This document shows positions 1-43,733 of a DNA stretch of 43,733 bases, piece after piece. This DNA is from Thermoplasmata archaeon. Its GTDB lineage: Archaea > Thermoplasmatota > Thermoplasmata > Thermoplasmatales > GCA-001856825. Position numbers and translations under genes: made by a program. Each line of letters begins with the position of its first letter. Position 1 is the first letter of the stretch. The DNA is taken from the NCBI GenBank assembly GCA_023256615.1, contig JAGDXO010000006.1, positions 1-43,733 on the forward strand, in the 5' to 3' direction. The notes under the pieces were generated by a model that searched no databases, was not told the DNA's origin, and saw only the letters and a program-made list of their open reading frames with translations.

Positions 1-47
1 AATATTCTCCTGATATAAAACAATACCGTAGAATACCAAAATTGATA

Positions 48-122
48 CGGGCCCGCCGGGATTTGAACCCGGGATCACTGGCTTAGAAGGCCAGTGCCTT
101 ATCCAGACTAGGCCACGGGCCC
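48..122 (-). tRNA. tRNA-Arg (anticodon UCU)
   Basis: Read on the minus strand this folds as a 75-nt cloverleaf. The acceptor arms GGGCCCG and CGGGCCC pair fully. The anticodon stem CTGGC/GCCAG encloses the loop CTTCTAA, giving anticodon UCU, which reads AGA arginine codons. The T arm is CCGGG-TTCAAAT-CCCGG. The discriminator base is G and CCA is not encoded. There is no intron. A TATA-like box lies about 27 bases upstream. Confidence 0.95.
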
Positions 123-147
123 CGAATCACAATCGAGATACCTTTCC

Positions 148-160
148 TTATATTATATTT
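148..160 (-). promoter_or_regulatory. TATA box for tRNA-Arg(UCU)
   Basis: The minus strand reads AAATATAATATAA here, centred about 30 bases before the tRNA 5' end at 122. That is the normal distance for an archaeal box A. The rest of the gap, up to the phosphatase at 369, shows no gene that I can support. Confidence 0.5.
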
Positions 161-368
161 TTCAATGAAACAAGAATTTGGGAAATTCATTAATAGAATC
201 ATTGTGGAAATTTGTTTGAATAATTCGGGAAACGCAAAAGAATTTCTCTTACTTGTACTATATTAAATCTTGTTAAGGTATAGCAACTTCTGAGTTATTT
301 TTCTAATTGAGGGCGAAATAATTTTTAGACTTGTCCAGGAAAGAATATTAATTAATTAACTATTAGGA

Positions 369-977
369 TTGATAAAATTGCTGTTGGCATTAGTTCGTCA
401 CGCAGAAACTGATTCGAATGCTAAAAAACTATGGGTAAGTGATCAGGATCTCCCTTTGAATGAGAAGGGAAAGATTCAGGCAGAAAAAGTTGCATATATA
501 ATGAAACCCTACAATTTTGAATTAATAGTCTCAAGTGACAAGGTTAGAGCCATGGAAACAGCATCAATTATATCAAATATACTTGGCATTCCAGTAGTCA
601 AAAAAGATCCTATATTTAGGGACAGATATTATGGAGAAGTCGAAGGTATGACTTCATCTCAGATTCTTCAAAAATATGGAATAAAAATGAACAACTCCCT
701 CAATGAGGATATTGATAAACTAACAGGTACAGAAAGGATTCCACAATTTAGGATAAGAGTAAAAAGCGGGTTAATCTCCCTTCTCAAAGATTATGGAGAT
801 AAGAGGGTTATACTTGTCACACATGGAGCATTCGCAAGAATGTTTTACAGGATTTATCAAGGAAATGATGATAAAATCTATTTTTACAACTGTGGAAATG
901 CAATATTTGATTGCAATGATGATAATTGCAGATTAGTAAGGGATGTAGTTAATCTGGACAGCGATGATGGCTCTTGA
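369..977 (+). CDS. Histidine phosphatase (phosphoglycerate mutase-like)
   Basis: A 202-residue histidine-phosphatase-superfamily protein. It has the RHAE signature (R10, H11 as the phospho-accepting histidine, E13), the S-x-x-x-R-A-x-x-T-A segment with R60, a middle acid (E90) and the second catalytic histidine in VTHG (H152). Relatives include cofactor-dependent phosphoglycerate mutase, alpha-ribazole phosphatase and broad phosphatases, and the substrate cannot be chosen from sequence. The length fits the small phosphatase branch, not full-length dPGM (about 250 residues). The start is TTG at 369. In-frame TTGs at 378 and 384 are alternatives, since no strong ribosome-binding site is visible. 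An AT-rich run (346-361) could hold the TATA box. It stands alone. Confidence 0.85.
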   Translation: MIKLLLALVRHAETDSNAKKLWVSDQDLPLNEKGKIQAEKVAYIMKPYNFELIVSSDKVRAMETASIISNILGIPVVKKDPIFRDRYYGEVEGMTSSQILQKYGIKMNNSLNEDIDKLTGTERIPQFRIRVKSGLISLLKDYGDKRVILVTHGAFARMFYRIYQGNDDKIYFYNCGNAIFDCNDDNCRLVRDVVNLDSDDGS

Positions 978-1153
978 TATACCCAAATGAATTATTGTGA
1001 AAGGATTAGCAATTATTAGTTAGTTTTATTTTATTCTCAATGAAATTTTTTAAAGGCTTCTTGCCTTCCAGAAAATATTCCTCAATTTAGTCTAATAACG
1101 TAAAGGTAAATTTCAGAAAGAAAGATAATTTATTCAGGGAATAATTCAAGGTA

Positions 1154-1687
1154 ATGGAAAGTCCGATTATTATAGAGGGCAATGCAGTTAATCTAACCCT
1201 GCCCTTGGAAGAAGATGTAGAGTATCTTCTAAGATGGATAAATGACCCAGAAATAAATAAATTTCTTAGATTTCCCAATCGGATATTTTTCCGCAAGGAT
1301 GAAGAAGAATGGCTTGAAAACATAAGGAAAAATCAAGAAAGTTTAAAAATATTCATAATAAGAGAGAAAACAAGCTCAAGGCCACTTGGGACGATAGGAC
1401 TACATAACGTTGATAAATATAATGGTCACGCCGAACTTGGATATCTCTTACAGAGAGAAAGCTGGGGGAAGGGTCATATGACAGAAGCAGTCTCATTGGT
1501 ATTGAATTATGGATTTCAAGTATTGAATTTAAGAAAAATATATGCTTATGTTAAGGATGGAAATATTGGTTCTATCAAGGTTCTGAAGAAAAATGGTTTC
1601 ACAGAAATCGGGAGATTCAAAGAACACGATTATATTCCATATGAAGGTTTTAAGGACCTCATAATTTTTGAGAAATTTAAACAGTAG
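1154..1687 (+). CDS. GNAT N-acetyltransferase, RimJ/RimL type
   Basis: A 177-residue acetyl-CoA-dependent N-acetyltransferase of the RimJ/RimL branch. The N-terminal half carries the pattern L-x-x-W-x-N-D-P-E, typical of this group. The centre has the strand LGTIGLHNVD followed by AELGYLL, and the acetyl-CoA loop is Q-R-E-S-W-G-K-G-H (about residues 101-109). The tail contains the usual N-x-x-S-x-x-x-x-K-x-G-F motif. Its target (a ribosomal protein N-terminus, another protein or a small amine) is unknown. It ends about 35 bases before the mature RNase P RNA on the same strand. Cytosolic, with no membrane segment. Confidence 0.88.
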   Translation: MESPIIIEGNAVNLTLPLEEDVEYLLRWINDPEINKFLRFPNRIFFRKDEEEWLENIRKNQESLKIFIIREKTSSRPLGTIGLHNVDKYNGHAELGYLLQRESWGKGHMTEAVSLVLNYGFQVLNLRKIYAYVKDGNIGSIKVLKKNGFTEIGRFKEHDYIPYEGFKDLIIFEKFKQ

Positions 1688-1722
1688 TAGAAAGCAAGAA
1701 ATAGTATTGGTTGATAAGTCCC

Positions 1723-2021
1723 GGGGAGTCCCGGGGTGGCTGTCGCTGGAAACGGTGAGGAAAGTCCCCCCTTCCGGCAGGAATCCGGATAAAACCCAGG
1801 CTGGGAGGCCTGCAGTCCCTTAGAAGAAATGGCACAGTTTCAGGGCAGGATGATCCTTTTGGAGGTGACGTTCCTGAAAATTTGTTGAGACAGGGGGGCT
1901 GGGAAGGAAGCAAACCCAAGCAGTTCCTGTGAGACCCTGCCAGAGGAACGGGTAGGGTGCATAAGTCAAATGCCACCAACCTCTTTGAGGCTAACAGAAG
2001 GGGGCTTACCAGGGACACCCC
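1723..2021 (+). ncRNA. rnpB: RNase P RNA (archaeal, type A-like)
   Basis: This is the catalytic RNA that trims tRNA 5' leaders. Conserved region I, GAGGAAAGTCC, sits at 1757-1767. The 3' conserved region ACAGAAGGGGGCTTACC ends at 2010. A terminal helix P1 can be drawn: 1723-1726 (GGGG) pairs with 2018-2021 (CCCC), there is an A-A mismatch (1727/2017), then 1728-1732 (GTCCC) pairs with 2012-2016 (GGGAC), followed by GG with CC at 1734-1735/2009-2010. These pairs set the ends, giving about 299 nt. The block is far richer in GC than its surroundings, as expected for a structured RNA in a warm-living archaeon. The exact 5' end is inferred; a duplicated GTCCCGGGG just upstream (1718-1726) makes it slightly uncertain. 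Confidence 0.95.
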
Positions 2022-2062
2022 ATTACAATAAATTTTATTATTGACTTTAATATGGATTCACA

Positions 2063-2548
2063 ATGGATGATGAAATAATAAACAATGTTGAAGCCCTTTT
2101 AATAGCAACAGTTAATCCATTATCGAAATCAGAAATATCCGAAGCTCTTGCAATGGAACAGAAGGACGTTGGGAAGGCTATCAGAAGTCTTGAAAAAAGA
2201 TATGAGAATACTGCACTTGAAGTGAAACTTTTAGGAAAAAAGTACAAAATAGGTGTACGGGACAAATATTCTGAAATATCATTCAAATATTCTGAATCAG
2301 AATTAAATAAAGGAGAGCTTGAAATAATCGGACTGCTATATTCAAGAAAGAATGTTTATTTTTCTGGGATAGAAAGACTCAGAGGTAAGAAGGCTGAAAC
2401 TGAACTAGATCATCTCAGAAAGATAGGCTACATAGAAATAGAGCAGAAAGGAAGCAGAAGACTTATAAAACTTACAAAACTTTTTTACCAGAAATATGGA
2501 AAGGCACTCAAGGAGAAAATAGGAGAGGAAAATAAGGTGGTAAGTTGA
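2063..2548 (+). CDS. scpB: Segregation and condensation protein B (ScpB)
   Basis: A 161-residue protein of two winged-helix repeats, matching the kleisin-associated ScpB family. The first repeat (about 1-75) opens with VEALLIATVNPLSKSEIS and continues K-A-I-R-S-L-E-K-R-Y-E. The second (about 85-150) has L-E-I-I-G-L-L and a DHLRKIGYIEIE turn. ScpB binds ScpA, which bridges the SMC ATPase heads in chromosome compaction; scpA and smc are not in this window. It is shorter than most bacterial ScpB proteins, as archaeal ones often are. Its stop overlaps the purD start by 4 bases, so the two are probably cotranscribed. It begins about 40 bases after the RNase P RNA. Confidence 0.82.
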   Translation: MDDEIINNVEALLIATVNPLSKSEISEALAMEQKDVGKAIRSLEKRYENTALEVKLLGKKYKIGVRDKYSEISFKYSESELNKGELEIIGLLYSRKNVYFSGIERLRGKKAETELDHLRKIGYIEIEQKGSRRLIKLTKLFYQKYGKALKEKIGEENKVVS

Positions 2549-3852
2549 GAGTATTGCTTATCGGAGGTGGAGGAAGGGAGCATGCAATGGCTCTTTCTAT
2601 CCTGAAGGAAGGACCCGAACTCTTCAGCATATCTCCTAACAAGAATCCCGGTATATTCAGAATTTCAAAAAGGAACTTGATAGGCAATGAAAACGACACT
2701 CAAGTAGCTTTAAATTATGCCTTAAAAGTAAGACCAGATATAGTTTTCATAGGTCCTGAAGGCCCCCTTGCAAGCGGAACAACCGATATTCTTACTGCTC
2801 ACGGTTTTAAAGTTTTTGCGCCATCATCAAAAGCGGCCAAGCTTGAAACATCAAAGACATTTCTCAGGAATCTCATGAATGAGAAAGGTATTGCTGGTAA
2901 TATTGAAAGTTTCTCATTTATTGATTACAGGGGAGCCAGTGAATTCATAGATAAAATCGATTATGAATTTGTAATAAAGCCTGATGGACTGACAGGTGGA
3001 AAAGGTGTTATGGTTCAGGGGTTTCATTTCAAGAATAAGGAAGAAGGCAAGAACATACTAAGGAGATATTTTGAGCAGGGCATTAATAAAATTCTTATTG
3101 AAAGGAAAGAGAGCGGTGAGGAATTCAGTCTTCAAGCTTTTGTAAATGGTAATAATATCGAATTCCTACCAACAGTTCAGGATTATAAAAGAGCCGGAGA
3201 ACATGACGAAGGTCCCAATACAGGTGGTATGGGTGCGATCTGCTTTTCCACAAGACAGCTTCCATTTGTGCCTGAAGGTTATATTAAGTCGGCAGGAGAT
3301 ATACTTAGAAAAATAGTCAGTGCTATGAGCGATGATGGGAATGATTATGTTGGGCCAATTTACGGCCAGTTCATGGCAACAAGGGAAGGGCCCAAAGTCA
3401 TTGAAATCAATTCCAGACTAGGCGATCCAGAGGCAATAAATGTTCTTTCCCTCATGAATCAATCTCTACTGGAAGTTGGGGTACTGATGATGGAAGGTAA
3501 GGGCATAAAACTTGATTTTAGGCCAAGAATAAACGTGCTTAGGTATCTCGTTCCAATTGGATACGGGGATAATCCAAGACCTTCTAAATTGGCAATAGAT
3601 GAAATAGGGTTACTGATGAAAGGGTTGAAATTATTCTATGCTTCAGTCAATTCCAGAGGTAGGTACGTAATGCAGACCAGATCAAGGTCCTTGGGTATAC
3701 TCTCTGAGGGAATAACAATAGAAGAAGCAGTACAAAATTTCAGGGATATGGAGGATATGATTGAAGGAGAATATTATATGAGAAGGGATATAGGAGACCC
3801 TTCAGTCATAGCGAAGAAAAATGAATATATGGCAACCCTATTGAAGAAATAA
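2545..3852 (+). CDS. purD: Phosphoribosylamine-glycine ligase (GAR synthetase)
   Basis: A 435-residue ATP-grasp enzyme that joins glycine to 5-phosphoribosylamine, the second step of de novo purine synthesis. The N-terminal Rossmann part starts with GGGGREHA (7-14). The ATP-grasp domain has VIKPDGLTGGKGV and later NTGGMGA, and the metal-binding E-I-N-S-R-L-G-D-P-E follows. The length is normal for PurD. Translation starts at TTG 2545, inside the scpB stop region, with GGTGG just upstream (2536-2540) as a plausible ribosome-binding site. The 3' end overlaps convergent nep1 by 47 bases. GuaAA, another purine gene, lies 20 kb away. Confidence 0.95.
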   Translation: MRVLLIGGGGREHAMALSILKEGPELFSISPNKNPGIFRISKRNLIGNENDTQVALNYALKVRPDIVFIGPEGPLASGTTDILTAHGFKVFAPSSKAAKLETSKTFLRNLMNEKGIAGNIESFSFIDYRGASEFIDKIDYEFVIKPDGLTGGKGVMVQGFHFKNKEEGKNILRRYFEQGINKILIERKESGEEFSLQAFVNGNNIEFLPTVQDYKRAGEHDEGPNTGGMGAICFSTRQLPFVPEGYIKSAGDILRKIVSAMSDDGNDYVGPIYGQFMATREGPKVIEINSRLGDPEAINVLSLMNQSLLEVGVLMMEGKGIKLDFRPRINVLRYLVPIGYGDNPRPSKLAIDEIGLLMKGLKLFYASVNSRGRYVMQTRSRSLGILSEGITIEEAVQNFRDMEDMIEGEYYMRRDIGDPSVIAKKNEYMATLLKK

Positions 3853-4438
3853 TTGAACAGTGTATGATCTCAAGTGTGGAGGGTACTGTTAACTCTTCTC
3901 CAAAAACCTTTATTTTTTCAAAATGGGATAAATCCGAAATATAATCGCCCTCAGCAAAACCTCCAATTATGAAAATGGAATTTATAGGAACATCCAATGA
4001 TTTCTTTCCATTTGGGTGAAATACAAAAACATCCTTATAACCTTGGGATTCGATATATTTATTCAAACTTACAATTTTATTTTTTAAAGAAAGCCCCTTT
4101 TCAACTTTCTCGAGAAATTCCTCATAGCTCTGGATGTCCTGTACTTCATCTTTTTCAATAATGTATCCTTCTTTTGTATGAATTGCATAATCTATTTCAA
4201 AATATTTGTTTAAAATGCTCTCTTCTGTCATTCTTGCAAACATATATGGAATATGGAGTCTACCCATTCTTGAGGCTATTTGAGGGAAATACTTTTCAAT
4301 GTATCTTTTATGTTTTGGATAATTCAGCAATCTATTTTGCTCGGATTCCTGAAGTAAATTTTTCTTTTTAAAATCATCATCATTGAGAATTATCTCCGGT
4401 ATGAATTGAATTTCTGTATCAGCCAGAATAAATTTCAT
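3806..4438 (-). CDS. nep1: rRNA pseudouridine N1-methyltransferase Nep1 (divergent)
   Basis: A 210-residue SPOUT-class methyltransferase of the Nep1/Emg1 family, which methylates N1 of a pseudouridine in 16S rRNA and helps assemble the small subunit. The recognisable parts are the opening strand MKFILADTEI, the Y-A-I-H-T block (84-88), and the cofactor-knot segment IFIIGGFAEGD (155-165) followed by KVFGEE. The normal G-R-P-D-x-x-H patch is altered to G59-R60-L61-H62-I-P, so the usual Pro and Asp are missing. That makes the family call good but the activity uncertain. It follows the small gene at 4441-4728 by 2 bases in the same direction and overlaps the purD tail convergently. Confidence 0.78.
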   Translation of the reverse strand: MKFILADTEIQFIPEIILNDDDFKKKNLLQESEQNRLLNYPKHKRYIEKYFPQIASRMGRLHIPYMFARMTEESILNKYFEIDYAIHTKEGYIIEKDEVQDIQSYEEFLEKVEKGLSLKNKIVSLNKYIESQGYKDVFVFHPNGKKSLDVPINSIFIIGGFAEGDYISDLSHFEKIKVFGEELTVPSTLEIIHCSIISSIGLPYIHFSSL

Positions 4439-4440
4439 GA

Positions 4441-4728
4441 TTATCCAAAAATTGATCCGAGCCCATTATAGACACTATCTCTCTCTTTTTCGATATAATC
4501 CTTAATCTTATCCTTTTCATCATTTTCAATTTTTTCTGAAATGCTATTGAATTCTTCTCTAGCCGTTCTGAGTCTTTCCTCAGGCCCTTCAAGTATGATG
4601 TACTGGAAGCCCTCCTTTCCCAATATGGAGGAATCCCTTATTGTGATGGAAAGCCTTGAAATATCATCAATATTCAATATTCTTTCAAGCTCTTTCTTCT
4701 TTGAACTGGATATCTTAAAAATTTCCAT
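4441..4728 (-). CDS. Small conserved-looking protein upstream of nep1
   Basis: A 95-residue acidic/basic protein that I do not recognise. The first 60 residues alternate short strands and helices (S-I-T-I-R-D, then Q-Y-I-I-L-E-G, then a helix E-R-L-R-T-A-R-E-E-F), in the style of a KH- or ACT-like alpha/beta fold but without a GxxG loop. The tail is a charged helix (E-K-I-E-N-D-E-K-D-K). There is no signal or membrane segment. It ends 2 bases before nep1, so the two are almost surely one transcript. A role near ribosome assembly is a guess from position only. Confidence 0.6.
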   Translation of the reverse strand: MEIFKISSSKKKELERILNIDDISRLSITIRDSSILGKEGFQYIILEGPEERLRTAREEFNSISEKIENDEKDKIKDYIEKERDSVYNGLGSIFG

Positions 4729-4748
4729 ACCCTGTAAAGCACAATTTA

Positions 4749-6179
4749 TTAATTATTCTTTTCGTATATTTCTATCGATTTCCTTCTTGCATAATATATA
4801 AGGCCCAGAGCTACTATTATCAGAATTATGGCAGAAATAAGGAATATGGTGAACAATGGAATTCTATTTTCTGAAGTGAGTTTTGAGAGGCTTATTGCCA
4901 TGCTCACCTCTCCCGTTTCATTAATATTTATGATAGCAACAGTTTGATTCCCTATCCTTGTAACAGTAAATCCATTGGTCTCACTACCATAGGATAGATT
5001 GTTTCCATTGACTGAAAGACCTGTTATCCTGTATCCTGAAGGGATGAAAAATTCTATGGTTGAATTCTGGTACTGATAAAAATTACTTATAACCAAATTA
5101 CCGGAAACATTGAGAGAAGTCACCTGTACAGCCGGTGACAGCGGGATAAAATAACCTGATCTGTTGGCATAAATCTCGAGGCTAATATTCCCTTGGCCAG
5201 TTAGGTAATTTCTTTGAATTACAGAATAATTTGCCGGTTTAAATTGAATTATGAATGATGATTCCTCTGTAGGAATTATCAGATTACTACCGTCCAGATA
5301 GGAATATCCGAAAACATTTGCAGTCCCTATAATCTCTCCATCATACAAAATTGCATAAAGAGAATGTTGCAATGAGATCTCAGATGGAATATTGGAAATA
5401 TTTAGCTGTAAAGACGTATTGAGCATTCCAGTCTGATTTATTAACTCAAAATTGAAAGGGTTTGAAAGGGATATAATATAGCCAGAAACATATCCAGTAC
5501 CTATTATCTCTGGGCTAATGGAATTTACAAAAATCAACGATTCCTTAATGTCCTGATCACTGGTAGCAGCGTTAGATTCAATTCTCTCTATGACATTCAC
5601 TGAAGAATTCATCCAGTTAAGGGAATAGTTAGAAATTCCATCATTAGAAATGGTATAACTGCTGTAATTGATAGTGGAAGAATTTTCATTATCATAATTT
5701 GCCACATAATAGGACACAGGTAGAGTCATGTATAGAAAATAATACGGGGAATTACTATCAAAGGTTAGATTTTGCTGGTATTCTGAAACAGCTGCATTGG
5801 AAATTATAACTCCATAATAATTGTCGTTGCTGAGTTTTACATATGTGACATTTGAAACATTTTCGATGCTGAAATCAATATTGTCGCTAACTGATGCATT
5901 TAGTTTTCCGCTTCCATAATATAAGATTGGTGTCAGATAATTATCAATAATCTTTAATTTTCCCAAATAACTCATCATAGGGAATGAGGAGCCATAGGTA
6001 AGAGAATTGAATACAATCATCTGATTTCCATCAATTTTGACGCTGAAATTATATATATCATTACCACTTTCCCAGTATTGTATATATTTTCCATTAATCC
6101 CATTCTGTACCGGAGAAGCATTGGTGAGTGGGATTGTAAACAATAAAATAAATACAATAAGGAAAATTTGTATCTTCAT
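4749..6179 (-). CDS. Membrane-anchored surface glycoprotein (putative)
   Basis: A 476-residue exported protein. Residues 1-21 are a clear signal peptide (charged start, hydrophobic core, cut near TNAS). Residues about 440-462 form one membrane helix followed by a short cytoplasmic tail rich in Lys and Arg. The 420 residues between are Ser/Thr/Asn/Tyr-rich, beta-strand-like, nearly free of Cys, and carry about twenty N-x-S/T sites. N-glycosylated surface coats of this style are common in Thermoplasmatales, which lack a wall. No enzymatic motif was seen. Its start lies about 100 bases from the divergent Mrp gene. The function is unknown; a structural, adhesive or binding role is inference. Confidence 0.75.
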   Translation of the reverse strand: MKIQIFLIVFILLFTIPLTNASPVQNGINGKYIQYWESGNDIYNFSVKIDGNQMIVFNSLTYGSSFPMMSYLGKLKIIDNYLTPILYYGSGKLNASVSDNIDFSIENVSNVTYVKLSNDNYYGVIISNAAVSEYQQNLTFDSNSPYYFLYMTLPVSYYVANYDNENSSTINYSSYTISNDGISNYSLNWMNSSVNVIERIESNAATSDQDIKESLIFVNSISPEIIGTGYVSGYIISLSNPFNFELINQTGMLNTSLQLNISNIPSEISLQHSLYAILYDGEIIGTANVFGYSYLDGSNLIIPTEESSFIIQFKPANYSVIQRNYLTGQGNISLEIYANRSGYFIPLSPAVQVTSLNVSGNLVISNFYQYQNSTIEFFIPSGYRITGLSVNGNNLSYGSETNGFTVTRIGNQTVAIININETGEVSMAISLSKLTSENRIPLFTIFLISAIILIIVALGLIYYARRKSIEIYEKNN

Positions 6180-6281
6180 TGAGTTGAAATTACAATACTA
6201 TTAAAAAAGGATTTGATACAATTTTCGAATTTCTACTCAAAGAATACTTATATCTTCTTTTAATTCAAGATAGGTGATTAT

Positions 6282-7142
6282 TTGCCCGGAAATATAAAGA
6301 AAAATGAACCACCTCCAAAACCTCCAGTGGATTTCAAGATAAGTCCTGAGGATGAAAGTATAAGGGATATTAAACACATTCTTGTTGTCATAAGCGGAAA
6401 AGGTGGAGTAGGAAAGACTACAGTTGCGGTAAATCTTGCAGTTGAGCTATCGAATAGGGGTTTCAAGGTCGGTTTGATTGATGCAGATATTCACGGTCCA
6501 GATGTCCCCCAGATGCTTGGTATAACCGATGATAAACCTTATCCAGGCGAAGACAATAAAATAATACCAGTAAGATATAATAACAATCTTCAGGTAATCT
6601 CCATAGAATATTTCTTACCATCTAGGGATACTCCTGTGATATGGAGAGGATCCCTGAAGCATAAGATGATAGAGCAATTCATTAAGGATATTCAATGGGG
6701 CCCTCTTGATTATCTGATTTTTGACCTACCTCCCGGGACAGGAGATGAACCATTATCAATAACGCAACTAATTCCAAAAATAACAGGTTTCATCATAGTT
6801 GGGACGCCTCAGGAAGTCGCCATGCTTGACGTTAAGAAGGCGATTAATTTCGCCAAGCAAATTAAATCACCTATAGTAGGTCTCATAGAGAATATGAGCG
6901 GATTCATTTGCCCCCATTGCGGTCAGGTGACATACATCTTCAAGAAGGGTGCAGGAGAGAAAATATCAAAAGAATATGGTATTAATTTCCTGGGATCAAT
7001 TCCTATGGAAACACAGGTAGTTGAAGATGGGGACGAAGGTACTCCTTTGATTCTTGCGCATCCAACCTCGAAGAGTGCAGAATCGTTTAAAATCGTAGTT
7101 GATAATGTGCTTAAGTATGTAGAGGAGAATGACAAGAAATAA
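6282..7142 (+). CDS. Mrp/Nbp35-family Fe-S cluster carrier ATPase
   Basis: A 286-residue P-loop ATPase of the Mrp/ApbC/Nbp35 family, which binds a labile [4Fe-4S] cluster and passes it to target proteins in the cytosol. The deviant Walker A KGGVGKTT is at 40-47, with the signature lysine K40. The next motif, DADIHGPDVP, is at 67-76, and DLPPGTGDE is at 148-156. The cluster-binding pair C210-x-x-C213 lies in the subunit interface region. It uses a TTG start, well supported by GGTGAT a few bases before it (AGGTGATTATTTG). The head is rich in Pro and Lys and lacks the N-terminal ferredoxin-like domain of some relatives. It is monocistronic or leads the ABC genes 75 bases downstream. Confidence 0.93.
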   Translation: MPGNIKKNEPPPKPPVDFKISPEDESIRDIKHILVVISGKGGVGKTTVAVNLAVELSNRGFKVGLIDADIHGPDVPQMLGITDDKPYPGEDNKIIPVRYNNNLQVISIEYFLPSRDTPVIWRGSLKHKMIEQFIKDIQWGPLDYLIFDLPPGTGDEPLSITQLIPKITGFIIVGTPQEVAMLDVKKAINFAKQIKSPIVGLIENMSGFICPHCGQVTYIFKKGAGEKISKEYGINFLGSIPMETQVVEDGDEGTPLILAHPTSKSAESFKIVVDNVLKYVEENDKK

Positions 7143-7216
7143 TATTTTATCATTTGATTTTTTAATCCTTAACCAATAGAATAATTAAAATAATTCAGCA
7201 AAATTCTGGGATAACA

Positions 7217-8113
7217 ATGGAAATAATAGCCAAATCTCTAACTAAAATCTATGATGGGAAATACAAGGCACTTGATACCGTGGATTTGGATATCAATCTG
7301 AATGGTATATTTTCTATAATAGGAAAAAACGGTGCAGGCAAGACGACATTGATAAGAATATTGTCAACACAGCTCATGCCTACCTCAGGGACTGCGATAC
7401 TTAACGGTCATGATATTTTGAGGGAGGCTGGAAAAGTCAGAGAGGAGATTGCTGCTGTTCCCCAGGAGGCAAGGGCTGTTCCATGGCTTACGCCAATTCA
7501 AACAGTTACTTCCTACCTGATGTGGAGGGGCTATACGTTCAGCAAGGCGAAGCAAATGGGCTTGGACGCATTGAGGTCAATGGGTCTTGAAAATCTGGAA
7601 AACCAGAAAAATAGAAAATTATCTGGAGGGCAGAAGAGAAAATTGATGGTTGCCACGGTTATAGCAAGCGAAGCATCCATCATATTTCTTGATGAGCCAA
7701 CAACTGGCCTGGACTATATCTCGAGGAAAGAATTATGGGAAATTTTAAGGAAATTAAAGAAGGACAGGCTTATAATTTTAACTACACATTATCTTGAGGA
7801 GGCGGAGGTTCTTGGAGACCTTATTACAATTCTCGACAAGGGAAAGATAATGGATTCTGGAACAATTGGCGATCTCCGATCCAAAATAAAGTACCCTTTC
7901 GTTCTCAAAGTATATTCTCCTCAATTTGACATAGAGATGAAAAATGGTAGAATAAGCAGGGTCTCAGACAACGAATTCTTCATTTATGGATCAGAAAGTG
8001 AAATTTACTCACTTGTGCAGGATATGATAAATCGAAAGGTCAGGTTCACTGTTGAGGAAGTTTCACTTAGCAACATATTTGAAAACCTTGTTGGAGGAGG
8101 TGAAGAGGATTAA
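7217..8113 (+). CDS. ABC transporter ATP-binding protein (ABC-2 exporter)
   Basis: The 298-residue nucleotide-binding subunit of a two-gene ABC-2 exporter. It has Walker A GKNGAGKT (36-43), signature LSGGQ (135-139), Walker B ending in FLDEP (D159, E160) and the switch histidine in TTHYLEEAE. The tail (about 215-298) is the DrrA/CcmA-style regulatory extension. Overlap with the permease reading frame downstream argues for one transcript and coupled translation. The substrate is unknown; relatives move drugs, lipids or polysaccharides. A second pair of the same kind occurs at 34241-36033 but with a PadR regulator. Confidence 0.93.
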   Translation: MEIIAKSLTKIYDGKYKALDTVDLDINLNGIFSIIGKNGAGKTTLIRILSTQLMPTSGTAILNGHDILREAGKVREEIAAVPQEARAVPWLTPIQTVTSYLMWRGYTFSKAKQMGLDALRSMGLENLENQKNRKLSGGQKRKLMVATVIASEASIIFLDEPTTGLDYISRKELWEILRKLKKDRLIILTTHYLEEAEVLGDLITILDKGKIMDSGTIGDLRSKIKYPFVLKVYSPQFDIEMKNGRISRVSDNEFFIYGSESEIYSLVQDMINRKVRFTVEEVSLSNIFENLVGGGEED

Positions 8114-8852
8114 GCGGAGTGTTTACAGCCAGGTTACAGCATCAATATTGGTCAATTCTATTTACGCAATGATGAACTATCCCGTACTATTAATAAATAC
8201 ACTTTTAGCACCTCTGTCATTACTTGCTGTTGTTACATTCGCAAGTCATGGAAGGCTTCTTCCTGTCGCAGCTGAAGGGGCATTAATAATGAACATGGTT
8301 CAAAGTGGTACATCCCTTCAGGGTGATCTTTCGCATCTTAAGAATGATATGCGTCTCCAGGATATGATAGTTAGCTCACCTACTCCAGCAATGATTTACA
8401 TATTTGGAATGGCCATTTCCGAGATAGTTTATTCAATTCCCACACTGACACTTCTCATTATACTGAATTTGCTGTTTGTAAAAACCACTATAATTGGAGG
8501 GATGGTGATATTTTTTGATATGGCTACGATTTTTACATTTTCAATCTCACTTGGATTTTTACTTTCAACATTTTCTTCAGACATAATCCAGAGCTGGGCT
8601 TTTTCTGGAATCCTGTCTCCTATTCTCACCACACTCCCCCCTGTTTATTATCCAATAAGTTACATTCCTTACCCATATAGGTACCTATCATATCTTTCTC
8701 CCACAACATATGCAGCCGAAATTGCCCAGAATTCTACAGGATTCGCTAATCTTGGGGTAGAAAACTATGCAATTTCATGGTTGATTCTTATTGGTATAAC
8801 GGTATTACTAACATATCTAGCGCTCAGACGCTCGAGGTGGAGGGAAGTTTAG
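8100..8852 (+). CDS. ABC-2 type transporter permease
   Basis: The membrane partner of the ATPase just upstream. About six hydrophobic helices are visible, starting with the segment NYPVLLINTLLAPLSLLAV and ending just before the basic tail A-L-R-R-S-R-W-R-E. The reading frame is open back to TTG 8052, but the first convincing start is GTG 8100, which would overlap the ATPase end by 14 bases. GGAGG sits just before it (8093-8097), though closer than usual. TTG 8088 or 8091 are alternatives. The 3' end overlaps the convergent MFS gene by 29 bases. The exported compound is not predictable. Confidence 0.85.
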   Translation: MKRIKRSVYSQVTASILVNSIYAMMNYPVLLINTLLAPLSLLAVVTFASHGRLLPVAAEGALIMNMVQSGTSLQGDLSHLKNDMRLQDMIVSSPTPAMIYIFGMAISEIVYSIPTLTLLIILNLLFVKTTIIGGMVIFFDMATIFTFSISLGFLLSTFSSDIIQSWAFSGILSPILTTLPPVYYPISYIPYPYRYLSYLSPTTYAAEIAQNSTGFANLGVENYAISWLILIGITVLLTYLALRRSRWREV

Positions 8853-10038
8853 TTCTTTTGGGGAGAAGAGGAAGGAGTAGGCATGATATTACCGAAGTTA
8901 TCATCATTATCCAGAAGGAATAGTATATGGTATATCCCATAGCATTGAGAAGAGACATTAGACCTATCCCAGCAGCTCCTCCTATAGTATTTCCTATACC
9001 CCATACAAATCCTGACGATGTAGTTGAAAACTCTTTTGGGACGACCTGTGTTACGTATCCAAGTAGGACTGGAAATCCGCTCATTGCGAAAAATACATAA
9101 ATGGAATAGGAAATGGCAGCAATCCACATATTGTTTTTAGCCAACAGGAATACAAAGAAAATAGCTGTTGAAGCTGTAACGGTTACAGTTACCGTGAACC
9201 TTCCTCCTTTCTTGGATGTAACATATCCGAAAAAAGGCTGGCCAATGACGGCGGTTAAAAGAGCAAGTGTCAATATTATTCCCATAAGATAATGGGAATT
9301 TAAAATAGAAGTTACATAAGTAGGAACATAGGTGGTTGTAGCACTCAGAAACATGGATCTGAAGAATGTTACAGAAACCAAAGCAACTATGAAATATTTA
9401 AATTTACCAAGATCCCTGAGGGAACTTTTTTTCTTTATTTTAGTTATTTTATTTCTCTCAGGATTTTTGACCGAGAGGCCCATATTTATTATTATGCCTG
9501 CTAAGATTGCAACTATTCCAAGAAAATTAACACCGTAGAATTTACCGAAGAGCATTATGGAAAGAACGACCATACTGGGCATAAAGGCCCTTCCGAGGCT
9601 TCCAAACGATCCATTTATTCCCATTGCTGATGGGGCTTCAGATCCCTCAAATGCATCCGATAGAATGTAAGCTCCCATTGGATGATAGAGAGACTGTCCT
9701 ATGCCTAGGAAAAGTGCACCCATTATCATGAATTCATACGAGAATCCATGGAATAAAAAAGGCAATGAAAGGAACGGTGCTGCAATGCCGTCCATGATTA
9801 TTCCGAGTATGAGCATCTCCTTATGTTTTCCATTCCTGTCCGCATATAGGCTAGCAGGAGTGCTCACGAATCCAGAAATAAGTGTATAAATTATTGCTAT
9901 CACACCAAGAATCCAAAGCTTCAATCCACCAATCTCGATGTAATAAGTTATTAAGACAGGATATAACAGATTATAACCGTCATTTATAAAGTGACCGAGT
10001 GAAGTATAGGAGAGGACCTTCAACTTTTCCTTTATCAT
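8824..10038 (-). CDS. MFS transporter, fosmidomycin-resistance-like
   Basis: A 404-residue 12-helix major facilitator. The N-terminus, GHFINDGYNLLYPVL, resembles the H-F-x-N-D start of the Fsr/fosmidomycin-resistance group. The loop between helices 2 and 3 has the shortened motif A-D-R-N-G-K-H-K. A Lys-rich central loop (K-I-T-K-I-K-K-K) divides the two six-helix halves. The role is proton-driven efflux of a small molecule (inferred from the family). The PadR-type gene at 10135 runs divergently across a 96-base spacer and is the obvious candidate regulator. Confidence 0.87.
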   Translation of the reverse strand: MIKEKLKVLSYTSLGHFINDGYNLLYPVLITYYIEIGGLKLWILGVIAIIYTLISGFVSTPASLYADRNGKHKEMLILGIIMDGIAAPFLSLPFLFHGFSYEFMIMGALFLGIGQSLYHPMGAYILSDAFEGSEAPSAMGINGSFGSLGRAFMPSMVVLSIMLFGKFYGVNFLGIVAILAGIIINMGLSVKNPERNKITKIKKKSSLRDLGKFKYFIVALVSVTFFRSMFLSATTTYVPTYVTSILNSHYLMGIILTLALLTAVIGQPFFGYVTSKKGGRFTVTVTVTASTAIFFVFLLAKNNMWIAAISYSIYVFFAMSGFPVLLGYVTQVVPKEFSTTSSGFVWGIGNTIGGAAGIGLMSLLNAMGYTIYYSFWIMMITSVISCLLLPLLPKRTKLPSTSSV

Positions 10039-10106
10039 TTAACACTAAAGTTATAGAAGATTATTATTTTTTACCTTTTTAATTTCAAATTGTAAGGATT
10101 AATTAT

Positions 10107-10116
10107 ATATGCATAT
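10107..10116. promoter_or_regulatory. Palindrome at the PadR/MFS divergent promoter
   Basis: ATATGCATAT is a perfect 10-base palindrome, 19-28 bases before the PadR start at 10135, where box A should lie. It could be the promoter, an operator, or both. AT-rich short palindromes occur often by chance, so support is modest. Confidence 0.3.
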
Positions 10117-10134
10117 AATTTATACTAAAACGTA

Positions 10135-10500
10135 ATGAGAATGGAAAAAAGGGAAAGGATATTCAAAGGTGTGATAACCCTACTGGTGCTTAAATCAATA
10201 TGGGATGGCCCAAAGCACGGTTATCTTCTAGAAAATGAGATTAACACCAAACTTGGTGAAAAACTGTCTGAGGGGGAGATTTATTCTCTCATGAAGCACA
10301 TGGAAATAAGAGGTTTCGTTAGAAGCTTCACCATGATGGAAAACAGCAGGATGAGAAGGTACTATGAAATTACGGAAAAGGGAAAGGAATTTCTGATCAA
10401 ACATAGACATGCACTGGAAGTTGTGAGTCCGCTCATAAATGAAATATCAGATTTCATTAAGGAGAAAGCTAATTTTTTTGAAGGAATAGCAAAGCAATGA
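10135..10500 (+). CDS. PadR-family transcriptional regulator
   Basis: A 121-residue winged-helix regulator. The hallmark PadR segment is present: V-L-K-S-I-W-D-G-P-K-H-G-Y-L-L, then G-E-I-Y-S-L-M-K-H-M-E-I-R-G-F-V, and the wing R-R-Y-Y-E-I-T-E-K-G-K-E. A short C-terminal helix would dimerise it. PadR proteins usually repress an adjacent efflux pump and release DNA when they bind the pump's substrate; here the neighbour is the divergent MFS gene. The spacer has a palindrome, ATATGCATAT (10107-10116), at the place expected for the TATA box of this gene, suggesting self-repression. Confidence 0.88.
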   Translation: MRMEKRERIFKGVITLLVLKSIWDGPKHGYLLENEINTKLGEKLSEGEIYSLMKHMEIRGFVRSFTMMENSRMRRYYEITEKGKEFLIKHRHALEVVSPLINEISDFIKEKANFFEGIAKQ

Positions 10501-10589
10501 AAATAAATAATAAATTTATTGTAAAAAACATAGGAAAGAATAATTTTTTCAATTTAATCGCACTGAATTCACAACTAACTTATTTATAA

Positions 10590-11522
10590 ATGAGTTTATT
10601 AACAAATGTGGATCAAATTATCCTGACATATGGAAATGAGGAATTCTTAAAGAAATTCGCAAAGAAAGGATCAGAAACTGATATCAGATACTACAACCAG
10701 AGAATAAATGGTGCAAATATAACTTACCTCAATCCTTTTAAATTTCCTGAAAGAATCCAGCCACTCCTTAATGCCGCATCCGTTTCAAAAAAGGCAATCA
10801 TCAGTATTGAGAATTTGGACAAAAATGTTGGAGAATTACTATTGGCGATTGACTATTCAGAAATTAAGCATTTAGGAATTATAGGCAATGATGAAGTTTA
10901 TGAAACTCTGAAAAAAATTACGAAAGGGATTGACGTTTCCTTAACACCCCTGCAGGAGGATTTAGGCAGTATTGAGAATTTTATTTCGATCGGTGTTGGA
11001 GAAGGAAAGGGAAATGCAATGGTTGCAGTTGACCAGTCTTTCCAGGTAAAAGGGGTTGGAACTGTAATCTTGGGTTTTGTGATAAAGGGAGAAATTAAAA
11101 AGCATATGAACATGAAAGCCTATCCATCAGGTAAAAATGTAGAAATAAGAAGCATCCAGATAATGGATGTAGATTACGAAACTGCAAAGCCATTTTCAAG
11201 AGTAGGTCTTGCTGTTAAGAATGTTGAACCTGAAGATGTTTCAAAGGGAACATTACTTCTTGATGCTGATGAGATAGAAATGTCAGATTCCACTAGGATG
11301 AAAGTCAGAATTAATGGAGCTATAAAGAACAAACCACAGTTAGGAGAAAAAATACAGATAAACTTTCTATTTAACAATATAAATGCAGAGATATCAGATA
11401 TTTCGGAAGATTCGTATCTTATTGACACCGATAGGAAAATTCCTATCATAGATACTAACTATATTATTTCATCATTAAATTCTGTTCCAAGGATTTCTGG
11501 AGTTGGTAAGGCTGGAGATTGA
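10590..11522 (+). CDS. SelB-like elongation-factor homologue with degenerate G domain
   Basis: A 310-residue protein built like SelB/EF-Tu without a working GTPase. Residues about 1-135 sit where the G domain should be but have no P-loop, no D-x-x-G and no N-K-x-D. Residues about 140-225 look like EF-Tu domain 2 (V-A-V-D-Q-S-F-x-V-K-G-V-G-T-V-I-L-G, then K-A-Y-P-S-G-K-x-V-E-I-R-S-I-Q). Residues about 226-305 look like domain 3. I know of an archaeal SelB-like family with this arrangement (aSelBL), whose role is not established. The domain 2 wording is closer to SelB than to EF-1A. It overlaps pcc1 by 20 bases, hinting at a link to tRNA biology. No selenocysteine genes were seen. Confidence 0.75.
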   Translation: MSLLTNVDQIILTYGNEEFLKKFAKKGSETDIRYYNQRINGANITYLNPFKFPERIQPLLNAASVSKKAIISIENLDKNVGELLLAIDYSEIKHLGIIGNDEVYETLKKITKGIDVSLTPLQEDLGSIENFISIGVGEGKGNAMVAVDQSFQVKGVGTVILGFVIKGEIKKHMNMKAYPSGKNVEIRSIQIMDVDYETAKPFSRVGLAVKNVEPEDVSKGTLLLDADEIEMSDSTRMKVRINGAIKNKPQLGEKIQINFLFNNINAEISDISEDSYLIDTDRKIPIIDTNYIISSLNSVPRISGVGKAGD

Positions 11523-11739
11523 ACTGACACTGAAGATAAGGGGAAAAGAAAGTAAGAATGCAATAGAATCAATAATGCCTGAAAATAGAAAATACATGAG
11601 CTTTAGAAAAACAAAATATGGTTACATATGTCATATTTCAGGAGACGCAAATAATGTGAGGAAAACTCTAAATGAATTCTTGGAATCATTGATGTTTATT
11701 GAAAAAATAGCAGAAGTAACAGATGCCCGAGTGGGGTAG
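11503..11739 (+). CDS. pcc1: KEOPS complex subunit Pcc1
   Basis: A 78-residue protein matching Pcc1, the small dimerising subunit of KEOPS, which makes the universal t6A37 modification of ANN-decoding tRNAs together with Kae1, Bud32 and Cgi121. The fit is to the pattern A-I-x-x-I-M-P-E-N-R (about 21-30), a middle strand, and S/N-V-R-K-T-L-N-E-F-L (about 52-61). The likely start is TTG 11503, inside the end of the SelB-like gene. Its final five codons and TAG stop lie inside the tRNA-Arg(GCG) gene, a 15-base same-strand overlap. The other KEOPS genes are not nearby. Confidence 0.78.
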   Translation: MVRLEIELTLKIRGKESKNAIESIMPENRKYMSFRKTKYGYICHISGDANNVRKTLNEFLESLMFIEKIAEVTDARVG

Positions 11740-11799
11740 ATTGGATTATCCTAGGGGCCTGCGGAGTCCCAGACCCGGGTTCAAATCCCGGCTCGGGCG
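11725..11799 (+). tRNA. tRNA-Arg (anticodon GCG)
   Basis: A 75-nt cloverleaf. The acceptor arms GCCCGAG/CTCGGGC pair fully, with discriminator G. The anticodon stem GGGGC/GTCCC contains one G-U pair and the loop CTGCGGA, so the anticodon is GCG (CGC/CGU codons). The T arm is CCGGG-TTCAAAT-CCCGG. There is no intron and no encoded CCA. The first 15 bases double as the end of pcc1. Confidence 0.94.
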
Positions 11800-11824
11800 T
11801 AACTATGTTATTAATGAAAGTCTC

Positions 11825-12064
11825 ATGGAACAGAAATTGTACCAAGGCTATCTAGAACCAACTTAATGTTTCACTGAGAATCCATTTTTTTATATTGGTA
11901 CCTATTTAATTACAATAGCAGAAGAAGGTGAAAAAAGGAGCTATTCATTTGATAGATCCAAGATTCTGTTCTATTATGAGGAAATAGATGATGTGAGAAG
12001 AATAAGTGTAAAAAGCGGGCAAATATCATACGAATTTAATCATCTTTTAAACAAGCTGAGATAA
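11825..12064 (+). pseudogene. Decayed small gene with an in-frame TAA
   Basis: From ATG 11825 a frame reads M-E-Q-K-L-Y-Q-G-Y-L-E-P-T, hits TAA at 11864, then continues for 65 more open codons to TAA 12062. After the stop there is no ATG, GTG or TTG for about 50 codons. Yet the translation looks like real protein (charged and aromatic residues well spread, for example Y-S-F-D-R-S-K-I-L-F-Y-Y-E-E-I-D-D-V-R-R). The simplest reading is a roughly 79-residue gene broken by one nonsense change. The family is unknown. It lies directly after a tRNA gene, a common landing site for foreign DNA, but no integrase or repeated tRNA end was found. This fills part of the 430-base gap between tRNA-Arg and the next full gene. 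Confidence 0.4.
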
Positions 12065-12070
12065 AGAGAT

Positions 12071-12172
12071 ATGGTAAAGTTCAAGGAGATAGTAGTTGTA
12101 AAAAATCCCGAGATCAATAAATTATTCGAGGTAGTGGAGGGGCCTGTGGAAGATTGGGAAAAAATTAAGTGA
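12071..12172 (+). CDS. Very short ORF, possible gene remnant
   Basis: Thirty-three codons from ATG 12071, in the same frame as the broken gene above and 6 bases after its stop. It reads M-V-K-F-K-E-I-V-V-V-K-N-P-E-I-N-K-L-F-E-V-V-E, a plausible peptide. It may be the tail of the same decayed gene behind a second TAA, or a separate tiny gene. No family is recognised. The remaining 57 bases to the next gene contain a TATA-like stretch (ATTTAATAA, about 12201-12209). Confidence 0.25.
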   Translation: MVKFKEIVVVKNPEINKLFEVVEGPVEDWEKIK

Positions 12173-12229
12173 TTATGAAATAAAGAAATTTCAAGAATTA
12201 TTTAATAACTTGTTTTAGATTCTTTTCCG

Positions 12230-13180
12230 ATGAATTCAATAAGCTTTCTGCCAATGACCGGGTATATAACTGTTATAAAGTCGCATCATCCCAACTATAT
12301 TCCGGATAAATTAAGAGGTCAGGTATTTGGAAATTCATCGCATATAGGAGCTGGTATCTTTAGGGATAGCAGTGGTTGGTTTATTCATATGAATTCTTTT
12401 GTTGATATCCCGAATGAGGATATACAGACCATATTAAGAACAATGAATTCAGGATATGAAGACCTTAAGGATAGACCTTATGCATCTACAGATGGAAAAT
12501 TCTTAAGGAGAACTATTTCAAATTTTTCTTCTAAAATACTGGATAAACTTTCAGAAATAGAATTTCTGACAATCCAACCCGTTTCATTAATTGGAAACGG
12601 AGAAACAATTATTGCCATAAATTATCCGGAATCAGCATTGCAAAGCGTCTCTAATACTATTTTGAAGGCTGTATCAGGATCGTCTGTACCGATGGAAGTT
12701 ATTTGCCACAGATCTGTAGAAAATGGCAGCATTCCATTTCTGTTTATTTACCACAACTTGGTGGCCTTTGATTATTCAAGATTAGCAATTGTGAAAACTT
12801 CTTGGAAAATTACAGAGGATAATATCCCCAAAGATATAGATACAAGCGAAGATATATATTTTAATCCGGCAGTTTATGACTCATCAATTGATAAATTCGT
12901 AGCATTTAAGGCTGGAAAATTCTTCCATATGCCTATCCCCAATCAGTGGATTAAAACATTCAAGGATTATTCGCTTTTATCTGTGGGAGGGGCTATATAT
13001 TATTGGGGGAGGGTCAAGGGCAATGATGTAGAAGAATATTACATATTTAATAAAAAGTTTGTCAATATTTTCCTTAGCTCATTGAGTTTATTATGGAAGC
13101 ACTCTCCGTGGAAATTGGGTAACCCACATATCAAGTACATAAATAATTTACAATTGGTGAAAGAAGAAATGGGCTTTTAA
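12230..13180 (+). CDS. Protein of unknown function (316 aa)
   Basis: I do not recognise this protein. It has no signal peptide, no membrane helix and no obvious catalytic motif. It reads as a mixed alpha/beta protein rich in aromatic residues (for example G-W-F-I-H-M, G-G-A-I-Y-Y-W-G-R-V, L-L-W-K-H-S-P-W-K) with only one Cys. The N-terminal half, with GAGIFRDSSGWFIHM, and the middle, with IETVIAINYPES-like spacing, suggest two related alpha/beta modules, but this is weak. ATG 12230 is the start because a TAA precedes it in frame by eight codons, and a TATA-like element about 25 bases upstream implies a leaderless message. It ends just before a convergent MFS gene. Confidence 0.6.
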   Translation: MNSISFLPMTGYITVIKSHHPNYIPDKLRGQVFGNSSHIGAGIFRDSSGWFIHMNSFVDIPNEDIQTILRTMNSGYEDLKDRPYASTDGKFLRRTISNFSSKILDKLSEIEFLTIQPVSLIGNGETIIAINYPESALQSVSNTILKAVSGSSVPMEVICHRSVENGSIPFLFIYHNLVAFDYSRLAIVKTSWKITEDNIPKDIDTSEDIYFNPAVYDSSIDKFVAFKAGKFFHMPIPNQWIKTFKDYSLLSVGGAIYYWGRVKGNDVEEYYIFNKKFVNIFLSSLSLLWKHSPWKLGNPHIKYINNLQLVKEEMGF

Positions 13181-13181
13181 A

Positions 13182-14354
13182 TTAAATAGGAACTGGTCTA
13201 AAATAGTTTCTAGATGTTATCAAAAGAGGAATCATTAACAATCCCATTACGCCAAGAATTATCCAGGCAGTGGTATAATTGAAATTATAAGCTATAAATG
13301 CAAAAAGGAATGGCGAAAGAGATCCTATTACCAGTTGTATAAAATTCACGAATGAGAGAGAGAATGACACCATTGCTTTGTCTTCTATTATCTCAGCTGC
13401 AATTGTATAAAGAATTGAGAAACCCGAAACAGTAACCAGACCAAGTATGGTTATAACTGCTGCCAGGAAAATGAAGGATCTTGCGAAGGGGATCAGCATG
13501 AACATGAAACCCGTTACTCCAAGAATAAAATACGAATAGGACATCCTGTGTTTTGTATTTGAAAATATATGGCCTCCAATAACGCCCCCAACAAAACCTA
13601 TGATGAGGAAAAGTCCGTCAATGAATCCAGCATCGCTGGGGCTTAGTTTAAGGCTGTTTTCACTGAAATATATGATGAACTGACCAATAATGGTCTCTGA
13701 AAATATTACAGTTATTGTACCTATTGAAATTATCCACAGATATTTGTTTCTTAAAATTATGGACAATCTTTTTCCAAGCCCAGATGTGCCGACCTTAGGC
13801 TCCTTTAAATCCCTGAGAACAACAAAATTCTCTATAGCAATAATGACCGCTAAGAAACCTCCAATAACGAGGGAAAGTCTCCATCCAACAGCATAATCAA
13901 CAAAGACCCATCCGAATGCTCCAATACCTCCTCCTAGGTTAAAGGCTCCATTGTAAATACCTACTTGGAACCCAAATGATTCTGGCGGTGAAATATGCCT
14001 GAGCAGGCTGAGTCCTGGGGAGAAGAATAATGCTGAACCGGCTCCTGCAATAAATCTGAAAATAATTAATTCAAAGATACTGAATGATAAACCTGAAAGA
14101 ATACCGGCAGTTCCAAGTATCATCAATCCTATGAATGCAACAATCTTAGGACCGTATCGTGAGGCCAGAATGCCGCCGACCATCTGGAAGGCTGCAAGGC
14201 CGGCATAGAAACTGGTTGTCATTATTCCAAGGTCCAGTATCCTCAGGTCTAGTGATTTTGCAATATAAGTTAAGCCTGGGGCTATATCAAACCAGTTCAA
14301 TGCGTAAATGGCTCTGGCGGTATTGATAGAAGCTGATTTAATTCTGTAGCCCAG
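13182..14354 (-). CDS. MFS transporter, probably started at CTG
   Basis: A 12-helix major facilitator. The first conventional start (TTG 14300) would cut off the front half of helix 1. The frame is open 18 codons further, to CTG 14354, giving a normal basic head (G-Y-R-I-K) and a full helix 1 (A-R-A-I-Y-A-L-N-W-F-D-I-A-P-G). The bases before that CTG are GGTGATTAG, matching the GGTGATTAT that precedes the TTG start of the Mrp gene. The sugar-phosphate/anion-porter style loop A-S-R-Y-G-P-K follows helix 2. A second basic loop (E-P-K-V-G-T-S-G-L-G-K-R) divides the halves. It sits beside lysA and cell-wall-peptide enzymes, so uptake of peptides or amino acids is a reasonable inference. Confidence 0.82.
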   Translation of the reverse strand: MGYRIKSASINTARAIYALNWFDIAPGLTYIAKSLDLRILDLGIMTTSFYAGLAAFQMVGGILASRYGPKIVAFIGLMILGTAGILSGLSFSIFELIIFRFIAGAGSALFFSPGLSLLRHISPPESFGFQVGIYNGAFNLGGGIGAFGWVFVDYAVGWRLSLVIGGFLAVIIAIENFVVLRDLKEPKVGTSGLGKRLSIILRNKYLWIISIGTITVIFSETIIGQFIIYFSENSLKLSPSDAGFIDGLFLIIGFVGGVIGGHIFSNTKHRMSYSYFILGVTGFMFMLIPFARSFIFLAAVITILGLVTVSGFSILYTIAAEIIEDKAMVSFSLSFVNFIQLVIGSLSPFLFAFIAYNFNYTTAWIILGVMGLLMIPLLITSRNYFRPVPI

Positions 14355-14363
14355 CTAATCACC
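14355..14363 (-). promoter_or_regulatory. Ribosome-binding site favouring a CTG start
   Basis: The minus strand reads GGTGATTAG immediately before CTG 14354. GGTGA is complementary to the expected archaeal 16S 3' end (UCACC), with four bases to the CTG. No such site precedes the alternative TTG 14300. Confidence 0.5.
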
Positions 14364-14437
14364 TTATCCCAAAACAATTTTAACTATAAAAAAGGGGATT
14401 ATAAATGAATTAATAAAATGAAGGCTTTTTATCACTT

Positions 14438-14824
14438 TTACTGAAATAATGTAGCATTTATTTCAACTGTTTTTATTAGTGGTATTAAGGATTCCCTGAT
14501 CATTTCCCCTATTTCTGTAAGTCTATATGTTATCCTACCGTCTGATGTATCCCTTTTAATTAGCCTGTTACTTTCGAGTTCTCTAAGTCTGGATGATATG
14601 ATAGTTGTGCTGGAATTAGGTATTCCCATGAGTATTTCATTGAAACTCTTTCTATCCTTATTGCCCCCTAAATATGTAAGGATGATTATTGTATATTTTT
14701 TACCGAGAATATGGAAAATATGAAGTGATGGATCTATACATATTGTCTCTTTTCCATATGAAATCATGCAAGTTTTATTCTTATTTTCTTTTCTTATATT
14801 TTCCTTCTTTGAATTAATATTCAT
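14438..14824 (-). CDS. HxlR-type winged-helix regulator
   Basis: A 128-residue winged-helix protein of the HxlR group. The core G-K-K-Y-T-I-I-I-L-T-Y-L-G replaces the usual G-K-W-t-l-l-I-L. The recognition region is S-F-N-E-I-L-M-G-I-P-N-S-S-T-T-I-I-S-S-R-L-R-E-L-E, followed by the wing R-I-T-Y-R-L-T-E-I-G. A Lys/Asn-rich head precedes it, and Cys 19 plus Cys 29 could act as a redox or metal sensor (speculative). Its ATG overlaps the lysA stop (ATGA), so it is cotranscribed with lysA and likely regulates lysA, the neighbouring MFS gene, or both. Confidence 0.82.
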   Translation of the reverse strand: MNINSKKENIRKENKNKTCMISYGKETICIDPSLHIFHILGKKYTIIILTYLGGNKDRKSFNEILMGIPNSSTTIISSRLRELESNRLIKRDTSDGRITYRLTEIGEMIRESLIPLIKTVEINATLFQ

Positions 14825-16110
14825 AATCGATCCATCCCTATTGCTTTCAGATGCTCCGGTATTATGAAATTGTTCAGCATATCTTGCAATTCATCCCTTT
14901 CCCTTATAATATATTCCTCGCGATTGTCCAAAAGTATCTCCATTGCTTTAGGCTGAAGATTATAATTGGAAGACATAGATGTTACATAAGCACCGGCGTT
15001 AAGTATGGCGATCAGATCACCGGGTTCTAGTTTCTGGATTGAAATGTCCTTAGCTATTTTATCCGTATTTTCACATATAGGACCAACAACATCTCCTCTT
15101 TCCTCTTTTTTATTGAAGAACTTGTTAACAGGTATTATGGGATGTATTGCTCCATAGAGTGCAGGTCTTATCAAAATATTCATTCCAGTGTCTGTACCGA
15201 TCATATTTCTATCATAATCTTTTTTACATGTAACTCTAGAGATCAGTACTGCTGAATTAGCAACAATATACCTGCCAGGTTCCATTATCAGTTTTGTATT
15301 TTCAGTGAATAAATCCCTGTAATTCTTCATATTTTCCTTTATGTAATTAGATGTTCTACCCAAATCCAAGGATTCTTCATTATCTCTATAGGGAACGCCA
15401 AATCCTCCGCCTATATCAACAAACTCAAAGGTAATCCCTAATTTATGAGATATTTCAGAGGCTATAGAGAAAAAAGTTCTGGTTGATTCACGGAAAAATT
15501 CAGGGTCCAATACATTGGAACCAGTCATCATATGTATACCTAATCTATGCACCCCGCTTTCAATAGCTGTTTCGTAAGCTTTCAATGCTGCTTCAGGTGG
15601 CATTCCAAATTTGCTCCCTTTGCCTCCGGTAGTCGTACCTTCAAATTCCCCCTTCCCCATTCCCGGGTTTATCCTGAATGAAATTGTCTCGGGGGGGTCT
15701 GCAGCTACCATATTGAACTGGGAAATATCATCAAAATTAATTGTCACACCTGTTTCTTTGATCTTTTTTAGTTCATTTCCCGGGAGATTATTCGGTGATG
15801 CTATTATCTTATCCTTACTGAAACCGGTCTTCAGGGCAAGAAGAACTTCATTAAGATTGGCTGCGTCTATTCCAACTCCCTTCTCCCTTAATATGGAAAG
15901 AATTGCAGGATTATAATTCGCCTTCATTGCGTAATGGAGTGAAAAATTTTCTTTGTCAAATGCATTCATGAGTTCTCTGACATTTCTTTCAATGATGCTC
16001 CTTGAATAGATGATCAGAGGAGTTCCATATTTTTCAGATAATTCCGATATATCTTCCCCTGAAAATAATAATTTCCCATTAACAATGTCAAAATAATCCA
16101 GATAATCCAT
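14821..16110 (-). CDS. lysA: Diaminopimelate decarboxylase
   Basis: A 429-residue fold-III PLP enzyme that converts meso-diaminopimelate to lysine. The PLP lysine lies in H-Y-A-M-K-A-N (K63). The phosphate-binding loop is D-I-G-G-G-F-G-V-P-Y, then E-P-G-R-Y-I-V-A-N-S. The dimer-partner motif C-E-N-T-D provides the catalytic Cys. The length is normal. No other lysine or DAP biosynthetic gene is in the window. Instead it neighbours a dipeptide epimerase and an NlpC/P60 peptidase, suggesting it uses DAP released from bacterial wall peptides. TATAAATATAT at 16127-16137 sits at promoter distance, implying its own leaderless transcript shared with the HxlR gene. Confidence 0.93.
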   Translation of the reverse strand: MDYLDYFDIVNGKLLFSGEDISELSEKYGTPLIIYSRSIIERNVRELMNAFDKENFSLHYAMKANYNPAILSILREKGVGIDAANLNEVLLALKTGFSKDKIIASPNNLPGNELKKIKETGVTINFDDISQFNMVAADPPETISFRINPGMGKGEFEGTTTGGKGSKFGMPPEAALKAYETAIESGVHRLGIHMMTGSNVLDPEFFRESTRTFFSIASEISHKLGITFEFVDIGGGFGVPYRDNEESLDLGRTSNYIKENMKNYRDLFTENTKLIMEPGRYIVANSAVLISRVTCKKDYDRNMIGTDTGMNILIRPALYGAIHPIIPVNKFFNKKEERGDVVGPICENTDKIAKDISIQKLEPGDLIAILNAGAYVTSMSSNYNLQPKAMEILLDNREEYIIRERDELQDMLNNFIIPEHLKAIGMDRL

Positions 16111-16126
16111 AAGGGTTAATAAAAAA

Positions 16127-16137
16127 TATAAATATAT
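16127..16137 (-). promoter_or_regulatory. TATA box of lysA-HxlR
   Basis: The minus strand reads ATATATTTATA, about 17-27 bases before the lysA ATG at 16110. This suggests transcription starting at or just before the ATG. Confidence 0.5.
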
Positions 16138-16141
16138 GGTT

Positions 16142-17266
16142 TTAGAATGCTTTCTGTCTGCTACCTTCCTTTATTGTTTCAACGAGGGAAATCTCCTCTC
16201 CGTTAAGAGCAAGATTTCCAAGTCCTGAGAAATTATCGTCCATTCTGAACCCGTTTTCCATAGGTAACATCATGCCTGAAGTAAGAGTATTCTTCATGTC
16301 AATGTCAGAATCGAGATCCACAAATATTACATTTTTTGTGCTCAGTGAAAAATGTATTCCTGCAGCAATTGCAATTGAACCTTCCATCATGCATCCAACC
16401 ATGTTGGGTAATCCTGCTGCCTCACTTATGTTTGCGATCTTAATTGCATTATGTATTCCACCACTCTTCATAAGTTTAATATTAATCATATCTGCTGCTT
16501 CTTTCTTCACTACCCTTATTGCATCCTCGGGGGAGTGGACGGATTCATCTGCCATTATCCTAGAAGACGTATTCTTTCTGACAAATGCAAGTCCATCTAC
16601 ATCATATGCTATAACAGGTTGTTCCACTAAATCTATTCCAAGTGATTCAAATCTCCTTATGTTAGATATTGCTTCTTTTGGTTTCCAGGCCTGATTTGCA
16701 TCTATAAATATATTTATTCCATTGCCAACAGTGTTAATGACTTCTTCTACCCTTTTCAAATCACTGTTGATTTCCTCCCCTACCTTCATCTTTATTCTCT
16801 TTATACCAATTTTTTTAAGATATTCCGCTTTTTTAACAGCAGAAGCATTATCCATAATGCCAATGGTTACATCCGTTTCAATTTTTTTCCTGTACTTTCC
16901 AAGAAATTTTGATAGAGGAACATTGTGCTCTTTGGAGATCAAATCATAAAGAGCAATATCAAAGGCAGCCTTCGCCGAAGTATTTCTTAGTAATGAATGG
17001 TCTATCTTATCAAATAATAATCCTAAATCATCGGTATCCTCGCCAATCAGTGATGAAGCTATAACCTTGCTTGCTGCTATTGCAGTTTCTTGTGTCTCAC
17101 CAATTATATGAGAAGCAGGGGATGCCTCTCCTATTCCATATAACCCATTTTCTCCATAAATTTTAATGACGACTTCATCGCTCTGTTCTGATGAACCCAG
17201 AGATATTTTGAATGGAGCCTTGTAATAAACCGTTCCCTTAAAAATCTCAATTTTTTCAATTTTCAT
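16142..17266 (-). CDS. Dipeptide epimerase (L-Ala-D/L-Glu epimerase-like), enolase superfamily
   Basis: A 374-residue member of the muconate-lactonising subgroup of enolases. The K-x-K pair is K159/K161, the metal ligands are D189, E215 and D240, and the opposite-face base is in K-L-M-K-S-G-G (K267 by alignment). The block M-V-G-C-M-M-E-G-S and the late D-L-D motif (D317, D319) match the D-x-D that holds the substrate amino group in L-Ala-D/L-Glu epimerases such as YkfB. That favours dipeptide epimerisation over o-succinylbenzoate synthase or muconate cyclase. In bacteria the enzyme recycles wall peptides. The head-to-head neighbour is an NlpC/P60 peptidase, as in the Bacillus ykf operon; lysA follows 31 bases downstream. 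Confidence 0.86.
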   Translation of the reverse strand: MKIEKIEIFKGTVYYKAPFKISLGSSEQSDEVVIKIYGENGLYGIGEASPASHIIGETQETAIAASKVIASSLIGEDTDDLGLLFDKIDHSLLRNTSAKAAFDIALYDLISKEHNVPLSKFLGKYRKKIETDVTIGIMDNASAVKKAEYLKKIGIKRIKMKVGEEINSDLKRVEEVINTVGNGINIFIDANQAWKPKEAISNIRRFESLGIDLVEQPVIAYDVDGLAFVRKNTSSRIMADESVHSPEDAIRVVKKEAADMINIKLMKSGGIHNAIKIANISEAAGLPNMVGCMMEGSIAIAAGIHFSLSTKNVIFVDLDSDIDMKNTLTSGMMLPMENGFRMDDNFSGLGNLALNGEEISLVETIKEGSRQKAF

Positions 17267-17369
17267 TTATTCTCGATTGACAGTGTGAAGAAATATTAAT
17301 TTTTTTTGAGACCAATTATTAACTGGAATCTATAGCAAAGTATTTTTTCAATATTCCGATTCAAAATTC

Positions 17370-18053
17370 ATGCAGATGGTGGTAACCAGTGTTGCGGATG
17401 TAAGAAAAGAGCCAAGGTCAAATTCTGAACTTGATTCACAGCTTATATATGGGGAAACAGTTGAAGTGGTTGAGGAACTCGGTGAATTTTCGCACATCAT
17501 AAGAAAAAATGACGTAGAAGGATTTGTAAAAACTACACTCTTGGGGGAATATTCAACACGTAAGTATAAGCTCAGTAGACAGTACAGAAACAGGATAATG
17601 GCTCTGCCATTCGGGGCTTACCTGAGTGAAGAGGATATTGAAAAATTCTCCATCCCTCAAAGCTTTCTTGTTGATATGGAAAAGAAATTCAATCCAGTTG
17701 ACCTTGCGAATAGATTTATGGGCATTCCCTACCTGTGGGGTGGCACATCAGATTTTGGATTCGACTGCTCCGGTTTCACACAAAGGTTATTTAGATATTC
17801 AGGATATGAAATTCCAAGGAATTCAGACCAGCAGAGGGACGCATCCTTGAACGTGGAGAGCTTGGAAGATGCAAAGAAGGGAGATCTCGTATTTTTCAAG
17901 GGACATGTTGCATTCTATGTGGGTAGAGGAAAAATCATCCATGCAAATGGCCATTACAGCAGAATCACAATGAATGACCTTACAGATGAATCCCCTTATT
18001 CAAGAAGTCTTCTCAATATAATGGAAAAAATTGGACGTTTCCCCCTTCATTAA
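17370..18053 (+). CDS. SH3-NlpC/P60 cysteine peptidase, YkfC-like
   Basis: A 227-residue protein with an SH3b-like head (about 1-60: V-A-D-V-R-K-E-P, then a G-F-V strand) and an NlpC/P60 domain (about 105-215). The catalytic Cys is C133 in F-D-C-S-G-F, and the histidines are H179 (G-H-V-A-F-Y-V-G) and H191 (I-I-H-A-N-G). P-Y-L-W-G-G-T-S before the Cys is the family signature. Relatives cut gamma-D-Glu to diaminopimelate bonds in peptidoglycan peptides. There is no signal peptide, so it works inside the cell, like the recycling enzyme YkfC. It is divergent from the dipeptide epimerase across a 103-base spacer. In an archaeon without murein this points to nutrient salvage. Confidence 0.88.
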   Translation: MQMVVTSVADVRKEPRSNSELDSQLIYGETVEVVEELGEFSHIIRKNDVEGFVKTTLLGEYSTRKYKLSRQYRNRIMALPFGAYLSEEDIEKFSIPQSFLVDMEKKFNPVDLANRFMGIPYLWGGTSDFGFDCSGFTQRLFRYSGYEIPRNSDQQRDASLNVESLEDAKKGDLVFFKGHVAFYVGRGKIIHANGHYSRITMNDLTDESPYSRSLLNIMEKIGRFPLH

Positions 18054-18113
18054 AAATTTTAATTATACTAAAGGAAAATATTAAAGTCAAGTAATTATTT
18101 TGTACTGATAATT

Positions 18114-18617
18114 ATGAGAAAAATGACACAGAAGAATTTGAATGATGCATTCTGCGGGGAAAGCCAGGCCCATATGAAATATCTCATATATTCTGATGTC
18201 GCAGAAAAGAATGGATACAAGAATATCTCCAGACTATTTAAGGCAATATCTTATGCTGAACAGGTCCATGCAACGAACCATTTCAGAAATCTTGGGATGA
18301 TAAAGAGTACTGATCAGAATCTGGAAGATGCAATTGAGGGTGAATCATACGAAGTAAACGAAATGTATCCGGTGTTCAACGAGGTAGCGAAATTCCAGAA
18401 TGAGAAAGGGGCTGAAACATCAACAAAGTACGCACTTGAAGCTGAAAAAATTCATGAGAAAATGTACAGGGATGCACTTGAAAGTGTCAAGAAAAATAAG
18501 GATATAGAAATAGGAGATATCTATATATGCAGTGTCTGTGGATACACAACGACAGGTAAGCCTCCAGAAAAATGTCCAGTATGTGGAGCTTCGTCAAGTT
18601 CGTTCAGGAAGTTTTAA
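18114..18617 (+). CDS. Rubrerythrin
   Basis: A 167-residue non-haem iron peroxidase that reduces hydrogen peroxide in the cytosol. The ferritin-like part (about 5-130) supplies diiron ligands, including E-S-Q-A-H near the start and the E-x-x-H pairs A-E-Q-V-H and A-E-K-I-H. The C-terminal rubredoxin part has C139-x-x-C142 and C154-x-x-C157. The order (diiron, then rubredoxin) and the length are those of a short classical rubrerythrin. It stands alone, and the convergent DUF3783 gene overlaps its stop by 4 bases. Confidence 0.95.
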   Translation: MRKMTQKNLNDAFCGESQAHMKYLIYSDVAEKNGYKNISRLFKAISYAEQVHATNHFRNLGMIKSTDQNLEDAIEGESYEVNEMYPVFNEVAKFQNEKGAETSTKYALEAEKIHEKMYRDALESVKKNKDIEIGDIYICSVCGYTTTGKPPEKCPVCGASSSSFRKF

Positions 18618-18823
18618 TTTATATTCTTTTTAATTTCTTCATCTTCAAGCAATAATTCCTTTATAAGATACCCAACATTCCATTCCATAGTGGTTGGTGT
18701 AGTTACTGCAACTATTGTTTTCTTTCCTATCCCAATCTCCTCAAGGGCCTTTATGATTTTCAAATATTCTTCTTTCTTGAAATTATGGAGAATCATAACT
18801 TTCCTCTCATCATTGGATTGCAT
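18614..18823 (-). CDS. DUF3783 family protein
   Basis: A 69-residue cytosolic protein. The pattern V-M-I-L-H-N-F, then a helix, then I-V-A-V-T-T-P-T-T-M-E-W-N-V-G-Y-L-I-K-E-L-L-L-E-D matches the DUF3783 family, whose members share an A-V/T-x-x-N/T-x-x-W-x-x-x-x-L-x-x-E-L core. No activity is known for the family. It overlaps the rubrerythrin end convergently. An ATG start at 18823 is likely. Confidence 0.7.
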   Translation of the reverse strand: MQSNDERKVMILHNFKKEEYLKIIKALEEIGIGKKTIVAVTTPTTMEWNVGYLIKELLLEDEEIKKNIN

Positions 18824-18841
18824 GACCGCACATGGTGAGAT

Positions 18842-18850
18842 AATTTATAA
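18842..18850 (+). promoter_or_regulatory. TATA box before the 18.9-kb HTH gene
   Basis: AATTTATAA forms a good box A. Transcription would then start near 18870-18875, after TTG 18866. This favours ATG 18920 over TTG 18866 as the real start of the next gene. Confidence 0.4.
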
Positions 18851-18919
18851 AATTATTCTGTATATTTGACAATTAAATACCATGGGAAAATTTTTAATTC
18901 ATATTTCACTGATATTCTG

Positions 18920-19228
18920 ATGAGAAATCTCTCGAAGGAAATTGAACTTACTGATGATCTTAAAATGAGAATTCTCAGGCATTTCAAGAAATATGGCGCT
19001 GACTATGCCAAATCAATTGGAAGAGATCTTGAAATGAATAAAAGGGATGTTTGTGAAGCGCTCAAGAAACTCTTCTCTGAGGGATACATTGAAAAGAGGA
19101 ATTCAGGCATGCTCAAAAGGAAGGAAGCAAGACTCAAGAAGAGGGTTGTAACTACGCCTCATCACACTTATTATGTTTTAAGCGAAAAAGGAAGGCAATT
19201 TTTGAGGGAAGGTGATGAAAGTAAATAA
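18920..19228 (+). CDS. DUF2250-like winged-helix protein
   Basis: A 102-residue winged-helix protein from ATG 18920. The core reads R-H-F-K-K-Y-G-A-D-Y-A-K-S-I-G-R-D-L, then V-C-E-A-L-K-K-L-F-S-E-G-Y-I-E-K-R, and after a Lys-rich stretch ends T-Y-Y-V-L-S-E-K-G. This is the layout of DUF2250 archaeal regulators. The frame is open to TTG 18866 (120 residues), but the extra head falls near the predicted transcript start. It probably binds DNA; the target is unknown. The next gene, a TauE-type permease 31 bases downstream, is a candidate operon partner. Confidence 0.72.
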   Translation: MRNLSKEIELTDDLKMRILRHFKKYGADYAKSIGRDLEMNKRDVCEALKKLFSEGYIEKRNSGMLKRKEARLKKRVVTTPHHTYYVLSEKGRQFLREGDESK

Positions 19229-19259
19229 GAAATTTATAAGATTATTCACTACTGAATAG

Positions 19260-20084
19260 ATGATAGATCTAACATTACTGCAATATTTCCTATCGGTTAT
19301 TTCAGGATTTATTGTCGGCCTGACTTTGGGCCTTATAGGAGGGGGCGGTTCAATCCTAGCTGTTCCTCTTCTCCTTTACTTTGTTGGACTGATATATGAT
19401 GCAAAGACCGCATCATCATTGAATTTCGTTCAACATCTTGTTATAGGAACTACTGCAATGGCAGTGGGCCTAAATGCATACATCAATAGTTACATGCATT
19501 TCAGGAAGAAGAATGTAAAGATAAAGAAAGGCGTAGTTTTCACAATTCCAGGGGTTGCAGGGTCATTTCTTGGCGCATATGTTGGTCATATTGTTAATGG
19601 GACATCACTCCTTTTCCTTTTCGGTATATTGATGATTATTGTTGCATACTCAATGTTGAGACAGAAGAAGAGTGATAATGCTATTCCAACTGAAGGTTGC
19701 AGGATTAACTTCCCTATGCTAATATTAGCAGGGCTGGGTGTAGGCTTTCTTTCAGGTTTCTTTGGAATAGGGGGAGGGTTCCTCATTGTTCCTGCCCTGA
19801 TGTTCGCCGGAGGTCTCGGTATTACAAATGCTGTTGGGACATCCCTTATGGCCGTTGGTACCTTCGGAGTTGTAAGCGGTCTTACCTATCTGCATTATGG
19901 AGAGGTAAACATAATGATAACAATTCTCTATCTCTCCGGAGGGGTATTCGGTGGATATATTGGAACAAGATTTTCCACATCCATGCCAAAGAAGAAGCTG
20001 AGGATAATTTACGCAGTTGTCATAATTTTGGTAGCCATCTACCTCATATACAAGAACATGGGAGGAATAGGTCACTTTTTCTGA
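19260..20084 (+). CDS. TauE/SafE-family anion permease
   Basis: A 274-residue integral membrane protein with about eight helices. The family mark occurs twice, once per half: L-T-L-G-L-I-G-G-G-G-S-I-L-A-V-P-L-L near residue 25 and L-S-G-F-F-G-I-G-G-G-F-L-I-V-P near residue 168. Relatives export sulfite, sulfoacetate or other organosulfur anions. In an acidophile living on sulfur compounds this could relieve sulfite stress, but that is inference. It follows the DUF2250-like gene by 31 bases on the same strand. Its end overlaps the convergent thioesterase by 13 bases. Confidence 0.9.
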   Translation: MIDLTLLQYFLSVISGFIVGLTLGLIGGGGSILAVPLLLYFVGLIYDAKTASSLNFVQHLVIGTTAMAVGLNAYINSYMHFRKKNVKIKKGVVFTIPGVAGSFLGAYVGHIVNGTSLLFLFGILMIIVAYSMLRQKKSDNAIPTEGCRINFPMLILAGLGVGFLSGFFGIGGGFLIVPALMFAGGLGITNAVGTSLMAVGTFGVVSGLTYLHYGEVNIMITILYLSGGVFGGYIGTRFSTSMPKKKLRIIYAVVIILVAIYLIYKNMGGIGHFF

Positions 20085-20476
20085 TCATCAACATATTCAC
20101 TCAATTTCTTTATAATATTTTCATTCAAGTCTGCGGATTTCATATCCTTATCTACAGGAACTACAACAATGGTGCAGTGTGCTGATAATTTATTCTCATC
20201 ATCATTCCATATCTCATAGTCCAGTGTTATGTGTCTCCTGCCTATTTCCAGTATATGCATCATTACCTTTGCGTTCTGGTTGAATTTCAGCGGATACCTG
20301 TAATCGCATTTAGCATGCACTCTCGGAAGAAATATCTCCTCTCCTTCCAGGTTAAGAGAATTGAAAAGTTCCTGTTCAGTCCTTTCGCACAATCTGAAAT
20401 AATTAGAGAAATGAACTATTCCCAGAGCATCAGTATCAACCCAGGGAACTTTGTATATAAATGTAAATTTCTTCAT
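20072..20476 (-). CDS. Acyl-CoA thioesterase, 4HBT hotdog fold
   Basis: A 134-residue hotdog-fold thioesterase when started at ATG 20476, which has GAGGTT six bases upstream. The frame is open to 20536, but the extra head looks like leader. The active-site pattern is W-V-D-T-D-A-L-G-I-V-H-F-S-N-Y-F (D16 and H22), close to the 4-hydroxybenzoyl-CoA thioesterase/YbgC motif. The following strand C-D-Y-R-Y-P-L-K-F also fits. It hydrolyses a CoA thioester in the cytosol; the acyl group is unknown. Confidence 0.88.
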   Translation of the reverse strand: MKKFTFIYKVPWVDTDALGIVHFSNYFRLCERTEQELFNSLNLEGEEIFLPRVHAKCDYRYPLKFNQNAKVMMHILEIGRRHITLDYEIWNDDENKLSAHCTIVVVPVDKDMKSADLNENIIKKLSEYVDDQKK

Positions 20477-20567
20477 GCAATAACCTCTAACATCTATTGA
20501 TGTCGCGTATAAAATAAATACTCTAAGGAATATCAATTATTTTATCCGAGTTAAATATCATTATACC

Positions 20568-21218
20568 ATGGAAAGAATCAGCAAAAGGGTTAGTGAGTAT
20601 CTTTCTTCAAATCCTTGTACTCTTAATGCACTCCAGGGAGGAATCGTGAATTACTCATCCCTAGCAAGGGTTGTAATGAAGGAACTGAATACCCAAAAAT
20701 TCAATGCGGTTCTGGCAGCGCTAAAAAGGTATCCCGAATCTAATCCTTCCCTTGAGTCTGAATACAAAAAGGCACTGCTTAAATCTAGAATTGAAGCATA
20801 TTATTCAATCAGCAATGTCACCATAAGAAATTCTCCTTCTAACTTCATAAAAATGTCTGAAGCTTACAGAGATATATATGAAAGGGGCGGAAGAATCAGG
20901 ATAGTTCAGGGAAACCAGGGAATAGTAATAATAACTGACAGGAATAACGTTGATGAAATAATAGCAAAGTTTCAAGATCATGAAATAATATCTGAGAGGG
21001 ACAAGCTGGGGGAGCTTGTAATAGTGTCCCCACTGGAAATAGAGAATCTGAGGGGATATGTAGCGTATGTTTCTTCCATTATAGCCGTAAATGGAATCAA
21101 TGTTTACCAGGTCGCTTCATTCTATAATGATATCACCTACATCATGGATGAAAAGTATATGTCGTTAGCTCTCAACATTTTTTCAAAATTGATGGCCTTT
21201 AATCATGATGAGGGGTAG
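20568..21218 (+). CDS. ACT-domain protein of unknown role
   Basis: A 216-residue cytosolic protein. The first 70 residues are helical, with a possible helix-turn-helix (S-S-L-A-R-V-V-M-K-E-L). The last 60 residues are a convincing ACT-like domain: L-R-G-Y-V-A-Y-V-S-S-I-I-A-V-N-G-I-N-V-Y-Q-V-A-S-F-Y-N-D-I-T-Y-I-M, the pattern of the aspartokinase regulatory domain. A middle ACT-like unit (R-I-R-I-V-Q-G-N-Q-G-I-V-I-I-T) may pair with it. No catalytic domain is present, so this is likely an amino-acid-sensing or dimerising regulator. It overlaps the convergent membrane gene by 20 bases. Confidence 0.65.
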   Translation: MERISKRVSEYLSSNPCTLNALQGGIVNYSSLARVVMKELNTQKFNAVLAALKRYPESNPSLESEYKKALLKSRIEAYYSISNVTIRNSPSNFIKMSEAYRDIYERGGRIRIVQGNQGIVIITDRNNVDEIIAKFQDHEIISERDKLGELVIVSPLEIENLRGYVAYVSSIIAVNGINVYQVASFYNDITYIMDEKYMSLALNIFSKLMAFNHDEG

Positions 21219-21675
21219 AGCTGCTCAGTCTGCATTCCCCTCTCCCTCTCTTGAACGTTACTTCAATACCGTTTTCCCTGGAGATGCTTATAACCTTATA
21301 TTTCCTTCCAAGAATTTCACCTACCATGCAATATTGTGTTCCACTCCTCTCATAAATGGTCATTGTTGCTAGGCCGGTAATAGGTGCAAAAGGTGAATAG
21401 AGGTAGACAAAAACAAGTCCAGCGATGAAGTTAAGGATGATGTATTCCAGTTGCGTGACTTTGAATATATCATAGGAGATCGGTCCTATTACGAGGACAA
21501 TTATTGTTATAAGATAAACAAGGGAACCTGTGAAACATCCCTCCATATTAGTCACTCTAAGGTTCCTCTCAATTATTTTTGAGGAAAGAATAACCCTTCT
21601 GTTCATCATATATCTCAGGAGATAGAATAACACAATTGAAATCACGAATGTGATTATTCCAGGATAAAGATTCAT
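21199..21675 (-). CDS. Small membrane protein, unknown function
   Basis: A 158-residue protein from ATG 21675. It has three hydrophobic helices (about 4-22, 50-68 and 75-95), then a hydrophilic beta-rich tail (T-M-T-I-Y-E-R-S-G-T-Q-Y-C, G-R-K-Y-K-V-I-S-I) that could form an OB-like domain on the cytosolic side. The ATG shares ATGA with the stop of the thiolase gene upstream, and GGAG precedes it, so this start is preferred over the longer open frame to 21711. It is translationally coupled to the thiolase gene, but no functional link is evident. Confidence 0.68.
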   Translation of the reverse strand: MNLYPGIITFVISIVLFYLLRYMMNRRVILSSKIIERNLRVTNMEGCFTGSLVYLITIIVLVIGPISYDIFKVTQLEYIILNFIAGLVFVYLYSPFAPITGLATMTIYERSGTQYCMVGEILGRKYKVISISRENGIEVTFKRGRGECRLSSSTPHHD

Positions 21676-22583
21676 CTTTTCAACTCCATCTCCATAGCAC
21701 AGCTCTTGCAAATTTCACCTGCAGAGGGTGCACCGCATATCCTGCATCTGTTGACATTAATATCACCCGTGATATTTGCATCAAGTATTTCTCTTATTTT
21801 ATCGTAAGAATTAAGTATTGCGAATTTTGTGCCAGGCGTTCTTTCTTCCCACTTATCTATAGATTCTCTGAACTCATTTCTTATTGCAGAATCAGCATAA
21901 GGGCAGACATCGTGTGAGAAATCTATACCATTCAATATAGCAAATAGTAATATTTCTTTTTCAGGTATTCTTCGAAGAGGCTGAAGTCTGGGTATCAGCC
22001 CTTCCTTCACCCTGAAATGCGGCCCCATCCTACCGAGCCTCTCTATGTCACCTCTGGCAAAGTTCATTATTATAGACTGAGCAGTATCATCGAGGTTCAA
22101 ACCTGTTATCAAATAGTCTACCTTCATATCCAATGAAATATCGTTTAACAGTCTTCTCCTGAATACACCGCAGTAACTGCACGGGGAAAGTGTTCCCTCC
22201 TGGGATATAGAATCCATGGTGATTCCGTACCTTTCCTCCAGTTTAACAATATGATGCTCCACCCCTAGTTTATTTGCGAGATTGATTGCAGAAACCATTG
22301 TTTTCGGTCTATAAGAGTTTATACCTTCGTCTATGGTGATTGCTATAATTCTCACATCCCTCCTCTTTCCAAAAATTTTATGCGTCTCATATAGTGCTAC
22401 AGAGCTATCTTTCCCTCCCGATATAGCAACTCCAAGTGTTACAGGTCTGTCTATCTTTATTTCTTCCCTGAATTCAAGTCTAACCCTCTTTTCGAAGAAT
22501 CTATTGAAATGGTCCTGACACAGATGCGTACCATTGTACCTTATGTAGGCAACTGCATCCTTGTTACAAAATGAGCATTTCAT
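21672..22583 (-). CDS. tRNA 2-thiolation enzyme, TtuA/NcsA family
   Basis: A 303-residue PP-loop ATPase that activates a tRNA uridine by adenylation and inserts sulfur. It has a zinc finger at the head (C3, C6, C22, H25), the PP-loop SGGKDS (55-60), a mid-protein C-S-Y-C-G pair with R-R-R next to it (catalytic Cys and Fe-S site), and a tail zinc finger C-R-I-C-G...C-K-S-C. The choice between U54 thiolation (TtuA) and U34 wobble thiolation (NcsA/Ncs6) cannot be settled here. Start ATG 22583 (M-K-C-S-F-C) fits the family; an in-frame extension to 22667 would place a hydrophobic head before the zinc finger and is rejected. It is divergent from the TrmB-type gene. Confidence 0.88.
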   Translation of the reverse strand: MKCSFCNKDAVAYIRYNGTHLCQDHFNRFFEKRVRLEFREEIKIDRPVTLGVAISGGKDSSVALYETHKIFGKRRDVRIIAITIDEGINSYRPKTMVSAINLANKLGVEHHIVKLEERYGITMDSISQEGTLSPCSYCGVFRRRLLNDISLDMKVDYLITGLNLDDTAQSIIMNFARGDIERLGRMGPHFRVKEGLIPRLQPLRRIPEKEILLFAILNGIDFSHDVCPYADSAIRNEFRESIDKWEERTPGTKFAILNSYDKIREILDANITGDINVNRCRICGAPSAGEICKSCAMEMELKR

Positions 22584-22630
22584 TATACTTGTAGTGAAAA
22601 AAAATATTAAAGGCTTGTTTATACTATAGT

Positions 22631-23359
22631 ATGGAAGATTTTGAAAAAGAGCTGGCGGATATTTCAAAATATTTTGAAAAATTCGCTATGACGGAATATG
22701 AATTGAGGGCATTTCTTGCCCTTGTGATGCTTGGGACAAGTACCCCCGATAATATAGCGATGACTGCTAAAATACCCAGGACATCTACTTACAAGATACT
22801 TGAAAAACTGGAGGAGCGAGGTCTTATAACATCAATGGAGGGTAGACCGAAGGTATTCAAGGCAAGGAATATATATGAAGTCAGGAAAATGTTCTCTGAA
22901 AATGTGGATGTGCTTTTTGAGAAACTAACGGAACTGAGTGACATCCTTACAGAAAAGGGGGAGCCTCAGCTTATTTTCACAATCTATGGAAAGGAGAGGG
23001 TAATAGAGAAAATGAAGGAGGTACTGAACTCGGCTGAAAGATATGCAACAATTTCAACACCAAGATTGCGAGAAATCAGGCAGGAACTTGGTAAGGAAAT
23101 AGAATCTGCATTATCCAGAAATGTCACAATAAACATAGTGGCGCCAGACAATCAGAGGGCACCTCCTGGAACCAGGATTTACCGGAACAACAGCCTTATC
23201 GCTACTGACTTGGTCGCAGATGGATCAAAGGCAATAATAGCCGCTCCAGATTTATCTGCTTGTGGTTTTACAGATAATCCTATACTGGCTGAGCATCTGA
23301 ATGAATTCGTGGAAATTCTTACTACAAAAAATGGAATGAACCATGAGAGATTGGCATGA
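22631..23359 (+). CDS. TrmB-family transcriptional regulator
   Basis: A 242-residue regulator with a winged-helix head and a ligand-binding tail. The head has M-T-E-Y-E-L-R-A-F-L-A-L, then I-P-R-T-S-T-Y-K-I-L-E-K-L-E-E-R-G-L-I, then G-R-P-K-V-F-K-A, the standard TrmB pattern. The tail (about 110-235) resembles the PLD-like sugar-binding domain of this family in shortened form. TrmB proteins usually watch sugars, but its stop overlaps the guaAA start (ATGA), so here it may watch purine supply or simply share a promoter. It is divergent from the thiolase gene across 47 bases. Confidence 0.85.
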   Translation: MEDFEKELADISKYFEKFAMTEYELRAFLALVMLGTSTPDNIAMTAKIPRTSTYKILEKLEERGLITSMEGRPKVFKARNIYEVRKMFSENVDVLFEKLTELSDILTEKGEPQLIFTIYGKERVIEKMKEVLNSAERYATISTPRLREIRQELGKEIESALSRNVTINIVAPDNQRAPPGTRIYRNNSLIATDLVADGSKAIIAAPDLSACGFTDNPILAEHLNEFVEILTTKNGMNHERLA

Positions 23360-23922
23360 AGATATATGTTTTAGATAACGGAGGCCAGTGGACTCACAGG
23401 GAATGGAGGGTCCTGAGGGATCTGGGTGTAAATGCAGAAATAAAAAGAAATGATTCAGAGATTGATGAGCTAATTGACGCTGATGGTCTTGTTCTATCGG
23501 GTGGGGCAGCGTCGATAGCATATGAAACCTTTAAGTTGGGTAACACTGCACTATATCTCGAAAAAATGAACATACCTATCCTTGGAATATGTGCTGGAGC
23601 TCAGTTTATTGGTATGTATTATGGTGCAAGGGTCGGGCCAGCAGAGCATCCTGAATTCGGGAAGGTAAGAATATCTGTAAGTAAGGAGGGATCACTACTC
23701 AAAGGTCTTCCTGATGAATTCTATGCCTGGGAAAGCCACAATGATGAGGTCAAAGAAGTACCTACTCATTTTGAGCTTGGTGCATCATCCGAAACCTGCA
23801 GAATACAATATTTCTTCAGTGAGAGTCTTAAGAGATATGCCCTTCAATTCCATCCCGAAGTAGAGCATACACAATACGGTACAAACATATTCAAAAATTT
23901 CATTGATTTATGTGCTCCCTGA
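23356..23922 (+). CDS. guaAA: GMP synthase glutaminase subunit A
   Basis: A 188-residue class I glutamine amidotransferase, the stand-alone archaeal subunit that feeds ammonia to the GuaAB synthetase for XMP to GMP. The triad is C79 (G-I-C-A-G-A-Q-F), H166 and E168 (F-H-P-E). The opening D-N-G-G-Q-W-T-H-R-E-W-R-V-L-R-D-L-G and the E-S-H-N-D-E segment are diagnostic of the archaeal subunit. The loop after the nucleophile reads A-G-A-Q, where G-H-Q is usual. It is translationally coupled to the TrmB gene. guaAB is not in the window. The end overlaps convergent UPF0200 by 23 bases. Confidence 0.93.
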   Translation: MKIYVLDNGGQWTHREWRVLRDLGVNAEIKRNDSEIDELIDADGLVLSGGAASIAYETFKLGNTALYLEKMNIPILGICAGAQFIGMYYGARVGPAEHPEFGKVRISVSKEGSLLKGLPDEFYAWESHNDEVKEVPTHFELGASSETCRIQYFFSESLKRYALQFHPEVEHTQYGTNIFKNFIDLCAP

Positions 23923-24436
23923 GGAATTCCATCACCTTTGACCTGAATTCCTCTATGGAGCCATCATTGCATATATAGGCATCAGCAGTAGCAAGGACTT
24001 GCCCGATTCCCCAAGAAAGTTCTCTATTCTCCCTTTTCTCGAATTCCTCCAGGTTTTTAGGGTCATCCCCTCTTCCCCTCTTCAGGAGGCGTTCAAATCT
24101 TTTACCCTTTCCTGAACTTATTCCAACAACAAGACCAACGCTCAAATCCTTCCTGAACCTTTCTATTTCTTCCATATTACGGATTCCTTCTATAACTACA
24201 AGACTGCCGGATATTCTTTCCATTGTTCTTATAGCCCAGATATCTTTTCCATTTATTTCCCTTTCACGGGATGCTATATTCCCGCTTTCGGATATGCTCT
24301 TCCCCATCTTAGAGGTGAATTCTCTGACAATATCTCCCATGTTTATGACCTGTATACCCAGGTCCCTAGCTACAGAGGCGAACTCGTCTTTCCCGGATCC
24401 CGGCATCCCAACAATCAGAACGGCTTTGATATGCAC
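23900..24436 (-). CDS. UPF0200 family nucleotide kinase-like protein
   Basis: A 178-residue P-loop protein of the archaeal UPF0200 group, related to adenylate and dephospho-CoA kinases. Walker A is G-M-P-G-S-G-K-D (10-17). The next family mark is V-I-N-M-G-D-I-V-R-E, then V-V-I-E-G-I-R-N-M-E-E-I-E as the Walker B/lid region, and R-G-R-G-D-D-P-K. The substrate is not established for the family. It is convergent with guaAA. Its start lies only 30 bases past the end of cdc6-1, on the same strand, so the two may share a transcript. Confidence 0.88.
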   Translation of the reverse strand: MHIKAVLIVGMPGSGKDEFASVARDLGIQVINMGDIVREFTSKMGKSISESGNIASREREINGKDIWAIRTMERISGSLVVIEGIRNMEEIERFRKDLSVGLVVGISSGKGKRFERLLKRGRGDDPKNLEEFEKRENRELSWGIGQVLATADAYICNDGSIEEFRSKVMEFLREHINQ

Positions 24437-24465
24437 AGGACCCTATTATGTATAAGAATATAAAT

Positions 24466-25731
24466 TTAAGATTCAGTAAGCGATTTCTGCGATGGTTTTA
24501 CATCTTGCAGGATACCTATCATCTCATCATTCATGAGTATTTCCTTTATCCTTCCGGGATCATAGTTTACAGAAATCATAGTAGTCCTTCCGTATCTGCC
24601 GAAGCTCTGGACCTGGGATTCAAGTATCCCAAGATTGGAAAGTTCTCCGACAATATCAGCGATTCTCCTGGGAGTGAGACTCGATACACCTATCCTCTGA
24701 GCTGCTTTGGAATAAAGATCATAGACCTCTCCCATTGTGGTCTTGCTACCCTTCTTGATGTCATCCATCAGAACAGCGGATAAGAGAGTTAATTTACTGT
24801 GAAGGGGCAGGGTGGAAATTGTTTCACTCACTATGTCTCTTTCAAGTTTCTGCTTGGCTTCATATATGATATCATCTGTGATCTTGCTGAACTGCTTCAT
24901 CTCTGCGATCTCAACGGAGATCCTCAAAAGGTCAATGGCTCTCCTAGCATCTCCCTGGTCCTGTGCAGCAATTGCTGCACACAGCCTAATTGATGAATCA
25001 TCAATTGATTCAAGTATCCCAGAAAATAGGGAACGGTCCCTCAGTATATCATAGATCTGCGTTGCATTATAGGGGTGAAATACTATAGTTTCCTCGATCA
25101 GTCTGCTCTTTACCCTGGGGTCAAGATAATCAGTGAACCTAAGGTCATTGCTTATACCGACAATTGAAATCTTACCTTTAGATGATGTTTCATTGATTCT
25201 TAAAAGCTGATATATTACAGAATCTCCACTCTTTCTTACAAGCCTGTCAATCTCATCCATCACCACTATAACAATTCCCCCAAAATTCGTTATCCTTTCG
25301 TTCACCACATTGAACATTTTATCCAAGGGCCATCCTGTGAATGGAAGCTTATCCTCCCAGTCGCCAAGAAGTGCATTCCCAATTGAAAGGAGAACACCAT
25401 ATGAACTGTCTACAACACCGCAGTTTATATCGACTATTTTCATTTTGAGATTGAATCTTGTGTCTATTATCCTGGAGGCTTCCCTTTCAACGAATCTCAC
25501 TACGCTTGTTTTTCCAACACCTGGCTTTCCGAATATTATTATATTGGAGGGTCTCTTTCCATCGAGGGCTGGAGCCAGAATCCCTGCAATCTGTTCAGCT
25601 TCCTTCTCTCTGTGTGGTAGCCTATCTGGAATAAATCCTGGATCCAAGGCCTGCCTCTCCCCTTTGATTATATTTGAGCTGACTTGGAATTTTTCGAACA
25701 GATTGTGTACTTCTTTCTGCATCATTAACAT
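24466..25731 (-). CDS. cdc6: Orc1/Cdc6 replication initiator, paralogue 1
   Basis: A 421-residue AAA+ initiator that binds origins and loads MCM. Walker A is G-K-P-G-V-G-K-T (68-75), Walker B ends in V-M-D-E-I-D (D159, E160), sensor 1 is near G-I-S-N-D-L-R-F, and sensor 2 lies in G-D-A-R-R-A-I-D-L-L. The last 90 residues are the winged-helix DNA-binding domain (about 330-410). It looks fully intact. M1, M3 or M4 could each be the start. Its upstream spacer contains two ORB-like elements, the arrangement expected of an archaeal origin lying next to its own initiator gene. A second, shorter paralogue is 3 kb away. Confidence 0.95.
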   Translation of the reverse strand: MLMMQKEVHNLFEKFQVSSNIIKGERQALDPGFIPDRLPHREKEAEQIAGILAPALDGKRPSNIIIFGKPGVGKTSVVRFVEREASRIIDTRFNLKMKIVDINCGVVDSSYGVLLSIGNALLGDWEDKLPFTGWPLDKMFNVVNERITNFGGIVIVVMDEIDRLVRKSGDSVIYQLLRINETSSKGKISIVGISNDLRFTDYLDPRVKSRLIEETIVFHPYNATQIYDILRDRSLFSGILESIDDSSIRLCAAIAAQDQGDARRAIDLLRISVEIAEMKQFSKITDDIIYEAKQKLERDIVSETISTLPLHSKLTLLSAVLMDDIKKGSKTTMGEVYDLYSKAAQRIGVSSLTPRRIADIVGELSNLGILESQVQSFGRYGRTTMISVNYDPGRIKEILMNDEMIGILQDVKPSQKSLTES

Positions 25732-25811
25732 AAATCAAAACCTCTCTTAATTAAAACAGTTTCTTATCAGGTATTTTACCAAAACGTTTATAGGGTTCTG
25801 TACATTTCAGG

Positions 25812-25832
25812 CCCCTCCATTTCGAGTGGAAT
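25812..25832 (-). repeat. ORB-like element 1
   Basis: The minus strand reads ATTCCACTCGAAATGGAGGGG: a TTCCACTxGAA dyad followed by a G run, the layout of archaeal origin recognition boxes. It has the same orientation as element 2. Confidence 0.55.
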
Positions 25833-25877
25833 CTGATTATAGGACTGTATATTTGTCCAGATTTTAAAGGATATACT

Positions 25878-25898
25878 CCCCCTATATTCCAGTGGAAA
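25878..25898 (-). repeat. ORB-like element 2
   Basis: The minus strand reads TTTCCACTGGAATATAGGGGG. The plus strand shows CCAGTGGAA, identical to the conserved mini-ORB core, and the G run lies at ORB spacing. This is the stronger of the two elements. Confidence 0.65.
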
Positions 25899-25904
25899 TT
25901 GAAT

Positions 25905-27185
25905 TCAATTCAATTTCCTGTCGAGTATATTTTCAGCTTCGCCTACGAGATACAGTGAACCTGTTATTACAGATGTCTGGTTAGATTTAATTGCATAATC
26001 AATCGCATCTTCAGGATTTGGTAGAACTGTAATATCCTTGAAGAACAGGGATGCCTCATTTTTCAGTTCTTCTGAATATTTTTTCCTTTCTTTTTCATTA
26101 GGCTCGGTAACTACAACCTGGTCTGTAATTTCAGATAAATTCTGCAGTATGTTATAGCTGTTCTTATCCCTAAGGAGACCAAGTACCACGAGCGGATTTT
26201 TGATTCTATAAAGTCGTATATTTTCAGCGAGATTTCTCATTGCCTCTGAATTGTGAGCTCCATCAAGAATCAATAAAGGATCCCTCCTCCTTATTTCGAA
26301 TCTACCTGGAATATCCTTTTCTGCCAAGGATTTTAAAGCTTCTTCTGGGGTAATCGGAACATTCAGATTTTCATATGCTAGAAGGGCCATTGCAGAATTG
26401 ATAACCTGGTGTTTCCCAAGTGCTTTCAATTTTACATTATAATTTCCATTATTTCCCCTGAAGTTATAACTTGTAGCATCAAGGGTAAAATTAACATTTT
26501 CTATTGAATAATCGTCAAGATCGTAGACCCGTGAATTTCTAGATTCAGCTATTTTCCTGATAACATTCTTTGGAGATTCTGGCATCCTTCCAACTACAAC
26601 TGGTTTACCGCTTTTTATGATTCCTGCCTTCTCTCTTGCAATATCTTCAATATTCCCTCCCAGCTTATCTGCGTGTTCAAGTGATATGCTGGTTATTACT
26701 GATAATTCAGGAGTTATTATATTGGTTGAATCAAGTCTGCCACCAAGCCCTACCTCAACAGATGCATATTCCACATTACTGTCGCTGAAATACTGAAAGG
26801 CCAAGCATGTTGTATATTCAAAGAAAGTTAGCTGGACATCATTCCCCCTGATATTTATTCTCGTATCGTGGGAACTTAAGAAATTTCTGATATAGTCCCA
26901 GTCAATTTCCCTGTCGTCAACAATTATTCTTTCAGTGAAATTCCTCAGGTGCGGTGATGTATATAGGCCTGTCCTGAATTTATTTCTCAGAATCCTGTAA
27001 ATGAAGGTGGAAGTAGATCCCTTTCCATTTGATCCAGTGATATGAACACTCTTGAAGGAATCCTGAGGGTTGCCAAGAATAGAGGCAAACTCTCTCGTGG
27101 GTTCTAATCCAAGTTTAACTCCGAATCTTGATAGTGAAAAAAGATACTCTTCAATATCCATTGAACGCCAGAATAAAGACGACAT
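25905..27185 (-). CDS. folC: Folylpolyglutamate / dihydrofolate synthase
   Basis: A 426-residue Mur-ligase-fold enzyme that attaches glutamate to folate or another pterin cofactor. The ATP loop is T-G-S-N-G-K-G-S-T-S (about 51-60), followed by G-L-Y-T-S-P-H-L and later E-V-G-L-G-G-R-L-D-S-T-N and the C-terminal L-D-G-A-H-N. These are the FolC marks, as opposed to MurC-F. ATG 27185 is the longest start; ATG 27161 (M-D-I-E-E-Y-L) is equally likely, since FolC proteins usually begin close to that helix. It is divergent from trmJ with only about 32-56 bases between. It is transcribed toward the origin-like spacer. Confidence 0.92.
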   Translation of the reverse strand: MSSLFWRSMDIEEYLFSLSRFGVKLGLEPTREFASILGNPQDSFKSVHITGSNGKGSTSTFIYRILRNKFRTGLYTSPHLRNFTERIIVDDREIDWDYIRNFLSSHDTRINIRGNDVQLTFFEYTTCLAFQYFSDSNVEYASVEVGLGGRLDSTNIITPELSVITSISLEHADKLGGNIEDIAREKAGIIKSGKPVVVGRMPESPKNVIRKIAESRNSRVYDLDDYSIENVNFTLDATSYNFRGNNGNYNVKLKALGKHQVINSAMALLAYENLNVPITPEEALKSLAEKDIPGRFEIRRRDPLLILDGAHNSEAMRNLAENIRLYRIKNPLVVLGLLRDKNSYNILQNLSEITDQVVVTEPNEKERKKYSEELKNEASLFFKDITVLPNPEDAIDYAIKSNQTSVITGSLYLVGEAENILDRKLN

Positions 27186-27217
27186 AAAAAGGTTTATCTA
27201 ATGAATAATTTAGCATT

Positions 27218-27931
27218 GTGCCACAGTTCAGAATAATATTTGTAGAGCCAAAGAATCCAGGAAATCTCGGATCACTGGCAAGAATCATGAAGAATTTTGG
27301 ATTCAGTGAGCTCTATGTAACACATACAACAAGGATTCCCAGCGAGGATATTTTTAGAGCGATGAAGGGGCAGGAGATCCTTAAAAATGCTATTTTTGTG
27401 AATGACCTGGATGAAGCAACTGAAGGATTGAAATATGTTGTTGGGACATCAGGAGTAAAAACTGATTCGATAAAGGGTGTTGTAAGAAATCATATGGAGC
27501 CGGAAGAATTTGCAAGAAAGATTTCCAGGGTTAAAGGAACCATTGGAATAGTATTTGGGAGGGAGGATATAGGCCTTACAAATGAAGAACTATCTAAATG
27601 TGACTATTTTGTGCACATACCGGCTGAAGAAGAATATCCTATCATGAACATCTCTCATGCTGCCGCAATCCTTCTCTATAGCATAAAAAATGTTAAAAAC
27701 ACAGGAAAGAAGGAAGTCATAGACAGAAAGGAGATGGATATTCTCGTTGATAAATTCAGGGATAATCTTGAAAAAAATGGATATCCCGAACACAGGATTC
27801 CAAAAACTACACTGATGTTCAGAAGACTGATATCAAGGGCCCTCATCAATGAATACGAATTCCGTGTTCTGATGGGATCACTCGACTGTAACTGCTATTC
27901 TGGTGGGAATAAAGCAAAACACCCGAAATAG
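27218..27931 (+). CDS. trmJ: tRNA 2'-O-methyltransferase, TrmJ-like
   Basis: A 237-residue SPOUT methyltransferase. Motif 1 is E-P-K-N-P-G-N-L-G-S-L-A-R-I-M-K-N-F-G. Motif 2 is G-I-V-F-G-R-E-D-I-G-L-T-N-E-E-L, and motif 3 is Y-P-I-M-N-I-S-H-A-A-A-I-L-L-Y. Archaeal relatives methylate the 2'-O of position 32 in tRNA. The C-terminal extension (about 165-237) is helical, as in TrmJ. It uses a GTG start. The last 86 bases overlap the FtsZ-like gene convergently, a long overlap for this genome, and the tail after about residue 210 (D-C-N-C-Y-S-G-G-N) may be poorly constrained. Confidence 0.88.
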   Translation: MPQFRIIFVEPKNPGNLGSLARIMKNFGFSELYVTHTTRIPSEDIFRAMKGQEILKNAIFVNDLDEATEGLKYVVGTSGVKTDSIKGVVRNHMEPEEFARKISRVKGTIGIVFGREDIGLTNEELSKCDYFVHIPAEEEYPIMNISHAAAILLYSIKNVKNTGKKEVIDRKEMDILVDKFRDNLEKNGYPEHRIPKTTLMFRRLISRALINEYEFRVLMGSLDCNCYSGGNKAKHPK

Positions 27932-28601
27932 ATATTTTTTTTGCCAATCTGTAAGATAATATCTCTACAGGCAGATTATCCGTGATTCTTTTGAGATCGT
28001 CAAGATTCCTCACATCGGCGGTTCCGATCATTCCTTCAGAGGGTTTAGAATTGCTGAATATGAGGTTCTTCTGAAGTTCTTCTATGGTAACGCCCTCTGA
28101 ATGATACAGTCCGATCTCGCTTGCATCAGGTATATCGTCGTCCATCTTTATCAGTCCTTCTACGAGAGTTGAGATGTGGGAATTGACCTTATCAAGAAAT
28201 TCTGTCCAGCTCGAATCCTTCATAGATGAGATGAAGTTATCATTCTCTATCCTTACAAGCGTTCTTAAGTATTTCTTTATATTCCTTACAGTTTCATTTG
28301 CCCTGAATCTTCTCTCCTTTGATTCACTGCTGAAAGGTTCTATTGAGAGAAAAATCAGCCTTTCACCCTTCTCATTTAATGTTCTGAGTATTTCCGGGAG
28401 GACGTATGAGGAGAATAAACCTGCAGGAGATGAAATGATAAGAGTTCTTTCAGTTTTGTCCATTTTCATAAGGTCTGTCTTCAGCGCCGGAAATCCATGA
28501 AAATTTTCAGAACTGATCTTGAATGACTTATCCGAAAATGAGGGCGGTATGCTGTTGATGCCTGCACCCCCTATACCTATTATCTTAAAATTGTCTGACA
28601 T
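27846..28601 (-). CDS. Divergent FtsZ-fold protein lacking the GTP-binding loop
   Basis: A 251-residue protein aligning with FtsZ/tubulin. It keeps the first nucleotide loop as I-I-G-I-G-G-A-G-I-N-S (7-17). It also keeps the block E-R-L-I-F-L-S-I-E-P-F-S-S-E-S (80-94) followed by R-F-R-A-N-E-T-V and V-R-I-E-N-D-N-F (116-123), which match the FtsZ strand V-V-T-x-P-F-x-x-E-G and the P-N-D loop. But the T4 loop, GGGTGTG in FtsZ, is here S-S-P-A-G-L-F-S-S (57-65), so GTP hydrolysis is unlikely. It lacks about 100 residues found in normal FtsZ, including much of T7. It has its own TATA box and sits directly downstream of cdc6-2. It may be a regulator of true FtsZ or a novel cytoskeletal factor. 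Confidence 0.72.
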   Translation of the reverse strand: MSDNFKIIGIGGAGINSIPPSFSDKSFKISSENFHGFPALKTDLMKMDKTERTLIISSPAGLFSSYVLPEILRTLNEKGERLIFLSIEPFSSESKERRFRANETVRNIKKYLRTLVRIENDNFISSMKDSSWTEFLDKVNSHISTLVEGLIKMDDDIPDASEIGLYHSEGVTIEELQKNLIFSNSKPSEGMIGTADVRNLDDLKRITDNLPVEILSYRLAKKISISGVLLYSHQNSSYSRVIPSEHGIRIH

Positions 28602-28623
28602 AATTAAGACATTGATATGACAA

Positions 28624-28634
28624 TATTTAAATTT
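28624..28634 (-). promoter_or_regulatory. TATA box of the FtsZ-like gene
   Basis: The minus strand reads AAATTTAAATA, 23-33 bases before the ATG at 28601. This suggests a leaderless transcript separate from cdc6-2. Confidence 0.5.
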
Positions 28635-28655
28635 TTTGCAATTGCAACGTATAAC

Positions 28656-29726
28656 TTAAATTTTTGTGTTATACTGCAGAATTTTAATTTTCTGTTCCAA
28701 TATTTCCTGGGGAATTTTGAATACGTACTCGTTCTGTACGCCTTTCTTATATCCTGCGCTCAGCTTGCTTTTTTTCACCAGGCCTATATCTTCCAGTCGC
28801 GAGAGGAATTTATAAACTCGCGAATCTTTATCTTCGCCCATTGCCTCCCTGACATCCGCAACCCTGAATCTTGATTCTGTGCTCAGTGTTATCAGGTTTT
28901 CAAGTATCCTTAGTTCAGATTGATCGAGGCTCATAAGGGAAGATTCATCTATTGGAGGAGAAAATTCACGAAAAGCTTTCAGCACTATTTCTGATGTGAG
29001 AATTTCACCCATATTTTCTGCCAAAAGGACCGAGTTGTTCAAAAGTTCAATTGCTATCCTTGCACTTCCATTTTCCTCTGATAATTCTGCGACTGTCTTT
29101 ATTGCATCATTCTCGTACGTCCCTTCATAAAGTGCCGCCTTTGCCCTATCAATAATAATCTGATAAAGCTCCTCCGTACTGTATTCCCTGAGTGTCACCC
29201 TGTTGAATTTTCCAATCCCTGACAGTATGCTTTTGTCAAGAAATATCTCAGGGTCTTCTATGGTGACAAGGAGAAGTTTTATTGGAGGACCCCCGAGTTC
29301 CTGGCTCCTTGATAGGTAATACAGGAAGGAATTATCTTTCCTCCTCAAGGAATGTGCTTCATCGAGAATGATAAAAATTCTTTCATTCTTGAATGCTGAA
29401 AGCATCATTTTTAAAGCTCTGTCAATTCCAGCGTTTAGAATATCAGCCTTTATCTCATTCCTGCCTATTATCTCTGCAATTATACTTTTTTCATTCAGTA
29501 TGGTATAGCAATTTATGTATCTGGATTCGTACAACGGAGTTGATTTCATCAAATATTTAGCAATCATCGTTTTTCCAGTTCCGGGATTTCCTTTAAGAAC
29601 TACGGTTGCTGAAATATCGTTCCCGAATAGAAGATAATTAAGTTTATTTATCTCATCATTTCTCAGCATAATCCTTTCCGGAATGAAGTCCTGAGAAAAC
29701 ACATATTGGTCCTTAACTATCTTCAT
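28656..29726 (-). CDS. Orc1/Cdc6 replication initiator, paralogue 2
   Basis: A 356-residue AAA+ protein of the Orc1/Cdc6 family, more divergent and about 65 residues shorter than paralogue 1. Walker A is G-N-P-G-T-G-K-T (46-53) and Walker B is F-I-I-L-D-E-A-H, not the D-E-I-D of paralogue 1. Sensor 2 is in N-G-S-A-R-I-A-I-E-L-L. The tail winged helix (about 270-345) includes L-S-R-L-E-D-I-G-L-V. Thermoplasmatales commonly have two such genes. Its own 48-base upstream spacer contains no convincing ORB. It heads leftward towards the FtsZ-like gene. Confidence 0.9.
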   Translation of the reverse strand: MKIVKDQYVFSQDFIPERIMLRNDEINKLNYLLFGNDISATVVLKGNPGTGKTMIAKYLMKSTPLYESRYINCYTILNEKSIIAEIIGRNEIKADILNAGIDRALKMMLSAFKNERIFIILDEAHSLRRKDNSFLYYLSRSQELGGPPIKLLLVTIEDPEIFLDKSILSGIGKFNRVTLREYSTEELYQIIIDRAKAALYEGTYENDAIKTVAELSEENGSARIAIELLNNSVLLAENMGEILTSEIVLKAFREFSPPIDESSLMSLDQSELRILENLITLSTESRFRVADVREAMGEDKDSRVYKFLSRLEDIGLVKKSKLSAGYKKGVQNEYVFKIPQEILEQKIKILQYNTKI

Positions 29727-29774
29727 GTTCCATTTGAATAGAAAAAATAATTATAAAAGGTATTCTTTAACAAT

Positions 29775-30707
29775 ATGGAATATAAAACTATAGGGAAATC
29801 CGATCTAAAAGTCTCCGCTATCGGCCTGGGGGCATGGCAGGCCGGGGCAAAGGGATGGGGGAAAATATCAGATAATGATGTAAAAAATGCACTTACAACC
29901 TCAATAGAACTAGGTATAAATTTCATAGATACCGCTGAAGTTTATGGTGATGGGCACTCTGAAAAGCTGATAGGGGAAGTTGTCAAGGATTACAGGGATG
30001 ATATAGTTATAGCAACAAAAGTTTCAGGAGCCCACTTAAGGCCAGATTATGTGGTAAAAGCACTGGAGGGAAGCTTGAAAAGATTGAACACAAATTATGT
30101 TGATCTTTACCAGATTCACTGGCCTGATATTTACACTCCCCTTAGAGATACAATGAAAACACTTGAAAGATTGGCCAATAATGGAAAAATAAGGTATATA
30201 GGTCTTTCAAATTTCAGCATATGCCAGATTGAGGAGGCAAGATCGTATCTCTCTAGTATGGATATTATATCAAATCAGGTCCGTTATAACATAGTACAGA
30301 GGGAGATTGAGGATGAGATGCTTCCTTACTTAACTAAGGAGAATATAGGGGTAATAGCTTATTCTCCACTGGCCCAAGGTTTGCTAACATCAAAATACGA
30401 TCACGCAAATTTTGACACCTCAGATGTGAGGAAATCAAATAAGCTGTTCAGCGAGGATAACATTCATATAGTGACACCTCTTCTCAATATACTCAGGGAA
30501 ATTTCTTACGAAACGGGACATTCCGTTGTACAGATAGCTCTTAACTGGCTAATAGCCCATGAAAATGTTATCCCCATCCCGGGGGCTAAGAACAGGGATC
30601 AGGCAACCATTAACCTTCAGTCAGCAGGATGGAGATTGAATGAACAGCAGACTAAGAGGATAGAGGAAGCTTATCTCCAGATCAAGGACAAAATAGATAC
30701 ATTCTGA
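29775..30707 (+). CDS. Aldo/keto reductase
   Basis: A 310-residue NAD(P)H-dependent (beta/alpha)8-barrel reductase. The catalytic tetrad is D52, Y57, K82 and H115, in D-T-A-E-V-Y-G, A-T-K-V and Q-I-H-W-P-D. The phosphate-binding tail I-P-I-P-G-A-K-N-R-D-Q-A is present near residue 274. The closest style is the AKR11/YhdN and potassium-channel beta-subunit-like group (G-L-G-A-W near the start, I-A-Y-S-P-L-A-Q-G-L-L-T). The substrate aldehyde or ketone is unknown. It is divergent from cdc6-2 and monocistronic. Confidence 0.93.
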   Translation: MEYKTIGKSDLKVSAIGLGAWQAGAKGWGKISDNDVKNALTTSIELGINFIDTAEVYGDGHSEKLIGEVVKDYRDDIVIATKVSGAHLRPDYVVKALEGSLKRLNTNYVDLYQIHWPDIYTPLRDTMKTLERLANNGKIRYIGLSNFSICQIEEARSYLSSMDIISNQVRYNIVQREIEDEMLPYLTKENIGVIAYSPLAQGLLTSKYDHANFDTSDVRKSNKLFSEDNIHIVTPLLNILREISYETGHSVVQIALNWLIAHENVIPIPGAKNRDQATINLQSAGWRLNEQQTKRIEEAYLQIKDKIDTF

Positions 30708-30738
30708 TCTTCATTTATTAAAATTATTATTTTTAAAT

Positions 30739-31350
30739 TTAGAGAAAATCTCCAAGAAGTTTGAAGAATTCTTCAGGTTTATCTAAATAAAGAGCATGTC
30801 TGGCCCCACTTACAACATAAAACCTGTTGTTTTTCAATGAATTCTTATATTTCTGTGAAGCCTCTGAAGGGATGACGGAATCGTTGGAACCGTATATTAT
30901 AAGAGAAGGAGTATTAATTTTTTTTACATATTCTGATAAATCATCTGACCATACTGTCCCTATAAACAGGAGTTTGTTTAGCTTGTTTGGATTTTTATAT
31001 GCATAAGCAACAATGAATGGTCCGGAAAATGACGCACCCAGCAAGGAAAATTTCAGAAGTTTAAGTTCATTTGAGAATTTTTCTATAAACAAGGCTGAAT
31101 TTTCATATTTATCCGTTGGCGGCCAGAATCTGCTATTTTCTTCAGATAGCCCCCATCCTGGGTAATCAACCGCAATAAAATTTAGTCCCATTTCATTGAT
31201 TCTGGAATCTGCATTTATGGATATCCAGGTTTCAGCCTTGAATGATTTACCATGAAGAAGTATCAGAGTGTCCTTTGCATTTTCTATCTTACTCTCGTAG
31301 AAATGAACTTTCTTACCATCTATATTTACAAATTTCTCAACAGCTTTCAT
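30739..31350 (-). CDS. Alpha/beta hydrolase
   Basis: A 203-residue cytosolic alpha/beta hydrolase. The oxyanion region is L-I-L-L-H-G-K-S-F (29-37). The nucleophile is S107 in L-G-A-S-F-S-G, where the usual final Gly of G-x-S-x-G is Ser. The acid is in I-I-Y-G-S-N-D-S-V-I-P and the histidine in G-A-R-H-A-L-Y-L. The cap domain is minimal. It resembles small CGI-58/CCG1-like hydrolases; the substrate is unknown. It lies between the aldo/keto reductase (convergent) and dCMP deaminase (same strand, 43-base gap). Confidence 0.87.
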   Translation of the reverse strand: MKAVEKFVNIDGKKVHFYESKIENAKDTLILLHGKSFKAETWISINADSRINEMGLNFIAVDYPGWGLSEENSRFWPPTDKYENSALFIEKFSNELKLLKFSLLGASFSGPFIVAYAYKNPNKLNKLLFIGTVWSDDLSEYVKKINTPSLIIYGSNDSVIPSEASQKYKNSLKNNRFYVVSGARHALYLDKPEEFFKLLGDFL

Positions 31351-31393
31351 GGATTCAAAATTGTTCCTTTGTTAATGAAAATTGTGTAATGTC

Positions 31394-31903
31394 TTAATCT
31401 TCTCCCTCTCTTATCAGATCAAAATTTCCTTCAAAAAGCAGGTTCTTGAAATTCTCAGAGACATCGTATTTTCTGGTTTTCATATCACTTTCTATTAGCA
31501 TCAATTCCGACAATTCATCAGGATAGCCTTCAGCAAAAATAATCTCCTTTATTCCTGCATTTATCAGCATTTTACTGCAGACCACACAAGGATGTGTTGT
31601 GACGTATATAACACCTCCAGAAATTGCTGTACCATTGGATGCTGCCTGTATTATGGCATTCTGTTCGGCGTGCAGACCCCTGCAAAGTTCATGTCTTTCT
31701 CCTGAAGGTATATGAAGCTGTTCTCGAAGACAGCCTGTCTCGTCACAGTGAAGGGACCCAGTTGGCGGGCCATTATATCCTGTTGAAATTATTCTCTTAT
31801 CTTTCACAATTACTGCACCCACTTTTCTCCTGGTGCAGGTCGATCTCGTAGCTGCCATATACGCCATTCTCATAAAATATTCATCCCAGCTCGGTCTTTC
31901 CAT
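31394..31903 (-). CDS. Deoxycytidylate deaminase
   Basis: A 169-residue zinc-dependent deaminase of the ComEB/dCMP type, converting dCMP to dUMP for thymidylate synthesis. The zinc ligands are H78 in G-L-H-A-E (E80 is the proton shuttle) and C106/C109 in H-P-C-V-V-C. A second zinc site is suggested by C23, C53, C58, C74 and H71, typical of ComEB-type enzymes. The loop T-G-Y-N-G-P-P-T-G binds nucleotide. The tail extends about 25 residues past the core. It is monocistronic or leads the hydrolase gene. Confidence 0.92.
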
Positions 31904-31994
31904 TGAATGATCATATAAAACTCTTAGAAAATATTTCCCTAATTCTTTATGAAAATTTGACTAGGATAATTTTTTAATTTATCAGTTATAAACT

Positions 31995-33056
31995 ATGGTG
32001 GAGAAAAAAGTAATTAAGGGAAATTACGAGATTGTAAATTTAATAGATACCATAATTGATTCTGATGATTCTCATTTTAACGAAAATATTGCTTCCTTAA
32101 AACGCTATCTCGAATCCTTATCTCAGGAAAGAGGTAATATTTTGGAAATGGTAAATCATAATGATATAGCATTCTTGAAAAAAATGATCAAAAAAATAGA
32201 AGAGGCAAGAACAGTGGAAAGAAAGAGGTACTATCTCAAGTCAGCGAGGAAATCTATTAGTGAGATCAAAACTAACGGCATAAATGATATAAATCTTAAC
32301 AGGTGGCAGGAATATGATGAGATCATTACAGACAGCCTCTGGGTAATCCCTAGAAGGGAAAGAGGCGGAGGACATCTTGGATGGTACTGGGGTAATTTTA
32401 TTCCTCAGATCCCGAGGCAAATTTTGTTAAGGTACTCAAAGAAATATGATTGGATAATTGATCCATTCTCAGGGAGCGGAACAACCATCATCGAAGCAAT
32501 GAGACTGGGGAGAAATGCAGTAGGAATTGAAATTAATGGTGATATTGTTAAGAGATCGTTGGAACATATCCAAAAAGTCATGGACAATAAAGAATTCCAT
32601 TATGAAATAATAACTGGTGATTCCCTGCGCTTGGACTATAAAGGGTTAATGGAAAGACTGGGGATTGATAATTTCGATCTTGCTATTGTTCATCCGCCAT
32701 ATCACAATATTATAAAATTTTCAGATAACCCACAAGATTTCTCAAATGCACCAAATTTGGACGAATTTTTGATGAGGATGGAGAAATTATCTTCAATCAT
32801 GCTATCTATATTGAAAAGGAACGGGTATCTTGCACTTGTAATAGGAGATAAATATGAAATGGGTCAACTCTTCCCCTTAGGTTTCAGGACAATGGACGTT
32901 TTCCTCAAGACTGGATTCAGGTTGAAAAGTATAGTGGTTAAAAATTTCGAATTCACCAGGGGTAAAAACGGACAGGATGAATTATGGCGCTACAGGGCTC
33001 TTGTAGGTGGTTATTATGTATTTAAGCACGAATACATAATGATTTTTCAAAAATGA
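31995..33056 (+). CDS. Orphan DNA methyltransferase (N4/N6 amino type)
   Basis: A 353-residue AdoMet-dependent amino-methyltransferase. Residues 1-115 are helical and family-specific. Motif I, D-P-F-S-G-S-G-T-T, is at 156-164, followed by V-G-I-E-I-N. The catalytic motif is H-P-P-Y (233-236), in place of D/N/S-P-P-Y. The order motif I then motif IV differs from the common beta class, where DPFxGSGTT comes last. There is no restriction endonuclease, specificity subunit or Vsr gene nearby, so it is a solitary methylase or a nucleic-acid modifier of another kind. The H-P-P-Y form slightly favours m4C or an RNA/DNA variant, but the target is unknown. The neighbour downstream is convergent. Confidence 0.82.
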   Translation: MVEKKVIKGNYEIVNLIDTIIDSDDSHFNENIASLKRYLESLSQERGNILEMVNHNDIAFLKKMIKKIEEARTVERKRYYLKSARKSISEIKTNGINDINLNRWQEYDEIITDSLWVIPRRERGGGHLGWYWGNFIPQIPRQILLRYSKKYDWIIDPFSGSGTTIIEAMRLGRNAVGIEINGDIVKRSLEHIQKVMDNKEFHYEIITGDSLRLDYKGLMERLGIDNFDLAIVHPPYHNIIKFSDNPQDFSNAPNLDEFLMRMEKLSSIMLSILKRNGYLALVIGDKYEMGQLFPLGFRTMDVFLKTGFRLKSIVVKNFEFTRGKNGQDELWRYRALVGGYYVFKHEYIMIFQK

Positions 33057-33060
33057 AACA

Positions 33061-33270
33061 TCAATAAATTTCTATAACTTTATCTCGGGACCTCCCTCCC
33101 CTAATTATTCTTATCTCCCTGAAATCTTTTTTATAGAACTTGGCTAGTTGTTTGATTATATCCTTATTTGCTTTATTTTCTTCCCGTGGTTCATTCGTAT
33201 ATACAATTAAATAACCATCTTTCTGTTCAATAGGTTTATTTCCCTCTTTCACCTTAACGTTGATTATCAT
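33061..33270 (-). CDS. DUF167 (YggU) family protein
   Basis: A 69-residue protein with the DUF167 pattern: V-K-V-K-E-G, Y-L-I-V-Y-T-N-E-P-R-E-E-N-K-A-N-K-D-I-I-K-Q-L-A, then I-R-I-I-R-G-G-R-S-R-D-K-V. The family is widespread and its role is unknown. It sits 3 bases downstream of the RidA gene on the same strand, so they form an operon. It is shorter than average (about 100) but covers the whole core. Confidence 0.85.
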   Translation of the reverse strand: MIINVKVKEGNKPIEQKDGYLIVYTNEPREENKANKDIIKQLAKFYKKDFREIRIIRGGRSRDKVIEIY

Positions 33271-33273
33271 AGC

Positions 33274-33633
33274 TCATTTTTTATTGGAGAAGGCTATCAC
33301 ATCAACTTCCACCATTAGTTTGTTATTAGGAAAAGAGACCACAACAGTTGTTCTTGCAGGAAAATTAGACTTGAAATATTCCCCATACAATGAATTCATT
33401 TCTGGAAAATTTGAACCATTTGTTAAATAGACCGTAACCTTAAGAACATTTTCCAGCCCGCTTCCTGCCTTGGACAGTATTTTTGAAATCTTTTCCATAG
33501 CATTCCTGAACTGTTCTGCAAAGCTATTTCCATCACCAGTCTGACCTGATAGAAATACTATATTATCATATTTTACAGCCAGCGAATAGGGTCCTGCTTT
33601 TGGCAGACCCTCAACTTCAATAATCTCCCTCAT
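33274..33633 (-). CDS. RidA-family enamine/imine deaminase
   Basis: A 119-residue YjgF/Rid protein. The core G-P-Y-S-L-A-V-K-Y-D-N-I-V-F-L-S-G-Q-T-G leads, then a K-V-T-V-Y-L-T-N strand, and the active-site arginine lies in F-P-A-R-T-T-V-V-V (about residue 93). It is expected to trim reactive 2-aminoacrylate-like enamines from PLP enzymes, as a cytosolic trimer. DUF167 follows by 3 bases. The 164-base gap upstream to the PadR gene holds the divergent promoter region described separately. Confidence 0.9.
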   Translation of the reverse strand: MREIIEVEGLPKAGPYSLAVKYDNIVFLSGQTGDGNSFAEQFRNAMEKISKILSKAGSGLENVLKVTVYLTNGSNFPEMNSLYGEYFKSNFPARTTVVVSFPNNKLMVEVDVIAFSNKK

Positions 33634-33743
33634 GTTTCTTTAATGCAAAATAGGTATTTACCTGTATTCCCATTTATTATTGCGTTTGTTCAAGAAGCAT
33701 TGAGATAAATAATATGGAAAAGGGATTAGATGATCAGGATGTT

Positions 33744-33762
33744 TTATAAGTAAAACTTATAA
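33744..33762 (+). promoter_or_regulatory. Inverted repeat at the PadR-ABC promoter
   Basis: TTATAAG-TAAAA-CTTATAA has perfect 7-base arms. It contains TATA-like sequence 36-54 bases before the PadR start and touches the large palindrome that follows. Confidence 0.5.
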
Positions 33763-33788
33763 TATCGGATTCGATATCGAAACCGATA
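33763..33788. promoter_or_regulatory. 26-bp palindromic operator (putative PadR site)
   Basis: The sequence TATCGGATTCGA at 33763-33774 continues as TATCGAAACCGATA to 33788. It is its own reverse complement except for one mismatched pair (33769/33782). It ends 9 bases before the PadR start codon, so bound PadR would block the leader of its own ABC operon. This is far above chance for length and symmetry. Confidence 0.7.
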
Positions 33789-33797
33789 AAAGGCGAA

Positions 33798-34244
33798 ATG
33801 AATATGACAGATTTTCACAATTTTGGGCAGATGTTTAAACGACACGGCAGCTTAAGATATTATATCCTATGGATACTTGCTAACGAGAAGAAAAGGGGTA
33901 TTGATATAATGGAAGAGATGGAAAAAAGGAGCATGGGTTTCTGGAAGCCAAGTCCGGGTTCAATATACCCTACTCTGAAAAGTCTCTCAGAAGAAGGATT
34001 GATCAAAAAGAATGAGGATGGGAGTTACGAGCTGACTGATAAGGGAATGGACCTACTCGGAATAAACAGGGGAAATACTCCTAAAAATAAATCAAGCAAT
34101 ATTGATACATGTCTGGATGAGGCCGAAAGCTGTACAGATTATCTCATGGATGTGGAAGAAGATTTAACTCCATACATTGAAAGAATCAGGAGCATAGGAG
34201 AAAAGTTCATCAAAATTTCAGATCAGAGGAAGGGTTCGAAATGA
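33798..34244 (+). CDS. PadR-family regulator of the ABC exporter operon
   Basis: A 148-residue winged-helix regulator. The PadR marks are H-G-S-L-R-Y-Y-I-L-W-I-L, then G-I-D-I-M-E-E-M-E, and P-S-P-G-S-I-Y-P-T-L-K-S-L-S-E-E-G-L-I followed by S-Y-E-L-T-D-K-G. A helical tail (about 95-148) with two Cys would dimerise it. Its stop overlaps the ATPase ATG by 4 bases. It is preceded by a 26-bp palindrome that is most likely its operator, giving a self-regulated drug-export unit. Confidence 0.92.
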   Translation: MNMTDFHNFGQMFKRHGSLRYYILWILANEKKRGIDIMEEMEKRSMGFWKPSPGSIYPTLKSLSEEGLIKKNEDGSYELTDKGMDLLGINRGNTPKNKSSNIDTCLDEAESCTDYLMDVEEDLTPYIERIRSIGEKFIKISDQRKGSK

Positions 34245-35233
34245 ATATCATAGAAACTGAAAATCTTACAAAGATATACAAGGGAAATATAAGAGCAGTT
34301 GACAATTTAAATCTCCAGATAGAGGAAGGATCCATATATGGACTTCTGGGTCCAAATGGGGCCGGGAAATCAACCACTATTAAAATGCTGACTACAGTGA
34401 TAAAACCAACCTCAGGAACTGCCAGGGTAGCAGGACTTGACATAATTAAGCAATCTATGGAGGTTAGGAGAATAATAGGCCTTGTCCCTCAGGATCTTAC
34501 AACAGATGAAGATCTAAAGGGTATTGAAAACCTTATGATGGTAGCTAAATTCTATGATGTTCCTACAGCCAAGGCAAGGGAAAATATTGATAGACTGTTG
34601 AAGCTAGTTGATCTCCAGGATGCTGCAAAGAGACTCGTCGGCCAGTATTCGGGAGGGATGAGAAAGAGACTTGAGCTGATTGCAGGCCTTGTACACGAAC
34701 CAAAAATTCTATTCCTTGATGAGCCTACCCTTGGACTGGACGTTCAGACAAGGTCTCTCATGTGGGATTACATAAAGAACATCCAGGAGACCAAAAATAT
34801 CACCATCATTCTAACAAGTCATTACCTTGAGGAGGTAGATGCGCTTTCAGATAAACTCTCAATAATAAACAGGGGGAAGCTCATAGTGTCAGGAACTCCA
34901 GCCGAATTGAAAAATAATGTTGGAGGTGACATACTTACAATGTCGTTCAGGAGTGCAGAGGACATGAATAAAAGTTTGGAAATACTTTCAAATTTTCAAC
35001 CTACGAAAGTAACAGAGAAAACGGCGAGATTCAAGGTAAAATCATCCGAAGTCGTGCTTCCAGAAATAATAGAGCCATTGAAGAGGAATGGAATTGAACC
35101 TCTCAGGTATCAGGTAGATAAACCCTCACTGGATACTGTTTTCATGGATTATGTGGGCAGGGCCCTGCCGGAAGAAGAGGGGGAAGGGGATTCAAGAAAG
35201 ATGATGATGAATCTGAGGAGGCTGAGACGATGA
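34241..35233 (+). CDS. ABC transporter ATPase, DrrA-like
   Basis: The 330-residue ATPase of a drug-type ABC-2 exporter. Walker A is G-P-N-G-A-G-K-S (37-44), the signature is Y-S-G-G-M-R-K-R, Walker B ends in L-F-L-D-E-P, and the H-loop is in L-T-S-H-Y-L-E-E-V. The C-terminal region (about 225-320) matches the DrrA extension that contacts the permease. It is coupled on both sides by 4-base overlaps with the PadR and permease genes. The substrate is probably a toxic hydrophobic compound (family inference). Confidence 0.94.
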   Translation: MNIIETENLTKIYKGNIRAVDNLNLQIEEGSIYGLLGPNGAGKSTTIKMLTTVIKPTSGTARVAGLDIIKQSMEVRRIIGLVPQDLTTDEDLKGIENLMMVAKFYDVPTAKARENIDRLLKLVDLQDAAKRLVGQYSGGMRKRLELIAGLVHEPKILFLDEPTLGLDVQTRSLMWDYIKNIQETKNITIILTSHYLEEVDALSDKLSIINRGKLIVSGTPAELKNNVGGDILTMSFRSAEDMNKSLEILSNFQPTKVTEKTARFKVKSSEVVLPEIIEPLKRNGIEPLRYQVDKPSLDTVFMDYVGRALPEEEGEGDSRKMMMNLRRLRR

Positions 35234-36033
35234 GCGGATTATTGCCTCTTACATCTAGGGAGATCAAGAAATGGTACAGGAATCCGACTTTTTTCATCGT
35301 AGGTTTACTCCAACCATTTTTCTGGATAGCTCTCTTCGGAAGCGCTTTCGACATTACAAGGGGATTTGGGGCAGCTGGAAGGTTGATTTTACAGGGAGCC
35401 CCCAATTATATCACATTCATAATAGGTGGTGTTGCAACCACAACTGCATTATTCACCGGTATGTTTTCTGGAATGAATATAATATGGGATAGGAGGCTTG
35501 GAACACTAGGAAGATTCCTCTCCTCCCCAATACATAGAAGTTCCATAGTGTTTTCAAAAATAATCTCAGCCACAATCAGAATTTTAGTTCAGATTCTGAT
35601 ATTGTTCATAGCAGCTTTACTCATTCCAAATGGTCTTGAGATAGCCAGTTCATTTTCAGCGTTCGATGTAATACTGATAATTGTTACAGTAACTCTTGTG
35701 AGCACATTATTCTCAAGCATATTTTCCGTCATAGCCATAAGGGTGACCAGACAGGAAACAATAATGGGCATTGTAAACTTGGTGAATTTGCCTCTGATGT
35801 TTGCAAGTTTCGCTCTCTTCCCTAAACAGCTTATGGCACCCTGGCTGGCGGATATAGCGCAGTATAATCCCGTCTCCTGGTCAGCTACAATTATGAGGAC
35901 AGTAATAATCAACGGTTCACTAAATGCATCTCAATTATCAACAGTATTGAATAATTTCATAGCTCTGTTTATTGTGACTGTCGTTGTAATCGTAATAACA
36001 TATGTGCTTTCAGAAAGCGAGATAAGACAATGA
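35230..36033 (+). CDS. ABC-2 permease, DrrB-like
   Basis: A 267-residue permease with about six helices, beginning with the amphipathic E-I-K-K-W-Y-R-N-P-T-F-F entry and the helix I-V-G-L-L-Q-P-F-F-W-I-A-L-F-G. A cytoplasmic loop, W-D-R-R-L-G-T-L-G-R-F-L-S-S-P, is the ABC-2 EAA-like coupling segment. The end, with Q-Y-N-P-V-S-W-S, is typical of DrrB proteins. It is coupled to the ATPase (ATGA) and closes the PadR-ABC operon. Confidence 0.93.
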   Translation: MSGLLPLTSREIKKWYRNPTFFIVGLLQPFFWIALFGSAFDITRGFGAAGRLILQGAPNYITFIIGGVATTTALFTGMFSGMNIIWDRRLGTLGRFLSSPIHRSSIVFSKIISATIRILVQILILFIAALLIPNGLEIASSFSAFDVILIIVTVTLVSTLFSSIFSVIAIRVTRQETIMGIVNLVNLPLMFASFALFPKQLMAPWLADIAQYNPVSWSATIMRTVIINGSLNASQLSTVLNNFIALFIVTVVVIVITYVLSESEIRQ

Positions 36034-36085
36034 GGTAAACTTTTCTTTACTTTTTTATTTAAATATAATATTTTATTACCATATT

Positions 36086-36319
36086 ATGAATAAAAAAGAA
36101 ATTAAATTGAAAATATATGGAATGAGCTGTGATGATTGTGCAGTAACAATTGAGAAAAACCTTCTAACGCAAAACGGAATCATTGATGCTAAAGTTTCTT
36201 ACGAAGAAAAGGCAGGAATTGCAACAATAGATGCAGACATCATCAAACCAGAGGATATACTTAAAAACAGGATTTTCTCATCTGATTCAAAATACAAAGC
36301 AATAATAAGGAAGGAATAG
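36086..36319 (+). CDS. Heavy-metal-associated (HMA) protein, mercury module
   Basis: A 77-residue ferredoxin-like metal carrier. The motif G-M-S-C-D-D-C supplies C15 and C18. There is no signal peptide or membrane anchor, so it is cytosolic and unlike bacterial periplasmic MerP. It stands 3 bases before the MerA-like reductase. Many MerA enzymes carry such a domain (NmerA) fused at the head; here the two parts are separate genes. CopZ-like copper carriage is the alternative, but the neighbour favours mercury. Confidence 0.88.
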   Translation: MNKKEIKLKIYGMSCDDCAVTIEKNLLTQNGIIDAKVSYEEKAGIATIDADIIKPEDILKNRIFSSDSKYKAIIRKE

Positions 36320-36322
36320 ACA

Positions 36323-37708
36323 ATGGAATATGACCTCATTATAATAGGATGGGGGGCCTCAGGTTTCTCCGCAGCTATCAAGGCATCTGAAATATCTAGT
36401 GGAGAGATGAGGATAGCACTGATAGGGAAAGGCAACATGGGTGGGACATGTGTGAATGTGGGATGCGTCCCATCCAAATTCCTGATCGAAAAATCCTTGA
36501 GAGTAAATGATATTCTCCATGAACGAAATGGGGTATCCAGAGCAGAACTTTTTTCAGAAGTGATGAAAGAGCTGAGAGAGACCGTATATAAATCCAGAAT
36601 TGGAAAATACGAAGATGTGATCAGGAATTATAAGAACGTGGATCTCTTCAATGGGAATGCCTCTTTCCTGGACAGTAAAAGTGTAAAGGTGGAAAATGGA
36701 GGCAAAACTCAGGTGCTAAAAGGTTCCTACATAATCATTTCGACTGGATCTTCACCTTCCATCCCTCAATTTATAAATCCTGATTATGTTAGAACTTCCG
36801 AGAATTTCTGGAATACAGAGGAGCTTCCAGAAAGGTTAGCTATAATTGGAGGTGGTCCCATAGGCCTTGAAATAGGTCAGGCAATGCGCAGATTTGGGAC
36901 AGAGGTAACCATTTTTGAAATAGCAGATGAAATTCTTCCAGGATACAGCAAAGAGGTGCAATCGACAGCGAGGAATATTATGGAAAATGATGGTATAAAA
37001 ATTCTTACAAGTACCAAAATAAATCGCATAATTTCAGAAAATTCCAAGTGCATATTTTTTGGCAATAATAAAGAATGTTTTGATGAAATTCTCTTAGCTA
37101 CTGGGAGGTATCCGAACACAGCTAGCCTTAATCTCCAAGCCGCTGGAGTCATTACGGATAATAACGGTTTCATTTTGACGGACAATAAAATGAAAACATC
37201 TGCTGAAGGTATATTTGCTGCTGGTGATTGCGTTTCCGGAAAATTGAAACTTGAAACGCTTTCAGCAAGGGAAGGTGTTATAGCAGTAGAAAATATTTTT
37301 GGATACGGAAATGAAATAGATTTTAGCACTATACCTTGGGCTATATTCACCGTTCCAAATATTGCAGGAGTTGGCATAGCAGAAAATGAGGCAATTCAGA
37401 GAGGATTAATATTTGATAGAAGGGTCATAGATGCTTCAAATGCAGTAAGAAATTCAATTTCCGGAAACATGTATGGATTTGCCAAGTTGCTTGTTGATAG
37501 GAACAACAGGAAAATAATGGGTGTAGAGGTAATCTCGCCGGAGGCTGCAGATTTCATAGTGGAGGGAGTTTATGCCATAAGGTTTGGTCTTACTGTGGAT
37601 GACATTATAGATTCCACTCATATATTTCCGAGTCACTCTGAAATTATAAAAATTGCGGCACAAGCATTCAAGAGGGATATTAGCAAGATGAGTTGCTGTA
37701 TGGAGTAA
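36323..37708 (+). CDS. merA: Mercuric reductase-like flavoprotein
   Basis: A 461-residue pyridine-nucleotide disulfide oxidoreductase. The FAD loop is G-W-G-A-S-G-F-S-A-A (9-18), and the redox pair C43-V-N-V-G-C48 sits in G-T-C-V-N-V-G-C-V-P-S-K. The second dinucleotide loop is I-G-G-G-P-I-G-L-E-I-G, and A-A-G-D-C binds FAD. The tail ends in C458-C459, the vicinal cysteine pair that binds Hg(II) in MerA and is absent from lipoamide dehydrogenases. One oddity is that the spot aligned to the active-site Tyr near the tail of MerA is F435, in H-I-F-P-S-H-S-E. It lacks the fused NmerA head, which is supplied by the gene before it. No merR or merT is seen. Confidence 0.85.
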   Translation: MEYDLIIIGWGASGFSAAIKASEISSGEMRIALIGKGNMGGTCVNVGCVPSKFLIEKSLRVNDILHERNGVSRAELFSEVMKELRETVYKSRIGKYEDVIRNYKNVDLFNGNASFLDSKSVKVENGGKTQVLKGSYIIISTGSSPSIPQFINPDYVRTSENFWNTEELPERLAIIGGGPIGLEIGQAMRRFGTEVTIFEIADEILPGYSKEVQSTARNIMENDGIKILTSTKINRIISENSKCIFFGNNKECFDEILLATGRYPNTASLNLQAAGVITDNNGFILTDNKMKTSAEGIFAAGDCVSGKLKLETLSAREGVIAVENIFGYGNEIDFSTIPWAIFTVPNIAGVGIAENEAIQRGLIFDRRVIDASNAVRNSISGNMYGFAKLLVDRNNRKIMGVEVISPEAADFIVEGVYAIRFGLTVDDIIDSTHIFPSHSEIIKIAAQAFKRDISKMSCCME

Positions 37709-37712
37709 TTCA

Positions 37713-38579
37713 TCAACCCTTTCTATTATAACTGCTTATTCCAACACCTGCGAGAATCATTGTCCCTCCGATTATTGTGTTATATCCTATTGGCTCTGAA
37801 ATTATGAACACTGCTGTGATTGCTGTTATAAATGGTGTGATATAAAGAGTGGCTCCCGCAACAGTCGGTTTGACATACTTCAGTCCATCGAACCATAGAA
37901 TATACCCCAAAAAGGTGGCAGCTATTCCCATGAACAATATAGCGATGAGTGACCCGTTACTGAGATGCATGAGAGTATTTATGGAACTGAAGCCTGCAGC
38001 AGGAAAGAGCATCACAGTTCCTATGAATGTCACGATTGCTGTTACATTCAGTGGATTGTGATTTGCAAGTAAATTTCTCCCTACTACTGTATAAATCCCC
38101 CACGCAAATGCGGCAATCAGGATGAAAATAGCTGAAATGATCTCATAACCTGTCAGGCTACCTGGTTGCAGAAGAACCAGTAAACCAGCTGTTGAAATTA
38201 ACAGGCCTATCAGGTAAATCCAAGAAAATTTATCTTCCCTTGTTGCAATGCTTAAAATTGTGATGAATATCGGCTCCATTGATACTATGAAGCTTGCATT
38301 TCCTGCTGACATCCCTTTTTCACCGAATATGAAGAATAGCTGATACATCAGGATCCCACTGAGGGCAAGAACTATCAATGACAAATATTCTTTTTTTGAA
38401 TAGTGGTCTTTAATTATCAGTACAACAGGGATGAAGAACAGAGATGCTATTAGAAATCTGAAAAATGCAATATTTACTGGAGTCAGGGACTCAAGACTGT
38501 ATTTAAGAACGGTATAGGTTAAGCCCCATATTATAGATACACTTATCAGTTCAATATATCCACGACCAGCTCTATTCAA
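37713..38579 (-). CDS. EamA/DMT-family transporter
   Basis: A 288-residue membrane protein with ten helices in two EamA repeats (about 5-140 and 148-285). The first opens with Y-I-E-L-I-S-V-S-I-I-W-G-L-T-Y-T-V-L-K-Y and has the paired marks P-V-N-I-A-F-F-R-F-L-I-A-S-L. The second half repeats the style, with F-I-L-I-A-A-F-A-W-G-I-Y-T-V-V-G-R-N. Members export amino acids, nucleosides or other metabolites; the substrate is unknown. Its end lies only 4 bases past the convergent merA gene. Confidence 0.9.
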   Translation of the reverse strand: MNRAGRGYIELISVSIIWGLTYTVLKYSLESLTPVNIAFFRFLIASLFFIPVVLIIKDHYSKKEYLSLIVLALSGILMYQLFFIFGEKGMSAGNASFIVSMEPIFITILSIATREDKFSWIYLIGLLISTAGLLVLLQPGSLTGYEIISAIFILIAAFAWGIYTVVGRNLLANHNPLNVTAIVTFIGTVMLFPAAGFSSINTLMHLSNGSLIAILFMGIAATFLGYILWFDGLKYVKPTVAGATLYITPFITAITAVFIISEPIGYNTIIGGTMILAGVGISSYNRKG

Positions 38580-38649
38580 CTAATGCTGATATTTCATCAT
38601 AATATAATAATATCGGTACATTTTTTATACATTCTCTATATTATCCCAT

Positions 38650-39291
38650 ATGATTGATCCTGCTATATTTCTCGCTGCTATGGGAATAACGCTTCTTGAA
38701 ATATCTGAAGCGGCTGCTGTCGCCCTCGCTCTTTACGCTGAGGGTGGTTCAAAGGCCTTCCTTTATGTTGCTCTAGGAATTGCAGTAGTTCTTGTAATAA
38801 CTTTCATAGTAGGGAAAGAAATTGCTCTTTTACCAATTCTTCTCATAAGGCTTGTCGCGGGTTTCCTCCTGCTGTATTTTGGATTGAGATTGGCCAGAAG
38901 CGCAAGGAGGGCTGTTGTAAAAAGCAGAAAGAAGGGAGGGAATGAAGAGGAAAAAATGGAAAAGGGATTATTCTACACGGGTTTCTCAGTTGGGGCGGTT
39001 GAAGCATTTGAAGCAGCCATTGTTATAGTTGCTTTGATACCTATAGATTACAATTCCACATTCCTCGGCCTAGTGGCAGGATTGATCATAGTAGTTATAG
39101 GTACTGCATTGCTGAAATCACAGGTCAGGAAGATAAAACAGGCAAACATGAAGGTTGCAGTTTCTGCATTGCTTCTATCTTTCTCTTCATTCTGGTTCGC
39201 AGAAGCATTCTATAATATCACTGATCTAATATTAATACCATTATTCGCACTGTTTTTTATTGCTGTTTATCTTTTCGCCCACAGGAAATGA
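38650..39291 (+). CDS. FTR1-like duplicated membrane protein
   Basis: A 213-residue protein with about seven hydrophobic helices. The two halves carry the same helix mark: L-L-E-I-S-E-A-A-A-V-A-L (E17, E20) and A-V-E-A-F-E-A-A-I-V-I-V (E118, E121), 101 residues apart. Two E-x-x-E helices in an internal repeat recall the FTR1 iron permease (R-E-x-x-E) and other small cation carriers; the Arg is missing here. A charged cytosolic loop (R-R-A-V-V-K-S-R-K-K-G-G-N-E-E-E-K) separates the halves. It could be a metal or cation transporter, with the exact family unsure. Confidence 0.6.
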   Translation: MIDPAIFLAAMGITLLEISEAAAVALALYAEGGSKAFLYVALGIAVVLVITFIVGKEIALLPILLIRLVAGFLLLYFGLRLARSARRAVVKSRKKGGNEEEKMEKGLFYTGFSVGAVEAFEAAIVIVALIPIDYNSTFLGLVAGLIIVVIGTALLKSQVRKIKQANMKVAVSALLLSFSSFWFAEAFYNITDLILIPLFALFFIAVYLFAHRK

Positions 39292-39297
39292 TTATTT

Positions 39298-40809
39298 TTA
39301 TTTTCTCTTATCTTTCATAAGCGAGGTATATACACCAATCAAACTGATAATCCCAGATATGAGCATAATAATTCTAAAAGCAGCCTGAAAATCTTTTCCA
39401 AGTGAAATTTCCGAAATAGGCTCAATTCCATTAAAGATTCCAAGTATCACCTTTTTGGAGATGCTTGTAGAAAGTATCGTCCCTGCTATTGCAACACTTA
39501 TCAGCTGTCCTGTAAATCTCATGGTGCCCAATGTTCCTGAGGCTGTTCCATATTGCTTGTTATTCACTGAGCCCATTACCGAACTGGTATTCGCAGCTGA
39601 AAAGAGTCCGAATCCTATTCCTATCACAGAGAGTGGAACAACGATTTCTATAATGCTTTTTATAGTAATAAAATAGAGAAATATGAAAGTTAGGCCAATT
39701 AAACCCATACCTATGGCTGCTATCTCTCTTGAACCATATTTATCAGAAAGGATGCCGCTAACAGGAGAGAAAATAACCATAAATATTGGTTCTGATATTA
39801 ATAATATTCCAGATAAGCCAGAAGAATAATGATCAATTACCTGGAGATATATTGAAAAAACAAAAACTATGGAAAATGTACTCATGTAATTGAAGAATGC
39901 AGTCATGTTCGATGCAAGGAATGTTCTGTTGTGTGTTAAAAGCTTCATGTCCATCAGTGGATTCGCAACAGCTCTTTCCCTGAGGAAAAATGAAATTAGG
40001 AGAATAATTGCTATTAAGGCTATGGAAATGGCTTGAGACCATCCATATATTTCTCCCACAGTAAGAAAAATAACAATTGAGAATATGAAAGTTGCAAAGA
40101 GCATCCCGCCAACTAAGTCCAATTTTTCTTCCTTTTTTACTGTTTCCAATCCTTTCAAAGTAATCAAAGAAATTATAAGTCCAGTGATTGAAACTGGGAG
40201 TGTGAAATAAAGTATGGATCTCCATCCTGCAATCATTATAAGGAGGCCACTTAAAACGGGGGCAAGTGTAAGACCAAGATATACAGACATGACATTGATC
40301 CCTAAAGCACGACCTCTTCCTCTATCCTCAAACACTTGCGAAATAATTGCAGTTGAATTTGCCCCGAGTATAGCTGCCCCAATACCTGCAATGAAAAGTG
40401 ATGCTGAAAGAATAAAAATATTTAATGAAAAAGCTGCCAAAATAATTCCAAGTATGAAGAAAACAAATCCATATCTATACACCCTTACCCTACCAACTGA
40501 ATCTGAGAGCCTCCCCATCAAAAGTATCACCGATGCAAGGGCTATTAGAAAACTCTGAGGGACCCATATAATCTGATAAAAGTTTGCCTTAAGCGCATAC
40601 CCGATTTCTGGAACTGCAAAGCTCAATGCACTTGATGTAAAGGGGGCTAAAAAGGCCCCCAAACTTGTAGTTAGAAGGATTAGGTATCGTTTCGTTGGAC
40701 GCAACGATTCTAGATGAAAAACAGCAATAATACATTTATGTGGTATGTTAACGTCATTATTTTGTAATCCTGCCATTAAACTTGGAAATTTTTTTAAGCT
40801 AATCTCCAT
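39298..40809 (-). CDS. MFS multidrug transporter, 14-helix DHA2 type
   Basis: A 503-residue major facilitator with about 14 helices, in the style of the EmrB/QacA group. The marks are L-G-A-F-L-A-P-F-T-S-S-A-L-S-F-A-V-P-E-I in helix 1 and G-R-L-S-D-S-V-G-R-V-R-V in the loop after helix 2. A second loop reads D-K-Y-G-S-R-E. The head has about 40 extra residues before helix 1, so a downstream start (for example M12 or later) is possible. It is divergent from the esterase gene with only 9 bases between starts. It is likely a proton-driven drug pump. Confidence 0.9.
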   Translation of the reverse strand: MEISLKKFPSLMAGLQNNDVNIPHKCIIAVFHLESLRPTKRYLILLTTSLGAFLAPFTSSALSFAVPEIGYALKANFYQIIWVPQSFLIALASVILLMGRLSDSVGRVRVYRYGFVFFILGIILAAFSLNIFILSASLFIAGIGAAILGANSTAIISQVFEDRGRGRALGINVMSVYLGLTLAPVLSGLLIMIAGWRSILYFTLPVSITGLIISLITLKGLETVKKEEKLDLVGGMLFATFIFSIVIFLTVGEIYGWSQAISIALIAIILLISFFLRERAVANPLMDMKLLTHNRTFLASNMTAFFNYMSTFSIVFVFSIYLQVIDHYSSGLSGILLISEPIFMVIFSPVSGILSDKYGSREIAAIGMGLIGLTFIFLYFITIKSIIEIVVPLSVIGIGFGLFSAANTSSVMGSVNNKQYGTASGTLGTMRFTGQLISVAIAGTILSTSISKKVILGIFNGIEPISEISLGKDFQAAFRIIMLISGIISLIGVYTSLMKDKRK

Positions 40810-40818
40810 TCTTGAGTA

Positions 40819-41745
40819 ATGACTCTTAATCCGTCGATGAAAAGGATTCTCGAATTCATGAATTCTATAAATCTTCCAGATTTCAATAAGATTAGTATAG
40901 AGGAATTAAGAAGGATGGAAAACCAGAATCTGGGTCAGACAGAAACAAAGCCCGTATATTCAATTAGTGATTATTACTTGAAGAATGATGAAAAATCAAT
41001 AAAAATGAGATTTTATCGCATAGATGAAAAATCTGATAGTCTGATAATATATCTTCACGGAGGAGGTTTTGTTTTCGGAAACTTAGAACTGTCAGATCCT
41101 GTGGCAAGGGAAATAGCAAATTTTTCTAAATCCAATGTCCTCTCTATTGATTACAGACTAGCTCCGGAACATAAATTTCCAGCGGCAATCGATGATGCGT
41201 ATGAATCATTCCTTTGGGCATACTCCAATTACAGGGAACTAGGAATAAGTAAAGAAAAGATAGTAATTTCTGGGGACAGCGCAGGGGGGAATTTAGCCGC
41301 AGCAGCTTTACTAAAGCTTAAGGATAATAGCAAGCCCATGCCAGCAATGCAAGTTCTCTTCTACCCAGTTCTTGGTCCTGACTTAGCATCTGAATCATAT
41401 CGCGAATTTAGTGAAAATCATCTTTTGACTAAAAAATATATGGATTTTTTTGCTCATTCCTATATGAACGATATTCATGACGTTTTTAATCCTTACTTTT
41501 CACCCTTGCTTTATCCAAATCCTGAAGGTCTACCGGAGGCCATAGTGATTACAGCAGAATACGATCCATTAAGGGATCAGGGCGAATCATATGTTTCAAA
41601 ACTGCATGATGCCGGAGTTGAAGTTACCGGTATAAGAGCCCTTGGAATGATCCATGGATTCATAAGTTATACATCTTTATCAAAATCTGTAGAAAATTTT
41701 GTAAGAATGGTTTGGTGTACTGTAGGATCAAAGCTACAATCTTGA
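40819..41745 (+). CDS. Esterase/lipase, hormone-sensitive lipase family
   Basis: A 308-residue alpha/beta hydrolase. The oxyanion loop is H-G-G-G-F (80-84), the nucleophile is S154 in G-D-S-A-G-G, the acid is in T-A-E-Y-D-P-L-R-D, and the histidine is in M-I-H-G-F. The segment D-Y-R-L-A-P-E-H-K-F-P-A-A is typical of this family. The N-terminal 50 residues form the lid. There is no signal peptide; archaeal HSL esterases are usually cytosolic and cut short acyl esters. The 169 bases after it are AT-rich and hold no gene that I can see. Confidence 0.95.
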   Translation: MTLNPSMKRILEFMNSINLPDFNKISIEELRRMENQNLGQTETKPVYSISDYYLKNDEKSIKMRFYRIDEKSDSLIIYLHGGGFVFGNLELSDPVAREIANFSKSNVLSIDYRLAPEHKFPAAIDDAYESFLWAYSNYRELGISKEKIVISGDSAGGNLAAAALLKLKDNSKPMPAMQVLFYPVLGPDLASESYREFSENHLLTKKYMDFFAHSYMNDIHDVFNPYFSPLLYPNPEGLPEAIVITAEYDPLRDQGESYVSKLHDAGVEVTGIRALGMIHGFISYTSLSKSVENFVRMVWCTVGSKLQS

Positions 41746-41914
41746 GGATTTTTTCCAGGATTTTAAGATAACAACTTTCTTTTTATTTATTATAAATATA
41801 TCAAATTAATTTTTAAAAATTTTAGATGATAGTTTTCCAATATAATAAATAATGTTTAGACAAGATTAGAATAATATTATGTAAAATGTCCTTCAAACAC
41901 GATCAATAAATCCA

Positions 41915-43030
41915 TTATTCCCTCAGGGAGATTGACTGGTAGACATAAGCAGCAATAAATGTTATGGCTGAGAGTATTACCCAGAGTAATCTGAAGCCAA
42001 ACAATAGTATGATTGCAGAGGATAATATTGGTCCAATTATGCCACTAGATTGCCAGAACATATTAGAAATACCCGATACACTCGCTGATCTTTCCTTCCC
42101 TATTTCTATGATGAGGTTTGAATTACCTGGAGTAATCAAAAATCTAAAGAATCCCATTAACAATGCAACCGTGATTAATGCCACCGAATTCCTTACTAGA
42201 GAGAATACTAACACAAGGAATCCATAAAATATAATTGAGGAGACCATAGCCTTTTTCAATCCCATTCCATTGACTATATATCCAGATAAAGGGGAGGAAA
42301 AGAGGCCAGAAATGGCCATTGTGGAAAAAATAATTCCTGCTATTAATGGACTGATGCCTACGGAAAGGAAATATTTGAATGCATAGAGGGTAATTGACCA
42401 ATAAGTCAAGAAGAAAATCATACCTCCCAATGATAGAAAAATCACGTTCTTTTCCCTTAAAACAACTAAATCTATTTTCCTTGGTTTTCCTTGGGTTCTA
42501 AGCGGAATGGCCATAAATGCAATAAGTATTGAAAGAAGTGCAGAGGAATAGTATCCCCATTGCCATCCAACCCTTATAGAAATTGTAGGTAGCAGAGCAC
42601 CACTAACTATTATTGCCAAAGGCCATGAAATGCTGTAGTACCCAATATAGATAGCTCTCTCCTCTTTATAATAATGGTTCATTATATTAATTGAAGCAGG
42701 GTAAATCCATCCTGCAGCTATACCCATGAACAAACTTGCTACATATTCCTGTGAAATTGATTTAGAAAAAGCAGAAAGGACAGAACCCACAGCTAAGCCA
42801 AGGAGCGAAAGAAATATTATACTACCCCCAGAATATTTATCCGATAACAGACCCGCAGGAATTTGAACAGCTACATATCCTGCAAAGAATATGGAAAACG
42901 CTAATGCCTCTTCCTGGACCGTAGGCCTAAAGGGCATATAAACTGAGAGTATACTCCAGGATAATCTGGAGTAGTAGCTTAAAAAGAACGATGTGCTTGC
43001 GACAAATAATGGATATATCTTTTTCAACAA
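41915..43030 (-). CDS. MFS transporter (12-helix)
   Basis: A 371-residue major facilitator with 12 predicted helices. Helix 1 reads F-V-A-S-T-S-F-F-L-S-Y-Y-S-R-L-S-W-S-I-L. The loop after helix 2 is G-L-L-S-D-K-Y-S-G-G, and the central loop R-T-Q-G-K-P-R-K-I-D splits the halves. The style (S-R-L/S-W-S start, Y-P-A-S near helix 4) resembles the hexose-phosphate/nitrate-nitrite porter groups. The substrate is unresolved. It stands 41 bases downstream of the CBS-domain gene on the same strand. Confidence 0.88.
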   Translation of the reverse strand: MLKKIYPLFVASTSFFLSYYSRLSWSILSVYMPFRPTVQEEALAFSIFFAGYVAVQIPAGLLSDKYSGGSIIFLSLLGLAVGSVLSAFSKSISQEYVASLFMGIAAGWIYPASINIMNHYYKEERAIYIGYYSISWPLAIIVSGALLPTISIRVGWQWGYYSSALLSILIAFMAIPLRTQGKPRKIDLVVLREKNVIFLSLGGMIFFLTYWSITLYAFKYFLSVGISPLIAGIIFSTMAISGLFSSPLSGYIVNGMGLKKAMVSSIIFYGFLVLVFSLVRNSVALITVALLMGFFRFLITPGNSNLIIEIGKERSASVSGISNMFWQSSGIIGPILSSAIILLFGFRLLWVILSAITFIAAYVYQSISLRE

Positions 43031-43071
43031 GAGAAATAAAATACGAACTAAAAAATATTGAGCAACTAATC

Positions 43072-43602
43072 CTATTCTTCATAAAAGCAGGATGGATTGG
43101 AACATCTGAATACTTTAATCTCTCCTTTTTCATTATAAATAGGTTCTAGTGTACCTATTCCACATTTTGGGCACAGATGAACATATTCCTTTGTCCTGTG
43201 CGAAAATAGTACATCTATTATGCTTTCCTTAGAGAGATACCTTGAAATATCTGTGAGAGTAATAATTCCAGCCACCCTTCCTGAATCATCAACCACTGCG
43301 CACCTTTCCAGTCCATTATTACTAAGGTATGTTGCAGCATCCCTGACATCAGAATTTATTGTAATCTTTGGCATAGGCTCCCTCATTACAAATTTTACAG
43401 GTACTTCATCGGGTTTTTTGTTTCTGGGGATGAATCTTTTGATGATGCTCCTCTCGCTAAGTAGTCCAACATCCCTGCCTTCTTTATCTTGTACAACTAG
43501 ACCATAGATCTTGTTTTCATTCATAATCTTAACTGCGTTGAATACTGATTCGTCTTCATCAACAGTCTTATAATTCCTGTTCATTATTTTTTCCACTTTC
43601 AT
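43072..43602 (-). CDS. CBS-pair protein with C-terminal zinc ribbon
   Basis: A 176-residue cytosolic protein from ATG 43602 (M-K-V-E-K-I-M). The open frame runs to 43680, but the upstream TATA-rich stretch makes the shorter start more likely. Two CBS repeats (about 1-55 and 70-125) would bind an adenine nucleotide such as AMP or ATP: D-E-S-V-F-N-A-V-K-I-M, then D-V-R-D-A-A-T-Y-L-S-N-N-G-L. A zinc ribbon follows with C-P-K-C-G...C-S-N-P-S-C (about 143-173). Similar CBS/zinc-ribbon proteins are common in archaea and probably sense energy state. Confidence 0.85.
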   Translation of the reverse strand: MKVEKIMNRNYKTVDEDESVFNAVKIMNENKIYGLVVQDKEGRDVGLLSERSIIKRFIPRNKKPDEVPVKFVMREPMPKITINSDVRDAATYLSNNGLERCAVVDDSGRVAGIITLTDISRYLSKESIIDVLFSHRTKEYVHLCPKCGIGTLEPIYNEKGEIKVFRCSNPSCFYEE

Positions 43603-43733
43603 AGCTAAGTAAATACATTTTAAAATATATATTTTCTTTATTTTATTTAATCTCTGACCACTTTCTATTTTCAATGACATTAATGCTGATATTCATTAAC
43701 GAATGGACAGACGAAACATCTAACTATTAAGGA

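Follow-up and report, generated by a model that had tools for sequence, protein, structure and literature searches.

Peptidoglycan recycling is usually described as bacterial housekeeping, and complete wall-eating pathways of the kind considered here have so far been described only in bacteria. Among the nearest known systems is the dppA-E/ykfABCD operon of Bacillus subtilis, which serves the use of murein peptides. Archaea also act on bacterial murein through peptidoglycan hydrolases that kill bacteria (PMC12352652), but those enzymes are secreted and antibacterial, whereas the pathway described below is predicted to be intracellular and catabolic. The same study leaves unsettled whether bacteria are themselves the resource. 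No earlier report of archaeal wall-peptide salvage was found in the open-access papers searched.

The stretch of DNA analysed here (the window) comprises the 43,733 nucleotides of contig JAGDXO010000006.1 from a Thermoplasmatales archaeon, whose genome (G000) is 84% complete. The five neighbouring genes that the earlier note had placed in positions 13182–18053 were all found there as open reading frames with the named catalytic residues in place. The GC content of the cluster genes is 0.30–0.41, against 0.37 for the window. Nothing points to contamination, as this base composition fits and the same clusters are present in the single-contig genomes G031 and ASS_A1. Scans for promoters and terminators gave signals no better than the chance level.

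The gene at 17370–18053 (+) encodes a cytosolic SH3b-NlpC/P60 cysteine peptidase (SH3_3 and NLPC_P60, 86.6 bits in Pfam), a predicted gamma-D-Glu-diaminopimelate endopeptidase. Its catalytic residues C133, H179 and H191 are invariant across the 12 archaeal rows of the alignment, as are Y121, W123, D132 and S134, which correspond to the S1 residues defined for gamma-D-Glu recognition (PMC2954226). The AlphaFold model of the peptidase (pLDDT 88) has as its best PDB match 3h41, the YkfC of B. cereus, to which Foldseek aligned it over both domains with a TM score of 0.71 by query length; dipeptidyl-peptidase VI, the other of the best matches, is likewise covered over both domains. The archaeal enzyme thus shares its domain order, fold, triad and S1 residues with YkfC and dipeptidyl-peptidase VI (PDB 3h41, 3npf, 3pvq; PMC2954226), but it has one SH3b domain where YkfC has two. 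It also carries N151 in place of Asp256 of BcYkfC and V49 in place of Tyr118 of the SH3b domain, that is, at the two positions that read the free N-terminus. The NlpC proteins of Thermoplasmatales have Asn and Val or Leu at these positions, those of Nitrososphaerota retain the Tyr together with Asp or Asn, and nearly all bacterial homologues keep both Tyr and Asp. The replaced S2 residues rule out strict membership of YkfC, and the protein seems to descend from the Tyr and Asp group although it lies outside that subfamily. The proposed mirror of the YkfC–YkfB pair holds for the pairing of peptidase and epimerase, the fold, the triad and the S1 residues, but not for the two residues of free-N-terminus specificity.

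The adjoining gene at 16142–17266 (−) encodes a dipeptide epimerase of the enolase superfamily (MR_MLE_C and MR_MLE_N). The lysines K159, K161 and K264, the metal ligands D189, E215 and D240, and the C-terminal D317-x-D319 mark expected for such an enzyme are all present, and the catalytic residues are invariant over 15 archaeal rows. The closest PDB entries are 3jva and 1jpm. The best NCBIfam model, A_G_epim_Thtga (NF041118), gave 268 bits against a cut-off of 500, and Gly24 aligns with Arg24 of YkfB in the PDB alignment. While the D-L-D mark was thus verified, the handling of Ala-Glu follows from the gene context only, and L-Ala-D/L-Glu is accordingly a predicted substrate.

The third gene, at 14821–16110 (−), was correctly taken for lysA. 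The product, a meso-diaminopimelate (DAP) decarboxylase, scores 371 bits against the TIGR01048 equivalog cut-off of 297.9, carries the PLP lysine K63 as well as the EPGR motif at 277 and CEN at 346, and has only DAP decarboxylases (2p3e, 4xg1 and 1twi) as its best PDB matches. LysA requires meso-DAP. No DapF was found in any of the 61 genomes of the order, and neither LysX nor a true DapB in the window's genome, where the best DapA match was below the cut-off. The sole DapB match in this genome (24.7 bits, in a 349-codon frame with its neighbours in frame) is just above the family cut-off and far under the 91–95 bits of true DapB proteins, which are present in G006, G007, G009, G012 and G031. 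It should be noted that the LysW route to lysine, which had been named as a possible refutation, does not use LysA, so finding such a route could not have explained the presence of lysA.

The order of these genes is not a matter of chance, since two genomes of another genus of the same family (G003 and G005) have the peptidase, epimerase, LysA and MFS genes in the same order at 47–69% identity. Across Thermoplasmatales the genes are not scattered: their arrangement has been either kept or formed anew, a point that the earlier note had asked to be checked. The peptidase is paired with the epimerase in G037 and G057 and with LysA in G001, G019 and the complete genome ASS_A1 (CP009479.1), and G026 has the peptidase, an M55 D-aminopeptidase, LysA, an S13 carboxypeptidase and the epimerase together. 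Three Nitrososphaerota MAGs (L078, L080 and L081) combine the peptidase with LysA and Opp genes. A peptide ABC importer lies near the peptidase or in its cluster in G002, G006, G007, L072, L074 and L078–L081.

The clusters of relatives also hold NamZ (226 and 171 bits), MurQ (318 bits, cut-off 168), NagA (239 bits, cut-off 226), AnmK (266 bits), a GH3 hexosaminidase and a BadF-type kinase, and further S13/PBP4 D-Ala carboxypeptidases, an AmpH-like protein, the M55 D-aminopeptidase and Opp transporters. Judged by these profiles, the salvage system is larger than first proposed, with relatives holding the same genes within predicted complete wall-eating pathways. No AmiE/AmpD-type amidase was recognised in the archaeal clusters, which leaves MurNAc-L-Ala cleavage as the single step that has no recognised enzyme. 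Family c13 of the relatives, whose AlphaFold model is poor (pLDDT 42), may be a secreted partner and possibly a membrane-anchored wall hydrolase; for family c14, which with C45 belongs to the N-terminal hydrolases, a PDB relative was not found by sequence.

The peptidase occurs in 14 of the 61 genomes of the order, and all the genomes with MurQ (11/11), NamZ (10/10) and S13 (12/12) fall inside this set. Counted by genus and uncorrected for the shape of the tree, the co-occurrence with the peptidase has P = 1.7e-5 for MurQ, 1.6e-4 for NamZ and 1.7e-5 for S13. LysA was found in all 14 genomes (in one of them as a fragment only), and also in 11 genomes of the order lacking this peptidase, so LysA by itself is no sign of salvage. 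In G003 and G005, NamZ, MurQ and S13 form one separate 14-kb block, and none of the three was found in the window's genome, at its 84% completeness.

Two members of the proposed system fared less well. The MFS permease (MFS_1, 126 bits in Pfam) was originally called at 13182–14300, but homology at the N-terminus with L031 and L032, together with 390 codons of open frame, points to a CTG near 14354 as the probable start, giving 13182–14354 (−). Its orthologues are found in 34 of the 61 genomes, some of which lack the peptidase and LysA, and it adjoins lysA in one other genus too. With such a spread it is not evidently the peptide importer, and a specific importer role in this system is not supported. 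The HxlR-family regulator at 14438–14824 (−) (Pfam HxlR, 47.6 bits) overlaps lysA by four bases, but L031 and L032, two relatives with the same gene order, lack it at the corresponding position. It is not a conserved part of the system.

Compared with dppA-E/ykfABCD, the archaeal loci likewise keep the epimerase and the SH3b-NlpC/P60 peptidase together, and relatives add the M55 D-aminopeptidase and a dipeptide/oligopeptide ABC importer alongside. The archaeal unit differs in including LysA and in belonging to a host without murein of its own, and the window has the MFS gene with neither M55 nor a dedicated peptide ABC importer among the genes beside the peptidase. The NamZ, GH3 hexosaminidase, MurQ, NagA, BadF-type amino-sugar kinase and AmpH-like protein of relatives resemble the NamZ-NagZ-MurQ sugar recycling of B. 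subtilis, though in an archaeal host; in the window's own genome, at 84% completeness, no such sugar branch was found.

With a probability of about 80%, we consider the cluster to be the part of a peptidoglycan-catabolism pathway that deals with the peptides. The suggestion that the organism feeds on bacterial wall fragments is supported in its core by the gene linkage, the nested distribution and the lack of a recognised lysine route. Peptides from the walls of bacteria that have died or lysed would enter the cell, in relatives by means of the Opp-type importer. The cytosolic peptidase would then cut L-Ala-gamma-D-Glu off meso-DAP, the epimerase would convert L-Ala-D-Glu to L-Ala-L-Glu and so make the dipeptide usable by ordinary peptidases, and LysA would turn the freed meso-DAP into lysine. 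In this scheme we infer the substrates, which way the flux runs, how the peptides are taken up and that they come from other organisms.

That LysA belongs to the organism's own lysine synthesis, with the epimerase and peptidase as unrelated neighbours for general peptide breakdown, would agree with the LysA genomes that lack the peptidase and with the true DapB in five genomes. This is quite improbable given the repeated linkage, the co-occurrence nested with MurQ, NamZ and S13, and the results of the search for meso-DAP synthesis, with no DapF in the 61 genomes and neither a DapA over the cut-off nor a true DapB found in the window's genome; for that genome, own synthesis was rejected as the reason for lysA. 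About equally improbable is an action on other D-amino-acid or gamma-glutamyl peptides, or on dipeptides broadly. The epimerase score under the Ala-Glu equivalog cut-off, the Gly at the place of YkfB Arg24 and the altered amine pocket of the peptidase all leave room for it, but the adjoining LysA points to DAP, mainly a compound of bacterial walls, the gamma-D-Glu S1 residues are invariant, and the wider clusters contain MurNAc-specific enzymes.

The least probable of the alternatives, to which we give very little weight, is that the peptidase serves to attack bacteria, as a weapon or lysin, and not to obtain nutrients. NlpC/P60 enzymes do serve as lysins elsewhere, and Thermoplasmatota are among the archaea that have peptidoglycan hydrolases (PMC12352652). 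However, no signal peptide is evident at the N-terminus of the window's peptidase or of any archaeal NlpC protein aligned, and on this ground a secreted lysin was rejected; over both domains the fold fits that of YkfC, a recycling enzyme, and the neighbouring genes encode cytosolic catabolic enzymes.

Beyond the peptide branch, we give even odds to a broader proposal for wall-less acidophilic archaea of two phyla. Bacterial peptidoglycan would be part of what they live on, degraded by a full catabolic route that comprises release, uptake by Opp, NamZ/GH3, AnmK/kinase, MurQ, NagA, NlpC, epimerase and LysA. They would meet their lysine need by decarboxylating foreign meso-DAP, and the peptidase, having lost its free-N-terminus pocket, would perhaps cut MurNAc-linked peptides too. 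A peptidoglycan recycling pathway would here feed organisms that do not themselves produce peptidoglycan, and would be the intracellular and nutritional equivalent of the wall-cutting enzymes that archaea secrete. The lysine supply of acidophilic archaea would then be tied to their bacterial neighbours, and whether bacteria are themselves a resource becomes directly testable in cultured Thermoplasmatales and in genomes as complete as that of ASS_A1.

The epimerase gene (16142-17266), lysA (14821-16110), hxlR (14438-14824, overlapping lysA by 4 bases) and the MFS gene (13182-14300, with a probable CTG start at 14354) all lie on the minus strand, and the gene of the SH3b-NlpC/P60 peptidase (NlpC; 17370-18053, plus strand) is divergent from the epimerase gene, 103 bases away. 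The five genes that the earlier note had placed at 13182-18053 and interpreted as muropeptide salvage by a wall-less archaeon, as well as their catalytic residues, were found as it described them, which confirms the cluster. In base composition they match the window as a whole. A rubrerythrin gene (18114-18617) stands between NlpC and DUF2250; since DUF2250 directly follows NlpC in G003 and G005, two genomes of the same family and another genus, the rubrerythrin block was inserted or lost.

The comparison of gene order across relatives showed that G003 and G005 keep the NlpC / epimerase-lysA-MFS order at 47-69% identity, lacking hxlR, which is private to the arrangement of the window's genome (G000). 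In further genomes, the same genes come together again in different arrangements: the epimerase gene directly follows NlpC in G037 and G057, lysA adjoins NlpC in G001, G019, the complete genome ASS_A1 (CP009479.1) and Nitrososphaerota MAGs, and G026 has NlpC, M55, lysA, S13 and the epimerase in one row. Such repeated re-joining speaks more strongly for a shared role than a single inherited order does. The MFS permease is a weaker candidate for a peptide importer than had been claimed, as its family occurs in 34 of the 61 genomes of the order, several of them lacking NlpC or LysA, and mostly elsewhere in the genome. Some loci of relatives carry interrupted genes. An in-frame TAG cuts lysA of L070 (G008:C86, ~8440-9684, minus strand) into two ORFs, probably reflecting a pseudogene or an assembly error; the epimerase-adjacent lysA of L050 (G060:C21, 10090-11180) is broken over two frames, and NlpC of L036 (G026:C173, 4079-4754) spans two overlapping frames, an SH3b part and a catalytic part.

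In G001, G002, G006, G007, G019, G031, G037, G057, ASS_A1 and others, the salvage genes lie amid peptidoglycan-type enzymes, which in G003 and G005 form a separate 14-kb block. Pooled over the relatives, not all of which carry the full set, these include the NamZ exo-muramidase, MurQ (318 bits vs. a cut-off of 168), NagA (239 vs. 226), AnmK (266 bits), a GH3 hexosaminidase, a BadF-type amino-sugar kinase, relatives of S13/PBP4 and AmpH-like D-Ala carboxypeptidases, the M55 D-aminopeptidase, a GlmS/NagB-II-like isomerase, and OppBCDF with a binding protein. Because these enzymes have few uses besides peptidoglycan, they point to it as the predicted substrate source of NlpC, the epimerase and LysA. 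A GlcD-like flavoprotein and an Fe-S/CCG protein also recur (L056, 9342-10742; L053, 124-1296), and this pair could oxidize the D-lactate freed by MurQ.

The MurNAc-L-Ala bond has no recognised amidase; candidates in the relatives' clusters are a C45 family and the N-terminal-Cys family c14 (L053, 2348-3079, and relatives), which might alternatively be a deamidase. The alignment of c14 (A3) shows an invariant MCRM start; the family is a class-II N-terminal-nucleophile hydrolase with no PDB relative by sequence. Family c13 (L053, 11976-13154, and relatives; alignment A4) has an N-terminal signal helix, a PKD-like domain, a C-terminal membrane anchor, conserved SEDCAHFVSE and GHAMLYIG motifs, and weak Amidase_6 and NlpC/P60 matches; it is a possible surface-anchored wall hydrolase of the salvage clusters.

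NlpC was found in 14 of the 61 genomes of the order and in only 14 of 390 sampled genomes of the phylum. LysA is present in all 14 genomes of the order (in G009 as a fragment only), and every genome with MurQ (11/61), NamZ (10/61) or S13 (12/61) falls within them (Fisher P by genus, 25 genera, ignoring the tree: 1.7e-5, 1.6e-4 and 1.7e-5, respectively). A scan of named genomes added Nitrososphaerota MAGs, in which NlpC is 46-48% identical and adjoins LysA (381 bits, TIGR01048) and an Opp operon. The divergent NlpC-LysA pair with SBP5 and OppBCDF in L078-L081 (Nitrososphaerota and other archaeal MAGs) appears to be an independent minimal peptide-salvage module of another phylum. In a tree with bacterial homologues, read without a fixed root or direction, one branch (94/97) sets the 22 archaeal NlpC rows apart, and the rows closest to them are those of alphaproteobacteria and Mesoaciditoga.

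LysA requires meso-DAP, which Gram-negative walls would supply directly. In the search for DAP biosynthesis genes, DapF was found in 0 of the 61 genomes vs. 9 of 14 controls, and the best DapA-family match in G000 is under the cut-off. Its sole DapB-like match (24.7 bits, against 91-95 for true DapB) lies in a 349-codon frame and passes the family cut-off only with its neighbours in frame. The check for an alpha-aminoadipate route likewise found no LysX in G000, nor any near the cut-off in its family. True DapB occurs in G006 (L051, 6634-7443; 167 bits, cut-off 122), G007, G009, G012 and G031, all lacking DapF. Strong LysX matches accompany LysA in some relatives (e.g., G037, G043, G057, G019 and G031), which would fit salvage added to synthesis.

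The AlphaFold model of the window NlpC (pLDDT 88) matches B. cereus YkfC, and the S1 residues holding gamma-D-Glu are invariant. In the alignment, the positions that recognise the free N-terminus in YkfC carry Tyr and Asp in almost all bacterial homologues, Tyr plus either Asp or Asn in Nitrososphaerota, and Val or Leu plus Asn in Thermoplasmatales. The window enzyme seems to descend from the Tyr and Asp group and, judging by these residues, its free-N-terminus specificity has probably changed, perhaps toward MurNAc-linked peptides. The epimerase claim stood in part. Across 15 archaeal rows, its catalytic residues and metal ligands do not vary, nor does the D-x-D motif, which in dipeptide epimerases binds the dipeptide amine; among solved structures, the dipeptide epimerases 3jva and 1jpm are closest. 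The score is under the Ala-Glu equivalog cut-off and Gly replaces YkfB Arg24, a residue with a functional role, so Ala-Glu is the substrate expected from context.

The kept and re-joined order, the peptidoglycan-gene surroundings and the nested distribution support the core salvage interpretation. The sugar branch was not found in G000 (1.2 Mb, 61 contigs), where at 84% completeness loss and non-assembly look alike. No description of an archaeal pathway of peptidoglycan feeding was found in the open-access papers searched; secreted archaeal peptidoglycan hydrolases have been reported, with the question of whether bacteria themselves are the resource (PMC12352652). What the window encodes is the peptide branch of a pathway that relatives have in nearly complete form, and this pathway resembles the bacterial dpp-ykf and NamZ-MurQ systems put to use for feeding.
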